Positions 1-64,000 of a DNA stretch of 64,000 nucleotides are shown here, in pieces (positions within the stretch are counted from its first letter, which is position 1; each line of letters opens with the position of its first letter). The stretch is from Cupriavidus sp. AU9028. Its GTDB lineage: Bacteria; Pseudomonadota; Gammaproteobacteria; Burkholderiales; Burkholderiaceae. The position numbers and the translations under genes are program-made. Below the pieces are notes generated by a model that was not told the origin of the DNA, ran no database searches, and worked only from the letters and a program-made list of their open reading frames with translations. The DNA is taken from positions 101,375-165,374 of the forward strand of contig NZ_JAIMCG010000011.1 of assembly GCF_019795295.1 (NCBI RefSeq), in the 5' to 3' direction.

Positions 1-393
1 GCGGTAGCGCACCAGCACCCAGGCCACGACCAGGCCGAACCCTGTATTGATCAGCGCGGCGATCAGCGAAGCGCCAAAGCTGAGCCGATAGGCGGCCAGC
101 ACGCGCGGTTGCGTCACGGCTGCCCAGAAATCGGCCCAGCTCAGCGTGAACGCCTTCAGGAACGCCGCCGACAACGGCAGCAGCACGATCAGGGTCAGGT
201 ACAGCAGCGTGAAGCCAAGGGTCAGGCCGAAGCCCGGCAGCACGGTCGCGCGCCGGCCGCTGCCCGGGCGGCGTGGCCACTGCAGGCCTTCACGCGCGGC
301 AGTGCCGGGATGCGCGGCGGCCAGGGTGCCCGCCGCGCTGGCAGCGGCGGACGCGGCTGCCGGGGCGGGCCTCAATGAAGCAGAGGATGTCAT
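1..393 (-). CDS. cysT: Sulfate/thiosulfate ABC transporter permease CysT, N-terminal part, cut by the window edge
   Basis: Inner-membrane permease subunit of the sulfate/thiosulfate ABC importer (CysT/CysU with CysW, CysA and a periplasmic binding protein). The reading frame is open from an ATG at 393-391 to base 1, 131 codons, so the 3' part lies outside the window. After an Ala/Pro/Arg-rich cytoplasmic N-terminus of about 55 residues comes a family-typical stretch: VLPGFGLTLGFTLLYLTLIV (first membrane helix), then LKAFTLSWADFW, then RLSFGASLIAALINTGFGL leading into the ABC permease core. The N-terminal extension is longer than in E. coli CysU, as is common in this order. It lies downstream of sbp and a small hydrolase on the same strand, so the rest of the operon (cysW, cysA) probably continues beyond the window. 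Family is sure; the exact start is likely. Confidence 0.9.
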   Translation of the reverse strand, partial: MTSSASLRPAPAAASAAASAAGTLAAAHPGTAAREGLQWPRRPGSGRRATVLPGFGLTLGFTLLYLTLIVLLPLSAAFLKAFTLSWADFWAAVTQPRVLAAYRLSFGASLIAALINTGFGLVVAWVLVRYR

Positions 394-506
394 GGTCGGA
401 CGGGCTCTCTCGCCGTGGCGGCGGGCGGAAAAACAGAATGCGGCGGCGGGCAGCGCGACGTTCGCTGCCCCCCGGCGGGCTCAAACACCCATTGTGCAGA
501 GCGGTC

Positions 507-524
507 CTTATATGCAGAACGAAT
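507..524 (-). promoter_or_regulatory. Candidate activator-dependent promoter of cysT
   Basis: The 154 bases between the hydrolase stop and the cysT ATG hold an unusually A/T-rich patch. On the minus strand it contains TATAAG (507-512) as a possible -10 element and no good -35. It also carries GAACGAAT (plus strand, 517-524), an octamer found again upstream of sbp at 2422-2429. A weak -35 with an A/T-rich upstream region suits a CysB-activated promoter; the activator is inferred, not shown. Confidence 0.35.
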
Positions 525-547
525 ATTTCCGCATGTCTTTAGTCGCC

Positions 548-1279
548 TCAGATATATGAGGCGCCGCTGCGCGGCTCGATGCCGGCTGTCCAGACGCCGG
601 CATCGGGCCCGCCGTCCGCGCCGCCTGCGGCAGCGAGCCCGGCGCCCTCGACGCGCTGCGTCAGCCCGGCCAGCAATGCCAGACCCTCGGGCCAGTCCCC
701 CAGCGACGAGTCGGCATTAATGTGGCCGGCATAGCCCGCATCGTGCAATTCGCTGCCCCACACGGTCCCCCAGCTGAACGCCCTGCGCTGCGCCATCCAG
801 GGATCGTTGCGGCTGGCCACCAGCAGCGTCGGGAACGGCAAGCGGCATGCCGGCAGCAACGGGGCCACGCCGAAGCGGTCCGGGTCTGCCGGCGCCACCA
901 GCAAGGCGCCGGCAATGCCGGAGGCATCCTCGGCCGCCTGCCGCAGCAGCGCCAGGCAACCGAAGCTGTGCGCCACCACCAGTACCCCAGCGGGGGCATG
1001 TTGCCGGCACCGCGCCACCGCCTCGCCCAGCTTGCCGGCCCAGGTATGGAGGCTGGGGCATGCCCAGTCGCGCTGCTCGACACGCTGCCAATCCGGAAAG
1101 CGGCGTTCCCAGCGCGTCTGCCAATGATCCGGACCGCTGCCATGCAGACCGGGCGCCGTCAGCACGGCAAGCCCCGGGGGAATGTGCAAGGCAGGCTCGG
1201 CCTGGGAAGCGGGCAACGGCGCGCCGAGCGGACCCGGCCCTCGGCTGGAGGACGCCGCCGTGGTATCGGTTCTTGTCAT
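548..1279 (-). CDS. RBBP9/YdeN-type alpha/beta hydrolase
   Basis: Predicted small cytoplasmic serine hydrolase of 243 residues; substrate unknown. The sequence shows the family's GLHGSGPDHWQTRWE segment near the start of the fold, the nucleophile elbow AHSFG (Ser), a conserved ADPDRFG-type segment, the NDPW aspartate region, and the GHINADSSLGDWPEG segment carrying the catalytic His, as in RBBP9/YdeN proteins. The ATG at 1279 is preferred over longer in-frame options because the family homology begins shortly after it and the upstream bases belong to the intergenic region behind sbp. It lies 43 bases downstream of the sbp stop and 154 bases before cysT, inside what is otherwise a sulfate-uptake operon. 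A role in sulfur metabolism is possible but rests only on position. Confidence 0.85.
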   Translation of the reverse strand: MTRTDTTAASSSRGPGPLGAPLPASQAEPALHIPPGLAVLTAPGLHGSGPDHWQTRWERRFPDWQRVEQRDWACPSLHTWAGKLGEAVARCRQHAPAGVLVVAHSFGCLALLRQAAEDASGIAGALLVAPADPDRFGVAPLLPACRLPFPTLLVASRNDPWMAQRRAFSWGTVWGSELHDAGYAGHINADSSLGDWPEGLALLAGLTQRVEGAGLAAAGGADGGPDAGVWTAGIEPRSGASYI

Positions 1280-1322
1280 GTTGCGCTCCTGCCCGGCGGC
1301 AGCCGCGGGCGGCAGGTGACCG

Positions 1323-2330
1323 TCAATGCCGGCCAGGTTGATAGACCTGATCGAAGGTACCGCCGTCGGCGAAGTGCGTCTTCTGCGCCTTTTGCCAGCC
1401 CCCGAACACCGCGTCGATGGTGAACAGGTTGACCTTGGGGAAGCTGGCGGCGTACTTGGCCGCCACCTTGTCCGACACCGGACGGTAATAGTTGCGCGCC
1501 GCCAGTTCCTGGCCCTCGTCGGTATAGAGGAACTGCAGATAGGCCTCCGCCGCCTTGCGGGTGCCGCGCTTGTCCACCACCTTGTCGACCACGGCGACGG
1601 GCGGCTCGGCCAGGATCGACAGCGACGGCGCGACAATATCGAACTTGTCCGGTCCGAGCTCCTTGATGGCCAGCAGCGCCTCGTTTTCCCAGGCGATCAG
1701 CACATCGCCGATGCCACGCTCGACGAAGGTCGTGGTCGCGCCGCGCGCGCCGGAATCGAGCACCGGCACGTTCTTCAGCAACTTGCCGACGAAATCGCGG
1801 GCAGTGGCATCGCTGCCGCCCGGCTGGCGCAACGCGTAGCCCCAGGCCGCAAGGTAATTCCAGCGTGCGCCGCCAGAGGTCTTCGGGTTCGGGGTGATCA
1901 CCTTCACGCCCGGCCGCACCAGATCGTTCCAGTCGCGGATGCCCTTGGGGTTGCCCTTGCGGACCAGGAAGACGATGGTCGAGGTATAGGGCGCCGCGTT
2001 GTGTGGCAGGCGCTTCTGCCAGTCCGGCTTGATCAGCCCCCTTTCCGCGATCGCATCGATGTCGTAGCCCAGCGCGAGCGTGACCACATCGGCCTCCAGA
2101 CCGTCGATCACCGAGCGGGCCTGCTTGCCCGAGCCGCCATGCGACTGGCGGATGGTCACGTTGTCGCCACCCCGGGCCTTCCACGCCTTGGCGAAGGCGG
2201 CATTGACGTCCACGTACAGCTCCCGGGTTGGGTCGTACGACACGTTGAGCAGCGTGGTCTGGGCCTGGGCGGCGCCCAGCGTGGTGGCAAACAGCAGGAT
2301 GGCGGCCGCAATGGCCTGCTTGCGAATCAT
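1323..2330 (-). CDS. sbp: Periplasmic sulfate-binding protein
   Basis: Periplasmic solute-binding protein that delivers sulfate to the CysTWA importer; 335 residues, the usual length. It begins with a Sec signal peptide ([20 protein letters not shown], cleavage probably after AQA near residue 23). The mature protein starts [15 protein letters not shown], the hallmark of the Sbp/CysP family, followed by [13 protein letters not shown], which lines the sulfate pocket, and later [19 protein letters not shown] and [13 protein letters not shown]. The ATG at 2330 is preceded by GGAGCC as ribosome binding site and gives a proper signal peptide; longer in-frame starts do not. It is the first gene of a minus-strand run leading to cysT. 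An octamer shared with the cysT upstream region lies about 95 bases before the start. Confidence 0.95.
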
Positions 2331-2421
2331 CGGTGGCTCCGTCGGTAGAAAGCGCCGATACGCGGCACCGTCAGGCGGCGCATCGGGACGGAGTGAGACT
2401 ACCGAGGCCCGCCACGACACG

Positions 2422-2437
2422 GAACGAATCGTTTCGC
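2422..2437 (-). promoter_or_regulatory. Candidate sulfur-regulator site upstream of sbp
   Basis: GAACGAAT (2422-2429) repeats exactly the octamer found upstream of cysT at 517-524. Here it is part of a near-palindrome, AACGA-A-TCGTT (2423-2433). It lies 92-99 bases before the sbp ATG. A LysR-type regulator such as CysB is a reasonable candidate binder, but this is inference from a shared word in two sulfate-gene upstream regions. Confidence 0.3.
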
Positions 2438-2494
2438 CGATGCAAGCAGGTTTTTCGCATAAGCCCCCGTTGCCCCCGGGGATCCTGTGCGGGC

Positions 2495-2530
2495 AAAAGA
2501 AAAAGCCCGCGCCATTTGCATGGCACGGGC
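2495..2530 (-). terminator. Intrinsic terminator of the candidate small RNA
   Basis: Stem 2505-2515 with 2520-2530 (GCCCGTGCCAT against ATGGCGCGGGC on the minus strand, one mismatch), tetraloop GCAA, then TTTTTCTTTT at 2504-2495. There is no protein gene upstream on this strand that needs it. Confidence 0.8.
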
Positions 2531-2593
2531 ACAAGTTTCCATGGCGGAAACGGGTAGACAAGTCATGAAGAGCGCCCCCGCATCTTCATGACC
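2496..2593 (-). ncRNA. Candidate FNR-activated small RNA, about 98 nt
   Basis: On the minus strand, an FNR box and -10 element (see 2600-2641) predict a transcription start at 2593. Three hairpins follow directly. The first starts one base after the predicted start: a perfect 10-bp stem (arms GTCATGAAGA and TCTTCATGAC, 2583-2592 with 2562-2571) with an 11-nt G-rich loop. A single-stranded UUGUCUACCC follows (2552-2561). The second has arms GTTTCC and GGAAAC (2546-2551 with 2535-2540). The third is an 11-bp stem with one mismatch and loop 2516-2519, followed by TTTTTCTTTT, a clear intrinsic terminator. No open frame fits. Activation of small RNAs by Fnr is known elsewhere (FnrS, AniS). The alternative is an attenuator or leader for sbp, whose ATG lies 166 bases further on. 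Targets are unknown. Confidence 0.6.
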
Positions 2594-2599
2594 GGGTCG

Positions 2600-2641
2600 A
2601 TGGTACGGCTGCACGCGCGTTATTGCCTTGACCGAGATCAA
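2600..2641 (-). promoter_or_regulatory. FNR-dependent promoter (box plus -10) of the candidate small RNA
   Basis: Box at 2628-2641 reads TTGAT-CTCG-GTCAA on the minus strand, 9 of 10 matches to TTGAT-N4-ATCAA. The -10 hexamer TACCAT is at 2605-2600. The box centre (2634.5) to hexamer distance is 29.5 bases, identical to the ccoN and ccoI promoters in this window, and TACCAT is also the -10 of ccoI. A class II promoter centred at -41.5 puts +1 at 2593. Confidence 0.6.
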
Positions 2642-2770
2642 ACCCGCCCCTTTGGATGCACCAACGATAGCCGCCTCTGAAATCGAAAAGCCAGCCACTG
2701 AGCCTGACATTACAGTGTGCAGCTCTCTGGACCGTACCGTCGTTACCCCACGCTGCTCCGACCTGATGTC

Positions 2771-3946
2771 ATGCCTACCCAAACCACGACCTCCTTCGCC
2801 GATATCGCTCCGCTACGAAAATTCTTGTCGTCCGACGAGGGGAACAGGCAGCTAGCCAGAGGCACCAATATCCGCCTGCCCAGCGGCTGCTATTGGATAC
2901 AGAAGACACCGGACCCCGGTGCGGTGCAGGTCGTCGCGCTGATGAACATCGATGCGGCCAACCCTGCCAACGACGACGCAAGGCTGGCGAAGGTCAATGC
3001 GGCGGTCAGCGAGACCAAGGTTGTCGCCGCCTCACAGCCGGAAGACACCACTGAGTCCGGCAAAGCCGGCTGGAAACCCGAATTCGCCTCGGTTGGTGAA
3101 GCGAAGACGCTTCTGCGCAGGCCTGGCGGCGTGGGTGCCCTCGTAGGGGCGGGAGGGTTCACCGCCGGCGTGCGGCAGTTTGTCGTGGAGATGCCCGGCG
3201 ACGGGGGCAAGGTCCGGATTAGCGAGCCCAGCCGTTCCTGGCTCCAGGCGGTACTGAGCCTCTTCCGGCTTGACGACGGCGCGATTCTAACCCGTGCCGC
3301 CAACCGCCATCCCGTACCGCGCGCAATCATATTGGAAGAGCGAATCCACAGCATTCTCGCGGAACGCGAATCCAGGCCAACGGGCACCGACGGCGACCCT
3401 TTCTACCTGCATAGTGCAATCGCCTCCATGAGCATGGGGGCGGGGACGACACACCCGGCTGATTTGCGCAAGATGATGGATGACCCCTTCTTCTGCCATG
3501 GCAACTTCAAGGAGATAGTCCAGGCCGAAGACCCTTCGGTGTTCAAAGCGGTCTTTCAGAGTCCCGGCAAGTGCGGGGCGCTTCGCCTGTCGAACCAGAA
3601 CAGGGTCAAGGGGCCTGCCAGCAGCGGCCTCCAGGGCGACGTCCTGCGAGCGCGGCTGGCAAACTCGCAATATGGCTCCATGCGCGACCTTGTGCGCAGG
3701 TGGGAAACCGAACAGTTGACCGCGATGCTACAGGCCGAGGTCGAGTCTGTGCGCCGCATGCGGTTCCCGGGCATAGGCGACTTTTTCAAGGGCAAGCACT
3801 ATCGCTGCGACGCCATGCCAGAGGGCTATGTCTTCCGCGTCGACGGCAAGCTGCACCTGCACTGCGAAGGGCCGCCAGCGGCCGGCGCTCCACCGCAGCG
3901 GTCTACGGCGAGCGCAGAGGATTCGTCGCAGGGCGCCACACCGTAG
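2771..3946 (+). CDS. Orphan protein of unknown function, 391 aa
   Basis: I do not recognise this protein. It has no signal peptide and no membrane segment. Visible features are a Ser/Thr-rich N-terminus (MPTQTTTSFADIAPL), a Gly-rich stretch GGVGALVGAGGFTAGVRQF around residue 125, a middle region GDPFYLHSAIASMSMGAGTT, and two Cys/His-containing segments (FFCHGNF, KHYRCDAM) before a Pro/Ala/Ser-rich tail. The ATG at 2771 and a GTG at 2717 are both possible starts and neither has a good ribosome binding site. It uses codons rare in the surrounding DNA (ATA in ILEER, KEIV and GIGD; CTA in AILTR and AMLQ), a sign of recent acquisition. It stands alone between the small-RNA unit and clpB, read towards clpB. 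A secreted effector is one possibility, with no direct evidence. Confidence 0.65.
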   Translation: MPTQTTTSFADIAPLRKFLSSDEGNRQLARGTNIRLPSGCYWIQKTPDPGAVQVVALMNIDAANPANDDARLAKVNAAVSETKVVAASQPEDTTESGKAGWKPEFASVGEAKTLLRRPGGVGALVGAGGFTAGVRQFVVEMPGDGGKVRISEPSRSWLQAVLSLFRLDDGAILTRAANRHPVPRAIILEERIHSILAERESRPTGTDGDPFYLHSAIASMSMGAGTTHPADLRKMMDDPFFCHGNFKEIVQAEDPSVFKAVFQSPGKCGALRLSNQNRVKGPASSGLQGDVLRARLANSQYGSMRDLVRRWETEQLTAMLQAEVESVRRMRFPGIGDFFKGKHYRCDAMPEGYVFRVDGKLHLHCEGPPAAGAPPQRSTASAEDSSQGATP

Positions 3947-3998
3947 CGCCCGCCAGCAGTCGCAGTGTTGACTGCTGCGGTCCGATCCGCTTCACCGG

Positions 3999-4028
3999 AA
4001 AAAAAACGCCGGGCATTCGCCCGGCGTT
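3999..4028 (-). terminator. Intrinsic terminator of clpB
   Basis: Perfect 10-bp stem AACGCCGGGC (4005-4014) with GCCCGGCGTT (4019-4028), loop ATTC. On the minus strand it is followed by a run of T (plus-strand A run 3999-4006). It lies 31 bases after the clpB stop codon. Confidence 0.9.
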
Positions 4029-4059
4029 GTCGCTTCCGCTGATACCGCTGAGGCACCCC

Positions 4060-6648
<2,589 letters not shown>

Positions 6649-6678
6649 CGGAAAGCCCTCTCTCGGATTCTGGTGGCG

Positions 6679-6699
6679 GGCCGGTCATGGCGACCGGCC
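6679..6699 (-). other. GC-rich hairpin in the clpB 5' leader
   Basis: Perfect 8-bp inverted repeat GGCCGGTC (6679-6686) and GACCGGCC (6692-6699), 5-base loop, inside the predicted clpB leader 30-50 bases before the ATG. It could affect mRNA stability or translation. It does not cover the ribosome binding site, so a ROSE-type thermometer is not indicated. Confidence 0.5.
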
Positions 6700-6716
6700 G
6701 CGTTCGGTTATCGGGA

Positions 6717-6744
6717 AGATAGGGCCCGCCAATGACATTTCAAG
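6717..6744 (-). promoter_or_regulatory. Sigma32 (RpoH) heat-shock promoter of clpB
   Basis: On the minus strand, CTTGAAA (6744-6738), a 14-base spacer and CCTATCT (6723-6717) match the heat-shock consensus CTTGAAA-N13/14-CCCATNT almost perfectly. It lies in the 105 bases between the hydrolase stop and the clpB ATG. Confidence 0.88.
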
Positions 6745-6753
6745 GCGCGGCGC

Positions 6754-8877
6754 TCAATCTGGCACCCGCACGGTATTGCCTTCCACGGTAATGCGGTCGG
6801 CACTGCCGGGGCTGTTGCTGAAAGCCGGCACGTTGGCCGCCGTGATCGCCGGCGCTTGCGCTGGCAGCCCCCCGCGGGGCACGGTGCGCACCACCTGCGA
6901 CGGCGGCAAGGGCGCGCCGTCGCGCAAATGCGCGTACATCGCGTCCAGCGCCCGGTTCAGATACAGATGCAGCGGCACATACCGGGTGTCGTAGCCCGGC
7001 ACCAGCTGGTTGAAGGCATCGAAGTGCTGGGCATTGGTGACCTCGATATAGGACAGCCGGCTGCCCTGTCCCTCGCGCTGGCGATTGAGCGCCAGGTACG
7101 GCCGCGAGGTGTGGTTGACCGGCAGCAGCGCGTCGTCACGACCATGGACGATCAGCGTCGGCTTGCCGCGCAGGTTGCCGGTGCGCAGGGTGTCGCGCTG
7201 CCCGGCCTGCAGCGCCGCGGCCTCGGCGCCCTGCCCCGTCAGCAGCCCACGCAGGCAATAGGCCCCAGCCGCGTTGGCGTCGTCCACCAGGCTGTCGGGC
7301 GAGCGCGAGAACAGGTCGCGGCGCGGCCCGCGCGGGTCGCGGTCGTTGATCAGCTGCACGTCGGCCGACGGCGGGATGCCGTTGCCGACGGCGAACATAT
7401 TGGCCAGCTGCACGCCGGGCGCGGGTGCCGGCGCCTGTCCGGCGCCCACGCCGCTGAAGCTGAAGCCGCACAGCCGGTCCGCGACGCTGGCGCGCGCCAG
7501 GGAATTGGCAAAGGTGACGGCGACGGCATTGGCGACCTCGAAGAAGCCCAGCGAGGCGTGCAGGGCTGCGGCTTCGGGCTCCCAGCCATAGTCGCGCAGC
7601 GCGGCCTGCGCGCTGGCGGCGCGCTGTGCGGTGGTGGCGCCAGTGATCGTGCCTGCGGCCGCCAGCGCGGCACAGCGGTTGGCCGGGATGCTGCCCAGGG
7701 TGGCGTAGTAGCTGGCGAACGGGGCGTTCGCCTGGTCGGGGTCCAGCGCGGCGCAAAGCTGCAGCAGGTTGGCCACGGTGGTGTAGTCGTACAGCGTGCG
7801 GCCGCTGGCCGGCACCGCCGCACCGCCGCGCCGGACCGTGATGCCGGTGTCGGGCGGCAGGTTCAGGTTTGGCTCGGCGACGGCCACGCCATCGATCCAC
7901 CCCTCGGTGTCCGCCTCCGCGGCGGCAATGGCCGCGCCGCCGCCGTTGGACAGGCTGGAGGCGATCACCAGCACGTCGTCGCGGCCCAGCCGCCTCTGGC
8001 GCTGCTCCCACACCTGCTCGTTGATCGCCCAGATGCCGAACTCGATGGCCTGCAAGGTGTAGCGGCCCCAGTCCTTTTCCGGGTTGCGCTGCGAATGCGC
8101 GTGCTTGAAGGCGTAGCGGTGCGGCGCCGCAGCGACGAACGCCTCGCGCGCGGCATTGTCCAGCGGCGCGGCGAACTGGGCGCGATCGCCGGCACTTCTG
8201 CGCGACGTCCGGGTGCCATCGATCAGGGGTACGGTGTCGTTGTCCAGGTCGTGCGGCGCGGCGCCGGTGCCCTTGTCGGTATAGGCCACCGCGCAGCCCC
8301 GCTTCAGGCCCCATTCGGCGGTCGGGATGCCGCCGTAGACGCCGCGCGATCCGGAGGAAGTGGCGGTAATCAGGCAAGGCCGGTCCGGATTGAAGCTGTC
8401 CGGTATCTGCACCATCATGGTGACGTTCTCGCGCCCGCTGCCGTCGTCGGCATAGCCAAGATACTCGACGCCCGGGATGCGACCCTGCGAGTCGGTCACA
8501 TTGCCATTGGCATCGACATTCGGCCCATAGAGGGTGCCATACCCTCCTCCCGCGCTGACATCCACCAGCGCCCGGTAGTTGCTGTAGATGGCGTACCGGC
8601 GCAGCTCCCGGGCGGTCGGCGCGTTCAGGTCGCGCGGAAGCGGGGCCGTGCTCGATGCCAGGCCGTCCTTGCCCAGGCCCGCGGTCAGCAGGTCGTCATC
8701 GCCCGCATAGCGCTGTACCGACACGTTGGTCAGCCAGTCGGGCTTGCGATGGTTCTCGCCGTGCCAGAACTCGTCCTCGCCCTCCCAGTCGCAACCTGGC
8801 GTGACCAGGAGCAGCCCGGCCAGCGGCAACAGAAGACGCCGCCTCGTCCACATTGCCTTGTGGTTTGCCTCTCCCAT
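6754..8877 (-). CDS. D-(-)-3-hydroxybutyrate oligomer hydrolase
   Basis: Hydrolyses 3-hydroxybutyrate oligomers released from polyhydroxybutyrate (EC 3.1.1.22 family); 707 residues, the family length. The N-terminus [21 protein letters not shown]... is a signal sequence ending VTPGC, a possible but imperfect lipobox. Family segments follow: [54 protein letters not shown], then the nucleophile region [11 protein letters not shown] (Ser near 310), and near the end the His segment [20 protein letters not shown] and [13 protein letters not shown]. The ATG at 8877 is preceded by GGAGGAGAG, a strong ribosome binding site; an in-frame extension of 59 codons lacks one. It precedes clpB on the same strand but clpB has its own promoter. 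Its presence implies a polyhydroxyalkanoate-cycling organism. Confidence 0.92.
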
Positions 8878-9089
8878 GTTCTCTCCTCCCGCCGGCCCTC
8901 TTGACGCGATGGCTGCCGTGGCCGGCACTTCATGGTAGGAAGAGACGAACGGAAGGGAAAGGGACGCAAGAGGACGGATGCCGACAAAGCCGGCACCAGG
9001 ATGCCAATCGCGAAAGGAACTGATCTTTGCGACAAGAACTGGCCCCCGCTTCACATCGCAAGGGGAGCGGCCGGATTCGGGCCGTGCGT

Positions 9090-9470
9090 TCAGGCGAGCG
9101 CCCGGTAACCCCAGAGCCCCGCGAAGGTCAGCAGCAGCGATCCGCCCAGGTGCAATAGCAGATGCAACGCCGCGCTACCGTAGTCCCCCGCCAGCAGATT
9201 GGCGGCCAGTTCACCGGAGAAGGTCGAGAACGTGGTCAGCCCGCCCAGGAAGCCGGTGACCACCAGCAGCCGCCACGCCGGCGGCAGCGATGCATGGGTA
9301 TCGAAGAAGCCGATGGCGATGCCGATCAGCAGGCCGCCCAGCAGATTGGCGGCCAGGGTGCCGTAGGGAAGCGCCGGATTGGCGGCGTTCCACAGCAACG
9401 AGAACAGCCAGCGCAGCCAGGCGCCGCAGGCCGCGCCGATGCCGACCGCGGCAAACCCCAGCGCGCTCAA
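9090..9470 (-). CDS. crcB: Fluoride ion channel/exporter CrcB (Fluc)
   Basis: Small inner-membrane fluoride channel working as an antiparallel dimer to keep cytoplasmic fluoride low. It has 126 residues and four hydrophobic helices. Diagnostic segments are GAACGAWLRW near the N-terminus, PYGTLAANLLGGLLIG in helix 2, and GFLGGLTTFSTFSGE in helix 3, which lines the pore with the conserved Thr/Phe/Ser pattern. Its ATG overlaps the moaE stop by four bases (9467-9470), so it is translationally coupled to the molybdopterin genes. I see no fluoride riboswitch, consistent with internal operon position. A second, paired crcB, as some bacteria have, is not present here. Confidence 0.95.
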   Translation of the reverse strand: MSALGFAAVGIGAACGAWLRWLFSLLWNAANPALPYGTLAANLLGGLLIGIAIGFFDTHASLPPAWRLLVVTGFLGGLTTFSTFSGELAANLLAGDYGSAALHLLLHLGGSLLLTFAGLWGYRALA

Positions 9471-9958
9471 GGCTCGCTGCCCTCGCCCGCTGCCGAGTTG
9501 CCCGAGCGCAGGCCCCAGCGCGCCAGCGCCGCCTCGTCGCTGACCCGCGCATCGACCCAGCGCTCGCCTTCCGGCGTCGATTCCTTCTTCCAGAACGGCG
9601 CCTCGGATTTCAGGTAGTCCATGATGAATTCGCAGGCGGCGAAGGCATTGCCGCGATGCGCCGATGCGACCGCCACCAGCACGATCTGGTCCTGCGGCAG
9701 CAGCGGGCCGACCCGATGGATGATGGTGACGCCCTGCAGCGCCCAGCGCGCCCGTGCGTCTTCCTCGATGCGGGCCAGCGCCTTCTCGGTCATGCCCGGA
9801 TAGTGCTCCAGCTCCATCGCCCGGACCGGCGAGCCATCGTTGACGTCCCGAACCGTGCCGACGAAGGCCGCCACGGCGCCGATCGCCGCCTTGCCCGCGC
9901 GCAGCGCCGCGACCTCGGCGCCGAGGTCGAAGTCCTCGCGTTGCACCCGTACGCTCAT
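9467..9958 (-). CDS. moaE: Molybdopterin synthase catalytic subunit MoaE
   Basis: Large subunit of molybdopterin synthase, which transfers sulfur from MoaD thiocarboxylate to precursor Z (cPMP). It has 163 residues. Visible family features are GAVAAFVGTVRD near residue 30, LEHYPGMTEKAL, the VGPLLPQDQIVLVAVASAHR strand-turn, FAACEFIMDYLK and the active-site lysines in APFWKKE. It lies one base downstream of moaD and overlaps crcB by four bases, a tight moaD-moaE-crcB series behind moeA. Confidence 0.97.
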   Translation of the reverse strand: MSVRVQREDFDLGAEVAALRAGKAAIGAVAAFVGTVRDVNDGSPVRAMELEHYPGMTEKALARIEEDARARWALQGVTIIHRVGPLLPQDQIVLVAVASAHRGNAFAACEFIMDYLKSEAPFWKKESTPEGERWVDARVSDEAALARWGLRSGNSAAGEGSEP

Positions 9959-9959
9959 C

Positions 9960-10217
9960 TCAACCCCCGGTCACCGGCGGGAAGAAGGCGACCTCGCAGC
10001 CGTCCCGCAACGCCGTGTCCTCGGCGGCGACGGCGTGGTCCACCGCCATGCGCAGCGCCCTGCCCTGCGCCAGCGCCTGCTCCCAGGCCCCACCACGCTC
10101 GCGCAGCCATTGCCGCACGCCGCCCACGGTGGTGATCCCGGCCGGCAACTGCACCGACTGTTCGGCGACGCCGACCTGCTCGCGCACGCTGGCGAAGAAG
10201 CGCAATTCGATCTGCAT
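9960..10217 (-). CDS. moaD: Molybdopterin synthase sulfur carrier subunit MoaD
   Basis: Ubiquitin-like small subunit of molybdopterin synthase, 85 residues. It begins MQIELRFFASVREQVG and ends PPVTGG; the terminal Gly-Gly is the site that is adenylated by MoeB and turned into a thiocarboxylate. It lies between moeA (20-base gap) and moaE (1-base gap), as expected for a co-translated pair. The start is fixed by the family N-terminus and by AAAGGAGC a few bases before the ATG. Confidence 0.97.
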   Translation of the reverse strand: MQIELRFFASVREQVGVAEQSVQLPAGITTVGGVRQWLRERGGAWEQALAQGRALRMAVDHAVAAEDTALRDGCEVAFFPPVTGG

Positions 10218-10237
10218 GATGCTCCTTTCTGTCCCGC

Positions 10238-11479
10238 TTACTGCATCAGCGCGGCGAACGGCAGGAACTGCACGGTATCGCCGGCGCGGATCGCCTGGTT
10301 GGGCGGATTATCGACCAGGCCGTCGCCCCACACCGTGGAGGTCAGCACCCCCGAACTCTGGTTGGGGAACAGGTCCAGGCCGCCCGCGTCGTTGATCCTG
10401 GCGCGCAGGAACTCGTTGCGGCGGTCGCCGCGCGGCAACGCGAAATCCGCGCGCATCGGCACACGCCGCGGCAGTACCGCCTGCACGCCCTGCAGGCGCA
10501 GCAGGAACGGCCGCACCAGCAGCAGGAAGGTGACGAAGCTGGAAACCGGATTGCCGGGCAGCCCGAGGAAGGCCGCTTCGCCCGCCCCCTGTGCCCGCGC
10601 CACATGGCCGAAGGCCAGCGGCTTGCCCGGCTTGATGGCGATCTGCCACATGTCCAGCCGCCCTTCGGCTTCCACCGCCGGCTTGATATGGTCCTCCTCG
10701 CCGACCGACACGCCGCCCGAGGTCAGGATCAGGTCGTGCTCCTGCGCGGCCAGCCGCAGCGTTTCGCGGGTGGCGCCCAGGCTGTCCGGCACGATGCCGA
10801 AATCGGTGACCTCGCAGCCCAGGTCCTCCAGCAGCCCCCGCAGGGTGAAGCGGTTCGAGTTGTAGATCGCCCCGGGCTTGAGTACTTCGCCGGGCATCGC
10901 CAGCTCGTCGCCGGTGAAGAAGACCGCCACGCGGGCGCGACGCACCACCTCCAGCGTCGCCTGGCCCACCGAGGCCGCCAGGCCGAGGGCCTGGGGCGTC
11001 AGCCGCGTGCCGGCCGGCAGGATCTCGCTGCCGGCGACGATATCCTCGCCGGCGCGGCGAATCCACTCGCCCGGTTGCGGCACATGGCGCACCACCACGT
11101 CGTCGCCATCCGCCTCGCATTGCTCCTGCATGACGACCGCATCCGCGCCTGGCGGAATCAGCCCGCCGGTGAAGATGCGCGCCGCCGTGCCCGGCTGCAG
11201 CGGCACGCCGACATGGCCGGCCGGAATCCGCTGCGCGACCCGCAGCCGGGTGCCAGCCTGGCCGATGTCGGCGCACCGCACCGCGTAGCCGTCCATCGAG
11301 GTGTTGTCCGCCGGCGGCACATCCAGGCTGCTGCTGACCGGCTGCGCCAGCACGCGGCCGTTGGCCTGCAGCGTGTCGATGCGCTCGCAATCGAGCGGAG
11401 AGCGGGCAAGCGGCTGCGCGCCGGCCAGCAGGCGCTCCAGCGCCTGGGCCAGCGTCAGCATCGGGGGGCGAGTGTCCAT
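10238..11479 (-). CDS. moeA: Molybdopterin molybdotransferase MoeA
   Basis: Inserts molybdate into adenylylated molybdopterin, the last common step of molybdenum cofactor synthesis. It has 413 residues. Typical segments are SLDVPPADNTSMDGYAVR (domain I/II), RIFTGGLIPPGADAVVMQE, IRRAGEDI, VFFTGDELAMPGE, the SGGVSVGEEDHIKP nucleotide/MPT site, KPGKPLAFG and LPGNPVSSFVTF, and a C-terminal beta domain ending FAALMQ. A second Met six codons in is an alternative start. It follows thrC by 132 bases and leads into moaD. Confidence 0.96.
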   Translation of the reverse strand: MDTRPPMLTLAQALERLLAGAQPLARSPLDCERIDTLQANGRVLAQPVSSSLDVPPADNTSMDGYAVRCADIGQAGTRLRVAQRIPAGHVGVPLQPGTAARIFTGGLIPPGADAVVMQEQCEADGDDVVVRHVPQPGEWIRRAGEDIVAGSEILPAGTRLTPQALGLAASVGQATLEVVRRARVAVFFTGDELAMPGEVLKPGAIYNSNRFTLRGLLEDLGCEVTDFGIVPDSLGATRETLRLAAQEHDLILTSGGVSVGEEDHIKPAVEAEGRLDMWQIAIKPGKPLAFGHVARAQGAGEAAFLGLPGNPVSSFVTFLLLVRPFLLRLQGVQAVLPRRVPMRADFALPRGDRRNEFLRARINDAGGLDLFPNQSSGVLTSTVWGDGLVDNPPNQAIRAGDTVQFLPFAALMQ

Positions 11480-11611
11480 CGTACGATCGTGTCCATGGGC
11501 ACCGCCGCTGGCGAGTGCGGCGGCGAATTGAAGGGCATACCGGAATTGTAGTCAGCCGCCGCCAGCCGCGCCGCAGTCCTGGCGCTCGGCCGGCGGGCGG
11601 CGCCGGCGCGC

Positions 11612-13075
11612 TTACAGCCCGGTATGGCGGACGATGAAGTCCTTGATCTGCTGCACGTCCGCGTGCACCACCTCGAAACGCTGCGGCAGCGACTCGATGC
11701 CCTCGAAGCTGGCGGGACGCTCCGGCTCGTGGCCCAGCGCCTCACGGATGGTGTCGGCGAACTTGGCCGGCAGCGCGGTTTCCAGCACCACCATCGGCGT
11801 GCCCGGTTCCAGGTACTCGCGGGCCACCTTGACACCGTCCGCGGTGTGGGTGTCGATGGTCACGCCATAGCGCGAGGACAGGTCGCGAATGGTGGCGATG
11901 CGGTCCGAATGGGTGCTGCGGCCCGAGACGAAGCCGAACTCGCGAATGCGGTCGAATTCCGGCGTGCCGCGCAGATCGAAGCCGCCCTTCGCATCGACAT
12001 CGCGGAACAGCTGCGCCAGCTTGCCCGCATCGTGCGCCAGCAGATCGAAGATGAAGCGCTCGAAGTTCGAGGCCTTCGAGATATCCATGCTGGGGCTGGA
12101 GGTGTGGTACGTCTCCGCCGACTTGCGCACGCGGTAGACGCCAGTGCGGAAGAACTCGTCCAGCACGTCGTTCTCGTTGGTGGCGACCACCAGCTTGTCG
12201 ATCGGCAGGCCCATCATGCGCGCGATATGGCCGGCGCAGACGTTGCCGAAATTGCCCGACGGCACGCAGAACGAGACCCTGCCGCCGCGGCCTGCACCAC
12301 CGTTGGCCGGGTCGGTGGCCAGCAGCCAGCCCTTGAAGTAGTACACCACCTGCGCGACCACGCGCGCCCAGTTGATCGAATTGACCGTGCCGATCTTCTG
12401 CCGCGCCTTGAACTCCAGGTCGCTGGACACCGCCTTGACGATGTCCTGGCAGTCGTCGAACACCCCTTCAACCGCCAGGTTGAAGATGTTCGGGTCCTGC
12501 AGGCTGAACATCTGCGCCGTCTGGAACGCGCTCATCTTCAGGTGCGGGCTCAGCATGAAGACGCGGATGCCGCGCTTGCCTCGCATCGCGTACTCGGCGG
12601 CGCTGCCGGTATCGCCCGAGGTCGCGCCGAGGATGTTCAGCTCCTGCCCTTCCCGCGCCAGCGCGTACTCGAACAGGTTGCCCAGCAGCTGCATGGCCAT
12701 GTCCTTGAAGGCCAGCGTCGGCCCATTGGACAGCCCCAGCAGATACAGCGGCGCGCCGCCCTCCTCGCCCAGCTTGCGCAGCGGCGTGATGTCGGCGGTG
12801 TTGTCGCCGGTGCGGGCGTTGCAATATACGGCCGGGGTGTAGGTCTTGCGCGTCAGTGCGCGCAGGTCCTCGGCGGGAATGTCGTCGCAGAAGCGGCTGA
12901 GCACCTCGAACGCCAGGTCGGCATACGACAGCGCGCGCCACGACTCCAGCTCGTCGGCGGTCACCTGCGGATAGCGCGCCGGCATGAACAGGCCGCCGTC
13001 CGGTGCCAGCCCGCCCAGCAGGATCTCGGAAAACGACTGCGGCATCTCGTGGCCGCGCGTGGACTGGTATTTCAT
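11612..13075 (-). CDS. thrC: Threonine synthase
   Basis: PLP enzyme converting O-phosphohomoserine to threonine. It has 487 residues, the longer bacterial form. The N-terminus MKYQSTRGHEMPQSFSEILL and GLAPDGGLFMP are diagnostic. The PLP lysine lies in PTLAFKDMAMQLLGN; the phosphate-binding loop is in GATSGDTGSAAEYAM, and CVPSGNFGNVCAG follows. It lies 24 bases downstream of hom on the same strand, the next pathway step but one (homoserine kinase is not in the window). Confidence 0.98.
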   Translation of the reverse strand: MKYQSTRGHEMPQSFSEILLGGLAPDGGLFMPARYPQVTADELESWRALSYADLAFEVLSRFCDDIPAEDLRALTRKTYTPAVYCNARTGDNTADITPLRKLGEEGGAPLYLLGLSNGPTLAFKDMAMQLLGNLFEYALAREGQELNILGATSGDTGSAAEYAMRGKRGIRVFMLSPHLKMSAFQTAQMFSLQDPNIFNLAVEGVFDDCQDIVKAVSSDLEFKARQKIGTVNSINWARVVAQVVYYFKGWLLATDPANGGAGRGGRVSFCVPSGNFGNVCAGHIARMMGLPIDKLVVATNENDVLDEFFRTGVYRVRKSAETYHTSSPSMDISKASNFERFIFDLLAHDAGKLAQLFRDVDAKGGFDLRGTPEFDRIREFGFVSGRSTHSDRIATIRDLSSRYGVTIDTHTADGVKVAREYLEPGTPMVVLETALPAKFADTIREALGHEPERPASFEGIESLPQRFEVVHADVQQIKDFIVRHTGL

Positions 13076-13099
13076 CGGAATGACTTCAACTCGGACGGA

Positions 13100-14410
13100 T
13101 CAGTTCAGTTCTTCCATGCGCAGGCGCGTGACGCCGGACAGCACGGTCGGCAGCGCCTCGATGCGGGCGATGGCGGCGTTGACCTGCCGCTCGCGCGCCA
13201 GGTGCGTCAGCATGATGATGTCGGTCTGCGGTTCGTCGTCGCGCGACTCCTTCTGCAGCATCGCATCGATCGAGATGCCGGCATCGGCGAGGATACGCGT
13301 GATGTCGGCCAGCACGCCGGTCTCGTCGGAGACGCGCATGCGCAGGTAGTAGCTGCTGGTGACGTCCTCGATGGGAAGCACCGGCACGCTGGACAGCTCG
13401 TCCGGCTGGAACGCCAGATGCGGCACGCGATGCTCGGGATCGGCGGTGTGCAGCCGGGTGACATCGACCAGATCGGCGATCACCGCCGAGGCGGTCGGCT
13501 CCGCGCCGGCGCCCTTGCCATAGTACAGCGTCGCGCCCACCGCATCGCCCTGCACCAGCACGGCATTCATCGCGCCCTCGACATTGGCGATCAGCCGCGA
13601 GGCGGGCACCAGTGTCGGATGCACGCGCAGCTCGATGCCATCCTCGCGCCGGCGCGTCAGGCCCAGCAGCTTGATGCGGTAGCCCAGTTCCTCGGCGTAG
13701 CGGATGTCGACCGACGACAGGCGCGTGATGCCTTCCACGTGCGCCTTGTCGAACTGCACCGGCATGCCGAAGGCAATCGAGCTCATCAGCGTGACCTTGT
13801 GCGCGGCGTCGATGCCCTCGATGTCGAAGGTCGGGTCGGCCTCGGCATAGCCCAGCCGCTGCGCTTCCTTCAGCACGGTGTCGAAGTCCAGGCCCTTGTC
13901 GCGCATCTCCGACAGGATGAAGTTGGTGGTGCCGTTGATGATGCCGGCGATCCACTGGATGCGGTTGGCGGTCAGCCCTTCGCGCAGCGCCTTGATGATG
14001 GGGATGCCGCCGGCGACCGCGGCCTCGAAGGCCACCATCACGCCCTTGCGGCGCGCGGCTTCGAAGATCTCGTTGCCATGCACGGCGAGCAGCGCCTTGT
14101 TGGCGGTCACCACGTGCTTGCCATTCTCGATGGCGCGCAGCACGAGTTCGCGGGCGATGCCGTAGCCGCCGATCAGTTCGACCACGATATCGATGTCGGC
14201 GCGCTCGACTACCTCGCGCGCATCGGCCACCACCTCGACCTCGCCACCGGTCAGTTCGCGGGCGCGCTCGGTGTTCAGGTCGGCCACCACGGCGATTTCG
14301 ATGCCGCGGCCGGCGCGGCGGCGAATCTCCTCTCCGTTGCGCTTGAGCACGTTGTACGTGCCGCTACCGACGGTGCCGATGCCGAGCAGGCCTACTTTGA
14401 TGGGATTCAT
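13100..14410 (-). CDS. hom: Homoserine dehydrogenase
   Basis: NAD(P)-dependent reduction of aspartate semialdehyde to homoserine, feeding threonine and methionine. It has 436 residues: Rossmann domain starting MNPIKVGLLGIGTVGSGTYN, the catalytic/substrate domain with KGLDFDTVLKEAQRLGYAEADPTFDIEG and the dehydrogenase segment ANKALLAVHG, and a C-terminal ACT domain (about 350-430, YYLRMRVSDETGVLADITRI) for feedback by threonine. The homoserine/threonine pair hom-thrC is preceded by alaA with 41 bases between them, suggesting one transcript. Confidence 0.98.
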   Translation of the reverse strand: MNPIKVGLLGIGTVGSGTYNVLKRNGEEIRRRAGRGIEIAVVADLNTERARELTGGEVEVVADAREVVERADIDIVVELIGGYGIARELVLRAIENGKHVVTANKALLAVHGNEIFEAARRKGVMVAFEAAVAGGIPIIKALREGLTANRIQWIAGIINGTTNFILSEMRDKGLDFDTVLKEAQRLGYAEADPTFDIEGIDAAHKVTLMSSIAFGMPVQFDKAHVEGITRLSSVDIRYAEELGYRIKLLGLTRRREDGIELRVHPTLVPASRLIANVEGAMNAVLVQGDAVGATLYYGKGAGAEPTASAVIADLVDVTRLHTADPEHRVPHLAFQPDELSSVPVLPIEDVTSSYYLRMRVSDETGVLADITRILADAGISIDAMLQKESRDDEPQTDIIMLTHLARERQVNAAIARIEALPTVLSGVTRLRMEELN

Positions 14411-14451
14411 GGTCAGACGATTTCTGGGTTGCGAATGAAAAGCGGGAACGA

Positions 14452-15684
14452 TCAGGCGGCCGCGCCGTGCCGTTTGCGGTACGCCTCCAGGAAGCGCGCG
14501 ACGCGCGAGATGGCCTCGCGCAGGTCTTCCTCGTGCGGCAGGAACACGATGCGGAAATGGTCGGGGCGCGGCCAGTTGAAGCCGGTACCCTGCACCAGCA
14601 GCACCTTGGACTCCTGCAGCAGTTCGTAGATGAATTCCTGATCGTCCTGGATCGGGTACATCTCCGGATCGAGGCGCGGGAACAGGTACAGCGCGGCCTT
14701 GGGCTTGACGCAGGTAACGCCCGGGATCTTCGTGATGAGCTCCCAGGCCAGGTCGCGCTGGCGGCGCAGCCGGCCGCCCTCGCCCACCAGGTCATCGATG
14801 CTCTGGTAGCCGCCCAGCGCGGTCTGGATCGCCCATTGCGCCGGCACATTGGCGCACAGGCGCATCGAGGACAGCATGTTCAGCCCTTCGATATAGTCCA
14901 GCGCCGGCCGCTTGTCGCCGGACACCACCATCCAGCCGGCACGGTAGCCGCAGGAGCGGTAGTTCTTCGACAGGCCATTGAAGGTGACGGTCAGCACATC
15001 GGTCGACAGCGAGGCGATCGAGGTGTGGGTGCGGCCGTCGTACAGCACCTTGTCGTAGATCTCGTCGGCGAAGATGATCAGGCCGAACTCGCGCGCGATC
15101 GCCACGATCTGCATCAGCAATTCGTCGGAATACAGCGCGCCGGTCGGGTTGTTCGGGTTGATCACCACGATACCCTTGGTGTTGGGCGTGATCTTCGCGC
15201 GGATGTCCTCGACATCGGGCATCCAGTCGTTGGCTTCGTCGCAGATGTAATGCACCGGCGTGCCGCCCGACAGGCTGACCGCCGCGGTCCACAGCGGATA
15301 GTCCGGCGCGGGCACCAGTACCTCGTCCCCGCTGTTGAGCAGCGCGTTGACCGACATCACGATCAGTTCCGAGGCGCCGTTGCCGACATAGATGTCGTCC
15401 AGCCCGACGCCCTGGATATGCTTCTGCTGCGTGTAGTGCATGATCGCCTTGCGCGCGGCGAAGATGCCCTTCGAGTCCGAGTAGCCCGCCGAATTGGGCA
15501 GGTTCCGCATCATGTCCTGCTGGATCTCTTCCGGCGCATCGAAGCCGAATACGGCCAGGTTGCCGATATTGAGCTTGATGATCTTGTGCCCCTCCTCCTC
15601 CATCTGCCTGGCCTTCTCCAGCACCGGACCGCGGATGTCGTAACAGACGTTGTTCAGCTTTTGTGATTTCTGGATCGGTTTCAC
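14452..15684 (-). CDS. alaA: Alanine/valine-pyruvate-type aminotransferase AlaA (YfbQ)
   Basis: Class I/II PLP aminotransferase, chiefly glutamate-pyruvate (alanine) transamination. It has 410 residues from a GTG at 15684, chosen because the AlaA family N-terminus (KPIQKSQKLNNVCYDIRGPV) begins there; the region upstream has no homology and the ribosome binding site is weak. Segments: KLNIGNLAVFGFDAP, YVGNGASELIVMS, VPAPDYPLWTAAVSLSGG, INPNNPTGALYS, IFADEIYDKVLYD, PLP lysine in NGLSKNYRSCGYRAGWM, SMRLCANVPAQWAIQTALGG, and the C-terminal FLPHEEDLREAI. The whole protein follows E. coli AlaA closely. First gene of a minus-strand run with hom and thrC. Confidence 0.92.
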   Translation of the reverse strand: MKPIQKSQKLNNVCYDIRGPVLEKARQMEEEGHKIIKLNIGNLAVFGFDAPEEIQQDMMRNLPNSAGYSDSKGIFAARKAIMHYTQQKHIQGVGLDDIYVGNGASELIVMSVNALLNSGDEVLVPAPDYPLWTAAVSLSGGTPVHYICDEANDWMPDVEDIRAKITPNTKGIVVINPNNPTGALYSDELLMQIVAIAREFGLIIFADEIYDKVLYDGRTHTSIASLSTDVLTVTFNGLSKNYRSCGYRAGWMVVSGDKRPALDYIEGLNMLSSMRLCANVPAQWAIQTALGGYQSIDDLVGEGGRLRRQRDLAWELITKIPGVTCVKPKAALYLFPRLDPEMYPIQDDQEFIYELLQESKVLLVQGTGFNWPRPDHFRIVFLPHEEDLREAISRVARFLEAYRKRHGAAA

Positions 15685-15828
15685 GGCGTCGTCGGCAGGA
15701 AGAGAGCAGCCGCCGCATCGAGCGGCGGGAATCAGGGTCAGCGGATCAAGGGAATCAGCTCGGCGCGCTCCCGCTGGCGCCGGCACGGAGTTTGCGCGAG
15801 CCGGTGCAGCCAGCCGGGAGGCAAAGGC

Positions 15829-15834
15829 TATAAT
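15829..15834 (+). promoter_or_regulatory. Candidate -10 element for the Mth938-type gene
   Basis: TATAAT at 15829-15834 in the 246 bases between divergent alaA and the gene at 15931. No convincing -35 at 16-18 bases. The A/T-rich core could also serve the opposite strand. Confidence 0.35.
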
Positions 15835-15930
15835 TTAGCGAATTATGACAGACTTCGGCGGGGTTTCCGCGACCGTGGCGGCCTTGCCGCAGATGGCGGC
15901 GACCAGCGCCGCCGAAGGACGAGGTGCCCT

Positions 15931-16332
15931 TTGAAACTTCATGCCGACCAGCCCAATGCCCTGAATACCGTCACCGGGTACGGACCGGGCTATATCGAAA
16001 TCAACAAGGTCCGCTATGCCGGCTCCGTCGTGGTGATGCCCGAGGGCGAGGTGCAGAACTGGCCCGCCAGCCGCTTCGAGGACCTGGCGCCCGAGCAGTT
16101 CGACGCCCTTGCGGCGCGTGCCCCGGAAGTGGTGCTGCTGGGTACCGGCGACAAGCTGCGGTTTCCCCATCCACGCCTGACCGCCGGGTTGACGCGCCAA
16201 CGCATCGGCATCGAGTCGATGGACATGCAGGCCGCCTGCCGGACCTACAACATCCTGATGGCGGAGGGCCGAAGAGTGGCGGCGGTGCTGTTGCTGGAGA
16301 CGTTGCCCGACGATGGCGCCTCCCACGGCTGA
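15931..16332 (+). CDS. Mth938-like (DUF498) domain protein
   Basis: 133 residues, single Mth938/Xcc1710-type domain. The start is TTG at 15931 (KLHADQPNALNTVTGYGPG) with GAGG nine bases before it. Typical segments are GYGPGYIEINKVRY, VVMPEGEVQNWP, PEVVLLGTGDKLRFPHP, GIESMDMQAACRTYNILMAEGR and VAAVLLLE. The bacterial family is of unknown function; related mitochondrial proteins (NDUFAF3) assist respiratory complex I assembly, but that role is not shown for this stand-alone gene. It diverges from alaA and precedes bcp by 181 bases. Confidence 0.88.
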   Translation: MKLHADQPNALNTVTGYGPGYIEINKVRYAGSVVVMPEGEVQNWPASRFEDLAPEQFDALAARAPEVVLLGTGDKLRFPHPRLTAGLTRQRIGIESMDMQAACRTYNILMAEGRRVAAVLLLETLPDDGASHG

Positions 16333-16513
16333 CCCGCCGCCCTTGTCTTCTTCCCGTCACGCTTGAACATTCTGGCCCGCGCCCCCATCTGGCCACAGCA
16401 CGGTGACGCCGGTCCGCCAGGGACGGTCGCGCCCGCTCCAGAGCCGCAACCCGACGGGCATCGTCACTTCCGCAAATCACTCCACGAGCCGCTTCCCGCA
16501 AGGAGCCATAACA

Positions 16514-16975
16514 ATGACAGTGAGCCTCGACCAGGTCGTACCGGATTTCAGCGCACCCGCCACCGGCGGGACCTTCTCCCTCGCCGCCCAGCGTGGCAAG
16601 ACCGTGGTGCTGTACTTCTATCCGAAGGACAACACGCCCGGCTGCACCAACGAGGCGATGGACTTCCGCGATCACCACGACGCCTTCGTGGCAGCCGGCG
16701 CGGCGGTGTTCGGCATCTCGCGCGACAGCCTGCGCTCGCACGAAAACTTCAAGGCCAAGCTCGAACTGCCGTTCGAACTGATTTCCGACGGTGACGAAGC
16801 GCTGTGCCAGCTGTTCGATGTCATCAAGATGAAAAAGCTCTATGGCAAGGAGGTCCGCGGCATCGAGCGCAGCACCTTCGTGATCGACAGGGACGGCGTG
16901 CTGCGCCACGAACTGCGCGGCATCAAGGTGCCGAGCCACGTCGAGGAAGTGCTGGAAATCGTGCAAGGGATGTGA
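16514..16975 (+). CDS. bcp: Thioredoxin-dependent thiol peroxidase (BCP/PrxQ type)
   Basis: Reduces hydrogen and organic peroxides in the cytoplasm with thioredoxin as electron donor. It has 153 residues. It shows VPDFSAPATGG, then KTVVLYFYPKDNTPGCT with the peroxidatic cysteine, and FGISRDSLRSHENFKAKLELPFELISD. The position five residues after the peroxidatic Cys, where E. coli Bcp has its resolving Cys, is Met here (TNEAMDF), so this is probably a 1-Cys-type member. ATG at 16514 with AAGGAG ten bases before; longer in-frame starts lack homology. The gene stands between the Mth938-type gene and the phoH leader. Confidence 0.93.
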   Translation: MTVSLDQVVPDFSAPATGGTFSLAAQRGKTVVLYFYPKDNTPGCTNEAMDFRDHHDAFVAAGAAVFGISRDSLRSHENFKAKLELPFELISDGDEALCQLFDVIKMKKLYGKEVRGIERSTFVIDRDGVLRHELRGIKVPSHVEEVLEIVQGM

Positions 16976-16999
16976 CGGCAAGAGCGGGCACGCCGCCGA

Positions 17000-17028
17000 T
17001 TGCCAAACCGGAATCCTTCGGATACATT
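17000..17028 (+). promoter_or_regulatory. Predicted sigma70 promoter of the phoH leader
   Basis: TTGCCA (17000-17005), 17-base spacer, TACATT (17023-17028). Predicted start near 17035, two bases before an ATG at 17037. It lies 25 bases after the bcp stop and 332 bases before the phoH start codon. Confidence 0.5.
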
Positions 17029-17034
17029 GCCTCG

Positions 17035-17280
17035 TAATGAGTGCAGAATCTGGTTGCCACGCTGTCGTATCGGTCCGGCCAAGGCGCATGCCACTGGTGG
17101 CCGGCACCGGATCTTCATTGCCGCTTTCCCTGCCTGCCCGCCGACGCCCCCGCCACACTGGCAGGGATTCCGGCCACTGGTCCAGTCCCAGGACCTCCAG
17201 CCCGTGGCAGGCAGCGCGGTCGCCCCGCACCGCCTCCACCAAAGCCGCCACGCCTGGCAGACAGGTCTGGCGGCTTTTTT
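17035..17280 (+). ncRNA. Long structured leader or independent RNA ending in a terminator before phoH
   Basis: Between the promoter at 17000-17028 and phoH lies about 245 bases ending in an intrinsic terminator, itself 80 bases before the phoH ATG. The stretch contains several self-complementary segments (for example CCGGCC near 17080 with GGCCGG near 17100). The arrangement suits an attenuator or riboswitch-like leader for phoH, or a free-standing small RNA. A 102-codon open frame starts at 17037, nearly leaderless; it is Arg/Pro/Ser-rich and resembles no protein I know, so I do not call it a gene. I do not recognise an RNA family. Confidence 0.4.
17241..17280 (+). terminator. Intrinsic terminator upstream of phoH
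   Basis: Stem AGCCGCCA (17243-17250) with TGGCGGCT (17268-17275), inner pairs CCTG with CAGG, then six T. It is 265 bases after bcp, far for a bcp terminator, and 80 bases before phoH. Confidence 0.8.
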
Positions 17281-17359
17281 GTGCCCGGCCGCGCCGGCAC
17301 ACGCGCTTTTTCGCCGCCGATTCCCTCCCGCTTTCTCTTCGTTGAAAGGAACGCCAAGC

Positions 17360-19057
17360 ATGCCGCTGCCGACCATGCCCGCCAAGCCCGCACAACTGCT
17401 GGACCCGGCCGAGTTCAAGCCGGTCGCCAGGCTGACAAAGACCGCAACGCACGAGAAGAAACCGGTTCCCGCGCTCGAACGCGTCGGTCTGCTGGAAAGC
17501 GGTGAATCGGAGCTTCCGGTTGTCGCTCCGATCAAGGCGCGCGCCCCCTCGACGCGCTCGCGCGCCAAGGATGCGCCGGCCTCGTCCGGCGCCGGCGCCA
17601 CGCCGATGTCGCTGGTCAAGACCGCGCCGGCACCGTCGGCCCGCCGCAGGAAGGATATCGGGCCGGCCAAGCTGTTCGTGCTCGACACCAACGTGCTGAT
17701 GCACGACCCCAGTTCGCTGTTCCGCTTCGAAGAGCACGACATCTATCTGCCGATGATGACGCTGGAGGAGCTGGACAACCACAAGAAGGGCATGAGCGAA
17801 GTCGCGCGCAACGCCCGCACCGTCAGCCGCACGCTCGATGCGCTGCTGGCGGAAACGGACGGCCTGCTCGACGAGGGCGTGCCGCTGGCGAAACTGGGCA
17901 ATCGCGACGCGCAGGGCACGCTGTTCTTCCAGACCCGCCTGAACGAGACCAAGCTGCCGGAAGGACTGCCCGAGGGCAAGGCCGACAACCAGATCCTCGC
18001 CGTCGTCAGCGCCCTGCAGCAGCAATATCCGGAGCGCCTGGTCGTGCTGGTGTCCAAGGACATCAACATGCGGATCAAGGCGCGCGCGCTGGGCCTGCCC
18101 GCCGAGGACTATTTCAACGACCAGGTCCTGGAGGACAAGGACCTGCTGTACTCGGGCGTGATGATCCTGCCCAACGACTTCTGGGCGAAGCACGGCAAGG
18201 GCGTCGAAAGCTGGCAGGATCCGAAGTCCGGGGCGATGTTCTACCGGCTGACCGGCCCGCTGGTGCCCTCGTTCCTGGTCAACCAGTTCGTCTACCTGGA
18301 ACCGATGGACGGCAGCCTGCCGCTGTATGCGCAGGTCAAGGAAATCAACGGCAAGACCGCGCTGCTGCAGACGCTGAAGGACTACACGCACCACAAGAAC
18401 AACGTCTGGAGCATCACCGCACGCAACCGCGAGCAGAACTTCGCGCTGAACCTGCTGATGAATCCGGAAATCGATTTCGTCACGCTGCTCGGCCAGGCCG
18501 GCACCGGCAAGACGCTGCTTGCGCTCGCCGCGGGGCTGGAACAGGTGCTGGACCAGAAGCTGTACAACGAGATCATCGTGACCCGGGCCACCGTGCCGGT
18601 CGGCGAGGACATCGGCTTCCTGCCGGGTACCGAGGAGGAGAAGATGCAGCCCTGGATGGGCGCCTTCGACGACAACCTCGAAGTCCTGCAAAAGAGCGAC
18701 GACAGCGCCGGCGACTGGGGCCGTGCCGCCACGCAGGAGCTGATCCGCTCCCGCATCAAGGTCAAGAGCATGAACTTCATGCGCGGCCGGACCTTCGTCA
18801 ACAAGTTCGTCATCATCGACGAGGCGCAGAACCTGACGCCCAAGCAGATGAAGACGCTGGTCACGCGCGCCGGTCCCGGCACCAAGATCGTCTGCCTTGG
18901 CAATATCGCGCAGATCGACACGCCTTACCTGACCGAAGGCTCCTCGGGCCTGACCTTCGTCGTCGACCGCTTCAAGGGCTGGAGCCACAGCGGGCATATC
19001 ACGCTGGCGCGGGGCGAACGCTCCCGCCTGGCCGACCACGCGGCGGACGTGCTGTGA
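17360..19057 (+). CDS. phoH: PIN-PhoH ATPase/RNase-helicase-like protein
   Basis: Cytoplasmic protein of 565 residues with a low-complexity Pro/Ala-rich N-terminus (about 1-95), a PIN domain (FVLDTNVLMHDPSSLFRFEEH, first acidic residue near 107; later acidic residues in ILAVVSALQQQYPERLVVLVSKD) and a C-terminal PhoH ATPase domain (Walker A GQAGTGKTLLALAAG near 380; Walker B VIIDEAQNLTPKQMKTLVTR). The PIN-PhoH fusion is known from the PhoH2 class, where ATP-driven RNA unwinding is coupled to ribonuclease activity. Start ATG at 17360 with AAAGGA ten bases upstream. Transcription must pass the terminator at 17241-17280, so conditional expression is likely. A terminator follows at 19132. Confidence 0.92.
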   Translation: MPLPTMPAKPAQLLDPAEFKPVARLTKTATHEKKPVPALERVGLLESGESELPVVAPIKARAPSTRSRAKDAPASSGAGATPMSLVKTAPAPSARRRKDIGPAKLFVLDTNVLMHDPSSLFRFEEHDIYLPMMTLEELDNHKKGMSEVARNARTVSRTLDALLAETDGLLDEGVPLAKLGNRDAQGTLFFQTRLNETKLPEGLPEGKADNQILAVVSALQQQYPERLVVLVSKDINMRIKARALGLPAEDYFNDQVLEDKDLLYSGVMILPNDFWAKHGKGVESWQDPKSGAMFYRLTGPLVPSFLVNQFVYLEPMDGSLPLYAQVKEINGKTALLQTLKDYTHHKNNVWSITARNREQNFALNLLMNPEIDFVTLLGQAGTGKTLLALAAGLEQVLDQKLYNEIIVTRATVPVGEDIGFLPGTEEEKMQPWMGAFDDNLEVLQKSDDSAGDWGRAATQELIRSRIKVKSMNFMRGRTFVNKFVIIDEAQNLTPKQMKTLVTRAGPGTKIVCLGNIAQIDTPYLTEGSSGLTFVVDRFKGWSHSGHITLARGERSRLADHAADVL

Positions 19058-19131
19058 CGCCATGGCTGCCCATGCGTCGCGCAGTGTAGGCGCGCGTCCG
19101 GCAGCGGCCAGGCCAAGCGCCGCTTACCATA

Positions 19132-19162
19132 GGCTGCCGCCCACCGGCGGCGGCCTTTTTTT
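19132..19162 (+). terminator. Intrinsic terminator of phoH
   Basis: Ten-pair stem GGCTGCCGCC (19132-19141) with GGCGGCGGCC (19146-19155), one G-T pair, loop CACC, followed by seven T. It lies 75 bases after the phoH stop. Confidence 0.9.
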
Positions 19163-19244
19163 CTTGTGGGTCCCGCTGGCGTGGCTCCGCTTGCGTGGTT
19201 CCGACCTTGCCCTCGCCTGCCGGTAGCGAAATGACCGTGGAGGA

Positions 19245-19754
19245 ATGATGTCAGCCTTGTTTCGCCGACCGCGCGCTGCGGCTGCCGCCGGGGTCCTTGC
19301 CGGCGCTGCCCTGGCGGCAATCTGGACAGGATGGATTGCACCCGCCCCCGTGTCCGCGCAGCCCGCGGCCGTGTCGCCGGCCGCGTCGTCCCCGCCGGCC
19401 TTGCCCGACGCCGCTGTCAGCCCGGCCGCGGCCGGGCCCGTGATCCGTACCGTAGGGGCGATCAGCTATGCCTGCGGTGGCATCGGCGCCGATGAGCAGC
19501 AGGCGCTGGCGAAGCGCAAGACGCCGTTCAACCTGGGTCTGCTGTTTACCGAGGGCGCCCGGGGCGAATATCTGTCCGATGTCGACGTGCGACTGATGCG
19601 CGATGACCACGAAGTGGCCCGCTTTCGCGCCGATGGGCCACGTTGCCTGATCAAGGCGCCGCCGGGCCGCTACAATGTGCACGCCACTTTCAATGGCCAG
19701 TCCAGATCCATGACGGTCCAGACCGGCAGCTGGGACAATCAGCTGCGCTGGTAG
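19245..19754 (+). CDS. Small secreted protein of unknown function
   Basis: 169 residues. A signal peptide (arginine-containing N-terminus, hydrophobic core AAAAAGVLAGAALAAIW, cleavage probably after VSA near residue 38) is followed by an Ala/Pro linker and a compact domain from about residue 66: VGAISYACGGIGADEQQAL, then LLFTEGARGEYLSDVDVRL, CLIKAPPGRYNVHATFNGQS, TVQTGSWDNQLRW. The PPGRYNVHATFNGQ pattern resembles beta-sandwich, carboxypeptidase-regulatory-like folds in periplasmic proteins, but I cannot assign a family. Two Cys (about 74 and 133) may form a disulfide. ATG at 19245 or 19248 with GGAGG just before. Next gene, an NlpC/P60 lipoprotein, follows by 57 bases; both are envelope proteins. 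Confidence 0.75.
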   Translation: MMSALFRRPRAAAAAGVLAGAALAAIWTGWIAPAPVSAQPAAVSPAASSPPALPDAAVSPAAAGPVIRTVGAISYACGGIGADEQQALAKRKTPFNLGLLFTEGARGEYLSDVDVRLMRDDHEVARFRADGPRCLIKAPPGRYNVHATFNGQSRSMTVQTGSWDNQLRW

Positions 19755-19811
19755 CGCCCGCCGGTGCGCCGTCTGGACGGCGCACCCCGCCGGGCTGGCA
19801 CGCGACAACGC

Positions 19812-20468
19812 ATGCCATCAGACCGTCCTGCTATTCGTTCCTCGCGTATCGGTTTCTCGCGCTCCCTTGCCCCCCTGGCCGCGGCGCTGTCGCTGCTGCT
19901 GGCGGCCTGCGCCAGCTCGCCGCCGCCGCGCCATGGCGGCACCGGCAGCCACGCGCCCCGCGCCCCCATCGTCGACCCAAGCGCGGGGCTGGAGGAAATC
20001 TCCATCCAGGCGATGGCACTGGTCGGCACGCCCTACCGCTACGGCGGCAATACGCCGGACTCCGGATTCGATTGCAGTGGACTGGTCCGGTATGTGGTGG
20101 CGCGCGCCGCCAACGTCGACCTGCCACGCACCACGCAGGCGATGGGCACGCGTGGCGTCCCGCTGGAACGGGCCCAGGTGGCGGCCGGCGACCTGGTGTT
20201 CTTCAACACGACCGGACGTGCCAACTCCCATGTCGGCATCTATGTCGGCCAGAACCGCTTCGTGCATGCGCCTTCGAGCGGCGGCACGGTGCGGCTGGAG
20301 GACATGACCAAGTCCTACTGGGCGCGCCGCTACGAGGGCGCACGGCGCATCGCCAGCGCCACCGTGCCGGTGGCGCCACCGCAGATCACGCCCGCGCCGG
20401 CGCCGGCGCCGGCGCCTGCGCCGCAGCCGGACGACGACGATCCGATCGCGGCGTTCGCCAATCGGTAG
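19812..20468 (+). CDS. NlpC/P60-family cell-wall peptidase, lipoprotein
   Basis: Predicted D,L-endopeptidase cleaving peptidoglycan peptides, anchored in the envelope. It has 218 residues from ATG 19812. The N-terminus has a signal peptide ending in a lipobox (LLLAAC). The NlpC/P60 domain (about 65-190) shows ALVGTPYRYGGNTPDSGFDCSG with the catalytic Cys, then VFFNTTGRANSHVGIYVG with the catalytic His and VHAPSSGG with the third polar residue. The tail has a repeated Pro-Ala dipeptide run followed by acidic residues, a likely wall-spanning or disordered linker. The ribosome binding site is weak; a GTG 16 codons upstream is less likely because it would lengthen the n-region before the signal peptide. 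Confidence 0.9.
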   Translation: MPSDRPAIRSSRIGFSRSLAPLAAALSLLLAACASSPPPRHGGTGSHAPRAPIVDPSAGLEEISIQAMALVGTPYRYGGNTPDSGFDCSGLVRYVVARAANVDLPRTTQAMGTRGVPLERAQVAAGDLVFFNTTGRANSHVGIYVGQNRFVHAPSSGGTVRLEDMTKSYWARRYEGARRIASATVPVAPPQITPAPAPAPAPAPQPDDDDPIAAFANR

Positions 20469-20504
20469 GAACTGTGCAGGGCGGGATAGCGCCCGGTCGA
20501 GCGC

Positions 20505-20745
20505 CCGCTACCCTCTCCCCGACCCTCTCCCGCAAGCGGGAGAGGGGGAACACCGAGAGCCATCCATCGGGCTGCCGGTTTGCTCCACATGCCCGCTTGC
20601 GAGGAAGGGGACATCGAGGGCAATCAACCAGACTGCCGGTTTGCTCCCCTCGCCCGCTTGCGAGGAAGGGGACACCAAGGGCAATCAACCAGGCTGCCGG
20701 TTTGCTCCCCTCGCCCGCTTGCGGGAGAGGGGCCGGGGGAGAGGG
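20505..20745. repeat. Three 61-bp tandem repeats bounded by inverted copies of a palindromic intergenic element
   Basis: Between the convergent NlpC gene and pit. Left end (about 20509-20546) carries CTCTCCCGCAAGCGGGAGAG, a palindrome. Right end (20709-20745) carries CCCGCTTGCGGGAGAGGGG then a GA-rich tail, close to the reverse complement of the left end. Between them a 61-base unit beginning CTGCCGGTTTGCTC is repeated, with starts at 20572, 20633 and 20694. The third unit runs into the right-end element. A further single copy of the element lies at 63786-63829. This is a dispersed REP-like intergenic repeat that has multiplied locally; it may also form a bidirectional terminator. Confidence 0.85.
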
Positions 20746-20753
20746 CCGCGGGC

Positions 20754-21764
20754 TTACAGCACCTGCCGCCCGATCCACCAGGCGATGGCGGACATGAACG
20801 CCGATGCCGGGATGGTCAGCACCCAGGCCCAGACGATATTGCCCGCCACGCCCCAGCGCACCGCCGACAGCTTGTGCACCGAACCGACCCCGACGATGGC
20901 ACCGGTAATGGTGTGCGTCGTCGATACCGGCACACCGAGCGAGGAGGCGAAGAACAGCGAGATCGCCCCGCCGGTTTCCGCGCAGAAGCCGCCTACCGGC
21001 TTGAGCTTGGTGATCTTCTGGCCCATGGTCCGCACGATGCGCCAGCCGCCGAACAGCGTGCCCATGCCGATTGCGACATAGCAGCTGACGATCACCCACA
21101 CCGGCGGCTCCGCCGCGCCTTGCATCACGTGGCCGCTGGCAATCAGCAGCATCCAGATGATGCCGATGGTCTTCTGCGCGTCATTGCCGCCGTGGCCCAG
21201 GCTGTACAGCGAGGCCGACACCAGCTGCAGCCGGCGGAACCAGCGGTCCACGCGCGACGGCGGCGTGCGAAAGAAGGTCCAGCCCACCACCAGCATCAGC
21301 AGCGAACCGAGCAGCATGCCCAGGATCGGCGACACCAGGATGAACGCGACGGTCTTGAGCAGGCCGCTTGCCACCAGGGCGCCCGTACCGGCCTTGGCTA
21401 CCGCGGCGCCGACCAGTCCGCCGATCAGCGCGTGGGACGACGACGAGGGAATGCCGTAGTACCAGGTAATCAGGTTCCAGGCGATGGCGCCGACCAGCGC
21501 ACCGAATATCACGTAGTGATCGACGATATTGACGTCGATCGTGCCGGTGCCGACGGTGGCGGCCACCTTCAGGTGGAACACGAAGATCGCGATCACATTG
21601 CACATGGCAGCCAGCGCCACGGCATGGTGGGGCTTCAGCACCCCGGTGGAGACCACGGTCGCGATCGAATTGGCCGCGTCGTGGAAGCCATTCATGAAGT
21701 CGAACAGCAAGGCAAGCGTCACCAGCAGGACGATCACCCACAAGCTCATTTGTACGGTCTGCAT
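20754..21764 (-). CDS. pit: Low-affinity inorganic phosphate transporter (Pit family)
   Basis: Inner-membrane proton-phosphate symporter that takes up metal-phosphate complexes; 336 residues with about ten membrane helices. The two inverted Pit signature motifs are present: DFMNGFHDAANSIAT near residue 22 and SLGHGGNDAQKTIG near 190. Further markers are GIPSSSSHALIGGLVGA and SLGVPVSTTHTITGAIVGVG. Shorter than E. coli PitA, typical of the bacterial Pit paired with a DUF47 partner. It lies 22 bases downstream of the DUF47 gene, so the two form one operon. Its stop codon is nine bases from the repeat block. Confidence 0.96.
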   Translation of the reverse strand: MQTVQMSLWVIVLLVTLALLFDFMNGFHDAANSIATVVSTGVLKPHHAVALAAMCNVIAIFVFHLKVAATVGTGTIDVNIVDHYVIFGALVGAIAWNLITWYYGIPSSSSHALIGGLVGAAVAKAGTGALVASGLLKTVAFILVSPILGMLLGSLLMLVVGWTFFRTPPSRVDRWFRRLQLVSASLYSLGHGGNDAQKTIGIIWMLLIASGHVMQGAAEPPVWVIVSCYVAIGMGTLFGGWRIVRTMGQKITKLKPVGGFCAETGGAISLFFASSLGVPVSTTHTITGAIVGVGSVHKLSAVRWGVAGNIVWAWVLTIPASAFMSAIAWWIGRQVL

Positions 21765-21786
21765 GTGGAGTTCCTGTCTGCGCCGC

Positions 21787-22413
21787 TCACGCGTTCTCGA
21801 GCACGATGCCCTCGATGATGTTGGCCACGTCCTCGCACTTGTCCGTGATGGTTTCCAGCTGCTCGAAGATGGCCTTCATCTTGATCAGCCGCTTGACGTC
21901 GGTTTCGTCACGGAACAGCTTGGAGATGGCCGAGCGCATCAGCCGGTCGGCCTCGGACTCGAGCTGGTCGATCTGCTGGGCGGTCTGCAGGATGGTGCTG
22001 GCGTTGCCCATGTCCTCCAGCAGGCCGACTGCGATCTTGACCAGTTCACAGCACTGGACGCAGACGGCAGCCAGCTTGCGGGCTTCCTCGGTCAGGCTGG
22101 TGACGTCATAAAGCGTGATCGTTTCGGCCACGTCCTCCATCAGGTCGAGGATGTCGTCCATGGTCGTGATCAGCTTGTGGATCTCGTCCCGGTCCAGCGG
22201 CGTGATGAAGGTCTTGTGCAGCAGGTCGATGGTGTCGTGGGTGATGCGGTCCGCCTTCTTCTCGGTGGCCTGCACGCGCCGTGCGTGCACCTCGGCATTG
22301 GCGAGGTCGTTGATCAGCGCTTCAAGCTCGCGCGAGGCGGTCACCGCGCACTCGGCATGCTGATTGAAATATTCGAAGAACTTGCCCTCGGTGGGCATGA
22401 ATCGACCGAACAT
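21787..22413 (-). CDS. DUF47/PhoU-like Pit accessory protein
   Basis: Cytoplasmic alpha-helical protein of the PhoU-like DUF47 family (Pit accessory), 208 residues. It begins MFGRFMPTEGKFFEYFNQHAE, the standard opening. Diagnostic metal-binding ExxxD-type segments are present: LINDLANAEVHARRVQATEKKADRI and QLESEADRLMRSAI, plus FITPLDRDEIHKLITTMDDILDLMEDVAE. These proteins accompany Pit transporters and modulate their activity. It is the upstream gene of the pair with pit. Possible -10 TAGAAT at 22588-22593 (minus), leaving a leader of about 170 bases. Confidence 0.94.
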   Translation of the reverse strand: MFGRFMPTEGKFFEYFNQHAECAVTASRELEALINDLANAEVHARRVQATEKKADRITHDTIDLLHKTFITPLDRDEIHKLITTMDDILDLMEDVAETITLYDVTSLTEEARKLAAVCVQCCELVKIAVGLLEDMGNASTILQTAQQIDQLESEADRLMRSAISKLFRDETDVKRLIKMKAIFEQLETITDKCEDVANIIEGIVLENA

Positions 22414-22726
22414 GGACGTTCCTTGTCACGGCGCTGGCGCGCCGTCCGTTGCAAAACAGGGGTTGTAGATCGTTCGGCAGACCGCCCCGGCGGGGTCATG
22501 CCGCACATGCCAGGACGCGCGCCAAAGCCGTCGCACGTCCATCATTCGGCCGGCATGCCCACCGGCCAACTGTCACAAAAGAGCCATATTCTACAGGCTG
22601 CGTGACCGCCAAAACGGTCGCACTGCCACGATTGGGTCGCAGCGTCATGGAGGCAGGACAGAGGTGGACCCAACCCGTGCAAGCGCCGTGCCCGGGAGAA
22701 CCGCCCCGGGGACATCGAAGCGGCGC
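22414..22726. other. Intergenic stretch between dnaB and the DUF47-pit operon
   Basis: 313 bases without a gene. It holds a possible -10 TAGAAT for the minus strand (22588-22593, no clear -35) and a single CTGTCACAAAA word (22570-22580) resembling one half of a Pho box but without its partner. I see no terminator for dnaB here with a T run. Confidence 0.4.
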
Positions 22727-24118
22727 TCAGGTGTCGTTGTCGAAGAACGCCGGCCCGCCGCTGAAGTTGTCGAACTTGGTGAACTGGCCCAGGAAGGTCA
22801 GCCGCACGGTGCCGATCGGGCCGTTACGCTGCTTGCCGATGATGATTTCCGCGGTGCCCTTGTCCTGCGAGTCGGGGTTGTAGACCTCGTCGCGGTAAAT
22901 GAACAGGATCACGTCGGCATCCTGTTCGATGGCGCCCGATTCGCGCAGGTCGGACATCACCGGCCGCTTGTTGGGCCGCTGCTCCAGGCTGCGGTTCAGC
23001 TGCGACAGCGCGATCACCGGGCAGTTGAGTTCCTTGGCCAGGCCCTTGAGCGACCGCGAGATCTCGGAGATCTCGGTGGCGCGGTTCTCGCCGCCGCCCG
23101 AGCCCGACATCAGCTGCAGGTAATCGATGATGATCAGGCCCAGCTGGCCGCACTGCCGCGCCAGCCGGCGCGAGCGCGCGCGCAGTTCCATCGGATTGAG
23201 CGCCGGCGTCTCGTCGATGAACAGCTGCGCGTCGTTCATCCGCTGGATCGCGTGCGTCAGCCGCGGCCAGTCCTCGTCCAGCAGCCGGCCGGTCCGCAAC
23301 CGGTGCTGGTCAAGCCGGCCCACCGAACCGAGCATACGCATGGCGAGCTGGGTGCCGGCCATTTCCATCGAGAACACCGCCACCGGCAGGCCCTGCTCGA
23401 CCGCGACGTGCTCGCCAATGTTCAGCGAGAACGCGGTCTTGCCCATCGAGGGGCGTCCGGCGACGATGATCAGGTCGCCGGGTTGCATGCCGCTGGTCAT
23501 CCGGTCCAGGTCGATGAAGCCGGTCGGCACGCCGGTCACGTCGGTGGTGGAGTCCCGGTGATACAGCTCATCGATCCGCTCGACCACCTGGGTCAGCAGC
23601 GGCTGAATCTCCTGGAAGCCCTTCTGGCCGCGCGAGCCCTCTTCGGCAATGGCGAACACCTTGGACTCGGCCTCGTCCAGCAGCTCACGCACCTCCCTCC
23701 CCTTGGGGGCAAAGGCGGCGGTGGCGATGTCGTCCGCCACCGTGACCAGCTTGCGCAGCACCGCCCGCTCGCGCACGATCTCGGCGTAGCGGCGGATATT
23801 GGCGGCGCTTGGCGTGTTCTGCGCCAGCGAATTCAGGTAGGCCAGCCCGCCGACTTCCTCTGCCTTGCCGGCCACCTGCAGCATCTCGTAGACGGTGATG
23901 ACGTCAGCCGGCTTGGTGTCGGAAATCAGCCGGGCGATGCTCTGGAAGATCACCCGGTGATCGAAGCGATAAAAGTCCGCCTCGGACAGGAAATCGGCGA
24001 TGCGGTCCCACGCTGCGTTGTCCAGCAGCAGACCGCCCAGCACCGATTGCTCGGCCTCGATCGAGTGCGGCGGAACCTTGAGATTATCGAGTTGGGGATC
24101 GGCGACGGGCGCGTTCAT
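22727..24118 (-). CDS. dnaB: Replicative DNA helicase DnaB
   Basis: Hexameric 5'-3' helicase of the replication fork; 463 residues. N-terminal primase-interacting domain begins [19 protein letters not shown]; RecA-like C-terminal domain has Walker [17 protein letters not shown] (near 230), [17 protein letters not shown] (H1a/H2), [13 protein letters not shown] (Walker B) and [30 protein letters not shown] (arginine finger region). No intein. ATG at 24118 is preferred; a TTG three codons earlier is possible. There is no Shine-Dalgarno sequence, and a TATAAT lies only eight bases before the ATG, so the mRNA may be leaderless. It lies 216 bases downstream of rplI, separated by that operon's terminator. 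Confidence 0.98.
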
Positions 24119-24126
24119 GGGGGGCA

Positions 24127-24132
24127 ATTATA
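24127..24132 (-). promoter_or_regulatory. -10 element immediately upstream of dnaB
   Basis: Perfect TATAAT on the minus strand (24132-24127), eight bases before the dnaB ATG, which would put the transcript start within one to three bases of the start codon. The -35 region is GC-rich and poor. No ribosome binding site is visible. Confidence 0.5.
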
Positions 24133-24216
24133 GCGGTCCGGCCCGGCCGGCAGCGTGCGATGCGCGGCCGGCGAGCGGAATGACAACGGCTGCCGCAACG
24201 CGGCCTTGCCAGAATG

Positions 24217-24257
24217 AAAAAAGGCAGAAGCCGGGCGTACACCCGGCTTCTGCCTTT
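24217..24257 (-). terminator. Intrinsic terminator of the rpsF-priB-rpsR-rplI operon
   Basis: Perfect 13-bp stem GGCAGAAGCCGGG (24223-24235) with CCCGGCTTCTGCC (24242-24254), loop CGTACA, followed on the minus strand by six T (A run 24217-24222). It is 77 bases after the rplI stop. Confidence 0.93.
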
Positions 24258-24334
24258 GTCCTTCGCGGTCCGTCACGCAGCGGCACCGACCGGTGCGCCG
24301 CGCGGCGGATCCCGACGACTGACTGCGCTCGGGC

Positions 24335-24787
24335 TTAGACCTGCTCGCCCAGCACCGACACGGTGATGTCGACCACGACGTCGGTGTGCAGCGACACCGA
24401 AACCGGGTGGTCGCCGACCATCTTCAGCGGACCGTTGGGCAGGCGGACCTGCGCCTTCTCGACCTTGAAGCCCTGGGTAGCCAGTGCCTCGGCGATGTCC
24501 GCGTTGGTGACCGAGCCGAACAGACGGCCGTCCACGCCCGACTTCTGCGTGATCTGCAGCGTCAGGCCGTTCAGCTTCTCGCCTTCGCCCTGGGCGGCGG
24601 CCAGCTTCTCGGCGGCAGCCTTTTCCAGGTCGGCGCGCTTGGCCTCGAATTCCTCGATGGCCGACTGGGTGGCGCGACGGGCCAGCTTGGTCGGGATCAG
24701 GAAGTTGCGAGCGTAACCGTCCTTGACGCGAACGATGTCACCCAGGTTGCCCAGGTTGATGACTTTTTCCAGCAGAATGACTTGCAT
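24335..24787 (-). CDS. rplI: Large-subunit ribosomal protein bL9
   Basis: 50S protein that binds 23S rRNA near the L1 stalk. It has 150 residues, standard length. N-domain [32 protein letters not shown] is diagnostic; a long connecting helix rich in Ala/Glu/Lys (about 41-75) joins it to the C-domain ([42 protein letters not shown]). Last gene of the S6 operon, 28 bases after rpsR. Confidence 0.99.
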
Positions 24788-24815
24788 CGTGTTTTCTCCT
24801 TGACGACCCGGGCGA

Positions 24816-25094
24816 TCAGTTCTTGTGCAGGTCGGTGTACGGCAGCAGCGCCAGGAAGCGGGCGCGCTTGATGGCCGTGTCGAGCTGACGCTGATAGTGC
24901 GCCTTGGTGCCGGTCAGGCGAGCCGGCGTGATCTTGCCGTTGTCGCCGATGAAGTCCTTCAGGGTGTCCAGATCCTTGTAGTCGATCTGTTCGACGCCAG
25001 CCACGGTGAAGCGGCAGAAGCGCTTGCGCTTGAACAGCGGGTTCTGCTGCTGGAAGCGCTTCTTGTTCTTGTTGTCACGTTTGACGAATGCCAT
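24816..25094 (-). CDS. rpsR: Small-subunit ribosomal protein bS18
   Basis: 30S protein that pairs with S6 on the platform. It has 92 residues. Basic N-terminus [29 protein letters not shown], then [38 protein letters not shown], the family core. It follows priB by three bases. The single Cys (RFCRF) is the conserved position in this family. Confidence 0.99.
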
Positions 25095-25097
25095 GAT

Positions 25098-25397
25098 TCA
25101 ATCCTTTACGAATGCTTTACATCCAGTGATGTGAAAGACGAGAGCCTTGCTGTTGCGGTGCTTGCGGGCGAGGAATCCCTCGCAATCGAGCAGCGTGCCG
25201 AGCGGGGTCCGCTCCAGGCGCTGCCCGACCTCTCCAACTCCCATTGCCGCGATGGCAAATTCGAGTTGACGCTGGGTGCGCGCTTCGGTCACCTCTCCGC
25301 TGTAATGCAGCAGACAGTTGACAACGGGGATGCCGGCGGGGGTAAAGCGCAACGCATCGCGTTCGGCGAGCGTGGCCAGTAGCCTCAGCTGGTTCAC
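25098..25397 (-). CDS. priB: Primosomal replication protein N (PriB)
   Basis: Single-stranded-DNA-binding OB-fold protein of the replication restart primosome, 99 residues. The GTG start at 25397 (VNQLRLLATLAERDALRFTP) matches the usual PriB N-terminus and has GGGGG nine to thirteen bases before it; a GTG five codons upstream would give 104 residues. The core FTPAGIPVVNCLLHYSGEV, RQLEFAIAAMGVGEVGQRL and GFLARKHRNSKALVFHITG fits the family. It lies between rpsF and rpsR, the standard position in beta- and gamma-proteobacteria. Confidence 0.95.
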   Translation of the reverse strand: MNQLRLLATLAERDALRFTPAGIPVVNCLLHYSGEVTEARTQRQLEFAIAAMGVGEVGQRLERTPLGTLLDCEGFLARKHRNSKALVFHITGCKAFVKD

Positions 25398-25474
25398 CGC
25401 TTGTGCCCCCACCCGCCGCGCCGGCGACGGGCCGGCGACGCGTCAAGTGTTCGCACCCTGCACCGCCGCCGTTA

Positions 25475-25846
25475 TCAGGCGGCCGGGCTTTCGCTGGTTT
25501 GCGAGGCCTTGCGGGCTTCCTCGCGCTGGACTTCCTTCATCATCGGCGACGGCGCGGTTTCGGCCTTCTTGGTCTGGACGATGAGGTGGCGCAGCACGGC
25601 GTCGTTGAACTTGAACGCGTGCTCGAGCTCCGACAGCGTGTCCTTGCCGCACTCGATGTTCATGCACACGTAGTGAGCCTTGGCCAGCTTCTGGATCATG
25701 TAGGCCAGCTGACGGCGGCCCCAGTCTTCCACGCGGTGGACCTGGCCGTTCTGCGAGGTGACCAGCGTCTTGTAACGCTCGATCATGGCCGGCACTTGTT
25801 CGCTCTGGTCCGGGTGGACGATGAAAACGATTTCGTAATGACGCAT
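25475..25846 (-). CDS. rpsF: Small-subunit ribosomal protein bS6
   Basis: 30S platform protein, 123 residues. [25 protein letters not shown] opens the ferredoxin-like fold; [31 protein letters not shown] and [16 protein letters not shown] are family segments. The C-terminal tail ([21 protein letters not shown]) is the variable, normally acidic or glutamylated end. AAAGGAGCG lies just before the ATG at 25846; an upstream in-frame extension of 12 codons is not used. First gene of the rpsF-priB-rpsR-rplI operon. Confidence 0.99.
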
Positions 25847-25866
25847 TGACGCTCCTTTTGGGATGA

Positions 25867-25894
25867 GCCGCCTGGGCGTCACGTCCAGTGCGGC
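25867..25894 (-). promoter_or_regulatory. Hairpin in the rpsF leader, possible S6:S18 autoregulatory site
   Basis: In the predicted leader the minus strand folds as GCCG...CUGG (25894-25885) with CCAG...CGGC (25874-25867), with unpaired CA opposite G, 20 bases before the rpsF ribosome binding site. An S6:S18 complex is known to bind such leaders in many bacteria. I cannot confirm the consensus bulge by eye. Confidence 0.3.
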
Positions 25895-25912
25895 AAGGTT
25901 GGTTAGCCGGCT

Positions 25913-25942
25913 ATTATAGCCCGGCTATGGGAAGAACGGCAA
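25913..25942 (-). promoter_or_regulatory. Sigma70 promoter of the rpsF operon
   Basis: Minus strand TTGCCG (25942-25937), 18-base spacer, TATAAT (25918-25913). Start expected near 25906, giving a leader of about 60 bases. It lies between the asparaginase stop and rpsF. Confidence 0.75.
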
Positions 25943-25963
25943 GCCGACTGCCCCGCCACGCCC

Positions 25964-26962
25964 CTAGATGGCAAGCAGGCGTTGCTGCAGGGCCATCGCA
26001 TCCGCGGCGAGATCCGGTTCGGCGCCCAGCAGCAGCCCCAGCGCCACACGAGCCTTGTACGGATTCAGGTCGCCCGCGGTCGGGAACGCCGCCGCCGCGG
26101 GATTGATATAGGGCGGCACCGCGACATGCCCTGCGCCGGTCCGGCTGCTGCGCACCACCGCGACGCCGGCTTCCGCGGCATCGACCAGCGCCGCCACCAG
26201 CGTGTCATGGACCGAACCGTTGCCCGCCGCGGCAACGACGATGCCACGCGCGCCGCCGGCAACCAGCGCATCGACCATCAGCCGGCTCGGCTCGGCATAG
26301 CTGGCGACGATTTCCACCAGCGGCCACGACGACGGCATCGCCCACGGCTCGGCCGGTCCGGGCAACGGCGCGCGCAGGACGCGCACGGTCGCATCCTGCA
26401 CGAAGCCCAGCGGCCCGGCGGAGGGCGAAACGAAGGCCCCAACCGACGCCGTATGCGCCTTGACCGCATCGCGGGCGGAATGGATCTCCTGGTTCAGCAC
26501 CACCAGCACGCCCTTGCCATGCGCCTGCGGATCGGCGGCGACCCGGATCGCATCGAGCAGGTTGGCCGGTCCATCGGCCGACAATGCCGTCGAGGGCCGC
26601 ATCGCGGCGGTCAGCACCACCGGCACCTCGACGCGCAGGGTCAGATGCAGCAGCATCGCGGTCTCTTCCAGGGTGTCGGTGCCGTGCGTGACGACGATGC
26701 CCGCGACATCGGGCTGCGCCGCCCAGTGGTCGATCCGGGCGGACAGCCGTTTCCATAGCCCGAACGACATGTCCTTGCTGTCCACCTGCGCGACCTGCTC
26801 CGCCTCCAGCCTGGCCACCGCGCCGAGCACCGGCACCGCCTGCAGCAGCGCCGACACCGGCACCGTTGCCGCCTGGTAACGGGCGCTGCTGGCGGCGCTG
26901 GACGCGGAACCCGCGATGGTTCCGCCGGTGGCGAGGACGATCACACGTGGCAAGGTCGACAT
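25964..26962 (-). CDS. L-asparaginase (type II-like, cytoplasmic)
   Basis: Hydrolyses asparagine to aspartate and ammonia. It has 332 residues. The first catalytic Thr lies in VLATGGTIAGSA, the second in VVTHGTDTLEETAMLLHLTL; DSKDMSF, LTAAMRPSTALSADGPANLLDA and the C-terminal AAAGNGSVHDTL and SSRTGAGHV segments complete the fold. It lacks a signal peptide, so although its sequence is of the AnsB kind it should act in the cytoplasm. It diverges from lexA, and the 327 bases between them hold the lexA operators about 230 bases from this start. Confidence 0.92.
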   Translation of the reverse strand: MSTLPRVIVLATGGTIAGSASSAASSARYQAATVPVSALLQAVPVLGAVARLEAEQVAQVDSKDMSFGLWKRLSARIDHWAAQPDVAGIVVTHGTDTLEETAMLLHLTLRVEVPVVLTAAMRPSTALSADGPANLLDAIRVAADPQAHGKGVLVVLNQEIHSARDAVKAHTASVGAFVSPSAGPLGFVQDATVRVLRAPLPGPAEPWAMPSSWPLVEIVASYAEPSRLMVDALVAGGARGIVVAAAGNGSVHDTLVAALVDAAEAGVAVVRSSRTGAGHVAVPPYINPAAAAFPTAGDLNPYKARVALGLLLGAEPDLAADAMALQQRLLAI

Positions 26963-27189
26963 GGGAACAGGCGTCTATTCAGGATGGACAAGAGGCGCCC
27001 GCAACAGGGGCGGCGCACGTAAACCGCGGAAAACGAAAGGCGCCGATTGTACCGCCTACCGGATCGCACCATGGCGCCTGCCGCCCGGCTAACACGTTGG
27101 GGGGCACCGCAAGGCATCTCCGGATGCCGCAAGCGGCTCCCTATGCATCCAGGCAACAGCGAGAAATTCCACTTGCACTTCTCGTCACA

Positions 27190-27225
27190 CTGTATAAAAT
27201 CACAGCACACTGTTTAAACGTACAG
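27190..27225 (+). promoter_or_regulatory. Two tandem LexA (SOS) boxes of lexA
   Basis: Two full 16-base SOS boxes of the CTGT-N8-ACAG type: CTGTATAAAATCACAG (27190-27205) and CTGTTTAAACGTACAG (27210-27225), four bases apart, 65-100 bases before the lexA start codon. Tandem operators are the standard mark of lexA autoregulation. Confidence 0.93.
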
Positions 27226-27289
27226 TGGTTCGGACAGTGCGGCGCTCCTTCGCCATGCTGTTCCCCGCAACCCAATCCACCTGGCGACC

Positions 27290-27946
27290 ATGGCGACCCT
27301 GACTCCGCGGCAGCAGCAGATCTTCGATCTGATCCGCAATACGATCCGGCAATCCGGCATTCCGCCGACCCGTGCCGAAATTGCCGCGCAGTTCGGTTTT
27401 TCCTCGCCCAATGCCGCCGAAGAACATCTGCGCGCCCTCGCCCGCAAGGGGGTCATCGAGATCACGCCGGGCGCTTCGCGGGGAATTCGCCTCAAGGTCA
27501 ACCGCAGCGATTCGGAACTGTCCGATCAATTCTCGCTGCCGCTGGCGGGCGTGCTGCAACTGTCGCTGCCGCTGGTCGGCCGCGTCGCGGCCGGCAGCCC
27601 GATCCTCGCGGCCGAACACATCGACCGTCAATACCAGGTCGATGCCTCGGTCTTCGACGAACGCCCGGATTACCTGCTGCGGGTACGCGGCATGAGCATG
27701 CGCGACGCCGGCATTCTCGATGGCGACCTGCTCGCGGTGCGCCGAGCCCAGGAAGCCGCCAACGGCAAGATCGTGGTGGCGCGTATCGGCGAGGACGTTA
27801 CCGTCAAGCGACTGAACCGCAAGGGCGACAGCATCGAGCTGATCGCCGAGAACCCGGACTTCAGCAATATCGTCGTGCGCCCCGGGCGCGATGAATTCTC
27901 ACTGGAGGGCATCGCGGTCGGTCTGATCCGCCCGTCGGCCTTCTGA
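27290..27946 (+). CDS. lexA: SOS repressor LexA
   Basis: Represses DNA-damage genes and self-cleaves when RecA is active. It has 218 residues: winged-helix DNA-binding domain ([52 protein letters not shown]), cleavage site Ala-Gly in [13 protein letters not shown] (near 96-97), catalytic Ser in [10 protein letters not shown] and Lys in [12 protein letters not shown]. It is longer than E. coli LexA by an insertion around residues 75-90, usual in Burkholderiales. Preceded by two SOS boxes. No linked SOS gene (for example imuA) follows. Confidence 0.98.
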
Positions 27947-28053
27947 TTACCGGCGGGACCACCCGCCCCTCCCTCGTCTTGCACGCCCTCTAGCGAGGCG
28001 CCTCTGGCGCCGTTGCGAGACCCCCTGTTGCCGCCATTTTCGTGAGGTCAACC

Positions 28054-28224
28054 ATGCTGCAAGCCGTTCGCACCCATCACCGTCATCCCGTTCAGCCGGT
28101 TCCGTTCCGCCAATCCAAGGGCGTGCGCATCTATCAGGGCTCGCAGCGGCGCACCATGGTCGGCAGCATGGCCGCAATCTGCCGGATGCTGGAGCTCGAT
28201 CAGCCGGAAAAGCTGCGGGTCTGA
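28054..28224 (+). CDS. Small basic protein of unknown function, 56 aa
   Basis: ATG at 28054 with GAGG seven bases before. 56 residues: MLQAVRTHHRHPVQPVPFRQ then SKGVRIYQGSQRRTMVGSMAAICRMLELDQPEKLRV. His/Arg-rich first half, amphipathic helix-like second half; no signal or membrane segment. It lies between lexA and tRNA-His with 107 bases on its left and no own terminator that I can see. I do not recognise it. The ribosome binding site, typical codon use and complete short frame support a real gene. Confidence 0.5.
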   Translation: MLQAVRTHHRHPVQPVPFRQSKGVRIYQGSQRRTMVGSMAAICRMLELDQPEKLRV

Positions 28225-28287
28225 GGCGGCGGGAACGGGCACCAAAAAAATTCGTGCCACCTACTAGCCATTCTCAAAAGACGTGCT

Positions 28288-28293
28288 TATAAT
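28288..28293 (+). promoter_or_regulatory. -10 element of the tRNA-His gene
   Basis: Perfect TATAAT 41 bases before the mature tRNA 5' end. The -35 region at 17 bases is weak. Confidence 0.55.
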
Positions 28294-28334
28294 CTCGGTT
28301 TCCGTCGCACAGCGATGTGCGCACCGGAGACAAC

Positions 28335-28411
28335 GGTGGCTGTAGCTCAGTTGGTAGAGTCCAGGATTGTGATTCCTGTCGTCGTGGGTTCGAGTCCCAT
28401 CAGCCACCCCA
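28335..28411 (+). tRNA. tRNA-His (anticodon GTG)
   Basis: 77 bases folding as a standard cloverleaf and matching bacterial tRNA-His: it begins GGTGGCTGTAGCTCAG with the extra 5' G(-1) opposite C73, anticodon GTG in GATTGTGATTC, T arm GTGGGTTCGAGTCCCAT, and encoded CCA (28409-28411). A strong hairpin terminator follows at 28423. It stands alone, not in an array. Confidence 0.99.
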
Positions 28412-28422
28412 GAATTGCATGA

Positions 28423-28458
28423 CAAGAACAGCGGCCCACGGGTCGCTGTTCTTGTTTG
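28423..28458 (+). terminator. Intrinsic terminator of tRNA-His
   Basis: Perfect 11-bp stem CAAGAACAGCG (28423-28433) with CGCTGTTCTTG (28444-28454), 10-base loop, then TTTG. Short T run but a strong stem 12 bases after the tRNA. Confidence 0.75.
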
Positions 28459-28503
28459 TGGCGCTGCTGTCTTGCGGCCGTGCTTGTTGTGCTGCCGCCT
28501 CGG

Positions 28504-28764
28504 TCAGCTTCCTTCGCCCCAGCGAAGCTCCATGCGCACCGCTTCCCGGATCGCTGCCCTCGCCGCATCTTCGGACGCGTACAAGCCGGGCAGGCGCCGG
28601 CTGCGGCCATTGAGCACGGCAGCCTGCAATGCCTGCGCGGCGGCGGCATCCTCCCCCTTGTGCCAGCAGTAGCGGGCGGTCCAGCACCCGCTTTGCAGTT
28701 GCTCGGTCACCCAGACCACCCTTACCCCTTCGAGCGCCACGCCGAACAAGCCCTCGTCTTCCAT
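28504..28764 (-). CDS. Small hypothetical protein, 86 aa
   Basis: MEDEGLFGVALEGVRVVWVT then QLQSGCWTARYCWHKGEDAAAA and a helical Ala/Arg-rich C-terminus. No signal peptide. A two-part layout (short beta segments, then helix) is visible. ATG at 28764 is preceded by GGGAGGTGGGG, a good ribosome binding site, which is the main reason to call it. It is convergent with tRNA-His. Function unknown; I recognise no family. Confidence 0.55.
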   Translation of the reverse strand: MEDEGLFGVALEGVRVVWVTEQLQSGCWTARYCWHKGEDAAAAQALQAAVLNGRSRRLPGLYASEDAARAAIREAVRMELRWGEGS

Positions 28765-28796
28765 TCCCCACCTCCCTGCCGGATGGTTGAACGGGC

Positions 28797-28867
28797 AAAA
28801 AAAAGTCCGCGCTTGGCGGACTTTTAAACTCTTGCGATCTCAATGCCCTGAAGGCACCCTGACTGTA
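28797..28867 (-). ncRNA. Candidate short RNA or terminator unit
   Basis: On the minus strand TGGAAA (28890-28885), 17-base spacer, TACAGT (28867-28862) forms a possible promoter, start near 28855. A small hairpin TGCC-TTCAG-GGCA follows, then a strong terminator: stem AAAAGTCCGC (28801-28810) with GCGGACTTTT (28816-28825) and a run of eight T. The inferred transcript is about 60 nt with no useful open frame. It could instead be only a bidirectional terminator; the stem has T runs on both sides. Confidence 0.35.
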
Positions 28868-28933
28868 GCCGGAGCGTTTGCGATTTTCCATTCGGGTAAA
28901 CGTAAAAGTGGGTGCGGCGAGCGGCGGGCGTGC

Positions 28934-28959
28934 GAAAAAAAGCCCGCACGGGGCGGGCT
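28934..28959 (-). terminator. Intrinsic terminator 228 bases beyond dusA
   Basis: Stem AGCCCGC (28941-28947) with GCGGGCT (28953-28959), loop ACGGG, then seven T on the minus strand. It may end the dusA transcript or a short unit lying in 28960-29186, which is less GC-rich than its surroundings. Confidence 0.75.
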
Positions 28960-29186
28960 CCAAAATCAGTTGAAGAAAGCCCCGTATTCGGAGGCAGGTT
29001 CAAGTGTAAGAAAGTCGGAAACAGATTGCCTATCTAGGGGAATCCCTTTCCGCACCTTTTCCCTCTCGTCCGCGGCGCTCCCGCCCTGCCTCCGGCCGGC
29101 CAGATTCGACGCCGAAGCCGCCCCGTTCATCGAAGAAACGACTGAAAGTGGCGCGACAGACGCCACCCTGCCATTTGCAACCCGAG

Positions 29187-30317
29187 TTAGAGGACTTCCT
29201 CCATTTGCTCGCGGATCGGCGTCCGCAGATGCGAGCGGGCCTCCTCGAACAGCACATCGACCTGTTCGCGCGAGCGGACCGCCTGCATGCGACGGGCGTC
29301 GGACAGGACCCGCCGCCATCCGCGCCCGCCGGCCACGCCGCGATGCAGGCCGAGCATATGACGCGTCACCGCGCCCATATAGCCGCCCGCTTCCACCAGA
29401 TCGCCGATATAGCGCTGCATGGCCAGCTCGACGTCGAGCCGGGATGCAACTGGCTCGCTGCCGCCGTAATAGCGCTGGTCCACCTCCGCCAGCACATAGG
29501 GGTTGTGGTAGGCCTCGCGGCCGAGCATGACGCCGTCGACATGCTGGAGGTGAGAGTCGATTTCCGCGTAGGCGGTGATGCCACCATTGATCAGAATTTC
29601 CAGCATCGGAAATTCCTGCTTCAACCGGTACGCCACTTCGTAGCGCAGCGGCGGGATTTCGCGGTTCTCTTTGGGGCTCAGGCCTTTCAGGATGGCATTG
29701 CGTGCATGGACGATGAACGTCTGGCAGCCCGCCTCGGCAATGGTGCCGACGAAGTCCCGCACGAAGCCGTATTCCTCGATGGCGTCGATGCCGATGCGAT
29801 GCTTGACCGTCACGGGCACGTTCACTGCTTCCCGCATCGCCCGCACGCAGTCGGCGACCAGGCCCGGTTCGGCCATCAGGCAGGCACCGAAGGCGCCGCG
29901 TTGCACTCGCTCGGAGGGGCAGCCGCAATTGAGGTTGATCTCGGCGTAGCCCCACTGCTCGCCCAGTTTCGCCGCCGCTGCCAGTTCCGCCGGCTCGCTG
30001 CCGCCCAGCTGCAGCGCCACCGGCTGCTCGGCGGCATCGAAGTCGAGGTGGCGCGCCACATCGCCGTGCAGCAGCGCGCCCGTGGTGACCATCTCCGTGT
30101 ACAGCCAGGCATGGCGGCTCAATTGCCGGTGAAACATGCGGCAGTGGCGGTCCGTCCAGTCCATCATCGGCGCGACCGTGATGCGGCGGGCGGGGATACC
30201 GCCAGCAGCCGGCACGGACGAGGCAGCGGAATGGGACAGCGCAGGGGACAGCGCAGGGGACGGCGCAGGGGACGACGCGGCGCCGGGTGCGCCTGACTGG
30301 GTGAACGACAAGGACAT
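29187..30317 (-). CDS. dusA: tRNA-dihydrouridine(20/20a) synthase DusA
   Basis: FMN enzyme reducing uridine 20/20a in tRNA D-loops. It has 376 residues from ATG 30317. The core begins RRITVAPMMDWTDRHCRMFHRQLSRHAWLYTEMV, followed by VALQLGGSEP, the catalytic Cys in INLNCGCPSERVQ, GAFGACLM, VTVKHRIGID, FIVHARNAILKGLSPKENREIPPL, EILINGG and GVMLGREAYHNPY, all DusA features. The extra N-terminal 45 residues are Ala/Ser/Pro-rich and encoded by a 12-bp tandem repeat, probably disordered. Longer in-frame starts exist but would cover the upstream gap. Start assignment moderate, function secure. Confidence 0.95.
   Translation of the reverse strand: MSLSFTQSGAPGAASSPAPSPALSPALSHSAASSVPAAGGIPARRITVAPMMDWTDRHCRMFHRQLSRHAWLYTEMVTTGALLHGDVARHLDFDAAEQPVALQLGGSEPAELAAAAKLGEQWGYAEINLNCGCPSERVQRGAFGACLMAEPGLVADCVRAMREAVNVPVTVKHRIGIDAIEEYGFVRDFVGTIAEAGCQTFIVHARNAILKGLSPKENREIPPLRYEVAYRLKQEFPMLEILINGGITAYAEIDSHLQHVDGVMLGREAYHNPYVLAEVDQRYYGGSEPVASRLDVELAMQRYIGDLVEAGGYMGAVTRHMLGLHRGVAGGRGWRRVLSDARRMQAVRSREQVDVLFEEARSHLRTPIREQMEEVL
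30234..30275. repeat. 12-bp tandem repeat inside dusA
   Basis: Three and a half copies of a unit reading GGACAGCGCAGG (plus strand), the third with one change. It encodes Pro-Ala-Leu-Ser/Pro-Ala-Pro-Ser in the DusA N-terminal linker. Copy number could vary between strains without a frameshift. Confidence 0.85.
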
Positions 30318-30587
30318 CTGCAACGCCGGTTTCCGGCGGGCTTGTTTCACGAGTCCGGCAGTATAGGGCAGTCGAGGCAATCCCGCCGGAGCCGCGCTGC
30401 GCCGCTGTCCTCGTGCCGATTCCAACCATCGACTCCGACCGAATGCGGATGGTCGGCAGGAGCGCCTCACCCTATGCTAGCTGGACTGCCCTCCTCTTCC
30501 GGTCGGCCCCTGCGCCTGCCGCGGCTGCGCCGCGCACCACCGGCCGACGGCCTGACGAAGGCGGGCCCGACCTTGCCCCATGCACGG

Positions 30588-32621
30588 ATGCTGAACGTCA
30601 GAGAGCTAGCCGGCCTTTCCCTTGTCATGGCGCTGGTGCTGCTTTGGGCGATGGCGGCCGTACTGGCCGATCCCAGCGCCAACCACTACGGCATGTACGA
30701 CTTCCGGCCGCCACCGTCGCCGTACTGGTGGATCTGGTTCAACAAGCTGAAAATCGACTCGCACTACGCCATTGGCGCGATCGACTGGCGCATCTGGCTG
30801 GTGCTGCCTGTGTATCTGGGCGCGCTGCTGCTGATCGGCAGCCGCCTCGATTGGCTGCTTGGCATTCCCGCTGCGCGCCCGGCCCTGTTCGACAAGGTGT
30901 TCGGCGCGCTGGCCGGATTCGTACCCTGCTATATCGGCGCCTGCGGCCTGAATCGGCTGCTGTCGCTGCTGGCCCCCGCGCGCACGGCGGCCCTGGCATC
31001 GTTCGCAGCGGTCGCCGCCATCGCGCTGGCGATCGCCGTGCGCGCGGCGCTGGCGCGCTCGCGCACCCAGCGGTCGCCGGGCATGGGGATCCGCGCCTTC
31101 GACTGGCGGGCCACCGCGCTGGTGGCGCTGCTGATCGTGCTGGCAGGGGTGCTGTCCGTGCAGTTCGGTTTTGCCTTCGTCGCCGGCGACCGGACCATCC
31201 ATGAACTGGAGCGGGTGGTGCTGGACCCCCATCTGGGGCCGGGCGCCGGCGCACGTCTGCCGCTGTTCGGCTACCACTATGACGAACTGGCCTTTCTCCT
31301 TCCGGTGCTCTATGCGCGGGCGGCCCCCTTTCCCGACCCGAACGCGCTGCTGGTCCCGTTCTGGGCCACCGCGGCGCTGGTCAAGCTGTCCGCGTTCGCG
31401 CTGACCGCCGCGCTGCTGCGCGCGCTGGGAATGCGGGCCGCAGCCGCCGTCGTCGCCACGGGCCTGGTCTTCTATGGCGCGCTGACCTTCGATCCGACCC
31501 ATCGCTACTATCTGTTCGACTCGGCAAACCCGGTCTTCTTCGTGCTGCATCCCGGGCGCGTCATCAGTTCGCTGGGACTGTTCTGGTGCCTTGCGCTGGC
31601 GACGCTGGCGCTGCGCGTCGATGGCCGCCAGCGTTTGTCCTGGCAGACGCTGGCGCTGCTGCCGCTGCTCGGCCTCGGCCTCGGTTCGATCACCATCAAC
31701 GTGGCGCTGAGCGTCGTGGCCGCCGTGCTGCTGGTTTTCACTCTCGTCACGCTGCAGCGAACCGGGGCGGAACGCCTCTCGCTATCGGTGGCCATCGCCT
31801 TCTGTGCACTGGGGCTGCCCGCCATCTATCTGCGCTTCGAGCACTACGCCGCCTGGGGGGCGCCGGCCTATCTGGCCGGCATGCTCGCCATCGTGGCGGC
31901 GTATGCGATCGCCGCCTGTCTCGACCGGTCCCCTGCCCCTGCCGCGACCGCCGGCGCGGGGCGCCGCATGGCGTGGCGGGGGGCCGCGCTGCTACTGGTC
32001 ACGATCGTGCTGGGCCTGACCACCGGCAACATGACGGCAAGGCTGGTCGCCGACTGGATGCCGTGGCTGCGCGGCATGGAACTGCTGGCACCGCAGGCCG
32101 AGCTGATGGGAATGGGCCAACGGCTGCTGCAGGCCGGCCACCTGTCCAGCCCGCACTGGCCGATCGCGCACCAGAACGGCTTCGGCGCGTTCTCCGCCCA
32201 TTTCGGCCTGCCGCTCGTACTGGCCCTGCTCGCGTGGACCGCGATCGGGCTGCGCCGCGGCACTCGGGACCCGGGCGACGATGCCGCGGATACGCGCGCG
32301 CTGCTGATCGCGCTGTGCGCCTTCCTCGCCGGGCTGTTCGCGATGGATTACCTGCTGGTCGATACCCGCTTCGCCAAAGCCGACTGGGACTACTACCGGC
32401 AGTTCTCGGTACGCACCCGCCTGATCGAGGGCGGATACTACGCGGTCATCCTGCTGTCGCTTGCCGCGCTGTGGAAACGGGCAGGATTGCGCGTGCGGCA
32501 ATGCATGGTGCTGGCGATGGCGATCCTCATTGCGGGACCCGAACTGTCCAAGGAGTCGCGTGTGTTCAAGCAGGCGCGTGCGAATGCCTCCTTCATCCTG
32601 AAGGTGGCAACCGGAAAATAG
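30588..32621 (+). CDS. Large polytopic membrane protein of unknown function
   Basis: 677 residues from ATG 30588, the first start with the hydrophobic N-terminus (MLNVRELAGLSLVMALVLLWAM). About 13-14 hydrophobic segments are visible, with soluble loops in which aromatic and charged residues recur: FRPPPSPYWWIWFNKLKIDS early, FGYHYDELAFLLPVLYARA about residue 225, THRYYLFDSANPVFFVLHPGRVISS about 305, and FAKADWDYYRQFSVRTRLIEGG near the end. Overall layout recalls membrane glycosyltransferases or polysaccharide-export proteins, but I find no signature to place it and give no name. Upstream is dusA in divergent orientation; downstream is a convergent small gene. No operon partner. Confidence 0.8.
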   Translation: MLNVRELAGLSLVMALVLLWAMAAVLADPSANHYGMYDFRPPPSPYWWIWFNKLKIDSHYAIGAIDWRIWLVLPVYLGALLLIGSRLDWLLGIPAARPALFDKVFGALAGFVPCYIGACGLNRLLSLLAPARTAALASFAAVAAIALAIAVRAALARSRTQRSPGMGIRAFDWRATALVALLIVLAGVLSVQFGFAFVAGDRTIHELERVVLDPHLGPGAGARLPLFGYHYDELAFLLPVLYARAAPFPDPNALLVPFWATAALVKLSAFALTAALLRALGMRAAAAVVATGLVFYGALTFDPTHRYYLFDSANPVFFVLHPGRVISSLGLFWCLALATLALRVDGRQRLSWQTLALLPLLGLGLGSITINVALSVVAAVLLVFTLVTLQRTGAERLSLSVAIAFCALGLPAIYLRFEHYAAWGAPAYLAGMLAIVAAYAIAACLDRSPAPAATAGAGRRMAWRGAALLLVTIVLGLTTGNMTARLVADWMPWLRGMELLAPQAELMGMGQRLLQAGHLSSPHWPIAHQNGFGAFSAHFGLPLVLALLAWTAIGLRRGTRDPGDDAADTRALLIALCAFLAGLFAMDYLLVDTRFAKADWDYYRQFSVRTRLIEGGYYAVILLSLAALWKRAGLRVRQCMVLAMAILIAGPELSKESRVFKQARANASFILKVATGK

Positions 32622-32646
32622 CGCGAGGAAGGGGCGGCGCCCCGCT

Positions 32647-32967
32647 TCAGTCGACCAGACGCGGGCGTCGCGGCTGCAGCTCGAGGCCGAGCTTCACGAT
32701 CAGGTCGAAGGCGTCGGCGAGCAGATGCTGTTGCCGTGGCAGCAGGCTGGCGTACGGCATGTCGTAGATGGACTGGTGCGCCCCCCGCATGCCCTTCAGG
32801 CCCCGGTCACGGGCGATGTCGGAAAGCAGTGCGGCGAAGCCGGACAGGTCCTCGGCGTCTATCGCATTGTTCAGCACCGTTGCGAGCAACTGCGGGGAGG
32901 CGGTCGCCCAGCAGCCGACCAGGTCGGCATTGGCGGCGGTATCGAAGGGAAAGTCGCTTGGATCCAT
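32647..32967 (-). CDS. Small protein resembling HigA-type antitoxins, solitary
   Basis: 106 residues from ATG 32967 (MDPSDFPFDTAANADLVGCW). Residues about 10-55 (LLATVLNNAIDAEDLSGFAALLSDIARDRGLKGM) resemble the N-terminal part of HigA-type addiction-module antidotes, where DPALIA...GDIARARGM is usual. The rest (QSIYDMPYASLLPRQQHLLADAFDLIVKLGLEL) does not clearly continue as a helix-turn-helix. No toxin gene is next to it: the left neighbour is the large membrane protein and the right is an FMN reductase. It could be an old antitoxin remnant or an unrelated regulator. Ribosome binding site weak. Confidence 0.45.
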   Translation of the reverse strand: MDPSDFPFDTAANADLVGCWATASPQLLATVLNNAIDAEDLSGFAALLSDIARDRGLKGMRGAHQSIYDMPYASLLPRQQHLLADAFDLIVKLGLELQPRRPRLVD

Positions 32968-33093
32968 TTCGCTATTTACGGTCGGGGCGGCCTGCCCTTT
33001 AGCGCAATCTTCCCGGCTCCCCACTACCGGAGGGAGAGCCGGGACGGCATTGCCCGCCGGCCGCGCCATGCAGTCACGCCTGGCAGCGCCAGC

Positions 33094-33654
33094 TCAGGCG
33101 ACGGCGGTGCGCTCGATCCAGTCCGCGAAGGCGGTCATGAACGTGCCCAGGAACGCCCTGGTCGACTCGTTGTTCAGCGCCCCACTGTCGTCGAACAGCT
33201 TGTTGACGCCACCGATATAGGCCTCGGGCATCTGCAGCACCGGCACGTTGAGGAACACCAGCGACTGACGCAGATGATGGTTGGCGCCGAAGCCGCCGAT
33301 CGCGCCCGGCGACGCGCTGATGACCGCGCCCGGCTTGCGGTCCCAGGCGCTGCTGCCATAGGGACGCGAGCCGACGTCGATGGCGTTCTTCAGCGCCGCC
33401 GGTACCGAGCGGTTGTACTCGGGCGTCACGAACAGCAGCGCATCGGCGCGGCGGATGCGATCGCGAAACGCGGTCCATTGCGCCGGTGCATTCGCCTCGG
33501 CATCCTCGTTGTAGAGCGGCAACTGGCCGATCTCGACGATCTCCAGCTTCAGTTCGGGCGGCGCGACCTGCGCCAGGGCCATGGCCAGCTTGCGGTTGTA
33601 CGATTCCTTGCGCAGGCTGCCTACCAGCACTGCAACATCACGGGGAGTGCTCAT
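33094..33654 (-). CDS. NADPH-dependent FMN reductase (ChrR/YieF-like)
   Basis: Flavodoxin-like quinone/chromate/FMN reductase, 186 residues. It starts MSTPRDVAVLVGSLRKESYNRKLA with the FMN phosphate-binding GSLRKESYN loop, then VEIGQLPLYNED, DALLFVTPEYNRSVPAALKNAIDVGSRP (FMN ring contact), KPGAVISASPGAIGGFGA and NVPVLQMPEAYIG. ATG 33654 is used because the upstream 18-codon extension contains no homology and the ribosome binding site AAAGAGGAAG lies just before it. It lies 68 bases downstream of the hydratase gene and may share its transcript. Substrate in vivo unknown. Confidence 0.92.
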   Translation of the reverse strand: MSTPRDVAVLVGSLRKESYNRKLAMALAQVAPPELKLEIVEIGQLPLYNEDAEANAPAQWTAFRDRIRRADALLFVTPEYNRSVPAALKNAIDVGSRPYGSSAWDRKPGAVISASPGAIGGFGANHHLRQSLVFLNVPVLQMPEAYIGGVNKLFDDSGALNNESTRAFLGTFMTAFADWIERTAVA

Positions 33655-33722
33655 CGTGCTTCCTCTTTCCGGTGAGAATTTGGGGGGCCGAGGACCGGGG
33701 ACCGGCAAGGCCGGCGGCAGGC

Positions 33723-34805
33723 CTAGCCGCGCAGCGAAGCCAGCGGGTGCGATGCCGCGGGCCAGGGACTGTCGAAGAACGCCATCACCCGAGCCCGTTC
33801 GACCTCGTCAAGCCGGGCCGGGCGCCATTTCGGCGCGTGGTCCTTGTCGATGGCCAGCGCGCGGATGCCCTCGACGCCATCCCCCTCCCGGAAGACCGCG
33901 TGCATCATGTCCAGTTCCATCCGCAGTTCGTCCTCCAGGCACATGTCGCGCGCGCGGCGGATCTGCTCCAGCGTCACGCACAGCATCAGCGGCGAGCGCG
34001 CACGCAGCATCGCCGCCGTCTGCGCCGCCCAGTCGCCCGGCGCATCGCTGACGTGCACGAGGACCTGCTGCACCGACGGCGCGGCGAAGGCGGCGTCGAT
34101 CGCCTGCCGTTCCCGGGCAAGCATGCCCTGTGCCGGGTCGCAGGCCGCCGCATGGTTGGCAGTGGCAGCGTCGATCGCAGCAAGCAGGGCGGCGCCGCTG
34201 TCGAAGCGCGACGCGCGCAAGCTGGCCTGCAGCTCCGCCAGCGCATTGGCCGGCAGGAACGCGTCCGCGAGCCCCGCGTAGAGGGCATCGGCCGCGCCGA
34301 TCACGGTGCCGGTCAGGCCAAGATACTCGCCGATCCGGCCAGGTGTGCGCGCGAGGAACCAGCCTCCGCCCACATCGGGAAACAGGCCGATATTGGTCTC
34401 CGGCATCGCCATCCTGGTGCGATCGGTGACCAGCCGGCGCACGGCGCCCTGGGAGATGCCCATGCCGCCGCCCATCACCACGCCGTCCATCAGCGCGACA
34501 TAGGGCTTCGGATAGCGGTGGATCCGGTGATTCAGCGCGTATTCCTCGGCGAAGAACTGACCCAGCAGCGGATCCTGCGCCAGCGCGGCCTGGTGGAAGA
34601 AGCGGATGTCCCCGCCGGCGCAGAACGCCTTGCCGCCAGCGCCGGCGATCACCACGCCGACTACCGCCGGGTCGTTCGCCCAGTCGTCCAGTGCGCGCGT
34701 CAGCGCGCGGATCATCTCCAGCGACAGCGCGTTGAGCGCCTGCGGGCGGGTCAGCGTCAGATAACCGACGCCACCGAGGACTTCCGTTACTACGTGGTCC
34801 GTCAT
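33723..34805 (-). CDS. Enoyl-CoA hydratase/3-hydroxyisobutyryl-CoA hydrolase family protein
   Basis: Crotonase-superfamily enzyme, 360 residues; in most homologues it hydrolyses 3-hydroxyisobutyryl-CoA in valine catabolism. Segments: VGYLTLTRPQALNALSLEMI, GGKAFCAGGDIRFFHQAAL (oxyanion hole), ALMDGVVMGGGMGISQG, RMAMPETNIGLFPDVGGGWFLAR with the acidic catalytic residue, and LTGTVIGAADALYAGLAD. Length above 340 and the GLFPDVGGGWFLAR form are those of the hydrolase subgroup rather than ordinary enoyl-CoA hydratases. ATG 34805 preceded by AGGAGGAGCC. A single gene; its terminator is not evident because the FMN reductase follows closely. Confidence 0.88.
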   Translation of the reverse strand: MTDHVVTEVLGGVGYLTLTRPQALNALSLEMIRALTRALDDWANDPAVVGVVIAGAGGKAFCAGGDIRFFHQAALAQDPLLGQFFAEEYALNHRIHRYPKPYVALMDGVVMGGGMGISQGAVRRLVTDRTRMAMPETNIGLFPDVGGGWFLARTPGRIGEYLGLTGTVIGAADALYAGLADAFLPANALAELQASLRASRFDSGAALLAAIDAATANHAAACDPAQGMLARERQAIDAAFAAPSVQQVLVHVSDAPGDWAAQTAAMLRARSPLMLCVTLEQIRRARDMCLEDELRMELDMMHAVFREGDGVEGIRALAIDKDHAPKWRPARLDEVERARVMAFFDSPWPAASHPLASLRG

Positions 34806-34895
34806 GTCTGCGGCTCCTCCTGTCTTGTCTCCAGCCCGTCACTGTACACCAGCACCGGCGGCCGGCCGGAGTCCCCGCGCGGCCGCCGCAGGGCG

Positions 34896-34924
34896 AAAAA
34901 AAACCGCACTCGATGGTGCGGTTT
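34896..34924 (-). terminator. Intrinsic terminator of typA
   Basis: Stem AAACCGCAC (34901-34909) with GTGCGGTTT (34916-34924), loop TCGATG, run of A on the plus strand (34896-34903) giving T on the minus. It is 31 bases after the typA stop. Confidence 0.92.
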
Positions 34925-34955
34925 CTTCCGGGCCTTCGGCCCTGTGCTGCGACGC

Positions 34956-36776
<1,821 letters not shown>

Positions 36777-36945
36777 TGCGGCTCTCGCTCGGAACTGGCT
36801 TTCAAAAAATCAACCCGCGATTCTACCATGTTGCGGCGCGCAACGCCGGGGCTGGATCAAAGAGGCAATCTGGTCCGCCGCCCGTCTTCGCTCGCGGCCC
36901 CAAGGCACGAAACCCGCCTCTGGCTCGCCAGAAGTGATGCACGCA

Positions 36946-36960
36946 TCGCAATAATTGCGA
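36946..36960 (+). promoter_or_regulatory. Candidate MarR operator
   Basis: Perfect 15-base palindrome TCGCAAT-A-ATTGCGA, 26 bases upstream of the -35 of the marR promoter and in the 268 bases between typA and marR. MarR proteins bind such 15-20 base palindromes. A further TTGCGA lies at 36977-36982. Confidence 0.45.
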
Positions 36961-36985
36961 AAACAGAAATGACTAGTTGCGATCC

Positions 36986-37014
36986 TTGCCTTACGTTTTC
37001 CAGCGGAATATATT
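36986..37014 (+). promoter_or_regulatory. Sigma70 promoter of the marR-efflux operon
   Basis: TTGCCT (36986-36991), 17-base spacer, TATATT (37009-37014), predicted start near 37021, 24 bases before the marR ATG. Confidence 0.65.
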
Positions 37015-37044
37015 TGCCGCGACAATGATTGCACAGACAAGAGA

Positions 37045-37509
37045 ATGAGCGCCGCCCTGGACACCCCGTTGTTCGATCCCGCCGACTACCGGATGTGCGA
37101 AAGCCCCGGTTACCTGCTGATCCGCGCGCGGGCGGTGCTGAGCAACGGCCTGGAGCAGCAGCTTGCGGGCCTGGACATCACCCACGCCCAGGCGTCCTGC
37201 CTGCTGATGCTGGCGCAGAACCGCGCACGCACCGTCACCGACGTCGGCCGCGAGATGAACATCGACATCGGCTCGGTCACTCGCCTGATCAGCCGCATGG
37301 AAAAGCGCGGACTGGTCCGGCGCCAGCGCAGCGAGGCCGACCGGCGCATCGTCGAGCTGGTCATCACCGACCAGGGCCATGCGCTGGTGGCGCAGTTGCC
37401 CGCGATGATCTGCCGGGTGCTGAACCGCCATTTCGCCGGCTTCAGCCCGGAGGAGGTGGACCAGTTCAAGGACATGCTGCTGCGGATCATCGGCAACAAC
37501 AGCGGGTAA
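37045..37509 (+). CDS. MarR-family transcriptional regulator of the efflux operon
   Basis: 154-residue winged-helix dimer. The DNA-binding core runs from about residue 45: GLDITHAQASCLLMLAQNRARTVTDVGREMNIDIGSVTRLISRMEKRGLVRRQRSEADRRIVELVIT, with the recognition helix at NIDIGSVTRLISRM and wing residues EADRR. It is the first gene of an operon for a tripartite efflux pump, as in E. coli emrR-emrAB, so it is likely the local repressor released by a phenolic or other small ligand. A palindrome at 36946 is a candidate operator. Confidence 0.93.
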   Translation: MSAALDTPLFDPADYRMCESPGYLLIRARAVLSNGLEQQLAGLDITHAQASCLLMLAQNRARTVTDVGREMNIDIGSVTRLISRMEKRGLVRRQRSEADRRIVELVITDQGHALVAQLPAMICRVLNRHFAGFSPEEVDQFKDMLLRIIGNNSG

Positions 37510-37582
37510 GCGGCGCGCGCCTCCCTTCCCGCGCCGCTTGCATGCCGCGCCGTTCCCTTACCGTTTTCGTTACATCAGTTAC

Positions 37583-39100
37583 ATGCCTACCCTTCACTTC
37601 ACTCCTGCCGTGCCGGTCCGGCAGACCGCTTCCAGCCGCCGCCCCATCCGGGCCGCCGTGCTTGGCGCCATCGCCGCCGCCGTACTGGCCGGCTGCGCCT
37701 CGCTCGGCGACTCCCGGCCCACCCAGGTCGTGACGCAGCCCGAGCAGCTGGCCACCGCCGTCTCGCTGCCTGCCGAGCACGGCCAATGGCCGTCGGTCGA
37801 CTGGATCGACCAGTTCCAGGATCCCCAGCTGCACGCCCTGGTGCAGGAAGCCATCGCCGGCAGCCCCAACCTGCAGGCGGCGCTGGCCCGCGTGCAGGCG
37901 TCGCGCGCACTGGCCGAGGCCAGCCGCAGCGCGCTGTTCCCGCAGGTGGACTTCACGGCCTCGCTGCAGCGGCAACGCTTCTCCGAGACGGAGTTGTACG
38001 AGGGCACGCCGCGCGCCGGCACCTGGCAGAACCTCTCCCGGCTGCAGGCGGGCCTGTCCTATGACCTGGACTTCTGGGGCCGCAACCGCGCGGCGCTGGA
38101 AGCCGCGCTGTCCGACGACCGGGCCGCGCAAGCGGAAAGCCAGGCCTCGCGGCTGCTGCTGACGACCGCGGTGGCGCGCAACTATGCGCGGCTGGCGGCG
38201 CTGTACGCGCAGCGCGACGTCGCCGAACGCGCCATCGCGCAGCGCAACGATCTGACCGCGCTGTCGCGGCAACGGTTGTCCGCCGGGCTGGATACGCAGG
38301 TGGAAACCACCCAGGCCAGCGCCACGGTGGCGGCCGCCCGCACGCAATTGCAGCGGGTCGACGAGGAAATCGCGCTGGCGCGCAACCAGCTGGCCGCGCT
38401 GCTCGGCAAGGGTCCGGACCGCGGCCTGGCGATCGAGCGCCCCACGCTGCTGGCGCAGCCGACGCCGCAGCTGCCGGACAACCTGGCGATCAACCTGATC
38501 GGGCGCCGGCCGGACCTGGTGGCGGCACGCTGGCGCGTCGAGGCCACCTCGCACGACATCGAGGTAGCGCGCGCCGAGTTCCTGCCCAATATCAGCCTGA
38601 CGGCGGCGATCGGCCTGGCGTCGCTGGATCCGTCCAACCTGCTGCTCGGCGCCAGCCGCACGCTCGGCTTCGGCCCGGCCCTGCGGCTGCCCGTCTTCGA
38701 AGGCGGGCGGCTGCGCGCCAACCTGAAGGGACGCCACGCCCAGTACGACCTGGCGGTCGCCAACTACAACCAGACCCTGGTCGACGCGCTGCGGGAAACG
38801 GCGGACACGGTGACCAGCATCCGCAGTGTCGACCAGCAGATCGGCACGCAGCGCGAGGCGCTGGCGCTCGCCGAACGCGCCTACGAGCTGGCCACGACCC
38901 GCTACAAGGCGGGCCTGGGCACGCAGCTGACCGTCCTCAACGCGGAAAGCAACGTGCTGGAGCAGCGCCGGCAAGCCACCGATCTGCAGGCGCGCCGGCT
39001 CGACCTGCAGATGGCGCTGATGAAGGCATTGGGCGGTGGCTACCAGGATGGCGGCACCGCGAGTGCGGCCACGCGGGGCAAGGCGGCGCAGGCGAGCTGA
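37583..39100 (+). CDS. RND/EmrAB-type outer-membrane efflux channel (OprM/NodT family)
   Basis: Trimeric outer-membrane channel of a multidrug exporter, 505 residues. N-terminal lipoprotein signal (GAIAAAVLAGCASLG; Cys is the lipidation site). Two OEP repeats: first about 65-265 (WPSVDWIDQFQDPQLHALVQEAIAGSPNLQAALARV, LSYDLDFWGRNRAALEAAL), second about 270-485 (IGRRPDLVAARWRVEATSHDIEVARAEFLPNISLTAAIGLAS, VFEGGRLRANLKGRHAQYDLAVANYNQTLVDALRETAD). ATG 37583 gives a proper n-region; an earlier in-frame GTG is not needed. It follows marR by 73 bases and precedes emrA by 64. Confidence 0.94.
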   Translation: MPTLHFTPAVPVRQTASSRRPIRAAVLGAIAAAVLAGCASLGDSRPTQVVTQPEQLATAVSLPAEHGQWPSVDWIDQFQDPQLHALVQEAIAGSPNLQAALARVQASRALAEASRSALFPQVDFTASLQRQRFSETELYEGTPRAGTWQNLSRLQAGLSYDLDFWGRNRAALEAALSDDRAAQAESQASRLLLTTAVARNYARLAALYAQRDVAERAIAQRNDLTALSRQRLSAGLDTQVETTQASATVAAARTQLQRVDEEIALARNQLAALLGKGPDRGLAIERPTLLAQPTPQLPDNLAINLIGRRPDLVAARWRVEATSHDIEVARAEFLPNISLTAAIGLASLDPSNLLLGASRTLGFGPALRLPVFEGGRLRANLKGRHAQYDLAVANYNQTLVDALRETADTVTSIRSVDQQIGTQREALALAERAYELATTRYKAGLGTQLTVLNAESNVLEQRRQATDLQARRLDLQMALMKALGGGYQDGGTASAATRGKAAQAS

Positions 39101-39164
39101 GCGGCCTTCCTTCTTCCTCGCACCGAATTTCCGAATCACAAGACAGACCAGCATCGACATCATC

Positions 39165-40442
39165 ATGAGCGACGAGCAATCCGCGAACAACCGCACCACC
39201 CCCTCCCCTGCGCCGGTCGCCGCGCCGGCCGCCATGCCAGCTCCCGCTGCGGGCAATGGCAAGCGCAAACGGCTGCTGCTCGCACTGACCGCCGCCGTGG
39301 TGGTCGCCGGGCTCGCCTATGGCGGCTATTGGGGCGCGTACGCGCGCTATTTCGAATCGACCGACGATGCCTACGTCGCGGGCAACGTGGTGCAGGTCAC
39401 GCCGCTCACCTCGGGTACCGTGGTGGCCATCAGCGCCGACGACACCCAGCTGGTCACCGCCGGGCAGCCGCTGATCCAGCTGGACCGGGCCGACAGCCAG
39501 GTCGCGCTGGAGCAGGCCGAGGCGCAGCTGGCGCAGGCCGTGCGCGAAGTGCGCACGCTGTTCGTCAACAATGGTTCGCTCGCGGCGACCGTCGCCGTGC
39601 GCGAAGCCGATGTCGCGCGGGCGCGGGAAGACGTACGCCGCCGCGAGGCCATCGCCGGCTCGGGCGCGGTGTCGAACGAGGAACTGGCGCATGCGCGCGC
39701 GACGCTGCAGGCGGCGCAGGCCGCGCTGCTCGCCGCGCGCGAGCAGCTCGCCTCCAACCGCGCGCTGACCGACCAGACCTCGGTCGAAAAGCACCCCAAC
39801 GTGCAGCGCGCCGCCGCCAACGTGCGCGCCGCCTACCTGAACTTCGCCCGCTCGCAACTGCCCGCGCCGGTGACCGGCTATGTCGCCAAGCGGTCGGTGC
39901 AGGTCGGCCAGCGCGTGAACGCCGGCACGCCGCTGATGGCAGTGGTGCCGCTGGACCAGGTGTGGGTCGATGCGAACTTCAAGGAAGTGCAGATCGCCCA
40001 TATGCGCATCGGCCAGCCGGTCACCCTCCATGCGGATGTGTACGGCTCCGGCGTCGAATACCACGGCAAGGTGGCCGGCTTCTCGGCGGGCACCGGCTCG
40101 GCGTTTTCGCTGCTGCCGGCGCAGAACGCCACCGGCAACTGGATCAAGGTGGTCCAGCGCCTGCCGGTGCGCATCGCGCTGGACCCGCAGGAACTGCGGG
40201 ACCATCCGCTGCGCGTCGGGCTGTCGATGAACGTCACGGTCGACGTGCACGATGAAGGCGGTGCGGCGATGGCGAATGCCAGCAACACCGTCAATCCGGC
40301 GTTGAGCACGGCCGTCTACGACAAGGTCGGGCACGACGCCGATGCGCTGATCGCGCGCATCATCGCCGTCAACAACGGCGCGAGGGGGGCGGCGGCCGCC
40401 TCCCAGGCGGGTGCCCGTCCCGCGCTCGACAAGCAAGCCTGA
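39165..40442 (+). CDS. emrA: EmrA-type membrane-fusion (periplasmic adaptor) protein
   Basis: Links the EmrB-type transporter in the inner membrane to the outer-membrane channel. It has 425 residues: cytoplasmic Ala/Pro-rich N-terminus, one membrane helix (LLLALTAAVVVAGLAYGGYWGA, about 35-56), then ESTDDAYVAGNVVQVTPLTSGTVVAI (biotinyl-lipoyl half), a long alpha-hairpin (about 120-225, Ala/Glu/Arg-rich), SQLPAPVTGYVAKRSVQVGQRVNAGTPLMAVVPLDQVWVDANFKE (second lipoyl half and beta-barrel) and NWIKVVQRLPVRIAL. The alpha-hairpin and single helix are typical of EmrA/HlyD. It ends two bases before emrB. Confidence 0.94.
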   Translation: MSDEQSANNRTTPSPAPVAAPAAMPAPAAGNGKRKRLLLALTAAVVVAGLAYGGYWGAYARYFESTDDAYVAGNVVQVTPLTSGTVVAISADDTQLVTAGQPLIQLDRADSQVALEQAEAQLAQAVREVRTLFVNNGSLAATVAVREADVARAREDVRRREAIAGSGAVSNEELAHARATLQAAQAALLAAREQLASNRALTDQTSVEKHPNVQRAAANVRAAYLNFARSQLPAPVTGYVAKRSVQVGQRVNAGTPLMAVVPLDQVWVDANFKEVQIAHMRIGQPVTLHADVYGSGVEYHGKVAGFSAGTGSAFSLLPAQNATGNWIKVVQRLPVRIALDPQELRDHPLRVGLSMNVTVDVHDEGGAAMANASNTVNPALSTAVYDKVGHDADALIARIIAVNNGARGAAAASQAGARPALDKQA

Positions 40443-40444
40443 CG

Positions 40445-42049
40445 ATGTCGTCCACCGTGACCGCCGGCGCTGGCCGGCCCCCCCAAGCCCCGCCGGCACC
40501 GGCCCCGGCGCATCTGCAACCGTTGACCGGGGGCAAGCTGCTGGTCGGCACCATCGCGCTGTCGCTGGCGACGTTCATGAACGTGCTGGACTCGTCGATC
40601 GCCAACGTGTCGATCCCGGCGATCTCGGGAGACCTGGGCGTGTCGCCGAACCAGGGCACCTGGGTCATTACCTCGTTCGCGGTGGCCAACGCCATCTCGG
40701 TGCCGCTGACCGGCTGGCTGACCACCCGCTTCGGGCAGGTGCGGCTGTTCATCACCTCGATCCTGCTGTTCGTGCTGTCGTCATGGCTGTGCGGGGTGGC
40801 GCCCAACCTGGAAATCCTGCTGGCCGCGCGGATCCTGCAAGGCGCCGTCGCCGGGCCGATGATCCCGCTGTCGCAGTCGCTGCTGCTGTCGAGCTATCCG
40901 CCGCACAAGAGCACCATGGCGCTGGCGCTGTGGGGCATGACCACGCTGGTGGCGCCGATCATGGGACCGCTGCTGGGCGGCTGGATCTCGGACAACATGA
41001 CGTGGCCGTGGATCTTCTACATCAACATCCCGGTCGGCATCCTGGCGGCCTATGCGACCTGGGTGATCTATCGCGACCGCGAGACGCCAACACGGGTGCT
41101 GCCGATCGACCGGATCGGCCTCGCCCTGCTGGTGATCTGGGTCGGCTCGATGCAGCTGATGCTGGACAAGGGCAAGGAGCTGGACTGGTTCCAGTCCGGC
41201 GAGATCGTGGCGCTGACCGTGATCGCCGTGGTGGGCTTCCTGTTCTTCCTGGTCTGGGAGCGCCACGAGCCGCATCCGGTCGTCGACATCAGCCTGTTCA
41301 AGGGCCGCAACTTCAGCGCCGGCGTGGTGGCGATCTCGGTCGCCTACGGGCTGTTCTTCGGCAACCTGGTGATCCTGCCGCTTTGGCTGCAGACCATCGT
41401 CGGCTATACCGCCACCGATGCGGGCATCGTGATGGCGCCGGTCGGCATCTTTGCCATCCTGCTGTCGCCGGTGATCGGCCGCAACCTGCCGAAGATGGAC
41501 GCGCGCTGGGTCGCCACCGCGGCCTTCATCACCTTCGGCGTGGTCAGCCTGATGCGCTCCCGCTTCACCGTGGAAGTCGATACCACCACGCTGATGATCC
41601 CGACGCTGATCCAGGGCGCGGCGATGGCGATGTTCTTCATCCCGTTGACGTCGATCATCCTGTCCGGCCAGCCGCCGGACAAGATCCCTGCCGCCTCGGG
41701 CCTGTCGAACTTCGTGCGCATCACCTTCGGCGCGATCGGCGCATCGATCTCGACCACCATCTGGGAGAACCGCTCCGCGCTGCACCACGCCCGCCTGGTC
41801 GAGCAGGTCAACCCCTACAACCCGGTCTACACCGGGCACGTCGAGCAGCTGATGCAACAGGGCATGAGCCATGCGCAGGCGGTTGGCGTGATCGAGCGGA
41901 CCATCTCGCAGCAGGCGTCGATGCTGGGCGCCAACGACATCTTCTGGATCTCGGGCGTGCTGTTCTTCGTGCTGATCGTGTTCGTCTGGATGACCAGGCC
42001 GAAGAAGCAGTCCGGCGGGGCCTCGGCCGACGCGATGGCGGCGCACTGA
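40445..42049 (+). CDS. emrB: EmrB-type multidrug efflux MFS transporter (DHA2, 14-TMS)
   Basis: Proton-drug antiporter, 534 residues, about 14 membrane helices. It begins with MFS motif FMNVLDSSIANVSIPAISGDLGVSPNQGTWVIT (motif D1/DHA2 signature), then PLTGWLTTRFGQVRLFITS (motif A), LLAARILQGAVAGPMIPLSQSLLL, ALWGMTTLVAPIMGPLLGGWISD (motif C), WPWIFYINIPVGILAA, and a final cytoplasmic tail. It is last in the marR-oprM-emrA-emrB operon. The stop lies 31 bases from the convergent truB stop, with a GC-rich hairpin in the gap. Confidence 0.95.
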   Translation: MSSTVTAGAGRPPQAPPAPAPAHLQPLTGGKLLVGTIALSLATFMNVLDSSIANVSIPAISGDLGVSPNQGTWVITSFAVANAISVPLTGWLTTRFGQVRLFITSILLFVLSSWLCGVAPNLEILLAARILQGAVAGPMIPLSQSLLLSSYPPHKSTMALALWGMTTLVAPIMGPLLGGWISDNMTWPWIFYINIPVGILAAYATWVIYRDRETPTRVLPIDRIGLALLVIWVGSMQLMLDKGKELDWFQSGEIVALTVIAVVGFLFFLVWERHEPHPVVDISLFKGRNFSAGVVAISVAYGLFFGNLVILPLWLQTIVGYTATDAGIVMAPVGIFAILLSPVIGRNLPKMDARWVATAAFITFGVVSLMRSRFTVEVDTTTLMIPTLIQGAAMAMFFIPLTSIILSGQPPDKIPAASGLSNFVRITFGAIGASISTTIWENRSALHHARLVEQVNPYNPVYTGHVEQLMQQGMSHAQAVGVIERTISQQASMLGANDIFWISGVLFFVLIVFVWMTRPKKQSGGASADAMAAH

Positions 42050-42080
42050 GCAGCGCCGGCCGCAGCCTGCACCGGCCGGC

Positions 42081-43046
42081 TCAGCCCTCCAGGCGGACCA
42101 GCCGTTCCGGCCGCAACGCGCCTTCCCGGAAGCGCGCGACACCCAGCAGCCGGGCCGGCTCGCCACCGTAGACGCGGGCCAGCGTGTCCTCGCCCAGCCC
42201 GTCCGTGCCGACCGCCCCAGGAGCAAGGTCCCGGCCGGCGATGCGCTGGCCCTGCAGGAAGCGCCGGGCGGCGTCACCGTCCAGCGTGACCGGCACGCAG
42301 CGCTGCAGCAAGGCGTCAACCGGAGCCAGCAGCCCCGGACGGCCGGCGTCGTCATGCTCGCCCAGCTGTTCCAGCGTCACGGCGCCCGCCAGCGTCAGGT
42401 CGCCCACACCGGTGCGCCGCAGCGCCGTCAGATGCGCGCCGCACCCCAGTGCCTCGCCGATATCCTCCGCCAGCGTGCGGATATAGGTGCCCTTGCTGCA
42501 GGTGACGCGGATGGTGAAGCACGGCGCCTGCGGCAGCTCGGAGGCCAGCAGCGCAATCGCATGAATGGTGACGCGGCGGGCGGCGCGCTCGACGGTCTGT
42601 CCCGCGCGGGCATACTCGTACAGCGGCCGCCCATCCTTCTTCAGCGCCGAATACATCGGCGGCACCTGTTCGATCTCCCCGGTGAAACGCACCAGCATGG
42701 CGGCGATCGCCGCGCTGTCGCAGGTCACCGGGCGCTGCGCGATCACCTCCCCTTCGGCGTCGCCGGTGGACGTCCGCTGCCCCAGCCGGACCGTCGCTTC
42801 ATAGGTCTTGTCGGCATCCAGCAGATCCTGGGAGAACTTGGTGGCCTCACCGAAGCACAGCGGCAGCAGCCCGGTGGCAAGCGGATCGAGCGTGCCGGTA
42901 TGGCCGGCCTTGTTGGCGCGCAGCAGCCGCTTGGCGCGCACCAGTGCATCGTTGGACGACAGGCCGAGCGGCTTGTCGAGCAGCAGCACGCCATGGACAT
43001 CGCGGCGCGGCAGTCGGGGCGCCCGCGTAGCGTTGGAGTCTTTCAT
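42081..43046 (-). CDS. truB: tRNA pseudouridine(55) synthase TruB
   Basis: Makes pseudouridine 55 in the tRNA T loop. It has 321 residues. RRDVHGVLLLDKPLGLSSNDALVRAKRLL; catalytic Asp in NKAGHTGTLDPLATGLLPLCFGEATKF; KTYEATVRLGQRTSTGDAEGE; PPMYSALKKDGRPLYEYARAG; CSKGTYIRTLAEDIGEALG; then a C-terminal PUA-like region. It follows rbfA on the same strand, separated by a hairpin terminator that could reduce readthrough. Confidence 0.97.
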   Translation of the reverse strand: MKDSNATRAPRLPRRDVHGVLLLDKPLGLSSNDALVRAKRLLRANKAGHTGTLDPLATGLLPLCFGEATKFSQDLLDADKTYEATVRLGQRTSTGDAEGEVIAQRPVTCDSAAIAAMLVRFTGEIEQVPPMYSALKKDGRPLYEYARAGQTVERAARRVTIHAIALLASELPQAPCFTIRVTCSKGTYIRTLAEDIGEALGCGAHLTALRRTGVGDLTLAGAVTLEQLGEHDDAGRPGLLAPVDALLQRCVPVTLDGDAARRFLQGQRIAGRDLAPGAVGTDGLGEDTLARVYGGEPARLLGVARFREGALRPERLVRLEG

Positions 43047-43150
43047 CGATTGGGGAGTGCGCCGGGGGACGGCACGTGAACGGCGAATGGACGAACGAGG
43101 CGAGCAGCCGGGCGGCTGCGCCGCCGCCTGAGACGGCGGCAGCCGAACGG

Positions 43151-43175
43151 AAAACGGCCACCCGAAGGTGGCCGT
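43151..43175 (-). terminator. Intrinsic terminator/attenuator between rbfA and truB
   Basis: Perfect 9-bp stem ACGGCCACC (43154-43162) with GGTGGCCGT (43167-43175), tetraloop CGAA (TTCG on the minus-strand RNA), then TTTT on the minus strand. It lies directly after the rbfA stop, so truB expression depends on readthrough or a separate start. Confidence 0.75.
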
Positions 43176-43181
43176 CCCGAT

Positions 43182-43550
43182 TCAATCGTCCCGCGCCCGG
43201 GTCGCGTTCGCCTGGTTGATCAGCTTCGACATCTCGATCGCATGTTCGACCGAGGTGTCATGGAAGAACCGCAGCGTCGGCACGGTATGGATATGCAGGC
43301 GCTTGAACAGCAGCGAGTGCAGATACCCGGCCTTCTCGTTGAGAAGCGCCTCCGCCTCGGCAGGCTCGGCGCCCAATACGGTGAAGTAGACCTTGGCGTG
43401 CGCGTAGTCCGGTGTCAGCGACACCGACTGCAGCGTCACCAGGCCCAGCTTCGGCTCGCGCAGTTCGCGCTGGATCATCTCGGCCAGGTCCTTCTGGATC
43501 TGGTCGGACAGGCGCAGGTTGCGCGAAGAGATATTGCCTTTCTTGGCCAT
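43182..43550 (-). CDS. rbfA: 30S ribosome-binding factor RbfA
   Basis: KH-fold protein aiding 16S rRNA 5' end maturation and cold adaptation, 122 residues. Typical segments are [51 protein letters not shown] and [29 protein letters not shown]. It follows infB by 67 bases in the nusA-infB order. Confidence 0.97.
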
Positions 43551-43617
43551 GCAATCCGCCTATGTCGGCAATGGAACCGGGGCGGCGGCAGGCTCTCGCC
43601 CGCCGCCCCAACGCGCC

Positions 43618-46506
43618 TTACAGCGTGCGCGCGACCTCGGTGATTTCATACACCTCGAGCTGGTCGCCTTCCTGAACGTCGTTGAAGTTCTTGATCGACA
43701 GACCGCACTCGAAGCCTTGCTTGACTTCCTTGACGTCATCCTTGAAGCGCTTGAGCGAATCCAGTTCGCCCGAGAAGATGACGACGTTGTTGCGCAGCAC
43801 GCGGACGAAGGCGCCGCGCTTGACCAGACCGTCGGTGACCATACAACCGGCCACCGCGCCGATCTTCGGCACGCGGAACACCTGGCGCACCTCGACCTGG
43901 CCGATCGTGACCTCGCGCTTTTCCGGCGCCAGCATGCCCGACATCGCCGCCTTGATCTCGTCTACCGCATCGTAAATGATGTTGTAGTAGCGGATATCGA
44001 TGCCGTTGCTCTCGGCCAGCTTGCGCGCACCGGCGTCGGCCCGCACGTTGAAGCCGATGATGACGGCCTTGGAAGCGGTTGCCAGGTTGACGTCCGATTC
44101 GGTGATGCCGCCCACCGCGCCGTGCACGATCTGCACACGAACTTCGCTGGTCGACAGCTTCTGCAGCGACTGCACCAGTGCTTCCTGCGAACCCTGCACG
44201 TCGGCCTTGACGATCAGCGGCAGCGTCTGCACCTCGCCTTCCGTCATCTGCTCCAGCATGTTCTCCAGCTTGGCCGCCTGCTGCTTGGCCAGCTTGACGT
44301 CGCGGAACTTGCCCTGGCGGAACAGCGCGATTTCGCGCGCCTTGCGCTCGTCCGGCAGCACCAGCACTTCCTCGCCGGCGGCCGGCACTTCGGACAGGCC
44401 CTGGATCTCGACCGGGATCGACGGGCCGGCTTCCTTGGTCGGCTTGCCGTTCTCGTCCAGCATCGCACGGACCCGGCCGTAAGCGCTGCCCGCCAGCACC
44501 ACGTCGCCGCGGCGCAGCGTACCGCTGCTGACCAGCACCGTGGCCACGGGGCCCTTGCCCTTGTCCAGCTGCGCTTCCACCACCAGGCCCTTGGCCGGGG
44601 CCTCGACCGGTGCCTTCAGCTCCAGGATTTCGGCCTGCAGCGACACCTGCTCCAGCAGGTCCTCGATACCGGCGCCCGTCTTGGCCGACACCGGCACGAA
44701 CGGCGAATCGCCGCCGTACTCTTCCGGCACGACCTGCTCGGCCACCAGTTCCTGCTTGACGCGGTCCGGGTTGGCTTCGGGCTTGTCGACCTTGTTGATC
44801 GCCACCACGATGGGGACCCCGGCCGCCTTCGCGTGCGCGATGGCTTCCTTGGTCTGCGGCATCACGCCGTCATCGGCGGCCACCACCAGGATCACGATGT
44901 CGGTCGCCTTGGCGCCGCGCGCACGCATTGCCGTGAACGCCTCGTGACCCGGCGTATCGAGGAAGGTGATCACGCCACGATCGGTCTCGACGTGATAAGC
45001 GCCGATATGCTGCGTAATGCCACCGGCTTCGCCCGCGGCGACCTTGGTGCGGCGGATGTAGTCCAGCAGCGAGGTCTTGCCATGGTCGACGTGACCCATC
45101 ACGGTGACGACCGGAGGACGCGGCAGCTGTTCGGCGTCCGACTGCTCGTCGCCGCCTTCGATCAGCAGCGCTTCCGGATCGTCCAGCTTGGCCGCCAGCG
45201 CCTTGTGGCCCATTTCCTCGACCACGATCATCGCGGTCTCCTGGTCCAGCACCTGGTTGATGGTGACCATCTGGCCGAGCTTCATCATCTGCTTGATGAC
45301 CTCGGACGCCTTGACCGCCATCTTGTGGGCCAGATCGGACACGGACACCGTTTCCGGCACGTGCACTTCACGGACCACCGGTTCCACCGGCGCCTGGAAG
45401 GAGCTGCGGTGATCGTCCTGCTGATGCCGGCCGCCACGGCCACGCGGGCCGCCGCGCCAGCCGCCGACGCCGCCCGACGAGTCGCCGCGCGTCTTCAGGC
45501 CACCGCCCTTCTTGCGCGAACCTTCGTCCTGCCAGGTCGACGAGGCACCCTTGACCACCTTGCCCGTCTTCTTGTCGATGACGGTACCGGTGGCCGGCTT
45601 CTTGTCTTCCTTCTTCGCTTCGGTGGTGGTGCCGGCCGGCTTGACCGGCTTGTGCAGGGTGCCGCTCTGCTCGGCCTTCTTTTCCTCGGCCTTGCGCTCG
45701 GACGGCGCCTTCAGCACACGTGCCGGCGCGTTCAGCATCTGCTGGATCGCACGGGCCTCGGCCTCGGCGGCCTCGCGGCGCTTGCGGGCCGCATCTTCCT
45801 GCTCGGCGCGCGCCTTGTCGGCCGCGGCCTTGGCATCGTCCGCGGCCTTCTGCGCGGCCGCACGCTCGGCAGCCAGACGCGCCTTGTCGTCCTCGGCGGC
45901 CTTGCGGCGCGAATCGTCGGAAGCGGCGGCGGTCAGCGCGGCGGCTGCCGCGGCTTCTTCCTCGGCCTTGCGACGGGCGAGCTCCGCCTGGCGCCGCTCC
46001 TCGGCCTCCAGGGCCTCCTGACGGGCGCGGCGCTCGGCTTCCTCGCGCTCGGCTGCCTCGCGGGCTGCCTTGGCTTCCGCCTCCTGGCGCGCCAGCAATT
46101 CGGCCTGGCGGCGTTCCTCTTCCTCGCGGCGAGCCTGCTCGGCGTGGTCGACCACCGGCGCGGCCACCTCGTGGCCGTCCGCACCGGTATCCGCCGGCGT
46201 TTCGTCGCGCTGGATCAGCACGCGCTTCTTGCGCACCTCGACCTGCACCGTCCGCGTCTTGCCGGTGGCATCCGCCTGACGGATCTCGGAGGTTTCGCGC
46301 TTGGTCAGCGTGATCTTCTTGCGAGAACTGTCGTCGCCCTGGCCATGGGAACGCTTCAGGTAGTCCAGCAACCTGGACTTGTCCTGTTCGGTGATGACGT
46401 CCTCAGGCTTGGACTTGCCCACCCCAGCTGCCTGCAATTGTTCCAGCAGGGCAGCTGCGCTGCGACTCAGTTCTGCGGCCAGTTGGGCAACTGTTGTGCT
46501 TGCCAT
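43618..46506 (-). CDS. infB: Translation initiation factor IF-2
   Basis: GTPase that brings fMet-tRNA to the 30S subunit. 962 residues, long form. IF2_N domain ([28 protein letters not shown]) then a second N-terminal helix segment, a very long charged Glu/Lys/Ala/Arg linker (about 110-330) and a Gly/Arg-rich part, the G domain ([23 protein letters not shown]-loop near residue 470; [25 protein letters not shown]), domain II, and domains III-IV. The linker length is lineage-variable. It follows nusA by 77 bases. Confidence 0.98.
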
Positions 46507-46583
46507 TCAAACCCTTTTCAATGCTCGGTTTCTACGTCGGGACAGTCTTGTGCGGAAAACGCGCTCGATGAAGAACGTGTCCC

Positions 46584-48059
46584 TCAGTTGAACCAGTGTT
46601 CCCGTGCTTTCATGATCAGCGCCTTGGCTTCGTCCTCGCCCACGCCGGTCATCTCGACCAGTTCGTCGACCGCCAGCTCTGCCAGATCGTCGCGCGTATG
46701 GATGTCGCGCTCCGCCAGCTTGCCGATCAACTCTGGATTGAGGCCGTCCAGCGAGCGCAGATCCTGCGACACCGCCTCGACCTTCTCTTCCCGCGCCAGT
46801 TCCATCGTCAGCAAGGCATCGCGGGCGCGGTTGCGCAGCTCGTTGACGGTGTCCTCATCGAATGCCTCGATCTCCAGCATTTCGTTGAGAGGCACATAGG
46901 CTACTTCTTCCAGCGAGGAGAAGCCCTCCTCGATCAGGATGTCGGCCACTTCCTGGTCCACGTCCAGCTTGGACATGAACAGCTGGCGCACCACTTCGCT
47001 TTCCTCGGCCTGCTTCTGCGCCGATTCTTCCTGCGTCATGATGTTGATCTGCCAGCCGGTCAGCTCGGACGCCAGGCGAACATTCTGCCCGCTGCGGCCG
47101 ATGGACACCGCGAGGTTTTCCTCGTCCACCACCACGTCCATGCTGTGCTTTTCCTCGTCCACCACGATGGACTGGACCTGCGCCGGGGCCAGCGCGCCGA
47201 TCACGAACTGCGCCGGATCTTCCGACCACAGCACGATGTCCACCGCTTCGCCGCCGATCTCGTTGCGCACCGCCGTCACGCGGGTACCCCGCACGCCGAC
47301 GCAAGTGCCGATCGGATCGATGCGCTTGTCATGCGCGACCACCGCGATCTTGGCGCGTACGCCGGGATCGCGCGCTGCCGCCTTGATCTCCAGCAAGCCC
47401 TGTTCCATCTCGGGAACTTCGTTCTCGAACAGCTTGATCAGGAACTGCGGCGAGGTGCGCGACAGCTCGATCTGCGGACCGCGCGCGGTGCGATCGACAT
47501 TCAGGATATATGCGCGCACGCGGTCGCCGGTGCGCAGGTTTTCCTTCGGAATGATCTGATCTCGCGCAAGCAGCGCCTCGACGCGGCCCGATTCGACGAT
47601 CAGCCCCTTCTTGTCGGCGCGCTTGACCGTGCCGGTCATGATCTTCTCGCCGCGCTCCAGGTAGTCATTCAGGATCTGCTCGCGCTCGGCGTCGCGGATG
47701 CGCTGCAGGATCACCTGCTTGGCAGCCTGCGCGCCGATCCGGCCGAATTCGACCGATTCGATCTGCTCCTCGACGAAATCGCCCAGCTCGATGTTGGCGT
47801 CCTGATCGCGGGCCTCGAACAGCAGGATCTGCTTGTCCGGCTCCTGCAGGCCCTGCTCGTCCGGCACCACCAGCCAGCGGCGGAAGGTTTCGTGTTCGCC
47901 GGATTCCCGGTCGATTGCCACGCGGATATCGACGTCTTCCTCGAATCGCTTCTTGGTGGCCGAGGCGAGCGCCGCCTCAAGGGCACCGAAAACCACATCC
48001 TTGTCGACGTTCTTCTCGCGCGCAAGCGCATCGACGAGCAACAGAACTTCGCGGCTCAT
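46584..48059 (-). CDS. nusA: Transcription termination/antitermination factor NusA
   Basis: Binds RNA polymerase and nascent RNA, affecting pausing, termination and antitermination. It has 491 residues: N-terminal RNAP domain ([38 protein letters not shown]), S1 domain, two KH domains ([73 protein letters not shown]) and two C-terminal acidic repeats (about 345-490, [60 protein letters not shown]). It overlaps the rimP stop by four bases. Confidence 0.98.
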
Positions 48060-48544
48060 TGCTTGTTCCCTTTTTTCTGATTTCCCTTGAAGTCGATCAC
48101 CGGCACCAGGCGTGCCTTGTCGACATCGGATACGGTGAATTCCAGCAGCGCGGGACCGTCCTTGCCTTCGAACTCCAGGCCGATGCGCTCCGCCCCCGCG
48201 TCGCCGCTGACGCCCCGCAGAATGCCAACGAAATTCTTGCGGCCGTCGACCGGCAGACGCAGCGTGACGCGTGCCTCTTCGCCGGCGAACCGTGCATAGT
48301 CGGCCAGTTTCTTCAACGGTCGGTCCAGCCCGGGGGACGACACTTCGAGCCGCTCGTACTCGACGTTCTCGACCGTCAGCACGTGCGTGAGCTGCCGGCT
48401 GACCTTTTCGCAGTCTTCGATGGCGATGCCCGTGTCCGGCTGATCGATGTAGACGCGCAACAGCCCACCGGGGGCGCGTTCGAGCTCGACCAGCTCATAC
48501 CCCATGCCGGTCAGGGTGGTTTCGATCAAATCTGCCAGATGCAC
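48056..48544 (-). CDS. rimP: Ribosome maturation factor RimP
   Basis: Needed for 30S assembly, 162 residues. [95 protein letters not shown] are family segments (N-terminal alpha/beta domain then the SH3-like C-domain). First gene of the rimP-nusA-infB operon. No tRNA gene precedes it, in contrast to E. coli. Confidence 0.96.
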
Positions 48545-48702
48545 TGTCGTTCCGAAAATTGGCCTTCAAATCTGCCGGTCAGCTGCCGGCTCCCCCGCTG
48601 CGCGAAGGCTGGACCGTGGCCGAACCGGCTGGTTCGACCCCGATGAGTTTCAGCCCCGCCTGTCGATTCGACTTGGCGGAGCGGAATGCATTCGGGCGAA
48701 CC

Positions 48703-48727
48703 AAAAAAAAATGGGCGCAATGCCCAT
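48703..48727 (-). terminator. Intrinsic terminator of rluB
   Basis: Stem ATGGGC (48711-48716) with GCCCAT (48722-48727), loop GCAAT, then a run of nine T on the minus strand (A run 48703-48711). It lies 143 bases after the rluB stop and 160 before rimP. Confidence 0.88.
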
Positions 48728-48869
48728 CATTCGCCCATCCCATCGAGGATGACTTTTGAATAGACTTGGATTATACGCTGTGCGCCAATAAAAGGCAAAG
48801 GCACGGCCGCTTCGTCGGCCGTGGCCCCTGCGTGGTGCGCCGCCAAGCCTCTGGCGGCGCCCACGGCAC

Positions 48870-50867
48870 TCAACGGTTGCCGCCGCGCGGACGCCCGCGC
48901 CGGTTGCCGGCAGCCTTGACCGGCGGCTTGCCGCCCGGCTTGGCGCCGGGCTTCCCGGGCTTGCCTGCCTTCTGCATCACGTTTCCGTTCGCCTCGCCAC
49001 GGCGGCCCGGCTTGCCCTGCCCCATGCCCTGGCCGCGGCCGCGCGGCGCACGCAGTGTCGGCTGCGCCGTTTCCAGGCCGACCGTGCCGGCATACTTGGT
49101 GGTATGCGAGGTCAGCAGCGTCGGCGCGGTGATGTAGCCCATCGAGGTCTGCATCGGGTCCGGCTGGCCACGGCTGCCGTTGCCACGCGCGCCCCCTTCC
49201 TTGTTGAAGCGCGGCAGGCCGTCCATGCCGGTGTGCATCGGCACGCCTTCGATCGCCGCCTGCTCGCGCTGCTTGCGCCCGCCGACGCGGGTCGCGCCCT
49301 TGGCACCCGCGGCCTGCTTGGCCGGCGCCTTCAGGCCGATCGCCGCCATCATCGAGCGAACCTCTTCCGGGTCCAGTTCCTGCCAGCGGCCGCGCTTGAG
49401 GCCGCGCGGCAGCAGGAAGGCACCGTAGCGGGTACGGATCAGCCGCGACACGGTCAGCCCGACCGCCTCGAACATCCGGCGCACTTCACGGTTGCGGCCT
49501 TCGGTCAGCGCCACGTGATACCAGTGGTTGACGCCTTCGCCCCCGCCATCCGCGATGCGCAGGAAGTTGGCCTGGCCGTCATCGAGCTGGATGCCCTGCA
49601 GCAGGCGCTGGCGGTCCGCCTCGCTCAGCTCGCCGAGCGTGCGCACCGCGTACTCGCGCTCCACGCCGTAGCGCGGGTGCATGAAGCGGTTGGCAATGTC
49701 GCCCGAGGTGGTGAAGATCAGCAGGCCCTCGGTATTGAAGTCCAGCCGGCCGACCGCGACCCACTTGGCAGTCTTCAGGCGCGGCAGGCTGTCGAACACG
49801 GTGGGACGGCCTTCCGGATCGGACTGGCTGACGATTTCGCCAGAGGGCTTGTGGTACAGCAGCACGCGCGGCGGCTTGGTGCTGATGCGGCGCTGGATCA
49901 GCTTGCCGTTCACGCGCACCTGGTCCGTCGGCAGGATGCGCTGGCCGATATGGGCAGGCAGTCCGTTGACCGAGACGCGTCCTTGCAGGATCAGCTCTTC
50001 CATCTCGCGGCGCGACCCCAGTCCGCCATCGGCCAGCACCTTGTGCAGTTTGGGCGCGTCGTCCTCGGCGGACAGTTCGCGCACCGGCTTGGCCTTGGCC
50101 CGGCCGCCGGCCGCGGCTTCCGCGTCGTACTGGCCGGAGATCACGAAGCGGAACAGGTCTTCGGTCGACCCTGCGGGCTTGTCGGCCACGCCCGGTGCGG
50201 CGTCCTGGGAGGGGCCCTTGCCGTTGCGGCCAGGCGCTGCCTTGCCCTTGCCGGCCTTGCCCCTGCCCGCATTCAATCCTTGCTGGCCCTTGCCGCCCGG
50301 CCCACGGCCCGCGGCATTGCCCTTGCCTTGCCGGCTGGCGCCCCGGCCGCGCGGCTGGTCGTCGGCAGCGTCGGCCGCGACGGCACCATTGGTCCCTTCG
50401 GCGCCCTGACCCGGCACCACCGTCCGGCCCGGGCCCCTGCCGCTCTTGTTCCCCCTGCCACCCTGGCGGGCGCCCGCGCCCTGGCGCGGCACGCCGGCCT
50501 CGGCGCCGTCGGCCTCGGCGCGGCGCGGCTGGCGCGGCTTGCGGCGGGGCTGGCCTTCGTCCGTGGCCGGCGCAGCGGTGCCTTCGGCCGAACCGTCCGC
50601 TCCCGTGGCCGCTTGCGCCTCGGCGCCTTCGGCCGGGCGGCGGCCGCGGCGCCGGGGCGCGGGTGCCGAGGCAGGCTCACCGCCCGCCACATCGCCGGCT
50701 TGCGCGGCGTCGCCACCGGCTGCGTCCCGATCCTGCGCGGCCTGACGGCGCGATGCCACCAGATTGCGCAAGCCGCGGCGCAGGCCCTTGCGGCGAGGCG
50801 CCGCGCCTTCGGCGGGCGCATCGGCTTCGCGCACGTCGTGTTCAATAGAGTCGGACAAAGTATTCAC
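48870..50867 (-). CDS. rluB: Ribosomal large-subunit pseudouridine synthase B with long low-complexity ends
   Basis: Modifies U2605 of 23S rRNA. 665 residues, far longer than E. coli RluB (about 290). The core (about 265-510) is complete: S4 RNA-binding domain [64 protein letters not shown], catalytic Asp in [65 protein letters not shown]. The N-terminal 260 residues and C-terminal 130 are Gly/Ala/Arg/Lys/Gln-rich and repetitive, probably disordered RNA-binding tails. Such extensions occur in this order but are large here. Confidence 0.95.
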
Positions 50868-50889
50868 ACTCGGTTATTGCATCTGGTGT

Positions 50890-51789
50890 TCAGTTCGGGA
50901 CGCGCTCGTCCTGCTCGTCGGCGTCGCGCGTGGTCGCGCCGATCGCCTGGTGCCGGTCGGTTTCGCCGTCATCGCTGGCGAAAGCCGCGGCCGGTTCGGG
51001 AACCGCTTCCCCGGCCATCGCTGGGTCGCCATCGCCGCCATCGCCGCCATCCTGGCGGCCATCGCCCTGGACCGGCCGCTCGGCAGCATCGGCAAGCCAC
51101 CGCGGCAGCCCGTCCTCGGCGGGTTGCGTCGCCGGTGGCGTCGCATCCTGAGCCTCGGGACCGGCGGCGGCCGATGGGTCGGCCGCCACAGCGGTTTCCT
51201 CGTCGGCGCCGGCGGAAGTGGCGACGGCTTCGAAATCGATGGCCTGCTGATCGAGCAGCGCTGCCTGCACCTGGGCCTGGGGGTCCTCCAGCGGCGGCAG
51301 CTCGTCCAGCGTGCGCAGGCCGAGGTCGTCCAGGAAGGACTTGGTGGTGGCATACAGGGCGGGCTTGCCCGGCACGTCACGATGGCCGATAACCTCGATC
51401 CAGCCGCGATCCTCCAGCTTCTTGACGACTTCGGTGCTGACCGTCACGCCGCGGATTTCCTCGATGTCACCGCGCGTGACCGGCTGACGGTAGGCAATGA
51501 TGGCCAGCGTTTCCATCACTGCACGCGAATATTTCGGCGGTTTTTCGGGATTGAGCCGGTCGAGATACTCTCGCATCGCCGGCCGGCTCTGGAAGCGCCA
51601 GCCGCTGGCCAGCGCGACCAGCTCCACACCCCGCTGCTCCCAGTCCTGGCGCAGCTCGTCGAGCAGCGCGCGGATCGTGTCGGCGCCAACGTCGTCGGCG
51701 AATAGCCGGCGCAGATCGGAAACGCGCAGTGGCTCCTGCGCGCAGATCAACGCCGTCTCGAGGACGATTTTCGCCTCTTGGGTATTCAT
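50890..51789 (-). CDS. scpB: Segregation and condensation protein ScpB
   Basis: Kleisin-complex partner of ScpA and SMC in chromosome segregation. It has 299 residues, with the usual two winged-helix domains ([99 protein letters not shown]) followed by a long Ala/Asp/Glu-rich C-terminal tail (about 200-299) not needed in shorter ScpBs. It lies 22 bases before rluB. scpA is not in the window. Confidence 0.95.
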
Positions 51790-52433
51790 GTTGTGGTGTG
51801 CGACCTGTCGTTGCGTCTGCGTCCGGCGTGTCCCGAAGCGCTACAGATTTTCGGATTCAGCGATTGCGAGCCGTCCCTGGTCACAGCCGCCATTTCATGC
51901 GCCGCCGCCGGACGTACTTCTGAGTACGCCGCCGTGCGCCTGCTCATCGGTGCATCGATTGCCGGTCCGTCCCGGCCAGAGGTCGTTCGCCGAGCCCGCC
52001 ACTGCGGCTCAGGGAACGCTTGTGCCGCACTGCGCCTGTCATGCAGCCGACACGCCCCGGACGACCGCGATCACTCCGGGTGCAGAACAACCATTGATAT
52101 TGATCGGCCGTGACCGACCGCGCCGGCATCCGCCCACTCCGTCGGCTCCATGCCGGCAGCCGGTGTTCTTGGCCGGTGCAGGCGGGAGGCGCCACACCGG
52201 ATCTTCTTGGCCGGACTGCCGGAACAGGACGGAAGCGCGGGATCGAGACCCGCTCACGCCTGGCATGGCGTCGAGAGCCAGCCGAACGAATCGGCGCCAC
52301 CCGGCGCTGCCTTGAACCTGCGATGTCACCCCAGCACGAGGGGCGCTGGTGCATCGCGGTTCCCGGGATTGTATGGCATACCCGGCGAAAGCTGCAACCG
52401 GCTTGTGCTGGCGACGTTCGTGACGGATGCGAC
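51790..52433. other. Intergenic stretch between the TauE/SafE-like gene and scpB
   Basis: 644 bases without a convincing gene. Open frames here have no homology or ribosome binding site. It has one clear hairpin, CGTACT-TCTG-AGTACG (51913-51928), and a partial FNR-like word TTGATATTGATCGG (52094-52107) that does not fit any gene. The scpB promoter must be in here but I cannot place it. Confidence 0.5.
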
Positions 52434-53240
52434 TCACCAGGCCAGGCAGAAGCCTTGCGCGGCGATGGTGTGCGGCAGCCACGCCGCGCGCACCAGGCCT
52501 GCCACGCCGAAGGCGACAATCAGCAGGCCGACGCCGATGCGCACCGGCGGACGGCGCGACCAGGCGCGCAGATGCCCGGCCAGCCCCGACATCACCAACA
52601 GGTTGGGCAGCGTGCCCAGGCCGAAAGCGAGCATCACCAGGGCGCCCGACGCGGCATTGCCGGCGAGCAGCGCAAGCGACAGGGCGCCGTAGACCATGCC
52701 GCACGGCACCATGCCCCACAGCAGGCCGCTCGCGTAGCGGCGCGCCAGCGCGCCGCGGCTGGCGCAGGCTGCCGGCAAGGCGCCGGCAGCGGCAGGCATC
52801 TGCCGGGATGCCGCCAGCCGGCGCAGCGGCACGGCGGTCAAGCGGGCGGCCACCGGTCCGGCCAGGCGCTCCAGCGCCGTGGCCAGCAGCGGTCGGCCGC
52901 CGAGCAAGGCCAGCCCGGACAGGGCCAGCATGGCGCTGCCCGTGGCGAACAGCAGCCGCTGCACCGGCAGGTAGTTCGCCTGCCACGCGCCGGCGCCGAG
53001 CCCGCCGAGCACCGCGCCAGCCATCGCATAGGCGCTGAGGCGGCCTGCGTGAAGCATCAGGGTCTGCACCAGCCACTGGCGCGGGTTGCCCCAGCGGACG
53101 GTGGCGATCGTCGCCGTGGGCGCGCTGGGCCGCCGCTGCGACGGTGTCATCGTCATGGCAATGCCGCCGCACATGGCCGCACAGTGGGCCCCGCCCAACA
53201 GTGCCAACAGGAATACGGATATAAGTACCGCCTCAGTCAC
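52434..53240 (-). CDS. TauE/SafE-like (UreH-type) membrane protein, cbb3 oxidase-linked
   Basis: 268 residues, six to seven membrane helices. N-terminus MTEAVLISVFLLALLGGAHCAAMCGGIAM has the HCxxMCGG signature of the sulfite-exporter TauE/SafE (UreH-type) family that accompanies cytochrome oxidase and copper-handling genes. The second half repeats the layout (SGLLWGMVPCGMVYGALSLALLAGNAASGAL). In related cbb3 clusters such genes lie next to ccoNOQP and are thought to act in copper delivery or cytochrome assembly. It diverges from fnr (79 bases between starts). Function by context and family. Confidence 0.85.
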   Translation of the reverse strand: MTEAVLISVFLLALLGGAHCAAMCGGIAMTMTPSQRRPSAPTATIATVRWGNPRQWLVQTLMLHAGRLSAYAMAGAVLGGLGAGAWQANYLPVQRLLFATGSAMLALSGLALLGGRPLLATALERLAGPVAARLTAVPLRRLAASRQMPAAAGALPAACASRGALARRYASGLLWGMVPCGMVYGALSLALLAGNAASGALVMLAFGLGTLPNLLVMSGLAGHLRAWSRRPPVRIGVGLLIVAFGVAGLVRAAWLPHTIAAQGFCLAW

Positions 53241-53319
53241 TCGTTACTCCCCGGCACCGGAAGTGCACGGTAGAATCGCTTCGCGGCCCGCTGGGCCCAA
53301 CCAGACCCTGGACACCCAA

Positions 53320-54054
53320 TTGCAGACCTCGAACGCCACCATTCCCATCACCGACCGCGCGCCAAAGTGCTCGACCTGCTCGATCGGCCAGCTTTGCCTG
53401 CCGGTCGGCATGTCGGCGCAGGACGTCGAGAAGATGGACGCGCTGGTCCAGGACCGCGTGCGCGTGCGCAAGGGTGACACGCTGTTCCGCCTGGGCGATC
53501 CGCTGGTGGCGCTGTATGCGATCCGCTTTGGCACGCTCAAGACGCACGTGACGATGGAAGACGGCCGCTCGCAGGTGACCGGCTTCTATCTGCCTGGCGA
53601 AGTGGTGGGCTTCGACGGACTGCAGCAGATGAAACACACCTCGGACGCAACCGCGCTGGAGGACACCGAAGTCTGCGTGGTCCGCTACGACGAGATGCAG
53701 CGCATCTCGGCCTCGCTGCCTTCGCTGCAGCACCAGTTCATGCGCCTGATGAGCAAGGAGATCACCCAGGATCAGGTGATGCTGATCACGCTGGGATCGA
53801 TGCGGGCGGAGGAAAGGCTGGCCGGCTTCCTGGTCAACCTGTCGGAGCGCCTGGCCGCGCGCGGCTACTCGCCCAGCGAGTTCGTGCTGCGCATGAGCCG
53901 GGAGGAGATCGGCAGCTACCTGGGCCTGAAGCTGGAGACCGTCAGCCGGCTGTTCTCGCGCTTCGCCGAAGCCGGACTGATCCAGGTGCGCCAGCGCCAC
54001 GTCAAGCTGATCGACATGGCCGGCATCCGGCAGGTGTTCGGCCGCGGCTGCTGA
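53320..54054 (+). CDS. fnr: Oxygen-responsive regulator Fnr
   Basis: CRP/FNR-family regulator that holds an O2-labile [4Fe-4S] cluster and dimerises on TTGAT-N4-ATCAA when anaerobic. 244 residues. Cluster cysteines at 17, 20, 26 (KCSTCSIGQLC) and 119 (TEVC) fit the FNR pattern. cAMP-like beta-roll (DTLFRLGDPLVALYAIRFGTLKT...GFYLPGEVVGFDGL), dimer helix, and HTH MSREEIGSYLGLKLETVSRLFSRF with the E-xx-SR contact residues. Start is a TTG at 53320, selected because it gives the normal short tail before the first cysteine; a GTG at 53263 is an alternative. It reads away from the TauE/SafE gene and toward the cco genes (convergent). Confidence 0.95.
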   Translation: MQTSNATIPITDRAPKCSTCSIGQLCLPVGMSAQDVEKMDALVQDRVRVRKGDTLFRLGDPLVALYAIRFGTLKTHVTMEDGRSQVTGFYLPGEVVGFDGLQQMKHTSDATALEDTEVCVVRYDEMQRISASLPSLQHQFMRLMSKEITQDQVMLITLGSMRAEERLAGFLVNLSERLAARGYSPSEFVLRMSREEIGSYLGLKLETVSRLFSRFAEAGLIQVRQRHVKLIDMAGIRQVFGRGC

Positions 54055-54088
54055 ACGCCGGCAGGCGGCGGCCCGGCGCCGGCCGCCC

Positions 54089-54349
54089 TCAGGGCATGTC
54101 ATCGTCGCTCTCGTCGACCTGATCGCGGCGGGCGCGCGGCAGCATCAGCAACGTCAGCGCGCTGGACACCGCGCACAGCGCCCACGCCAGCAGGAATCCC
54201 ACCGTATAGACGCCGAGCCGCGACGCCTGCAGCGGCCGCCCGAACACGTCCAGTTCGCCCGGGTCGATCAGGGTGAAGATCACCGTCACGGCGATGGCCG
54301 CGGCCAGGAAGGCCGGCCACAGGACCCGCATCAGCGCGCGCTGCTTCAC
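54089..54349 (-). CDS. Small membrane protein of the cco cluster, unknown
   Basis: 86 residues, two membrane helices (about 8-27 and 46-68) and a short acidic, cytoplasmic C-terminus (RRDQVDESDDDMP). The ATG overlaps the stop of the CcoH-like gene by four bases (54346-54349), so it is translationally coupled to it and belongs to the cco run. I do not recognise the family; I would expect a role in oxidase assembly by position only. Confidence 0.75.
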   Translation of the reverse strand: MKQRALMRVLWPAFLAAAIAVTVIFTLIDPGELDVFGRPLQASRLGVYTVGFLLAWALCAVSSALTLLMLPRARRDQVDESDDDMP

Positions 54350-54588
54350 GGCTGACGATCCCGGTCAGTCCGCGGTTGCACGGCTTTGCCGTGCCCGCTC
54401 GCGTGCGGCGCGGCCGCGGCAGCCTGCTCGACCACCAGCCCATGCCGGCTGACACCGGCCAGCGGCTGGTCGGCATGGGTGGACGCCAGCCAGATCGTTA
54501 CCCCGCACGCCACCATCGCGGCGGCCGGCCCGCTCATCAGGAGCCAGGGCCACGGCTCGCGCCACCAGGGTCGCTGTTGCTGTTCCAT
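54346..54588 (-). CDS. FixH/CcoH-like small membrane protein
   Basis: 80 residues from ATG 54588, preceded by AAGGAGCG. MEQQQRPWWREPWPWLLMSGP is the typical N-terminus of the short FixH/CcoH form (WREPWPWLL), followed by one membrane helix (AAAMVACGVTIWLAS) and a short tail HGLVVEQAAAAAPHASGHG. CcoH/FixH proteins help cbb3 oxidase assembly. The tail is shorter than in classical FixH, which has an extended periplasmic domain. It lies 54 bases after ccoG. Confidence 0.75.
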   Translation of the reverse strand: MEQQQRPWWREPWPWLLMSGPAAAMVACGVTIWLASTHADQPLAGVSRHGLVVEQAAAAAPHASGHGKAVQPRTDRDRQP

Positions 54589-54642
54589 CGTCGCTCCTTC
54601 GCTTGTCCTCGATTCGGTCAACACGGCCTCGCCCCGCCCGTC

Positions 54643-56094
54643 CTACAGTCCCGCCGGAACGATAAAGGTGGACGACTGCCTGACCACCACGTCGTTGCCG
54701 GGCCGCACCGCTGCGGCGCTGCCGCCTTCGCGCAAGACGCGCGCATGGATGGCGAACTCCACCGGATGCGTGCCCTGCCCTGCCTTCTCGATCGGCACGC
54801 GCACGCGCAGCGGCAGCAGGCGGTTCGACAGCGGGGCCAGCGCCACCGCCGACATGTCGCCATCGACCTGCACGCCCGCCAGCGTGCCGCTGCCGGCCTC
54901 GATTGCCAGCCGCATCGGCTGCTCGGTGGTATTGCTGACCTGCAGCCGGTACACGTTCTCGATCCATTGCCCGTCGACTTCGCGCCCCAGGCTTTGCCGA
55001 TCGCGCAGCACGTCCACCTTGAGCGGGCTGCGCATGGCAAGCGCGGTCAGCAGGCCGGCGCACAGCACCATCCACAACGACGCGTACAGCACCACGCGTG
55101 GCCGCAGCAGCCGGCGTCGAGCGGCCGCCGGGGACAGCTTCGACACCATCGCGCGCTCCGACGTATAACGGATCAGGCCGCGCGGGTAGCGCATCTTGTC
55201 CATCACCTGGTCGCAGGCATCGATGCAGGCGCCGCAACCGATGCACTCGTATTGCAGGCCATCGCGGATGTCGATGCCGGTCGGGCAGACCTGCACGCAG
55301 ATGCTGCAGTCCACGCAGTCGCCGATGCCCAGCGCCTGGCGGTCGGCGCTGCGCGCCCTGCCCCGGCGCGGCTCGCCGCGGCCGGTGTCGTAGGTCACCA
55401 CGTAGGTGTCCTTGTCCACCATCACGCTCTGGAAGCGCGCATACGGACACATGTACTTGCACACCTGCTCGCGCAGGAAGCCCGCGTTGCCCCAGGTGGC
55501 GATGGCGTAGAACAGCATCCAGAAGCCTTCCCACGGGCCGGTGGTCAGCGTCATCACGGAGCCGCCGAGGTCGCGGATCGGCGAGAAGTAGCCGACGAAG
55601 GTGAAGCCGGTCCACAGTGCGATCGCCACCCACAGCAGATGCTTGGTTGCCTTCAGCCGGATCTTGCGCGGGCTCCAGGGGGCGCCGTCCAGGCGGATGC
55701 GGGCGATGCGGTCGCCCTCCACCTTGCGCTCGATCCACATGAAGATCTCGGTGTAGACCGTTTGCGGGCACGCGTAGCCGCAGAACAGCCTGCCGGCGAC
55801 CGCGGTGAACAGAAACAACGCCAGCGCGCTGATCACCAGCAGCACGGCTAGGTAGATCACGTCCTGCGGCCACAGCACCAGCCCGAACAGGTAGAACTTG
55901 CGCGCCGCCAGATCGAACAGCACCGCCTGCCGGCCGTTCCATTGCAGCCACGGCATGCCGTAGAAGACCAGCTGCGTCAGCACTACCATGATGACGCGCC
56001 AGCGCGCGAAGAGGCCGCTGACCGCGCGCGGATGGATCTTCCGGCGGACCTCGTACAGCGAGGTCTCGATCAGGTCGGGACCGGGGGCGTTCAT
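54643..56094 (-). CDS. ccoG: Cytochrome c oxidase accessory protein CcoG (RdxA/FixG)
   Basis: Membrane iron-sulfur protein that reduces Cu(II) during cbb3 assembly. 483 residues: five or so membrane helices (MVVLTQLVFYGMPWLQWNGRQ... LLVISALALFLFTAVAGRLFCGYACPQTVYTEIFMWIE), two 4Fe-4S ferredoxin clusters (CVDCSICVQVCP, CIGCGACIDACD), a further helix, and a C-terminal immunoglobulin-like domain (ending VVRQSSTFIVPAGL). Start ATG 56094 (MNAPGPDLIETSLYEVRRKIHPRAVSG); longer frame starts are in ccoP. It follows ccoP by 32 bases. Confidence 0.96.
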   Translation of the reverse strand: MNAPGPDLIETSLYEVRRKIHPRAVSGLFARWRVIMVVLTQLVFYGMPWLQWNGRQAVLFDLAARKFYLFGLVLWPQDVIYLAVLLVISALALFLFTAVAGRLFCGYACPQTVYTEIFMWIERKVEGDRIARIRLDGAPWSPRKIRLKATKHLLWVAIALWTGFTFVGYFSPIRDLGGSVMTLTTGPWEGFWMLFYAIATWGNAGFLREQVCKYMCPYARFQSVMVDKDTYVVTYDTGRGEPRRGRARSADRQALGIGDCVDCSICVQVCPTGIDIRDGLQYECIGCGACIDACDQVMDKMRYPRGLIRYTSERAMVSKLSPAAARRRLLRPRVVLYASLWMVLCAGLLTALAMRSPLKVDVLRDRQSLGREVDGQWIENVYRLQVSNTTEQPMRLAIEAGSGTLAGVQVDGDMSAVALAPLSNRLLPLRVRVPIEKAGQGTHPVEFAIHARVLREGGSAAAVRPGNDVVVRQSSTFIVPAGL

Positions 56095-56126
56095 CGCATC
56101 GACTCCTGTTCTCTCGGGTGGCTCGC

Positions 56127-57065
56127 TCAGCGCTGCGCCACTGGCGTGCCGGCCGACAGCCCGTACACGTACGCGGCCAGCATGCGGATGCGCTCGGGCG
56201 TGAGGATTTCCTCGTGCGCGGGCATGCGGCTGTCGTGGCCCTTCAGGATTGCCTTGACGATCTGGGCCTCGCTGCTGCCGTGCAGCCACACGCGGTCGGA
56301 CAGGTTCGGGGCGCCCAGCGCCTGGTTGCCCTGTCCCTTGCCGCCGTGACAGGCCACGCAGGTGGTCTTGAAGACCGGCTCGCCGCGCGCCACGCGGATC
56401 GGGTCGGCCGACAGGCCGGACAGCGAGCGCACGTACTGCGCGACTTCGCCGGCTGCCTTGGCGTCGATCGCCGCGGCGAAGGACGGCATCACGCCGTGCC
56501 GCCCCTTGGCGATGCTGGTCTCGATGGTGGCCGGGTCGCCGCCATAGAGCCAGTCGCCATCGGTCAGGTCGGGGAAGCCGCGGCTGCCGCGGGCGTCCGA
56601 GCCGTGGCATTGCGCGCAGTTGTTCAGGAACAGCCGCTGGCCGATCTCGCGTGCGCCGGGATCGGCGGCGACCGCCTTGATGTCCATCGCCAGGTAGCGC
56701 GCATAGACCTCGTGCTGGCTGGCCTGCGCCGCCTCACGCCGCGCCGCGAGCTCGCCCTGCGAGGAGAAGCCCAGCACGCCCTGGTAGCCGCCCAGGCCGG
56801 GATACAGCACGAGATAGGCCAGCGCGAACACGCAGCTGCCGAGGAACATCCACATCCACCAGCGCGGCAGCGGGTTGTTCAGCTCGCGCAGATCGCCATC
56901 CCAGACGTGGCCGGTGTCGGTCTGCGCATCGACCTGCCTGGGGCCGCCCGCGTCGGGGCCGCGCATGCGCGTCTGCGACAGCAGCAGCCACACGCACCAG
57001 ACAATGCCGGCCAGCGCGATCGCGGCGATGTAGTAACTCCAGAAGTCCGATACGAAGTCGCTCAT
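56127..57065 (-). CDS. ccoP: cbb3-type cytochrome c oxidase diheme subunit CcoP
   Basis: Membrane-anchored diheme cytochrome c passing electrons to CcoO/CcoN. 312 residues. One N-terminal membrane helix near 10-30 (YYIAAIALAGIVWCVWLLL), a second near 75-95, then two cytochrome c domains with CAQCH (heme 1) and CVACH (heme 2). WDGDLRELNNPLPRWWMWMFLGS is the CcoP_N signature. It follows ccoQ by three bases and precedes ccoG. Confidence 0.97.
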   Translation of the reverse strand: MSDFVSDFWSYYIAAIALAGIVWCVWLLLSQTRMRGPDAGGPRQVDAQTDTGHVWDGDLRELNNPLPRWWMWMFLGSCVFALAYLVLYPGLGGYQGVLGFSSQGELAARREAAQASQHEVYARYLAMDIKAVAADPGAREIGQRLFLNNCAQCHGSDARGSRGFPDLTDGDWLYGGDPATIETSIAKGRHGVMPSFAAAIDAKAAGEVAQYVRSLSGLSADPIRVARGEPVFKTTCVACHGGKGQGNQALGAPNLSDRVWLHGSSEAQIVKAILKGHDSRMPAHEEILTPERIRMLAAYVYGLSAGTPVAQR

Positions 57066-57068
57066 GAC

Positions 57069-57245
57069 TCAGTCCTGCAGGGTTGGGTGGCGCGGCCGGG
57101 CTTCCTGCGCTTCGTCAGGCAGTGCGAACGGCAGCAGCGCGGATTCGCGGTTCGCGTTCTTGCGGCCGGACGACCACGCCCAGCAGCAGATCGCAAGAAA
57201 GGCGGCGAGGCAGATCGCCGTGGAAAGGCCGGCAAGCAGGTTCAT
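57069..57245 (-). CDS. ccoQ: cbb3-type oxidase subunit CcoQ (FixQ)
   Basis: 58 residues. Short single-helix subunit: N-terminal helix [24 protein letters not shown] at its end, basic [18 protein letters not shown] and a polar tail ending LQD. Its ATG (57245-57243) overlaps the ccoO stop, and its stop is three bases before ccoP. Position and form identify it; it stabilises the complex in other bacteria. Short size makes it easy to miss. Confidence 0.92.
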
Positions 57246-57931
57246 TGCGCCGCTCCTGGGACGGTAGCGGCAGCGACGGGCGCCTGTGCCGCCGCGGCGG
57301 CCGCCTGCATGCCGCGACGGTTGATGCCCAGCCCCTGCAGATAGGCGACCAGCGCGTCTTCCTCGGTCTTGCCCTTGAGCGCGGCGCTCGCCTGCGTGAT
57401 GTCCTCGTCGGTATAGGGCACGCCGAGCTGGCGCAGCGTCTGCATCCGCTTGTGGATGTCGTCGCTCTGCACTTCGTTGCGGGCCAGCCAGGGGTAGGAC
57501 GGCATCACCGACTCGGGCACCACGTCGCGCGGATTGCGCAGGTGGATGCGATGCCAGTCATCGGAGTAGCGGCCGCCGACGCGGGCCAGATCCGGACCGG
57601 TTCGCTTCGAGCCCCACAGGAACGGATGGTCGTAGACCGATTCGCCGGCGGTGGAGTACGGCCCGTAGCGCTCGACTTCGGCCTGCAGCGTGCGCACCTG
57701 CTGCGAGTGGCAGCCGACGCAGCCCTCCCGGATGTAGATGTCGCGCCCCATCAGCCGCAGCGGCGAATAGGGTGCGATGCCGGGGTCGGCTTTGGTGGTG
57801 GAATGCTGGAAGAACAGCGGCACGATCTGCACGAGACCGGCGATGCTGACCACGACGATGGTGCAGACGATCAGCCAGCCGATGTTCTTTTCCAGCGTCT
57901 CGTGCGAGAAGAAGCGATGTTGCTTGGACAT
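57242..57931 (-). CDS. ccoO: cbb3-type cytochrome c oxidase monoheme subunit CcoO
   Basis: Membrane-anchored cytochrome c, 229 residues. [41 protein letters not shown] is the N-terminal helix; [26 protein letters not shown] has the single heme CxxCH; then [23 protein letters not shown] with the axial Met region VMPSYPWLA. Start ATG 57931, 19 bases after ccoN. The stop overlaps the ccoQ ATG. Confidence 0.97.
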
Positions 57932-57950
57932 GGTGTCTGGTCCCGGTCGA

Positions 57951-59627
57951 TCAGTGGGCCGCGGTGGCGGTGGCAGCCACGGCGGGTGCGGTCGCTTCGG
58001 CAGGGTGTGCCGCGGCTTGCGCAGCGGGATGCGGCGTCGCGGTCCCGGTCGGGATCGGCGCATCCACGCCGCGGCGGCCGGCAACGGTCAGCCAGACGTT
58101 CCACGCCATCACCAGCATGCCCGAGAGGAAGCACAGGCCGCCGAGCAGACGAATCAGATAGAACGGCAGCTTGGCCTTGACCGCTTCGGAGAACGCGTAG
58201 GTCAGCGTGCCGTCCGCTTCGGTGGCGCGCCACATCAGCCCTTCCATCACGCCGGCGATCCACATCGAGGCGATATAGAGCACCACGCCGATGGTGGCGA
58301 TCCAGAAGTGCCATTCGATCAGGCGCGTGCTGGCCATCTCGCGCACGCCGTACAGCCGCGGAATCAGGTAGTACAGCGAACCGATCGAGATCATCGCGAC
58401 CCAGCCCAGCGCACCGGAGTGCACGTGTCCGATGGTCCAGTCGGTGTAGTGCGACAGCGCGTTGACGGTCTTGATCGACATCATCGAGCCCTCGAAGGTC
58501 GCCATGCCGTAGAACGACAGCGCCACCACCAGGAACTTGAGGATGGGGTCGGTGCGCAGCTTGTGCCAGGCGCCCGACAGGGTCATGATGCCGTTCAGCA
58601 TGCCGCCCCAGGACGGCGCCAGCAGGATCAGCGAGAACACCATGCCCAGCGACTGCGCCCAGTCGGGCAGCGCGGTGTATTGCAGGTGGTGCGGGCCCGC
58701 CCACATGTAGGTGAAGTTCAGCGCCCAGAAGTGGACGATCGACAAGCGGTACGAATAGATCGGGCGCCCGGCCTGCTTCGGCACGAAGTAGTACATCATG
58801 CCGAGGAAGCTGGTGGTCAGGAAGAAGCCGACCGCGTTATGGCCGTACCACCACTGCACCATGGCGTCCTGCACGCCGGCATAGGCCGAGTAGGACTTCC
58901 ACATCGACACCGGCAGCTCGATGTTGTTGAAGATGTGCAGGATCGCGATGGTCAGGATGTACGCGCCGAAGAACCAGTTGGCGACGTAGATATGCCGGGT
59001 CTTGCGCTTGACGATGGTGCCGAAGAACACGACCGCGTAGGCGACCCAGACCGCGGTGATCAGCAGGTCGATCGGCCACTCCAGCTCGGCGTATTCCTTC
59101 GAGGTCGTGATGCCCATCGGCAGCGTGATCGCGGCGGCGACGATGACGATCTGCCAGCCCCAGAAAGTGAAGGCCGCCAGCGGCCCGGCGAACAGGCGCG
59201 TCTGGCAGGTCCGCTGCACTACGTAGTACGAGGTCGCGAACAGCGCGCAGCCGCCGAAGGCGAAGATCACCGCATTGGTATGCAGGGGCCGCAGGCGACC
59301 GAACGACAGCCATGGCGTGTCGAAATTCAGCCCCGGCCAGATCAGCTGCGCGGCGAGCAGCACGCCCACCGCCATGCCGACGATGCCCCAGACCACCGTC
59401 ATGATGGTGAACTGGCGCACGATGCCGTAGTTGAAGACGGCTGCCTGCGTATCGACACCAGAGGCCTTGCCGCGCTTGCCGAGCGCGGGCGAGTCGTCCG
59501 CGCCTTCCTTGCTCGCGCCCCCTGGCGCGCCCGCGATGGCGCCGGCCGGACGGCTCTCGCCTACCCTGGCATTGACGCCGGTGAAACCGCCAGCCGCTCC
59601 CGCGGCCGCATTGGCAGTGACATCCAT
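57951..59627 (-). CDS. ccoN: cbb3-type cytochrome c oxidase catalytic subunit CcoN
   Basis: Heme-copper oxidase subunit I, 558 residues, 12 membrane helices, reducing O2 at high affinity. Key histidines sit in [51 protein letters not shown] and [15 protein letters not shown]. An Ala/Gly-rich 50-residue N-terminal extension precedes the first helix ([20 protein letters not shown]), longer than in Rhodobacter. First gene of ccoNOQP, driven by an FNR-box promoter at 59668-59709. Confidence 0.97.
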
Positions 59628-59667
59628 TCAGACCCCCGTATTCGCAAATCCATCATTCGATGAAGCA

Positions 59668-59709
59668 ACTGTAGGGGGGGCACCGACAAGCGGTGTTGAT
59701 CTGTATCAA
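59668..59709 (-). promoter_or_regulatory. FNR-dependent promoter of ccoNOQP
   Basis: Perfect FNR box TTGAT-ACAG-ATCAA on the minus strand (59709-59696). -10 hexamer TACAGT at 59673-59668, box centre to hexamer 29.5 bases. Predicted start 59661, leader 34 bases. The organism's own Fnr is encoded 5.6 kb away. Confidence 0.9.
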
Positions 59710-59812
59710 GCGGTGCCGCGGGCGTGGCGCGATACAACACCGGGGTCGCGACAATGCGCGGCGGCGCAGGCACGCCGCATCGACATGCGGTGCGGCACCC
59801 GGCAACACCGCA

Positions 59813-59974
59813 TCAATCGCGGCCGCTGTCGGTGCGATCGTTGTCGAGCAGGATCGACTGCGCGGGACGGTCGAGGTCGTCGTACTGGCCGGTCTGCACG
59901 GCCCACCACAGCGCCAGCGCGATCAGGCCCGTGAGCGCGAGGCCCACCGGCACCAGCAGATAGAGCGTCTCCAT
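59813..59974 (-). CDS. ccoS: cbb3-type oxidase assembly protein CcoS
   Basis: 53 residues, one N-terminal helix (METLYLLVPVGLALTGLIAL), then ALWWAVQTGQYDDLDRPAQS, the CcoS signature (WWAVQTGQYDDLDRPA), and a short acidic tail. It lies nine bases after ccoI. CcoS is needed for heme/copper insertion into CcoN. It falls below common ORF length cut-offs. Confidence 0.95.
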   Translation of the reverse strand: METLYLLVPVGLALTGLIALALWWAVQTGQYDDLDRPAQSILLDNDRTDSGRD

Positions 59975-59983
59975 GGCGTTCCG

Positions 59984-62560
59984 TCAGCTCCTGTCCGTGA
60001 GGGCGACGGCGCCGCGGTCGCGCAACAGCCGCGCGGCGTTCGCAACCACCAGCAGCGAGGACAGCGACATGCCAATGCCCGCCATCCACGCGGTCAGGTG
60101 CCCGCTTGCCGCCAGCGGAATCGCCAGCAGGTTGTAGCCGAAAGCCCAGGCCAGGTTCTGCCGCACCACGCGCCGGGTGCGCCTTGCCATGCCGATCGCG
60201 TCCGCGATGCGGGCGAGGCCGTCATGGGTCAACACCGCATCGGCGCCGGCCTGGGCCAGCGGCGCCCCGCTGCCCAGCGCAACCGAGACCTGCGCCTGCG
60301 CCAGCACCGGTGCGTCGTTGATGCCGTCGCCCACCGCCAGCACGACCGCCCCGCTCTGCTGCAGTCGCTCCACCCAGGCGCGCTTGCCCTCCGGCGATAC
60401 CCTGCCCTGCGCCGACGCGATGCCGAAGTGATCGGCCCACCAGCGCACCGTGGCCTCCTCGTCGCCGGAGACGAGATGGATGCGCACGCCGAGCCGGCGC
60501 AACGCCGCGAGCAATGCCGCGCTTTGGGCCCGCTCGGTGTCCGCGAGCACGAAGGCGGCCAGCGGCCCATCGGCGTCGCCCAGCCATACGGCGGTGGCGC
60601 CATCATGCAGGCTCCGGCGCAACGCCGCCTCGTCCGGAAGCTCGCCCCGCGTGGCGAGCGACGCGACGAACGCCGGGGTGCCGAGCCGCACCGCGCGGCC
60701 ATCGACCTGCGCCTGCACGCCCTGCCCCGGGGTTTCGCGTATCTCGCCGATGCGGCCTGCCAGCGCGGCAGCCGATGCGCCGGCGGCGCGGCACAGCGCC
60801 TGTGCGATCGGGTGGCGCGCGCCCCCTTCCAGCGCCGCGGCGAGCGCCAGGCATCGGTCGTCCGGCAGCGCGCCGAATGAAACCACACCGGCCACGATGA
60901 AGCGGCCTTCGGTCAGCGTGCCGGTCTTGTCCAGTACCACGTCGGTCACCCGGCAGAGCGTCTCCAGGGTATGGCCGCGCGTCACCAGCAGGCCGCCACG
61001 CGCCAGCGCTGCACCGGCGGCGGCCAGCGCTGCCGGCGTGGCCAGCGACAGCGCGCACGGACAGCTGACCACCAGCACGGCCACCGCCGCCATCAGCGCG
61101 CGCTGCGGGTCGACCCACCACCACCCCAGCGCGGTGCCGAGCGACAGCACCAGCAAGGCCAGCACGAAGGCTGCCGCCACCCGGTCGGCCAGCGCGGCCA
61201 GGCGCGGCTTGTCGGCCAGCGCACGGTCCAGCACCGCGACAATTTCGGCAATGCGGGTGCCGGCGCCGACCTGGCGCACCTCGATCTCCAGTTGGCTGGC
61301 GGTGTTGTAGCAACCGGCCAGCACCGTGTCGCCGGGCCCGCGCGGCACTGGACGGCTCTCGCCGGTCAGCATCGCCTCGTCCAGCTCGCTTTGTCCCGCG
61401 ATCACCACGCCGTCGGCCGGCACGACCTCGCCGGCCGCCACGCGGATGAGCTGCCCCGGTTGCAGCCGCGCCACCGGCACGCGCTCGACGCGTCCCTGGG
61501 CGCCGAGCAGATCGCAGGTGGCGGGCAACTGCCGCGCCAGCATTTCGGCGCCGCTGCGCGCGGCCTGGCGCACGCGCAACTCCAGGTAGCGCGCGAGCAG
61601 CAGCAGCGCGACAAACATCGTCACCGAGTCGTAGTAGACCTCCCCAGTGCCGCGCAGCGTTGCCACCAGGCTTGCACCGAACGCGGCGGCAAGGCCGATC
61701 GACACCGGCAGGTCCATGCCGGCATGGCGCGCCTTCACGCCGCGCCAGGCACTGGCAAAGATCGGCGCCGCGCTGTACAGCACCACCGGCAGCGTCAGCA
61801 GCAGGCTCGCCCAGCGCAGCAATTGCAGATGCCCCGCGTCGATCGAGCCCTCGTGGGTATAGACCGGCCAGGCGTACATCATCACCTGCATCATGCCGAG
61901 CATGGCGACCGCCATGCGCATCAGCAGCGAGCGGCGCTCGGCACGGTCGCGTTGATCGGCACGGGAGGATTCGAACGGCCAGGCTTCATAGCCGATGTCG
62001 GCGAGCGCGGCCAGCAGGCCGGCCACCGGCTGCGCGTCCAGGCGCCAGCGCACCACGACCCGCCGCGTCGCCACATTGGCAATGGCCGACTCCACGCCGC
62101 TCAGCCGGCTCAGGGTCTGTTCGATCAGCCATGCGCAGGCAGCGCAGCGGATATTGTCGACCGACAGCGTGATATCGGCGCGTCCGTCCGCAAGCGCGCG
62201 CACGAAGCGCGTGCGCAGTTCAGCCGTATCGTAGGCCGCCCACAGCGGCATCGCCGCTTCCCGGCGCTCGGCATCGATGGGCCGCGCAAAGCGGACCGGT
62301 TCGGCCCCGGCTTCACCATACAGATGCGCGAAGCCCGCCGCATCCAGACTCTGGGCGACGGTGCGGCAACCAATGCAGCAGAAGCGGCGCCGAGCGCCGC
62401 CCACCTCGGCATGCAGGGGACGTTCCACGGCAGGCTGGCCGCAGTGGAAGCAAAGCCGGTCCACGGCGGCGGACGCACCGGCAGCGAGAGGAACGCTGCC
62501 CCCGCCGGCTAGCGCTGCGCTGGCAGGCGGCGTGGACGTGGACAAGGAAGTGAACGGCAT
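59984..62560 (-). CDS. ccoI: Copper-translocating P1B-type ATPase CcoI (FixI)
   Basis: Exports copper across the inner membrane for cbb3 oxidase. 858 residues: an N-terminal CxxC-type metal-binding segment (LCFHCGQP, CIGC), a heavy-metal-associated domain with CAACAWLIEQ, eight membrane helices, TGES motif (AMLTGESRPV), CPC ion-binding motif (SCPCALSLATPAAL), phosphorylation motif DKTGTLTEG, GDGINDAPVLAQA hinge. Start ATG 62560: the predicted transcript start at 62576 excludes the upstream in-frame ATG at 62584, and AGGGG lies before 62560. Leads ccoI-ccoS. Confidence 0.96.
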   Translation of the reverse strand: MPFTSLSTSTPPASAALAGGGSVPLAAGASAAVDRLCFHCGQPAVERPLHAEVGGARRRFCCIGCRTVAQSLDAAGFAHLYGEAGAEPVRFARPIDAERREAAMPLWAAYDTAELRTRFVRALADGRADITLSVDNIRCAACAWLIEQTLSRLSGVESAIANVATRRVVVRWRLDAQPVAGLLAALADIGYEAWPFESSRADQRDRAERRSLLMRMAVAMLGMMQVMMYAWPVYTHEGSIDAGHLQLLRWASLLLTLPVVLYSAAPIFASAWRGVKARHAGMDLPVSIGLAAAFGASLVATLRGTGEVYYDSVTMFVALLLLARYLELRVRQAARSGAEMLARQLPATCDLLGAQGRVERVPVARLQPGQLIRVAAGEVVPADGVVIAGQSELDEAMLTGESRPVPRGPGDTVLAGCYNTASQLEIEVRQVGAGTRIAEIVAVLDRALADKPRLAALADRVAAAFVLALLVLSLGTALGWWWVDPQRALMAAVAVLVVSCPCALSLATPAALAAAGAALARGGLLVTRGHTLETLCRVTDVVLDKTGTLTEGRFIVAGVVSFGALPDDRCLALAAALEGGARHPIAQALCRAAGASAAALAGRIGEIRETPGQGVQAQVDGRAVRLGTPAFVASLATRGELPDEAALRRSLHDGATAVWLGDADGPLAAFVLADTERAQSAALLAALRRLGVRIHLVSGDEEATVRWWADHFGIASAQGRVSPEGKRAWVERLQQSGAVVLAVGDGINDAPVLAQAQVSVALGSGAPLAQAGADAVLTHDGLARIADAIGMARRTRRVVRQNLAWAFGYNLLAIPLAASGHLTAWMAGIGMSLSSLLVVANAARLLRDRGAVALTDRS

Positions 62561-62582
62561 GCGGGCCCCTATGATGCCGGCC

Positions 62583-62624
62583 ATGGTAGGCGGCGGGGCC
62601 GGGCCCGGCCTTGATCCAGGTCAA
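62583..62624 (-). promoter_or_regulatory. FNR-dependent promoter of ccoIS
   Basis: FNR box TTGAC-CTGG-ATCAA on the minus strand (62624-62611; 9 of 10 matches). -10 hexamer TACCAT at 62588-62583, the same hexamer as the candidate small RNA at 2600-2605. Box centre to hexamer 29.5 bases. Predicted start 62576, 16 bases before the ccoI ATG. Confidence 0.8.
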
Positions 62625-62664
62625 GGGCGGGCACGGGGCGGGGTCGCTACCCGCCCGGGCGCCG

Positions 62665-63762
62665 TCAGGACAGGCTGGCGTCGACCTCGCGCCGTGGCGC
62701 TTCCAGGTACTCGCGCGACTGCATCTCGATGATGCGGGACACCGTGCGATGGAATTCGTTGGCCATCTGGCCTTCGACATACAGTTCGTCGGCCGGCACC
62801 GCGGCCGACATCAGCAGCTTGACCTTGTGGTCGTAGAACACGTCCACCAGCCAGGTGAAGCGGCGGGCTTCCGACGACATGCGCGGCTCCATCTTCGGCA
62901 CGTCGGACAGGATCACCGTGTGGAAGCGCTCGGCCAGCTCCAGGTAGTCGTTCTGCGAGCGCGGACCGCCGCACAGCGTGGCGAAGTCGAACCACACCAC
63001 GCCGTCGGCGCGGCGCAGCGCGCGCAGCTCCCGGTTCTCGATATGCAGCAGCGGCGATTCGTCGGCCACGCCCGCCAGCGAGGTGAAGGCCTCGCGCAGC
63101 GCGGCGCTCGCGGCGGCGTCCAGCGGGGTGTAATAGGCCTGCACCTGCTCCAGGGTGCGCTTGCGATAGTCGATGCCGGCATCGACGTTGAGCACATCCA
63201 GCTTCTTTTCCAGCAGCGCGATGGCGGGCAGGATACGGTCGCGGTGCAGGCCGTCCGGATAGAGCTGGTCGGGACGGTAATTCGAGGTCATGACGAACTG
63301 CACGCCGTTGGCGAACATCTGGTCCAGCAGCCGGTGCAGGATCATCGCGTCGGCGACGTCGCTGACGTGGAATTCGTCGAAGCAGATCAGCCGGTACTTG
63401 CGGGCGATGCGTTTGGCAAGCTCGTCGAGCGGATCGGGCCGGCCGCGCAGCTCTTCCAGCTGGCGGTGAACCTCGCGCATGAATTCATGGAAATGCAGCC
63501 GCGTCTTGCGCACCACCGGCACGCACAGATAGAAGCTGTCCATCAGGAACGACTTGCCGCGCCCCACGCCACCCCAAAGATAGACGCCGCGCGGCACCTC
63601 GGGCCGGTTCAGCAGCTTCTTCAGCTTGGTGCTGCGCCGCTGCTTGTACGTCACCCACTCGTCATAGCATTGCTGCAGACGCGCCACGGCCCGCAACTGC
63701 GCCTCGTCGGCCTGATAGCCGCGCTGCTGCAATTCGTGGTGGTAGTACTCGGTGACGTTCAT
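62665..63762 (-). CDS. zapE: AFG1-family ATPase ZapE
   Basis: AAA-type ATPase associated with cell division (ZapE) and mitochondrial AFG1 relatives. 365 residues, standard length. Walker A in GVYLWGGVGRGKSFLMDSFY; LHFHEFMREVHRQLEELRG; Walker B region RLICFDEFHVSDVADAMILHRLLDQMFANGV; VMTSNYRPDQLYPDGLHRDRILPAIALLE; LVDVFYDHKVKLLMSAAVPADELYVEG; C-terminal RTVSRIIEMQSREYLEAPRR. It reads on the same strand as ccoI, 104 bases upstream of it; the FNR promoter of ccoI is in between. Confidence 0.97.
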   Translation of the reverse strand: MNVTEYYHHELQQRGYQADEAQLRAVARLQQCYDEWVTYKQRRSTKLKKLLNRPEVPRGVYLWGGVGRGKSFLMDSFYLCVPVVRKTRLHFHEFMREVHRQLEELRGRPDPLDELAKRIARKYRLICFDEFHVSDVADAMILHRLLDQMFANGVQFVMTSNYRPDQLYPDGLHRDRILPAIALLEKKLDVLNVDAGIDYRKRTLEQVQAYYTPLDAAASAALREAFTSLAGVADESPLLHIENRELRALRRADGVVWFDFATLCGGPRSQNDYLELAERFHTVILSDVPKMEPRMSSEARRFTWLVDVFYDHKVKLLMSAAVPADELYVEGQMANEFHRTVSRIIEMQSREYLEAPRREVDASLS

Positions 63763-63785
63763 GTAGGTGCGAAGAGGGACGCAAT

Positions 63786-63829
63786 GGCTCCCCTCGCCCG
63801 CTTGCGGGAGAGGGGTTGGGGGAGAGGGA
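63786..63829. repeat. Single copy of the palindromic intergenic element
   Basis: Core CCCGCTTGCGGGAGAGGGG followed by TTGGGGGAGAGGG, matching the right end of the repeat block at 20709-20745. It lies just upstream of zapE, 24 bases from the start codon. Confidence 0.8.
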
Positions 63830-64000
63830 TTCGGGCGCCGGATCCAGCGGCAGTGACAGCGAGAAGCGCCCCTTGCCCTTGTATCTTAATGGTTGGGATT
63901 TGGACCGGCTCAGTAGCCCGACTGCCCTCTGGGACCTCAAGCCCGTGGGAGAGCGCTGGGATCTGGGTCGGACCGTTCTTTCTTGCAACCCGTACGGTTG
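63830..64000. other. Right edge of the window, nothing recognised
   Basis: 171 bases after the repeat element. No homology or ribosome binding site visible; probably the upstream region of zapE or the end of a gene beyond the edge. Confidence 0.4.

Follow-up and report, generated by a model that had tools for sequence, protein, structure and literature searches.

What is encoded by the stretch downstream of a predicted FNR box at the 5' side of sbp, near one end of a 64,000-nucleotide contig segment of Cupriavidus sp. AU9028 (hereafter the window)? The first-pass annotation of this segment suggested an FNR-activated small RNA (sRNA) at this place. Our analysis favors, at a probability of roughly 0.82, an Fnr-activated, trans-acting sRNA that would work in the manner of FnrS and PhrS and that represents the founder of a family of sibling RNAs; the bacterium probably switches this RNA on at low oxygen.

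All proposed elements of the unit were recovered at their positions, each on the minus strand. The near-consensus FNR/CRP-family box TTGATCTCGGTCAA (2628–2641), identified by inspection and by a pattern scan, differs from TTGATNNNNATCAA by one mismatch. It is followed by the −10 hexamer TACCAT (2600–2605). The transcription start is predicted at position 2593, one base ahead of the first hairpin, from the spacing of box and −10; given this start, the hexamer covers −12 to −7 and the box is centered at −41.5, the class II position. The RNA body of approximately 98 nt (2496–2593), here called type A, is supported by its folding score and by its conservation in 53 copies. Hairpin 1 (2562–2592) has a perfect 10-bp stem with an inner GCG/CGC pairing and an exposed GGGG loop (2578–2575), and this module is common to the sibling RNAs. 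The single-stranded UUGUCUACCC (TTGTCTACCC; 2552–2561), a candidate pairing region of type A on account of its invariance and unpaired probability, leads to hairpin 2 (GUUUCC/GGAAAC, 2535–2551) and to an intrinsic terminator (2495–2530) formed by an 11-pair stem (2530–2505) and a T tract. The folding energy of the 98-nt RNA is −50.3 kcal/mol compared with −29.0 kcal/mol for shuffled sequences (z = −6.30), and none of 200 shuffles folded as well. Judged from sequence, the locus is a discrete, structured RNA unit that ends in a terminator of its own; it is conserved and preceded by a predicted class II FNR-type promoter.

Of 60 genus genomes, including the window's own, 59 contain the unit (DNA matches, E ≤ 0.01), as do all 54 of those of good quality; the sole genome without a match is 54% complete. 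The RNA sequence is single-copy in the window's own genome. Among the 53 type A copies, with gaps scored as mismatches, mean pairwise identity is 0.837 over the RNA and 0.571 from box to start; outside the unit it falls to 0.235 over the 80 bases preceding the box and to 0.228 and 0.262 over two 60-base stretches below. The edges of conservation coincide with those of the predicted unit, and conservation ends at the T tract. A CRP/FNR box at an activating position, TTGAYNNNNRTCAA at −48 to −50 from the hairpin, was identified in 50 of 53 type A copies versus one of 106,000 shuffled upstream sequences, a figure that does not equal an independent-sample probability because the copies are related by descent. 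The three exceptions (L003, L013, and L022) carry CTGAC in place of TTGAC, and a TAnnnT −10 lies in register in 53/53 copies. A search of 299 genomes of the family with the hairpin pattern detected it in all 40 genus members and in 2 of 259 others, with no match in the reversed control; the two non-genus genomes (G165 and G280) have single matches. The type A/B form of this pattern, which excludes type C, occurs in 65 stretches: 60 from Cupriavidus, two from Ralstonia sp. 25mfcol4.1, two from Burkholderiaceae bacterium 16, and one from Bradyrhizobium. The Bradyrhizobium match (L211) lacks both box and body and was rejected as a homologue, being a chance match.

Copies with other bodies share the same 5' hairpin. 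By eye, GCGGGGGCG is present in the 5' hairpin of all twenty additional genus loci that were selected for DNA or model similarity. Among the examined loci, 102 distinct copies fit the hairpin pattern, namely 53 of type A, nine of type C, and 40 others; the occurrence of GCGGGGGCG in all 102 is by construction because the pattern demands it. The 40 others consist of 35 copies of type B, a class that lumps several different middles, four A-like plasmid variants (L108, L109, L199, and L209), and the chance match. When the latter is left out, TTGAYNNNNRTCAA is found at −47 to −51 in 39/39 type B copies and plasmid variants. Type C copies (GTCATGGGTGCGGGGGCGCTCCCCATGRC) have TTAAYCNARGTCAA at −49 in eight of nine cases, followed by TAGAAT, and the ninth differs by one spacer letter. 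A hand tally of pattern matches in 40 genus genomes gave type A in 40, type B in 31, and type C in 14, with 34 genomes containing a type B or C copy besides type A; these tallies are lower bounds because the pattern misses diverged copies. The window's own genome has only the type A copy. That paralogous copies each combine this hairpin with an upstream CRP/FNR-type box of their own speaks in favor of the sRNA reading, and the window RNA appears as the founder of a genus-specific Cupriavidus sibling family that shares the G-rich 5' hairpin.

The predicted structure bears marks of selection. The alignment of type A (39 rows, 35 distinct) pairs in 98.4% of its cells, compared with at most 47.3% for slid versions, and 62 cells are changed on both sides versus 16.7 in shuffles. 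All these double changes fall in the terminator, at six of its 11 pairs; by a weaker measure, which counts double-changed pairs, 26 of 500 shuffles reach as high a value. Across paralogues, the 19 variants of hairpin 1 have double changes at 5 of 13 pairs, which one of 500 shuffles equaled, and a covariation of 0.170 (0.105 shuffled, ≤0.091 slid); further pair types are unexceptional (92/500 shuffles as high). Both in the type A alignment and in hairpin 1, the covariation score exceeded that of every shuffle and every slid control. Hairpin 2 is invariant in 39/39 rows, and because it never varies it lies beyond a covariation test. The sequence UUGUCUACCC is likewise invariant in the 39 rows, except that two U at its start are absent from one row. 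Mean unpaired probabilities over 53 copies are 0.98 for GGGG and 0.97 for UUGUCUACCC. Eight further copies fold with z from −3.3 to −6.7; the best fold of one copy (L014) rearranges and does not form hairpin 2. A pseudoknot between the GGGG loop and a downstream C run was rejected as a general feature, since type C and several of the type B bodies do not retain the C run. The first-pass annotation had named a lack of stem conservation among the results that would refute its proposal; the stems proved to be conserved, with compensatory changes, in a unit that occurs throughout nearly all the genus genomes and keeps its box and −10 in fixed register.

The statement that the unit contains no open frame holds in part. 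Strictly, three frames of at least 80 aa cross the stretch (minus 1323–2561, minus 2399–2782, and plus 2080–2568), and an 8-residue ATG…TGA frame overlaps hairpin 1 of the window RNA; none looks coding. Indels of one and two bases in the loop of hairpin 2 shift every frame that crosses this loop, and the stop of the short frame is lost in four type A copies, so the frames across the RNA look non-coding. The short frame would be the basis for a different reading, according to which the locus encodes a tiny peptide (ATG AAG ATG CGG GGG CGC TCT TCA TGA in the window): its ATG lies four bases into the predicted transcript, and a similar short frame is found in many type A and type B copies. We regard this as highly improbable, given not only the lost stops but also that the frame is a different one in type C and that changes in the hairpin follow pairing.

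Whether the RNA could instead belong to its neighbor was assessed from gene order. In the first flank examined, sbp and clpB occur together at 25 of the 53 type A loci, just one of the two occurs at 20, and both are absent at eight; 7 kb on each side of these eight, sbp or clpB appears in six, and the remaining two (in G058 and G006) have neither. As 25, 20, and six loci show either gene, 51 of 53 type A copies reside in a clpB/sbp neighborhood, some with several kilobases inserted. The neighbors had been given as sbp and an orphan gene. Among the loci compared, however, the orphan was detected in this genome alone, and clpB/sbp is the usual setting. The orphan itself is a 390-codon frame (2774–3946, plus strand), and it yielded no Pfam or NCBIfam match.

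The RNA lies upstream of sbp on the same strand in the window and in relatives with sbp close by, as would be expected if it were a 5' leader or attenuator of sbp rather than a free RNA. Against such a role, which we consider scarcely probable, conservation stops at the T tract, and in L299, L300, and L303 the start of sbp is 3.6 to 6.8 kb away from the RNA. The 49 non-A copies have no sbp or clpB in the flanks examined. A LysR-like frame converges on the RNA in type B copies L100, L201, and L231, and in the latter two the RNA is preceded by dicarboxylate-carrier-like and GntR-like frames, all named from translations; type B copies L203 and L204 do have a same-strand frame a few hundred bases further along. 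For the two plasmid copies inspected, those of pHG1 and of Cupriavidus taiwanensis, the annotation shows no sbp up to a distance of 8 kb.

The pHG1 copy of Cupriavidus necator H16 (L292, 8001–8146) is of type A, is located between phaP2 (approximately 1 kb) and, on the other side, hmpA (<1 kb), and has its own TTGACTTTGGTCAA box and GATAAGATT stretch; nap genes are 5–8 kb off, and no annotated feature lies beneath the copy in a feature table that is incomplete. The C. taiwanensis plasmid copy (L293, 8001–8164; letters identical to L109) has a phasin gene 2.3 kb away, and a further A-like copy is carried by plasmid pSym of C. necator UYPR2.512 (L199, 4356–4456). The four A-like variants have an altered single strand and keep stem 2. 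Such plasmid variants possibly provide extra dosage in low-oxygen niches.

Beyond the genus, similarity fades. A model built from the 39 aligned sequences (R1, whose E-values are rough) scored at least 99 bits in each of 30 genus genomes of a 249-genome family sample; 71 non-genus genomes of this sample had matches at E ≤ 0.01, with no more than 36.1 bits among the matches listed. An order-level sample (n = 250) gave 22 non-genus genomes at E ≤ 0.01 and a maximum of 30.1 bits. By DNA search, eight non-genus genomes of 299 have weak matches (E from 1.9e-4 to 0.0093), seven of which are restricted to the terminator end of the query. TTGAYN4RTCAA was found in the 75 bases upstream of none of 20 inspected non-genus places of the model. 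With these weak scores and the box absent at the 20 places viewed, the non-genus candidates were rejected as homologues. Eleven of them are one different conserved element in genus g11 (L116–L125 and L127), which is built around GGCCCCGTCGCCTWTCCTCGTAGGGCGACGG with a terminator and without an FNR box; two of these loci searched against Rfam (L117 and L121) had no match at threshold.

The window also encodes Fnr, as the first-pass annotation had it: the gene at 53155–54054 on the plus strand (start codon not refined) matches NF008365 with 256.5 bits, above the cut-off of 228. It is the only PF00325 match in a genome that is 94.6% complete. Six FNR-like sites with at most one mismatch occur in the window, compared with 0.49 expected. 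The −10 and spacing of the sRNA had been likened to those of ccoI, and the resemblance is borne out: TTGACCTGGATCAA at 62624–62611 (minus) precedes a heavy-metal P-type ATPase gene (ccoI-like), and TACCAT lies 22 bases beyond this box, just as in the sRNA promoter. A further FNR-type box is located at 59709–59696 (minus).

Since the window encodes Fnr, the sole PF00325 match, this protein would be the most probable activator of type A. Many of the boxes read TTGAC-N4-GTCAA, unlike the E. coli FNR consensus, and PF13545 exceeds its cut-off at five places in the genome, Fnr and four other proteins; because of these boxes and these four proteins, another CRP/FNR protein could act. The RNA would then be real and some or all siblings would be driven, instead of by Fnr, by another member of the family, for example an NO- or nitrate-linked Dnr-like protein. 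This is possible above all for type C, where TTAAYCNARGTCAA stands in the place that others fill with TTGAY-N4-RTCAA, and the location of the pHG1 copy near hmpA and the nap genes would fit it as well. We nevertheless deem it unlikely, since the PF00325 motif is confined to the window's Fnr, and since a similar box and −10 precede ccoI in this window. In seven type C copies (L098, L101, L102, L104, L105, L113, and L115), TTAAYC...GTCAA replaces the FNR box and is perhaps a site for another CRP/FNR protein.

Under the favored reading, that of an Fnr-activated, trans-acting sRNA, scarce oxygen would lead Fnr to bind the box at −41.5 and to activate transcription from the predicted start, and the 5' hairpin and terminator would protect the RNA. 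Pairing with mRNAs, probably assisted by Hfq, may proceed through the exposed GGGG loop, which the siblings have in common, and also through UUGUCUACCC in the case of type A. The outcome would be an expression retuned for low-oxygen respiration, with siblings and plasmid copies raising dosage or dividing the task. Exact 10-base complements of UUGUCUACCC (GGGTAGACAA) are not enriched in 25 genomes (102 matches, the sRNA loci included, versus 161 for the reversed sequence), and GCGGGGGCGC is not enriched in the window's own genome (59 versus 73 in the control); these results may leave room for shorter or imperfect pairing.

The missing enrichment of seed complements, like the retention of one hairpin on otherwise different RNA bodies, would also suit a decoy, in which the invariant hairpin binds a protein and the sRNA titrates an RNA-binding protein with no pairing to mRNA. 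CsrA decoys usually carry several GGA motifs. The window RNA has no repeated motif and a single GGA, in stem 2, and type A keeps an invariant single strand as expected of a pairing seed, so that we give titration alone rather little credence. A broader and tentative proposal treats the G-rich 5' hairpin as a portable module. It would have become attached to three or more different sRNA bodies, all of them driven by CRP/FNR-type promoters, and would have spread to pHG1 and other Cupriavidus plasmids. The copies would together make one oxygen-controlled, multi-copy regulator, possibly titrating an RNA-binding protein by the invariant loop rather than pairing with mRNA; as a whole, we think this unlikely to be correct.

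Cupriavidus serves as a model in research on hydrogen oxidation, CO2 fixation, denitrification, and production of the bioplastic PHB. According to a review, the role of riboregulation in PHB synthesis of C. necator is undeciphered (PMC8401924). A conserved candidate low-oxygen sRNA with siblings, one of which is located between phasin and NO-detoxification genes on pHG1, offers this field a concrete and easily tested regulator, and the sibling RNAs constitute a natural experiment in which one hairpin is kept and the rest is exchanged.

The first-pass annotation recognized no match to a described Burkholderiales RNA, and our search agrees: the only Rfam match at threshold in the window is a tRNA. 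Rfam includes a model of FnrS, which is absent from the window's matches both at threshold and when the E-value limit is relaxed to 5. The 3' half of the window RNA (CGUUUCC...ACUU with the terminator) resembles MmgR/suhB (RF00519) with 27.7 bits (E = 0.00043 when 211 bases were searched). Membership was rejected, as this score lies below the threshold of 41, L025 reached 15.2 bits, and a search of nine loci, including five of type A, gave no such match at E ≤ 0.1. MmgR/suhB is described as an alphaproteobacterial family, in which MmgR lowers PHB and phasins in Sinorhizobium (PMC8401924); its weak likeness, together with the phasin neighbors on plasmids, is a curiosity and not evidence. The Betaproteobacteria toxic sRNA (RF02278) was rejected similarly (22.1 bits in the window and 17 bits in L025 versus a threshold of 50; nothing at E 0.1 in the nine loci). 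For these nine loci the search listed nothing beyond a miRNA model in L096 and anti-hemB in the type C copy L102 (26.1 bits versus a threshold of 49.5). A published study interprets 35 orphan starts as non-coding RNAs, with their positions mostly in its supplements (PMC7563307), and none of the literature titles found by our search names the present RNA.

Several characterized sRNAs nevertheless offer parallels. AniS of Neisseria is an Fnr-dependent betaproteobacterial sRNA; it is likened here by description only, on the basis of the shared Fnr dependence that we propose. Neisseria also has sibling sRNAs, which we take to be those named NmsR/RcoF. They are described as paired sRNAs acting together (PMC5362039). 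The NmsRb model reached 17.7 bits on L025 versus a threshold of 52, and the Cupriavidus copies differ in having CRP/FNR-type boxes. PhrS of Pseudomonas aeruginosa, whose expression depends on the anaerobic regulator ANR as reported (PMC5703892), shares the promoter logic and is likened by description only, being absent from the window's Rfam matches. The same report describes FnrS of E. coli as a hypoxia-induced, FNR-dependent sRNA that regulates at least 32 mRNAs (PMC5703892). FnrS likewise resembles the Cupriavidus RNA in promoter logic, whereas the three-hairpin layout with a G-rich 5' loop sets the latter apart. The window RNA, unnamed in the titles searched, would belong to a known kind, the Fnr-controlled sRNAs.
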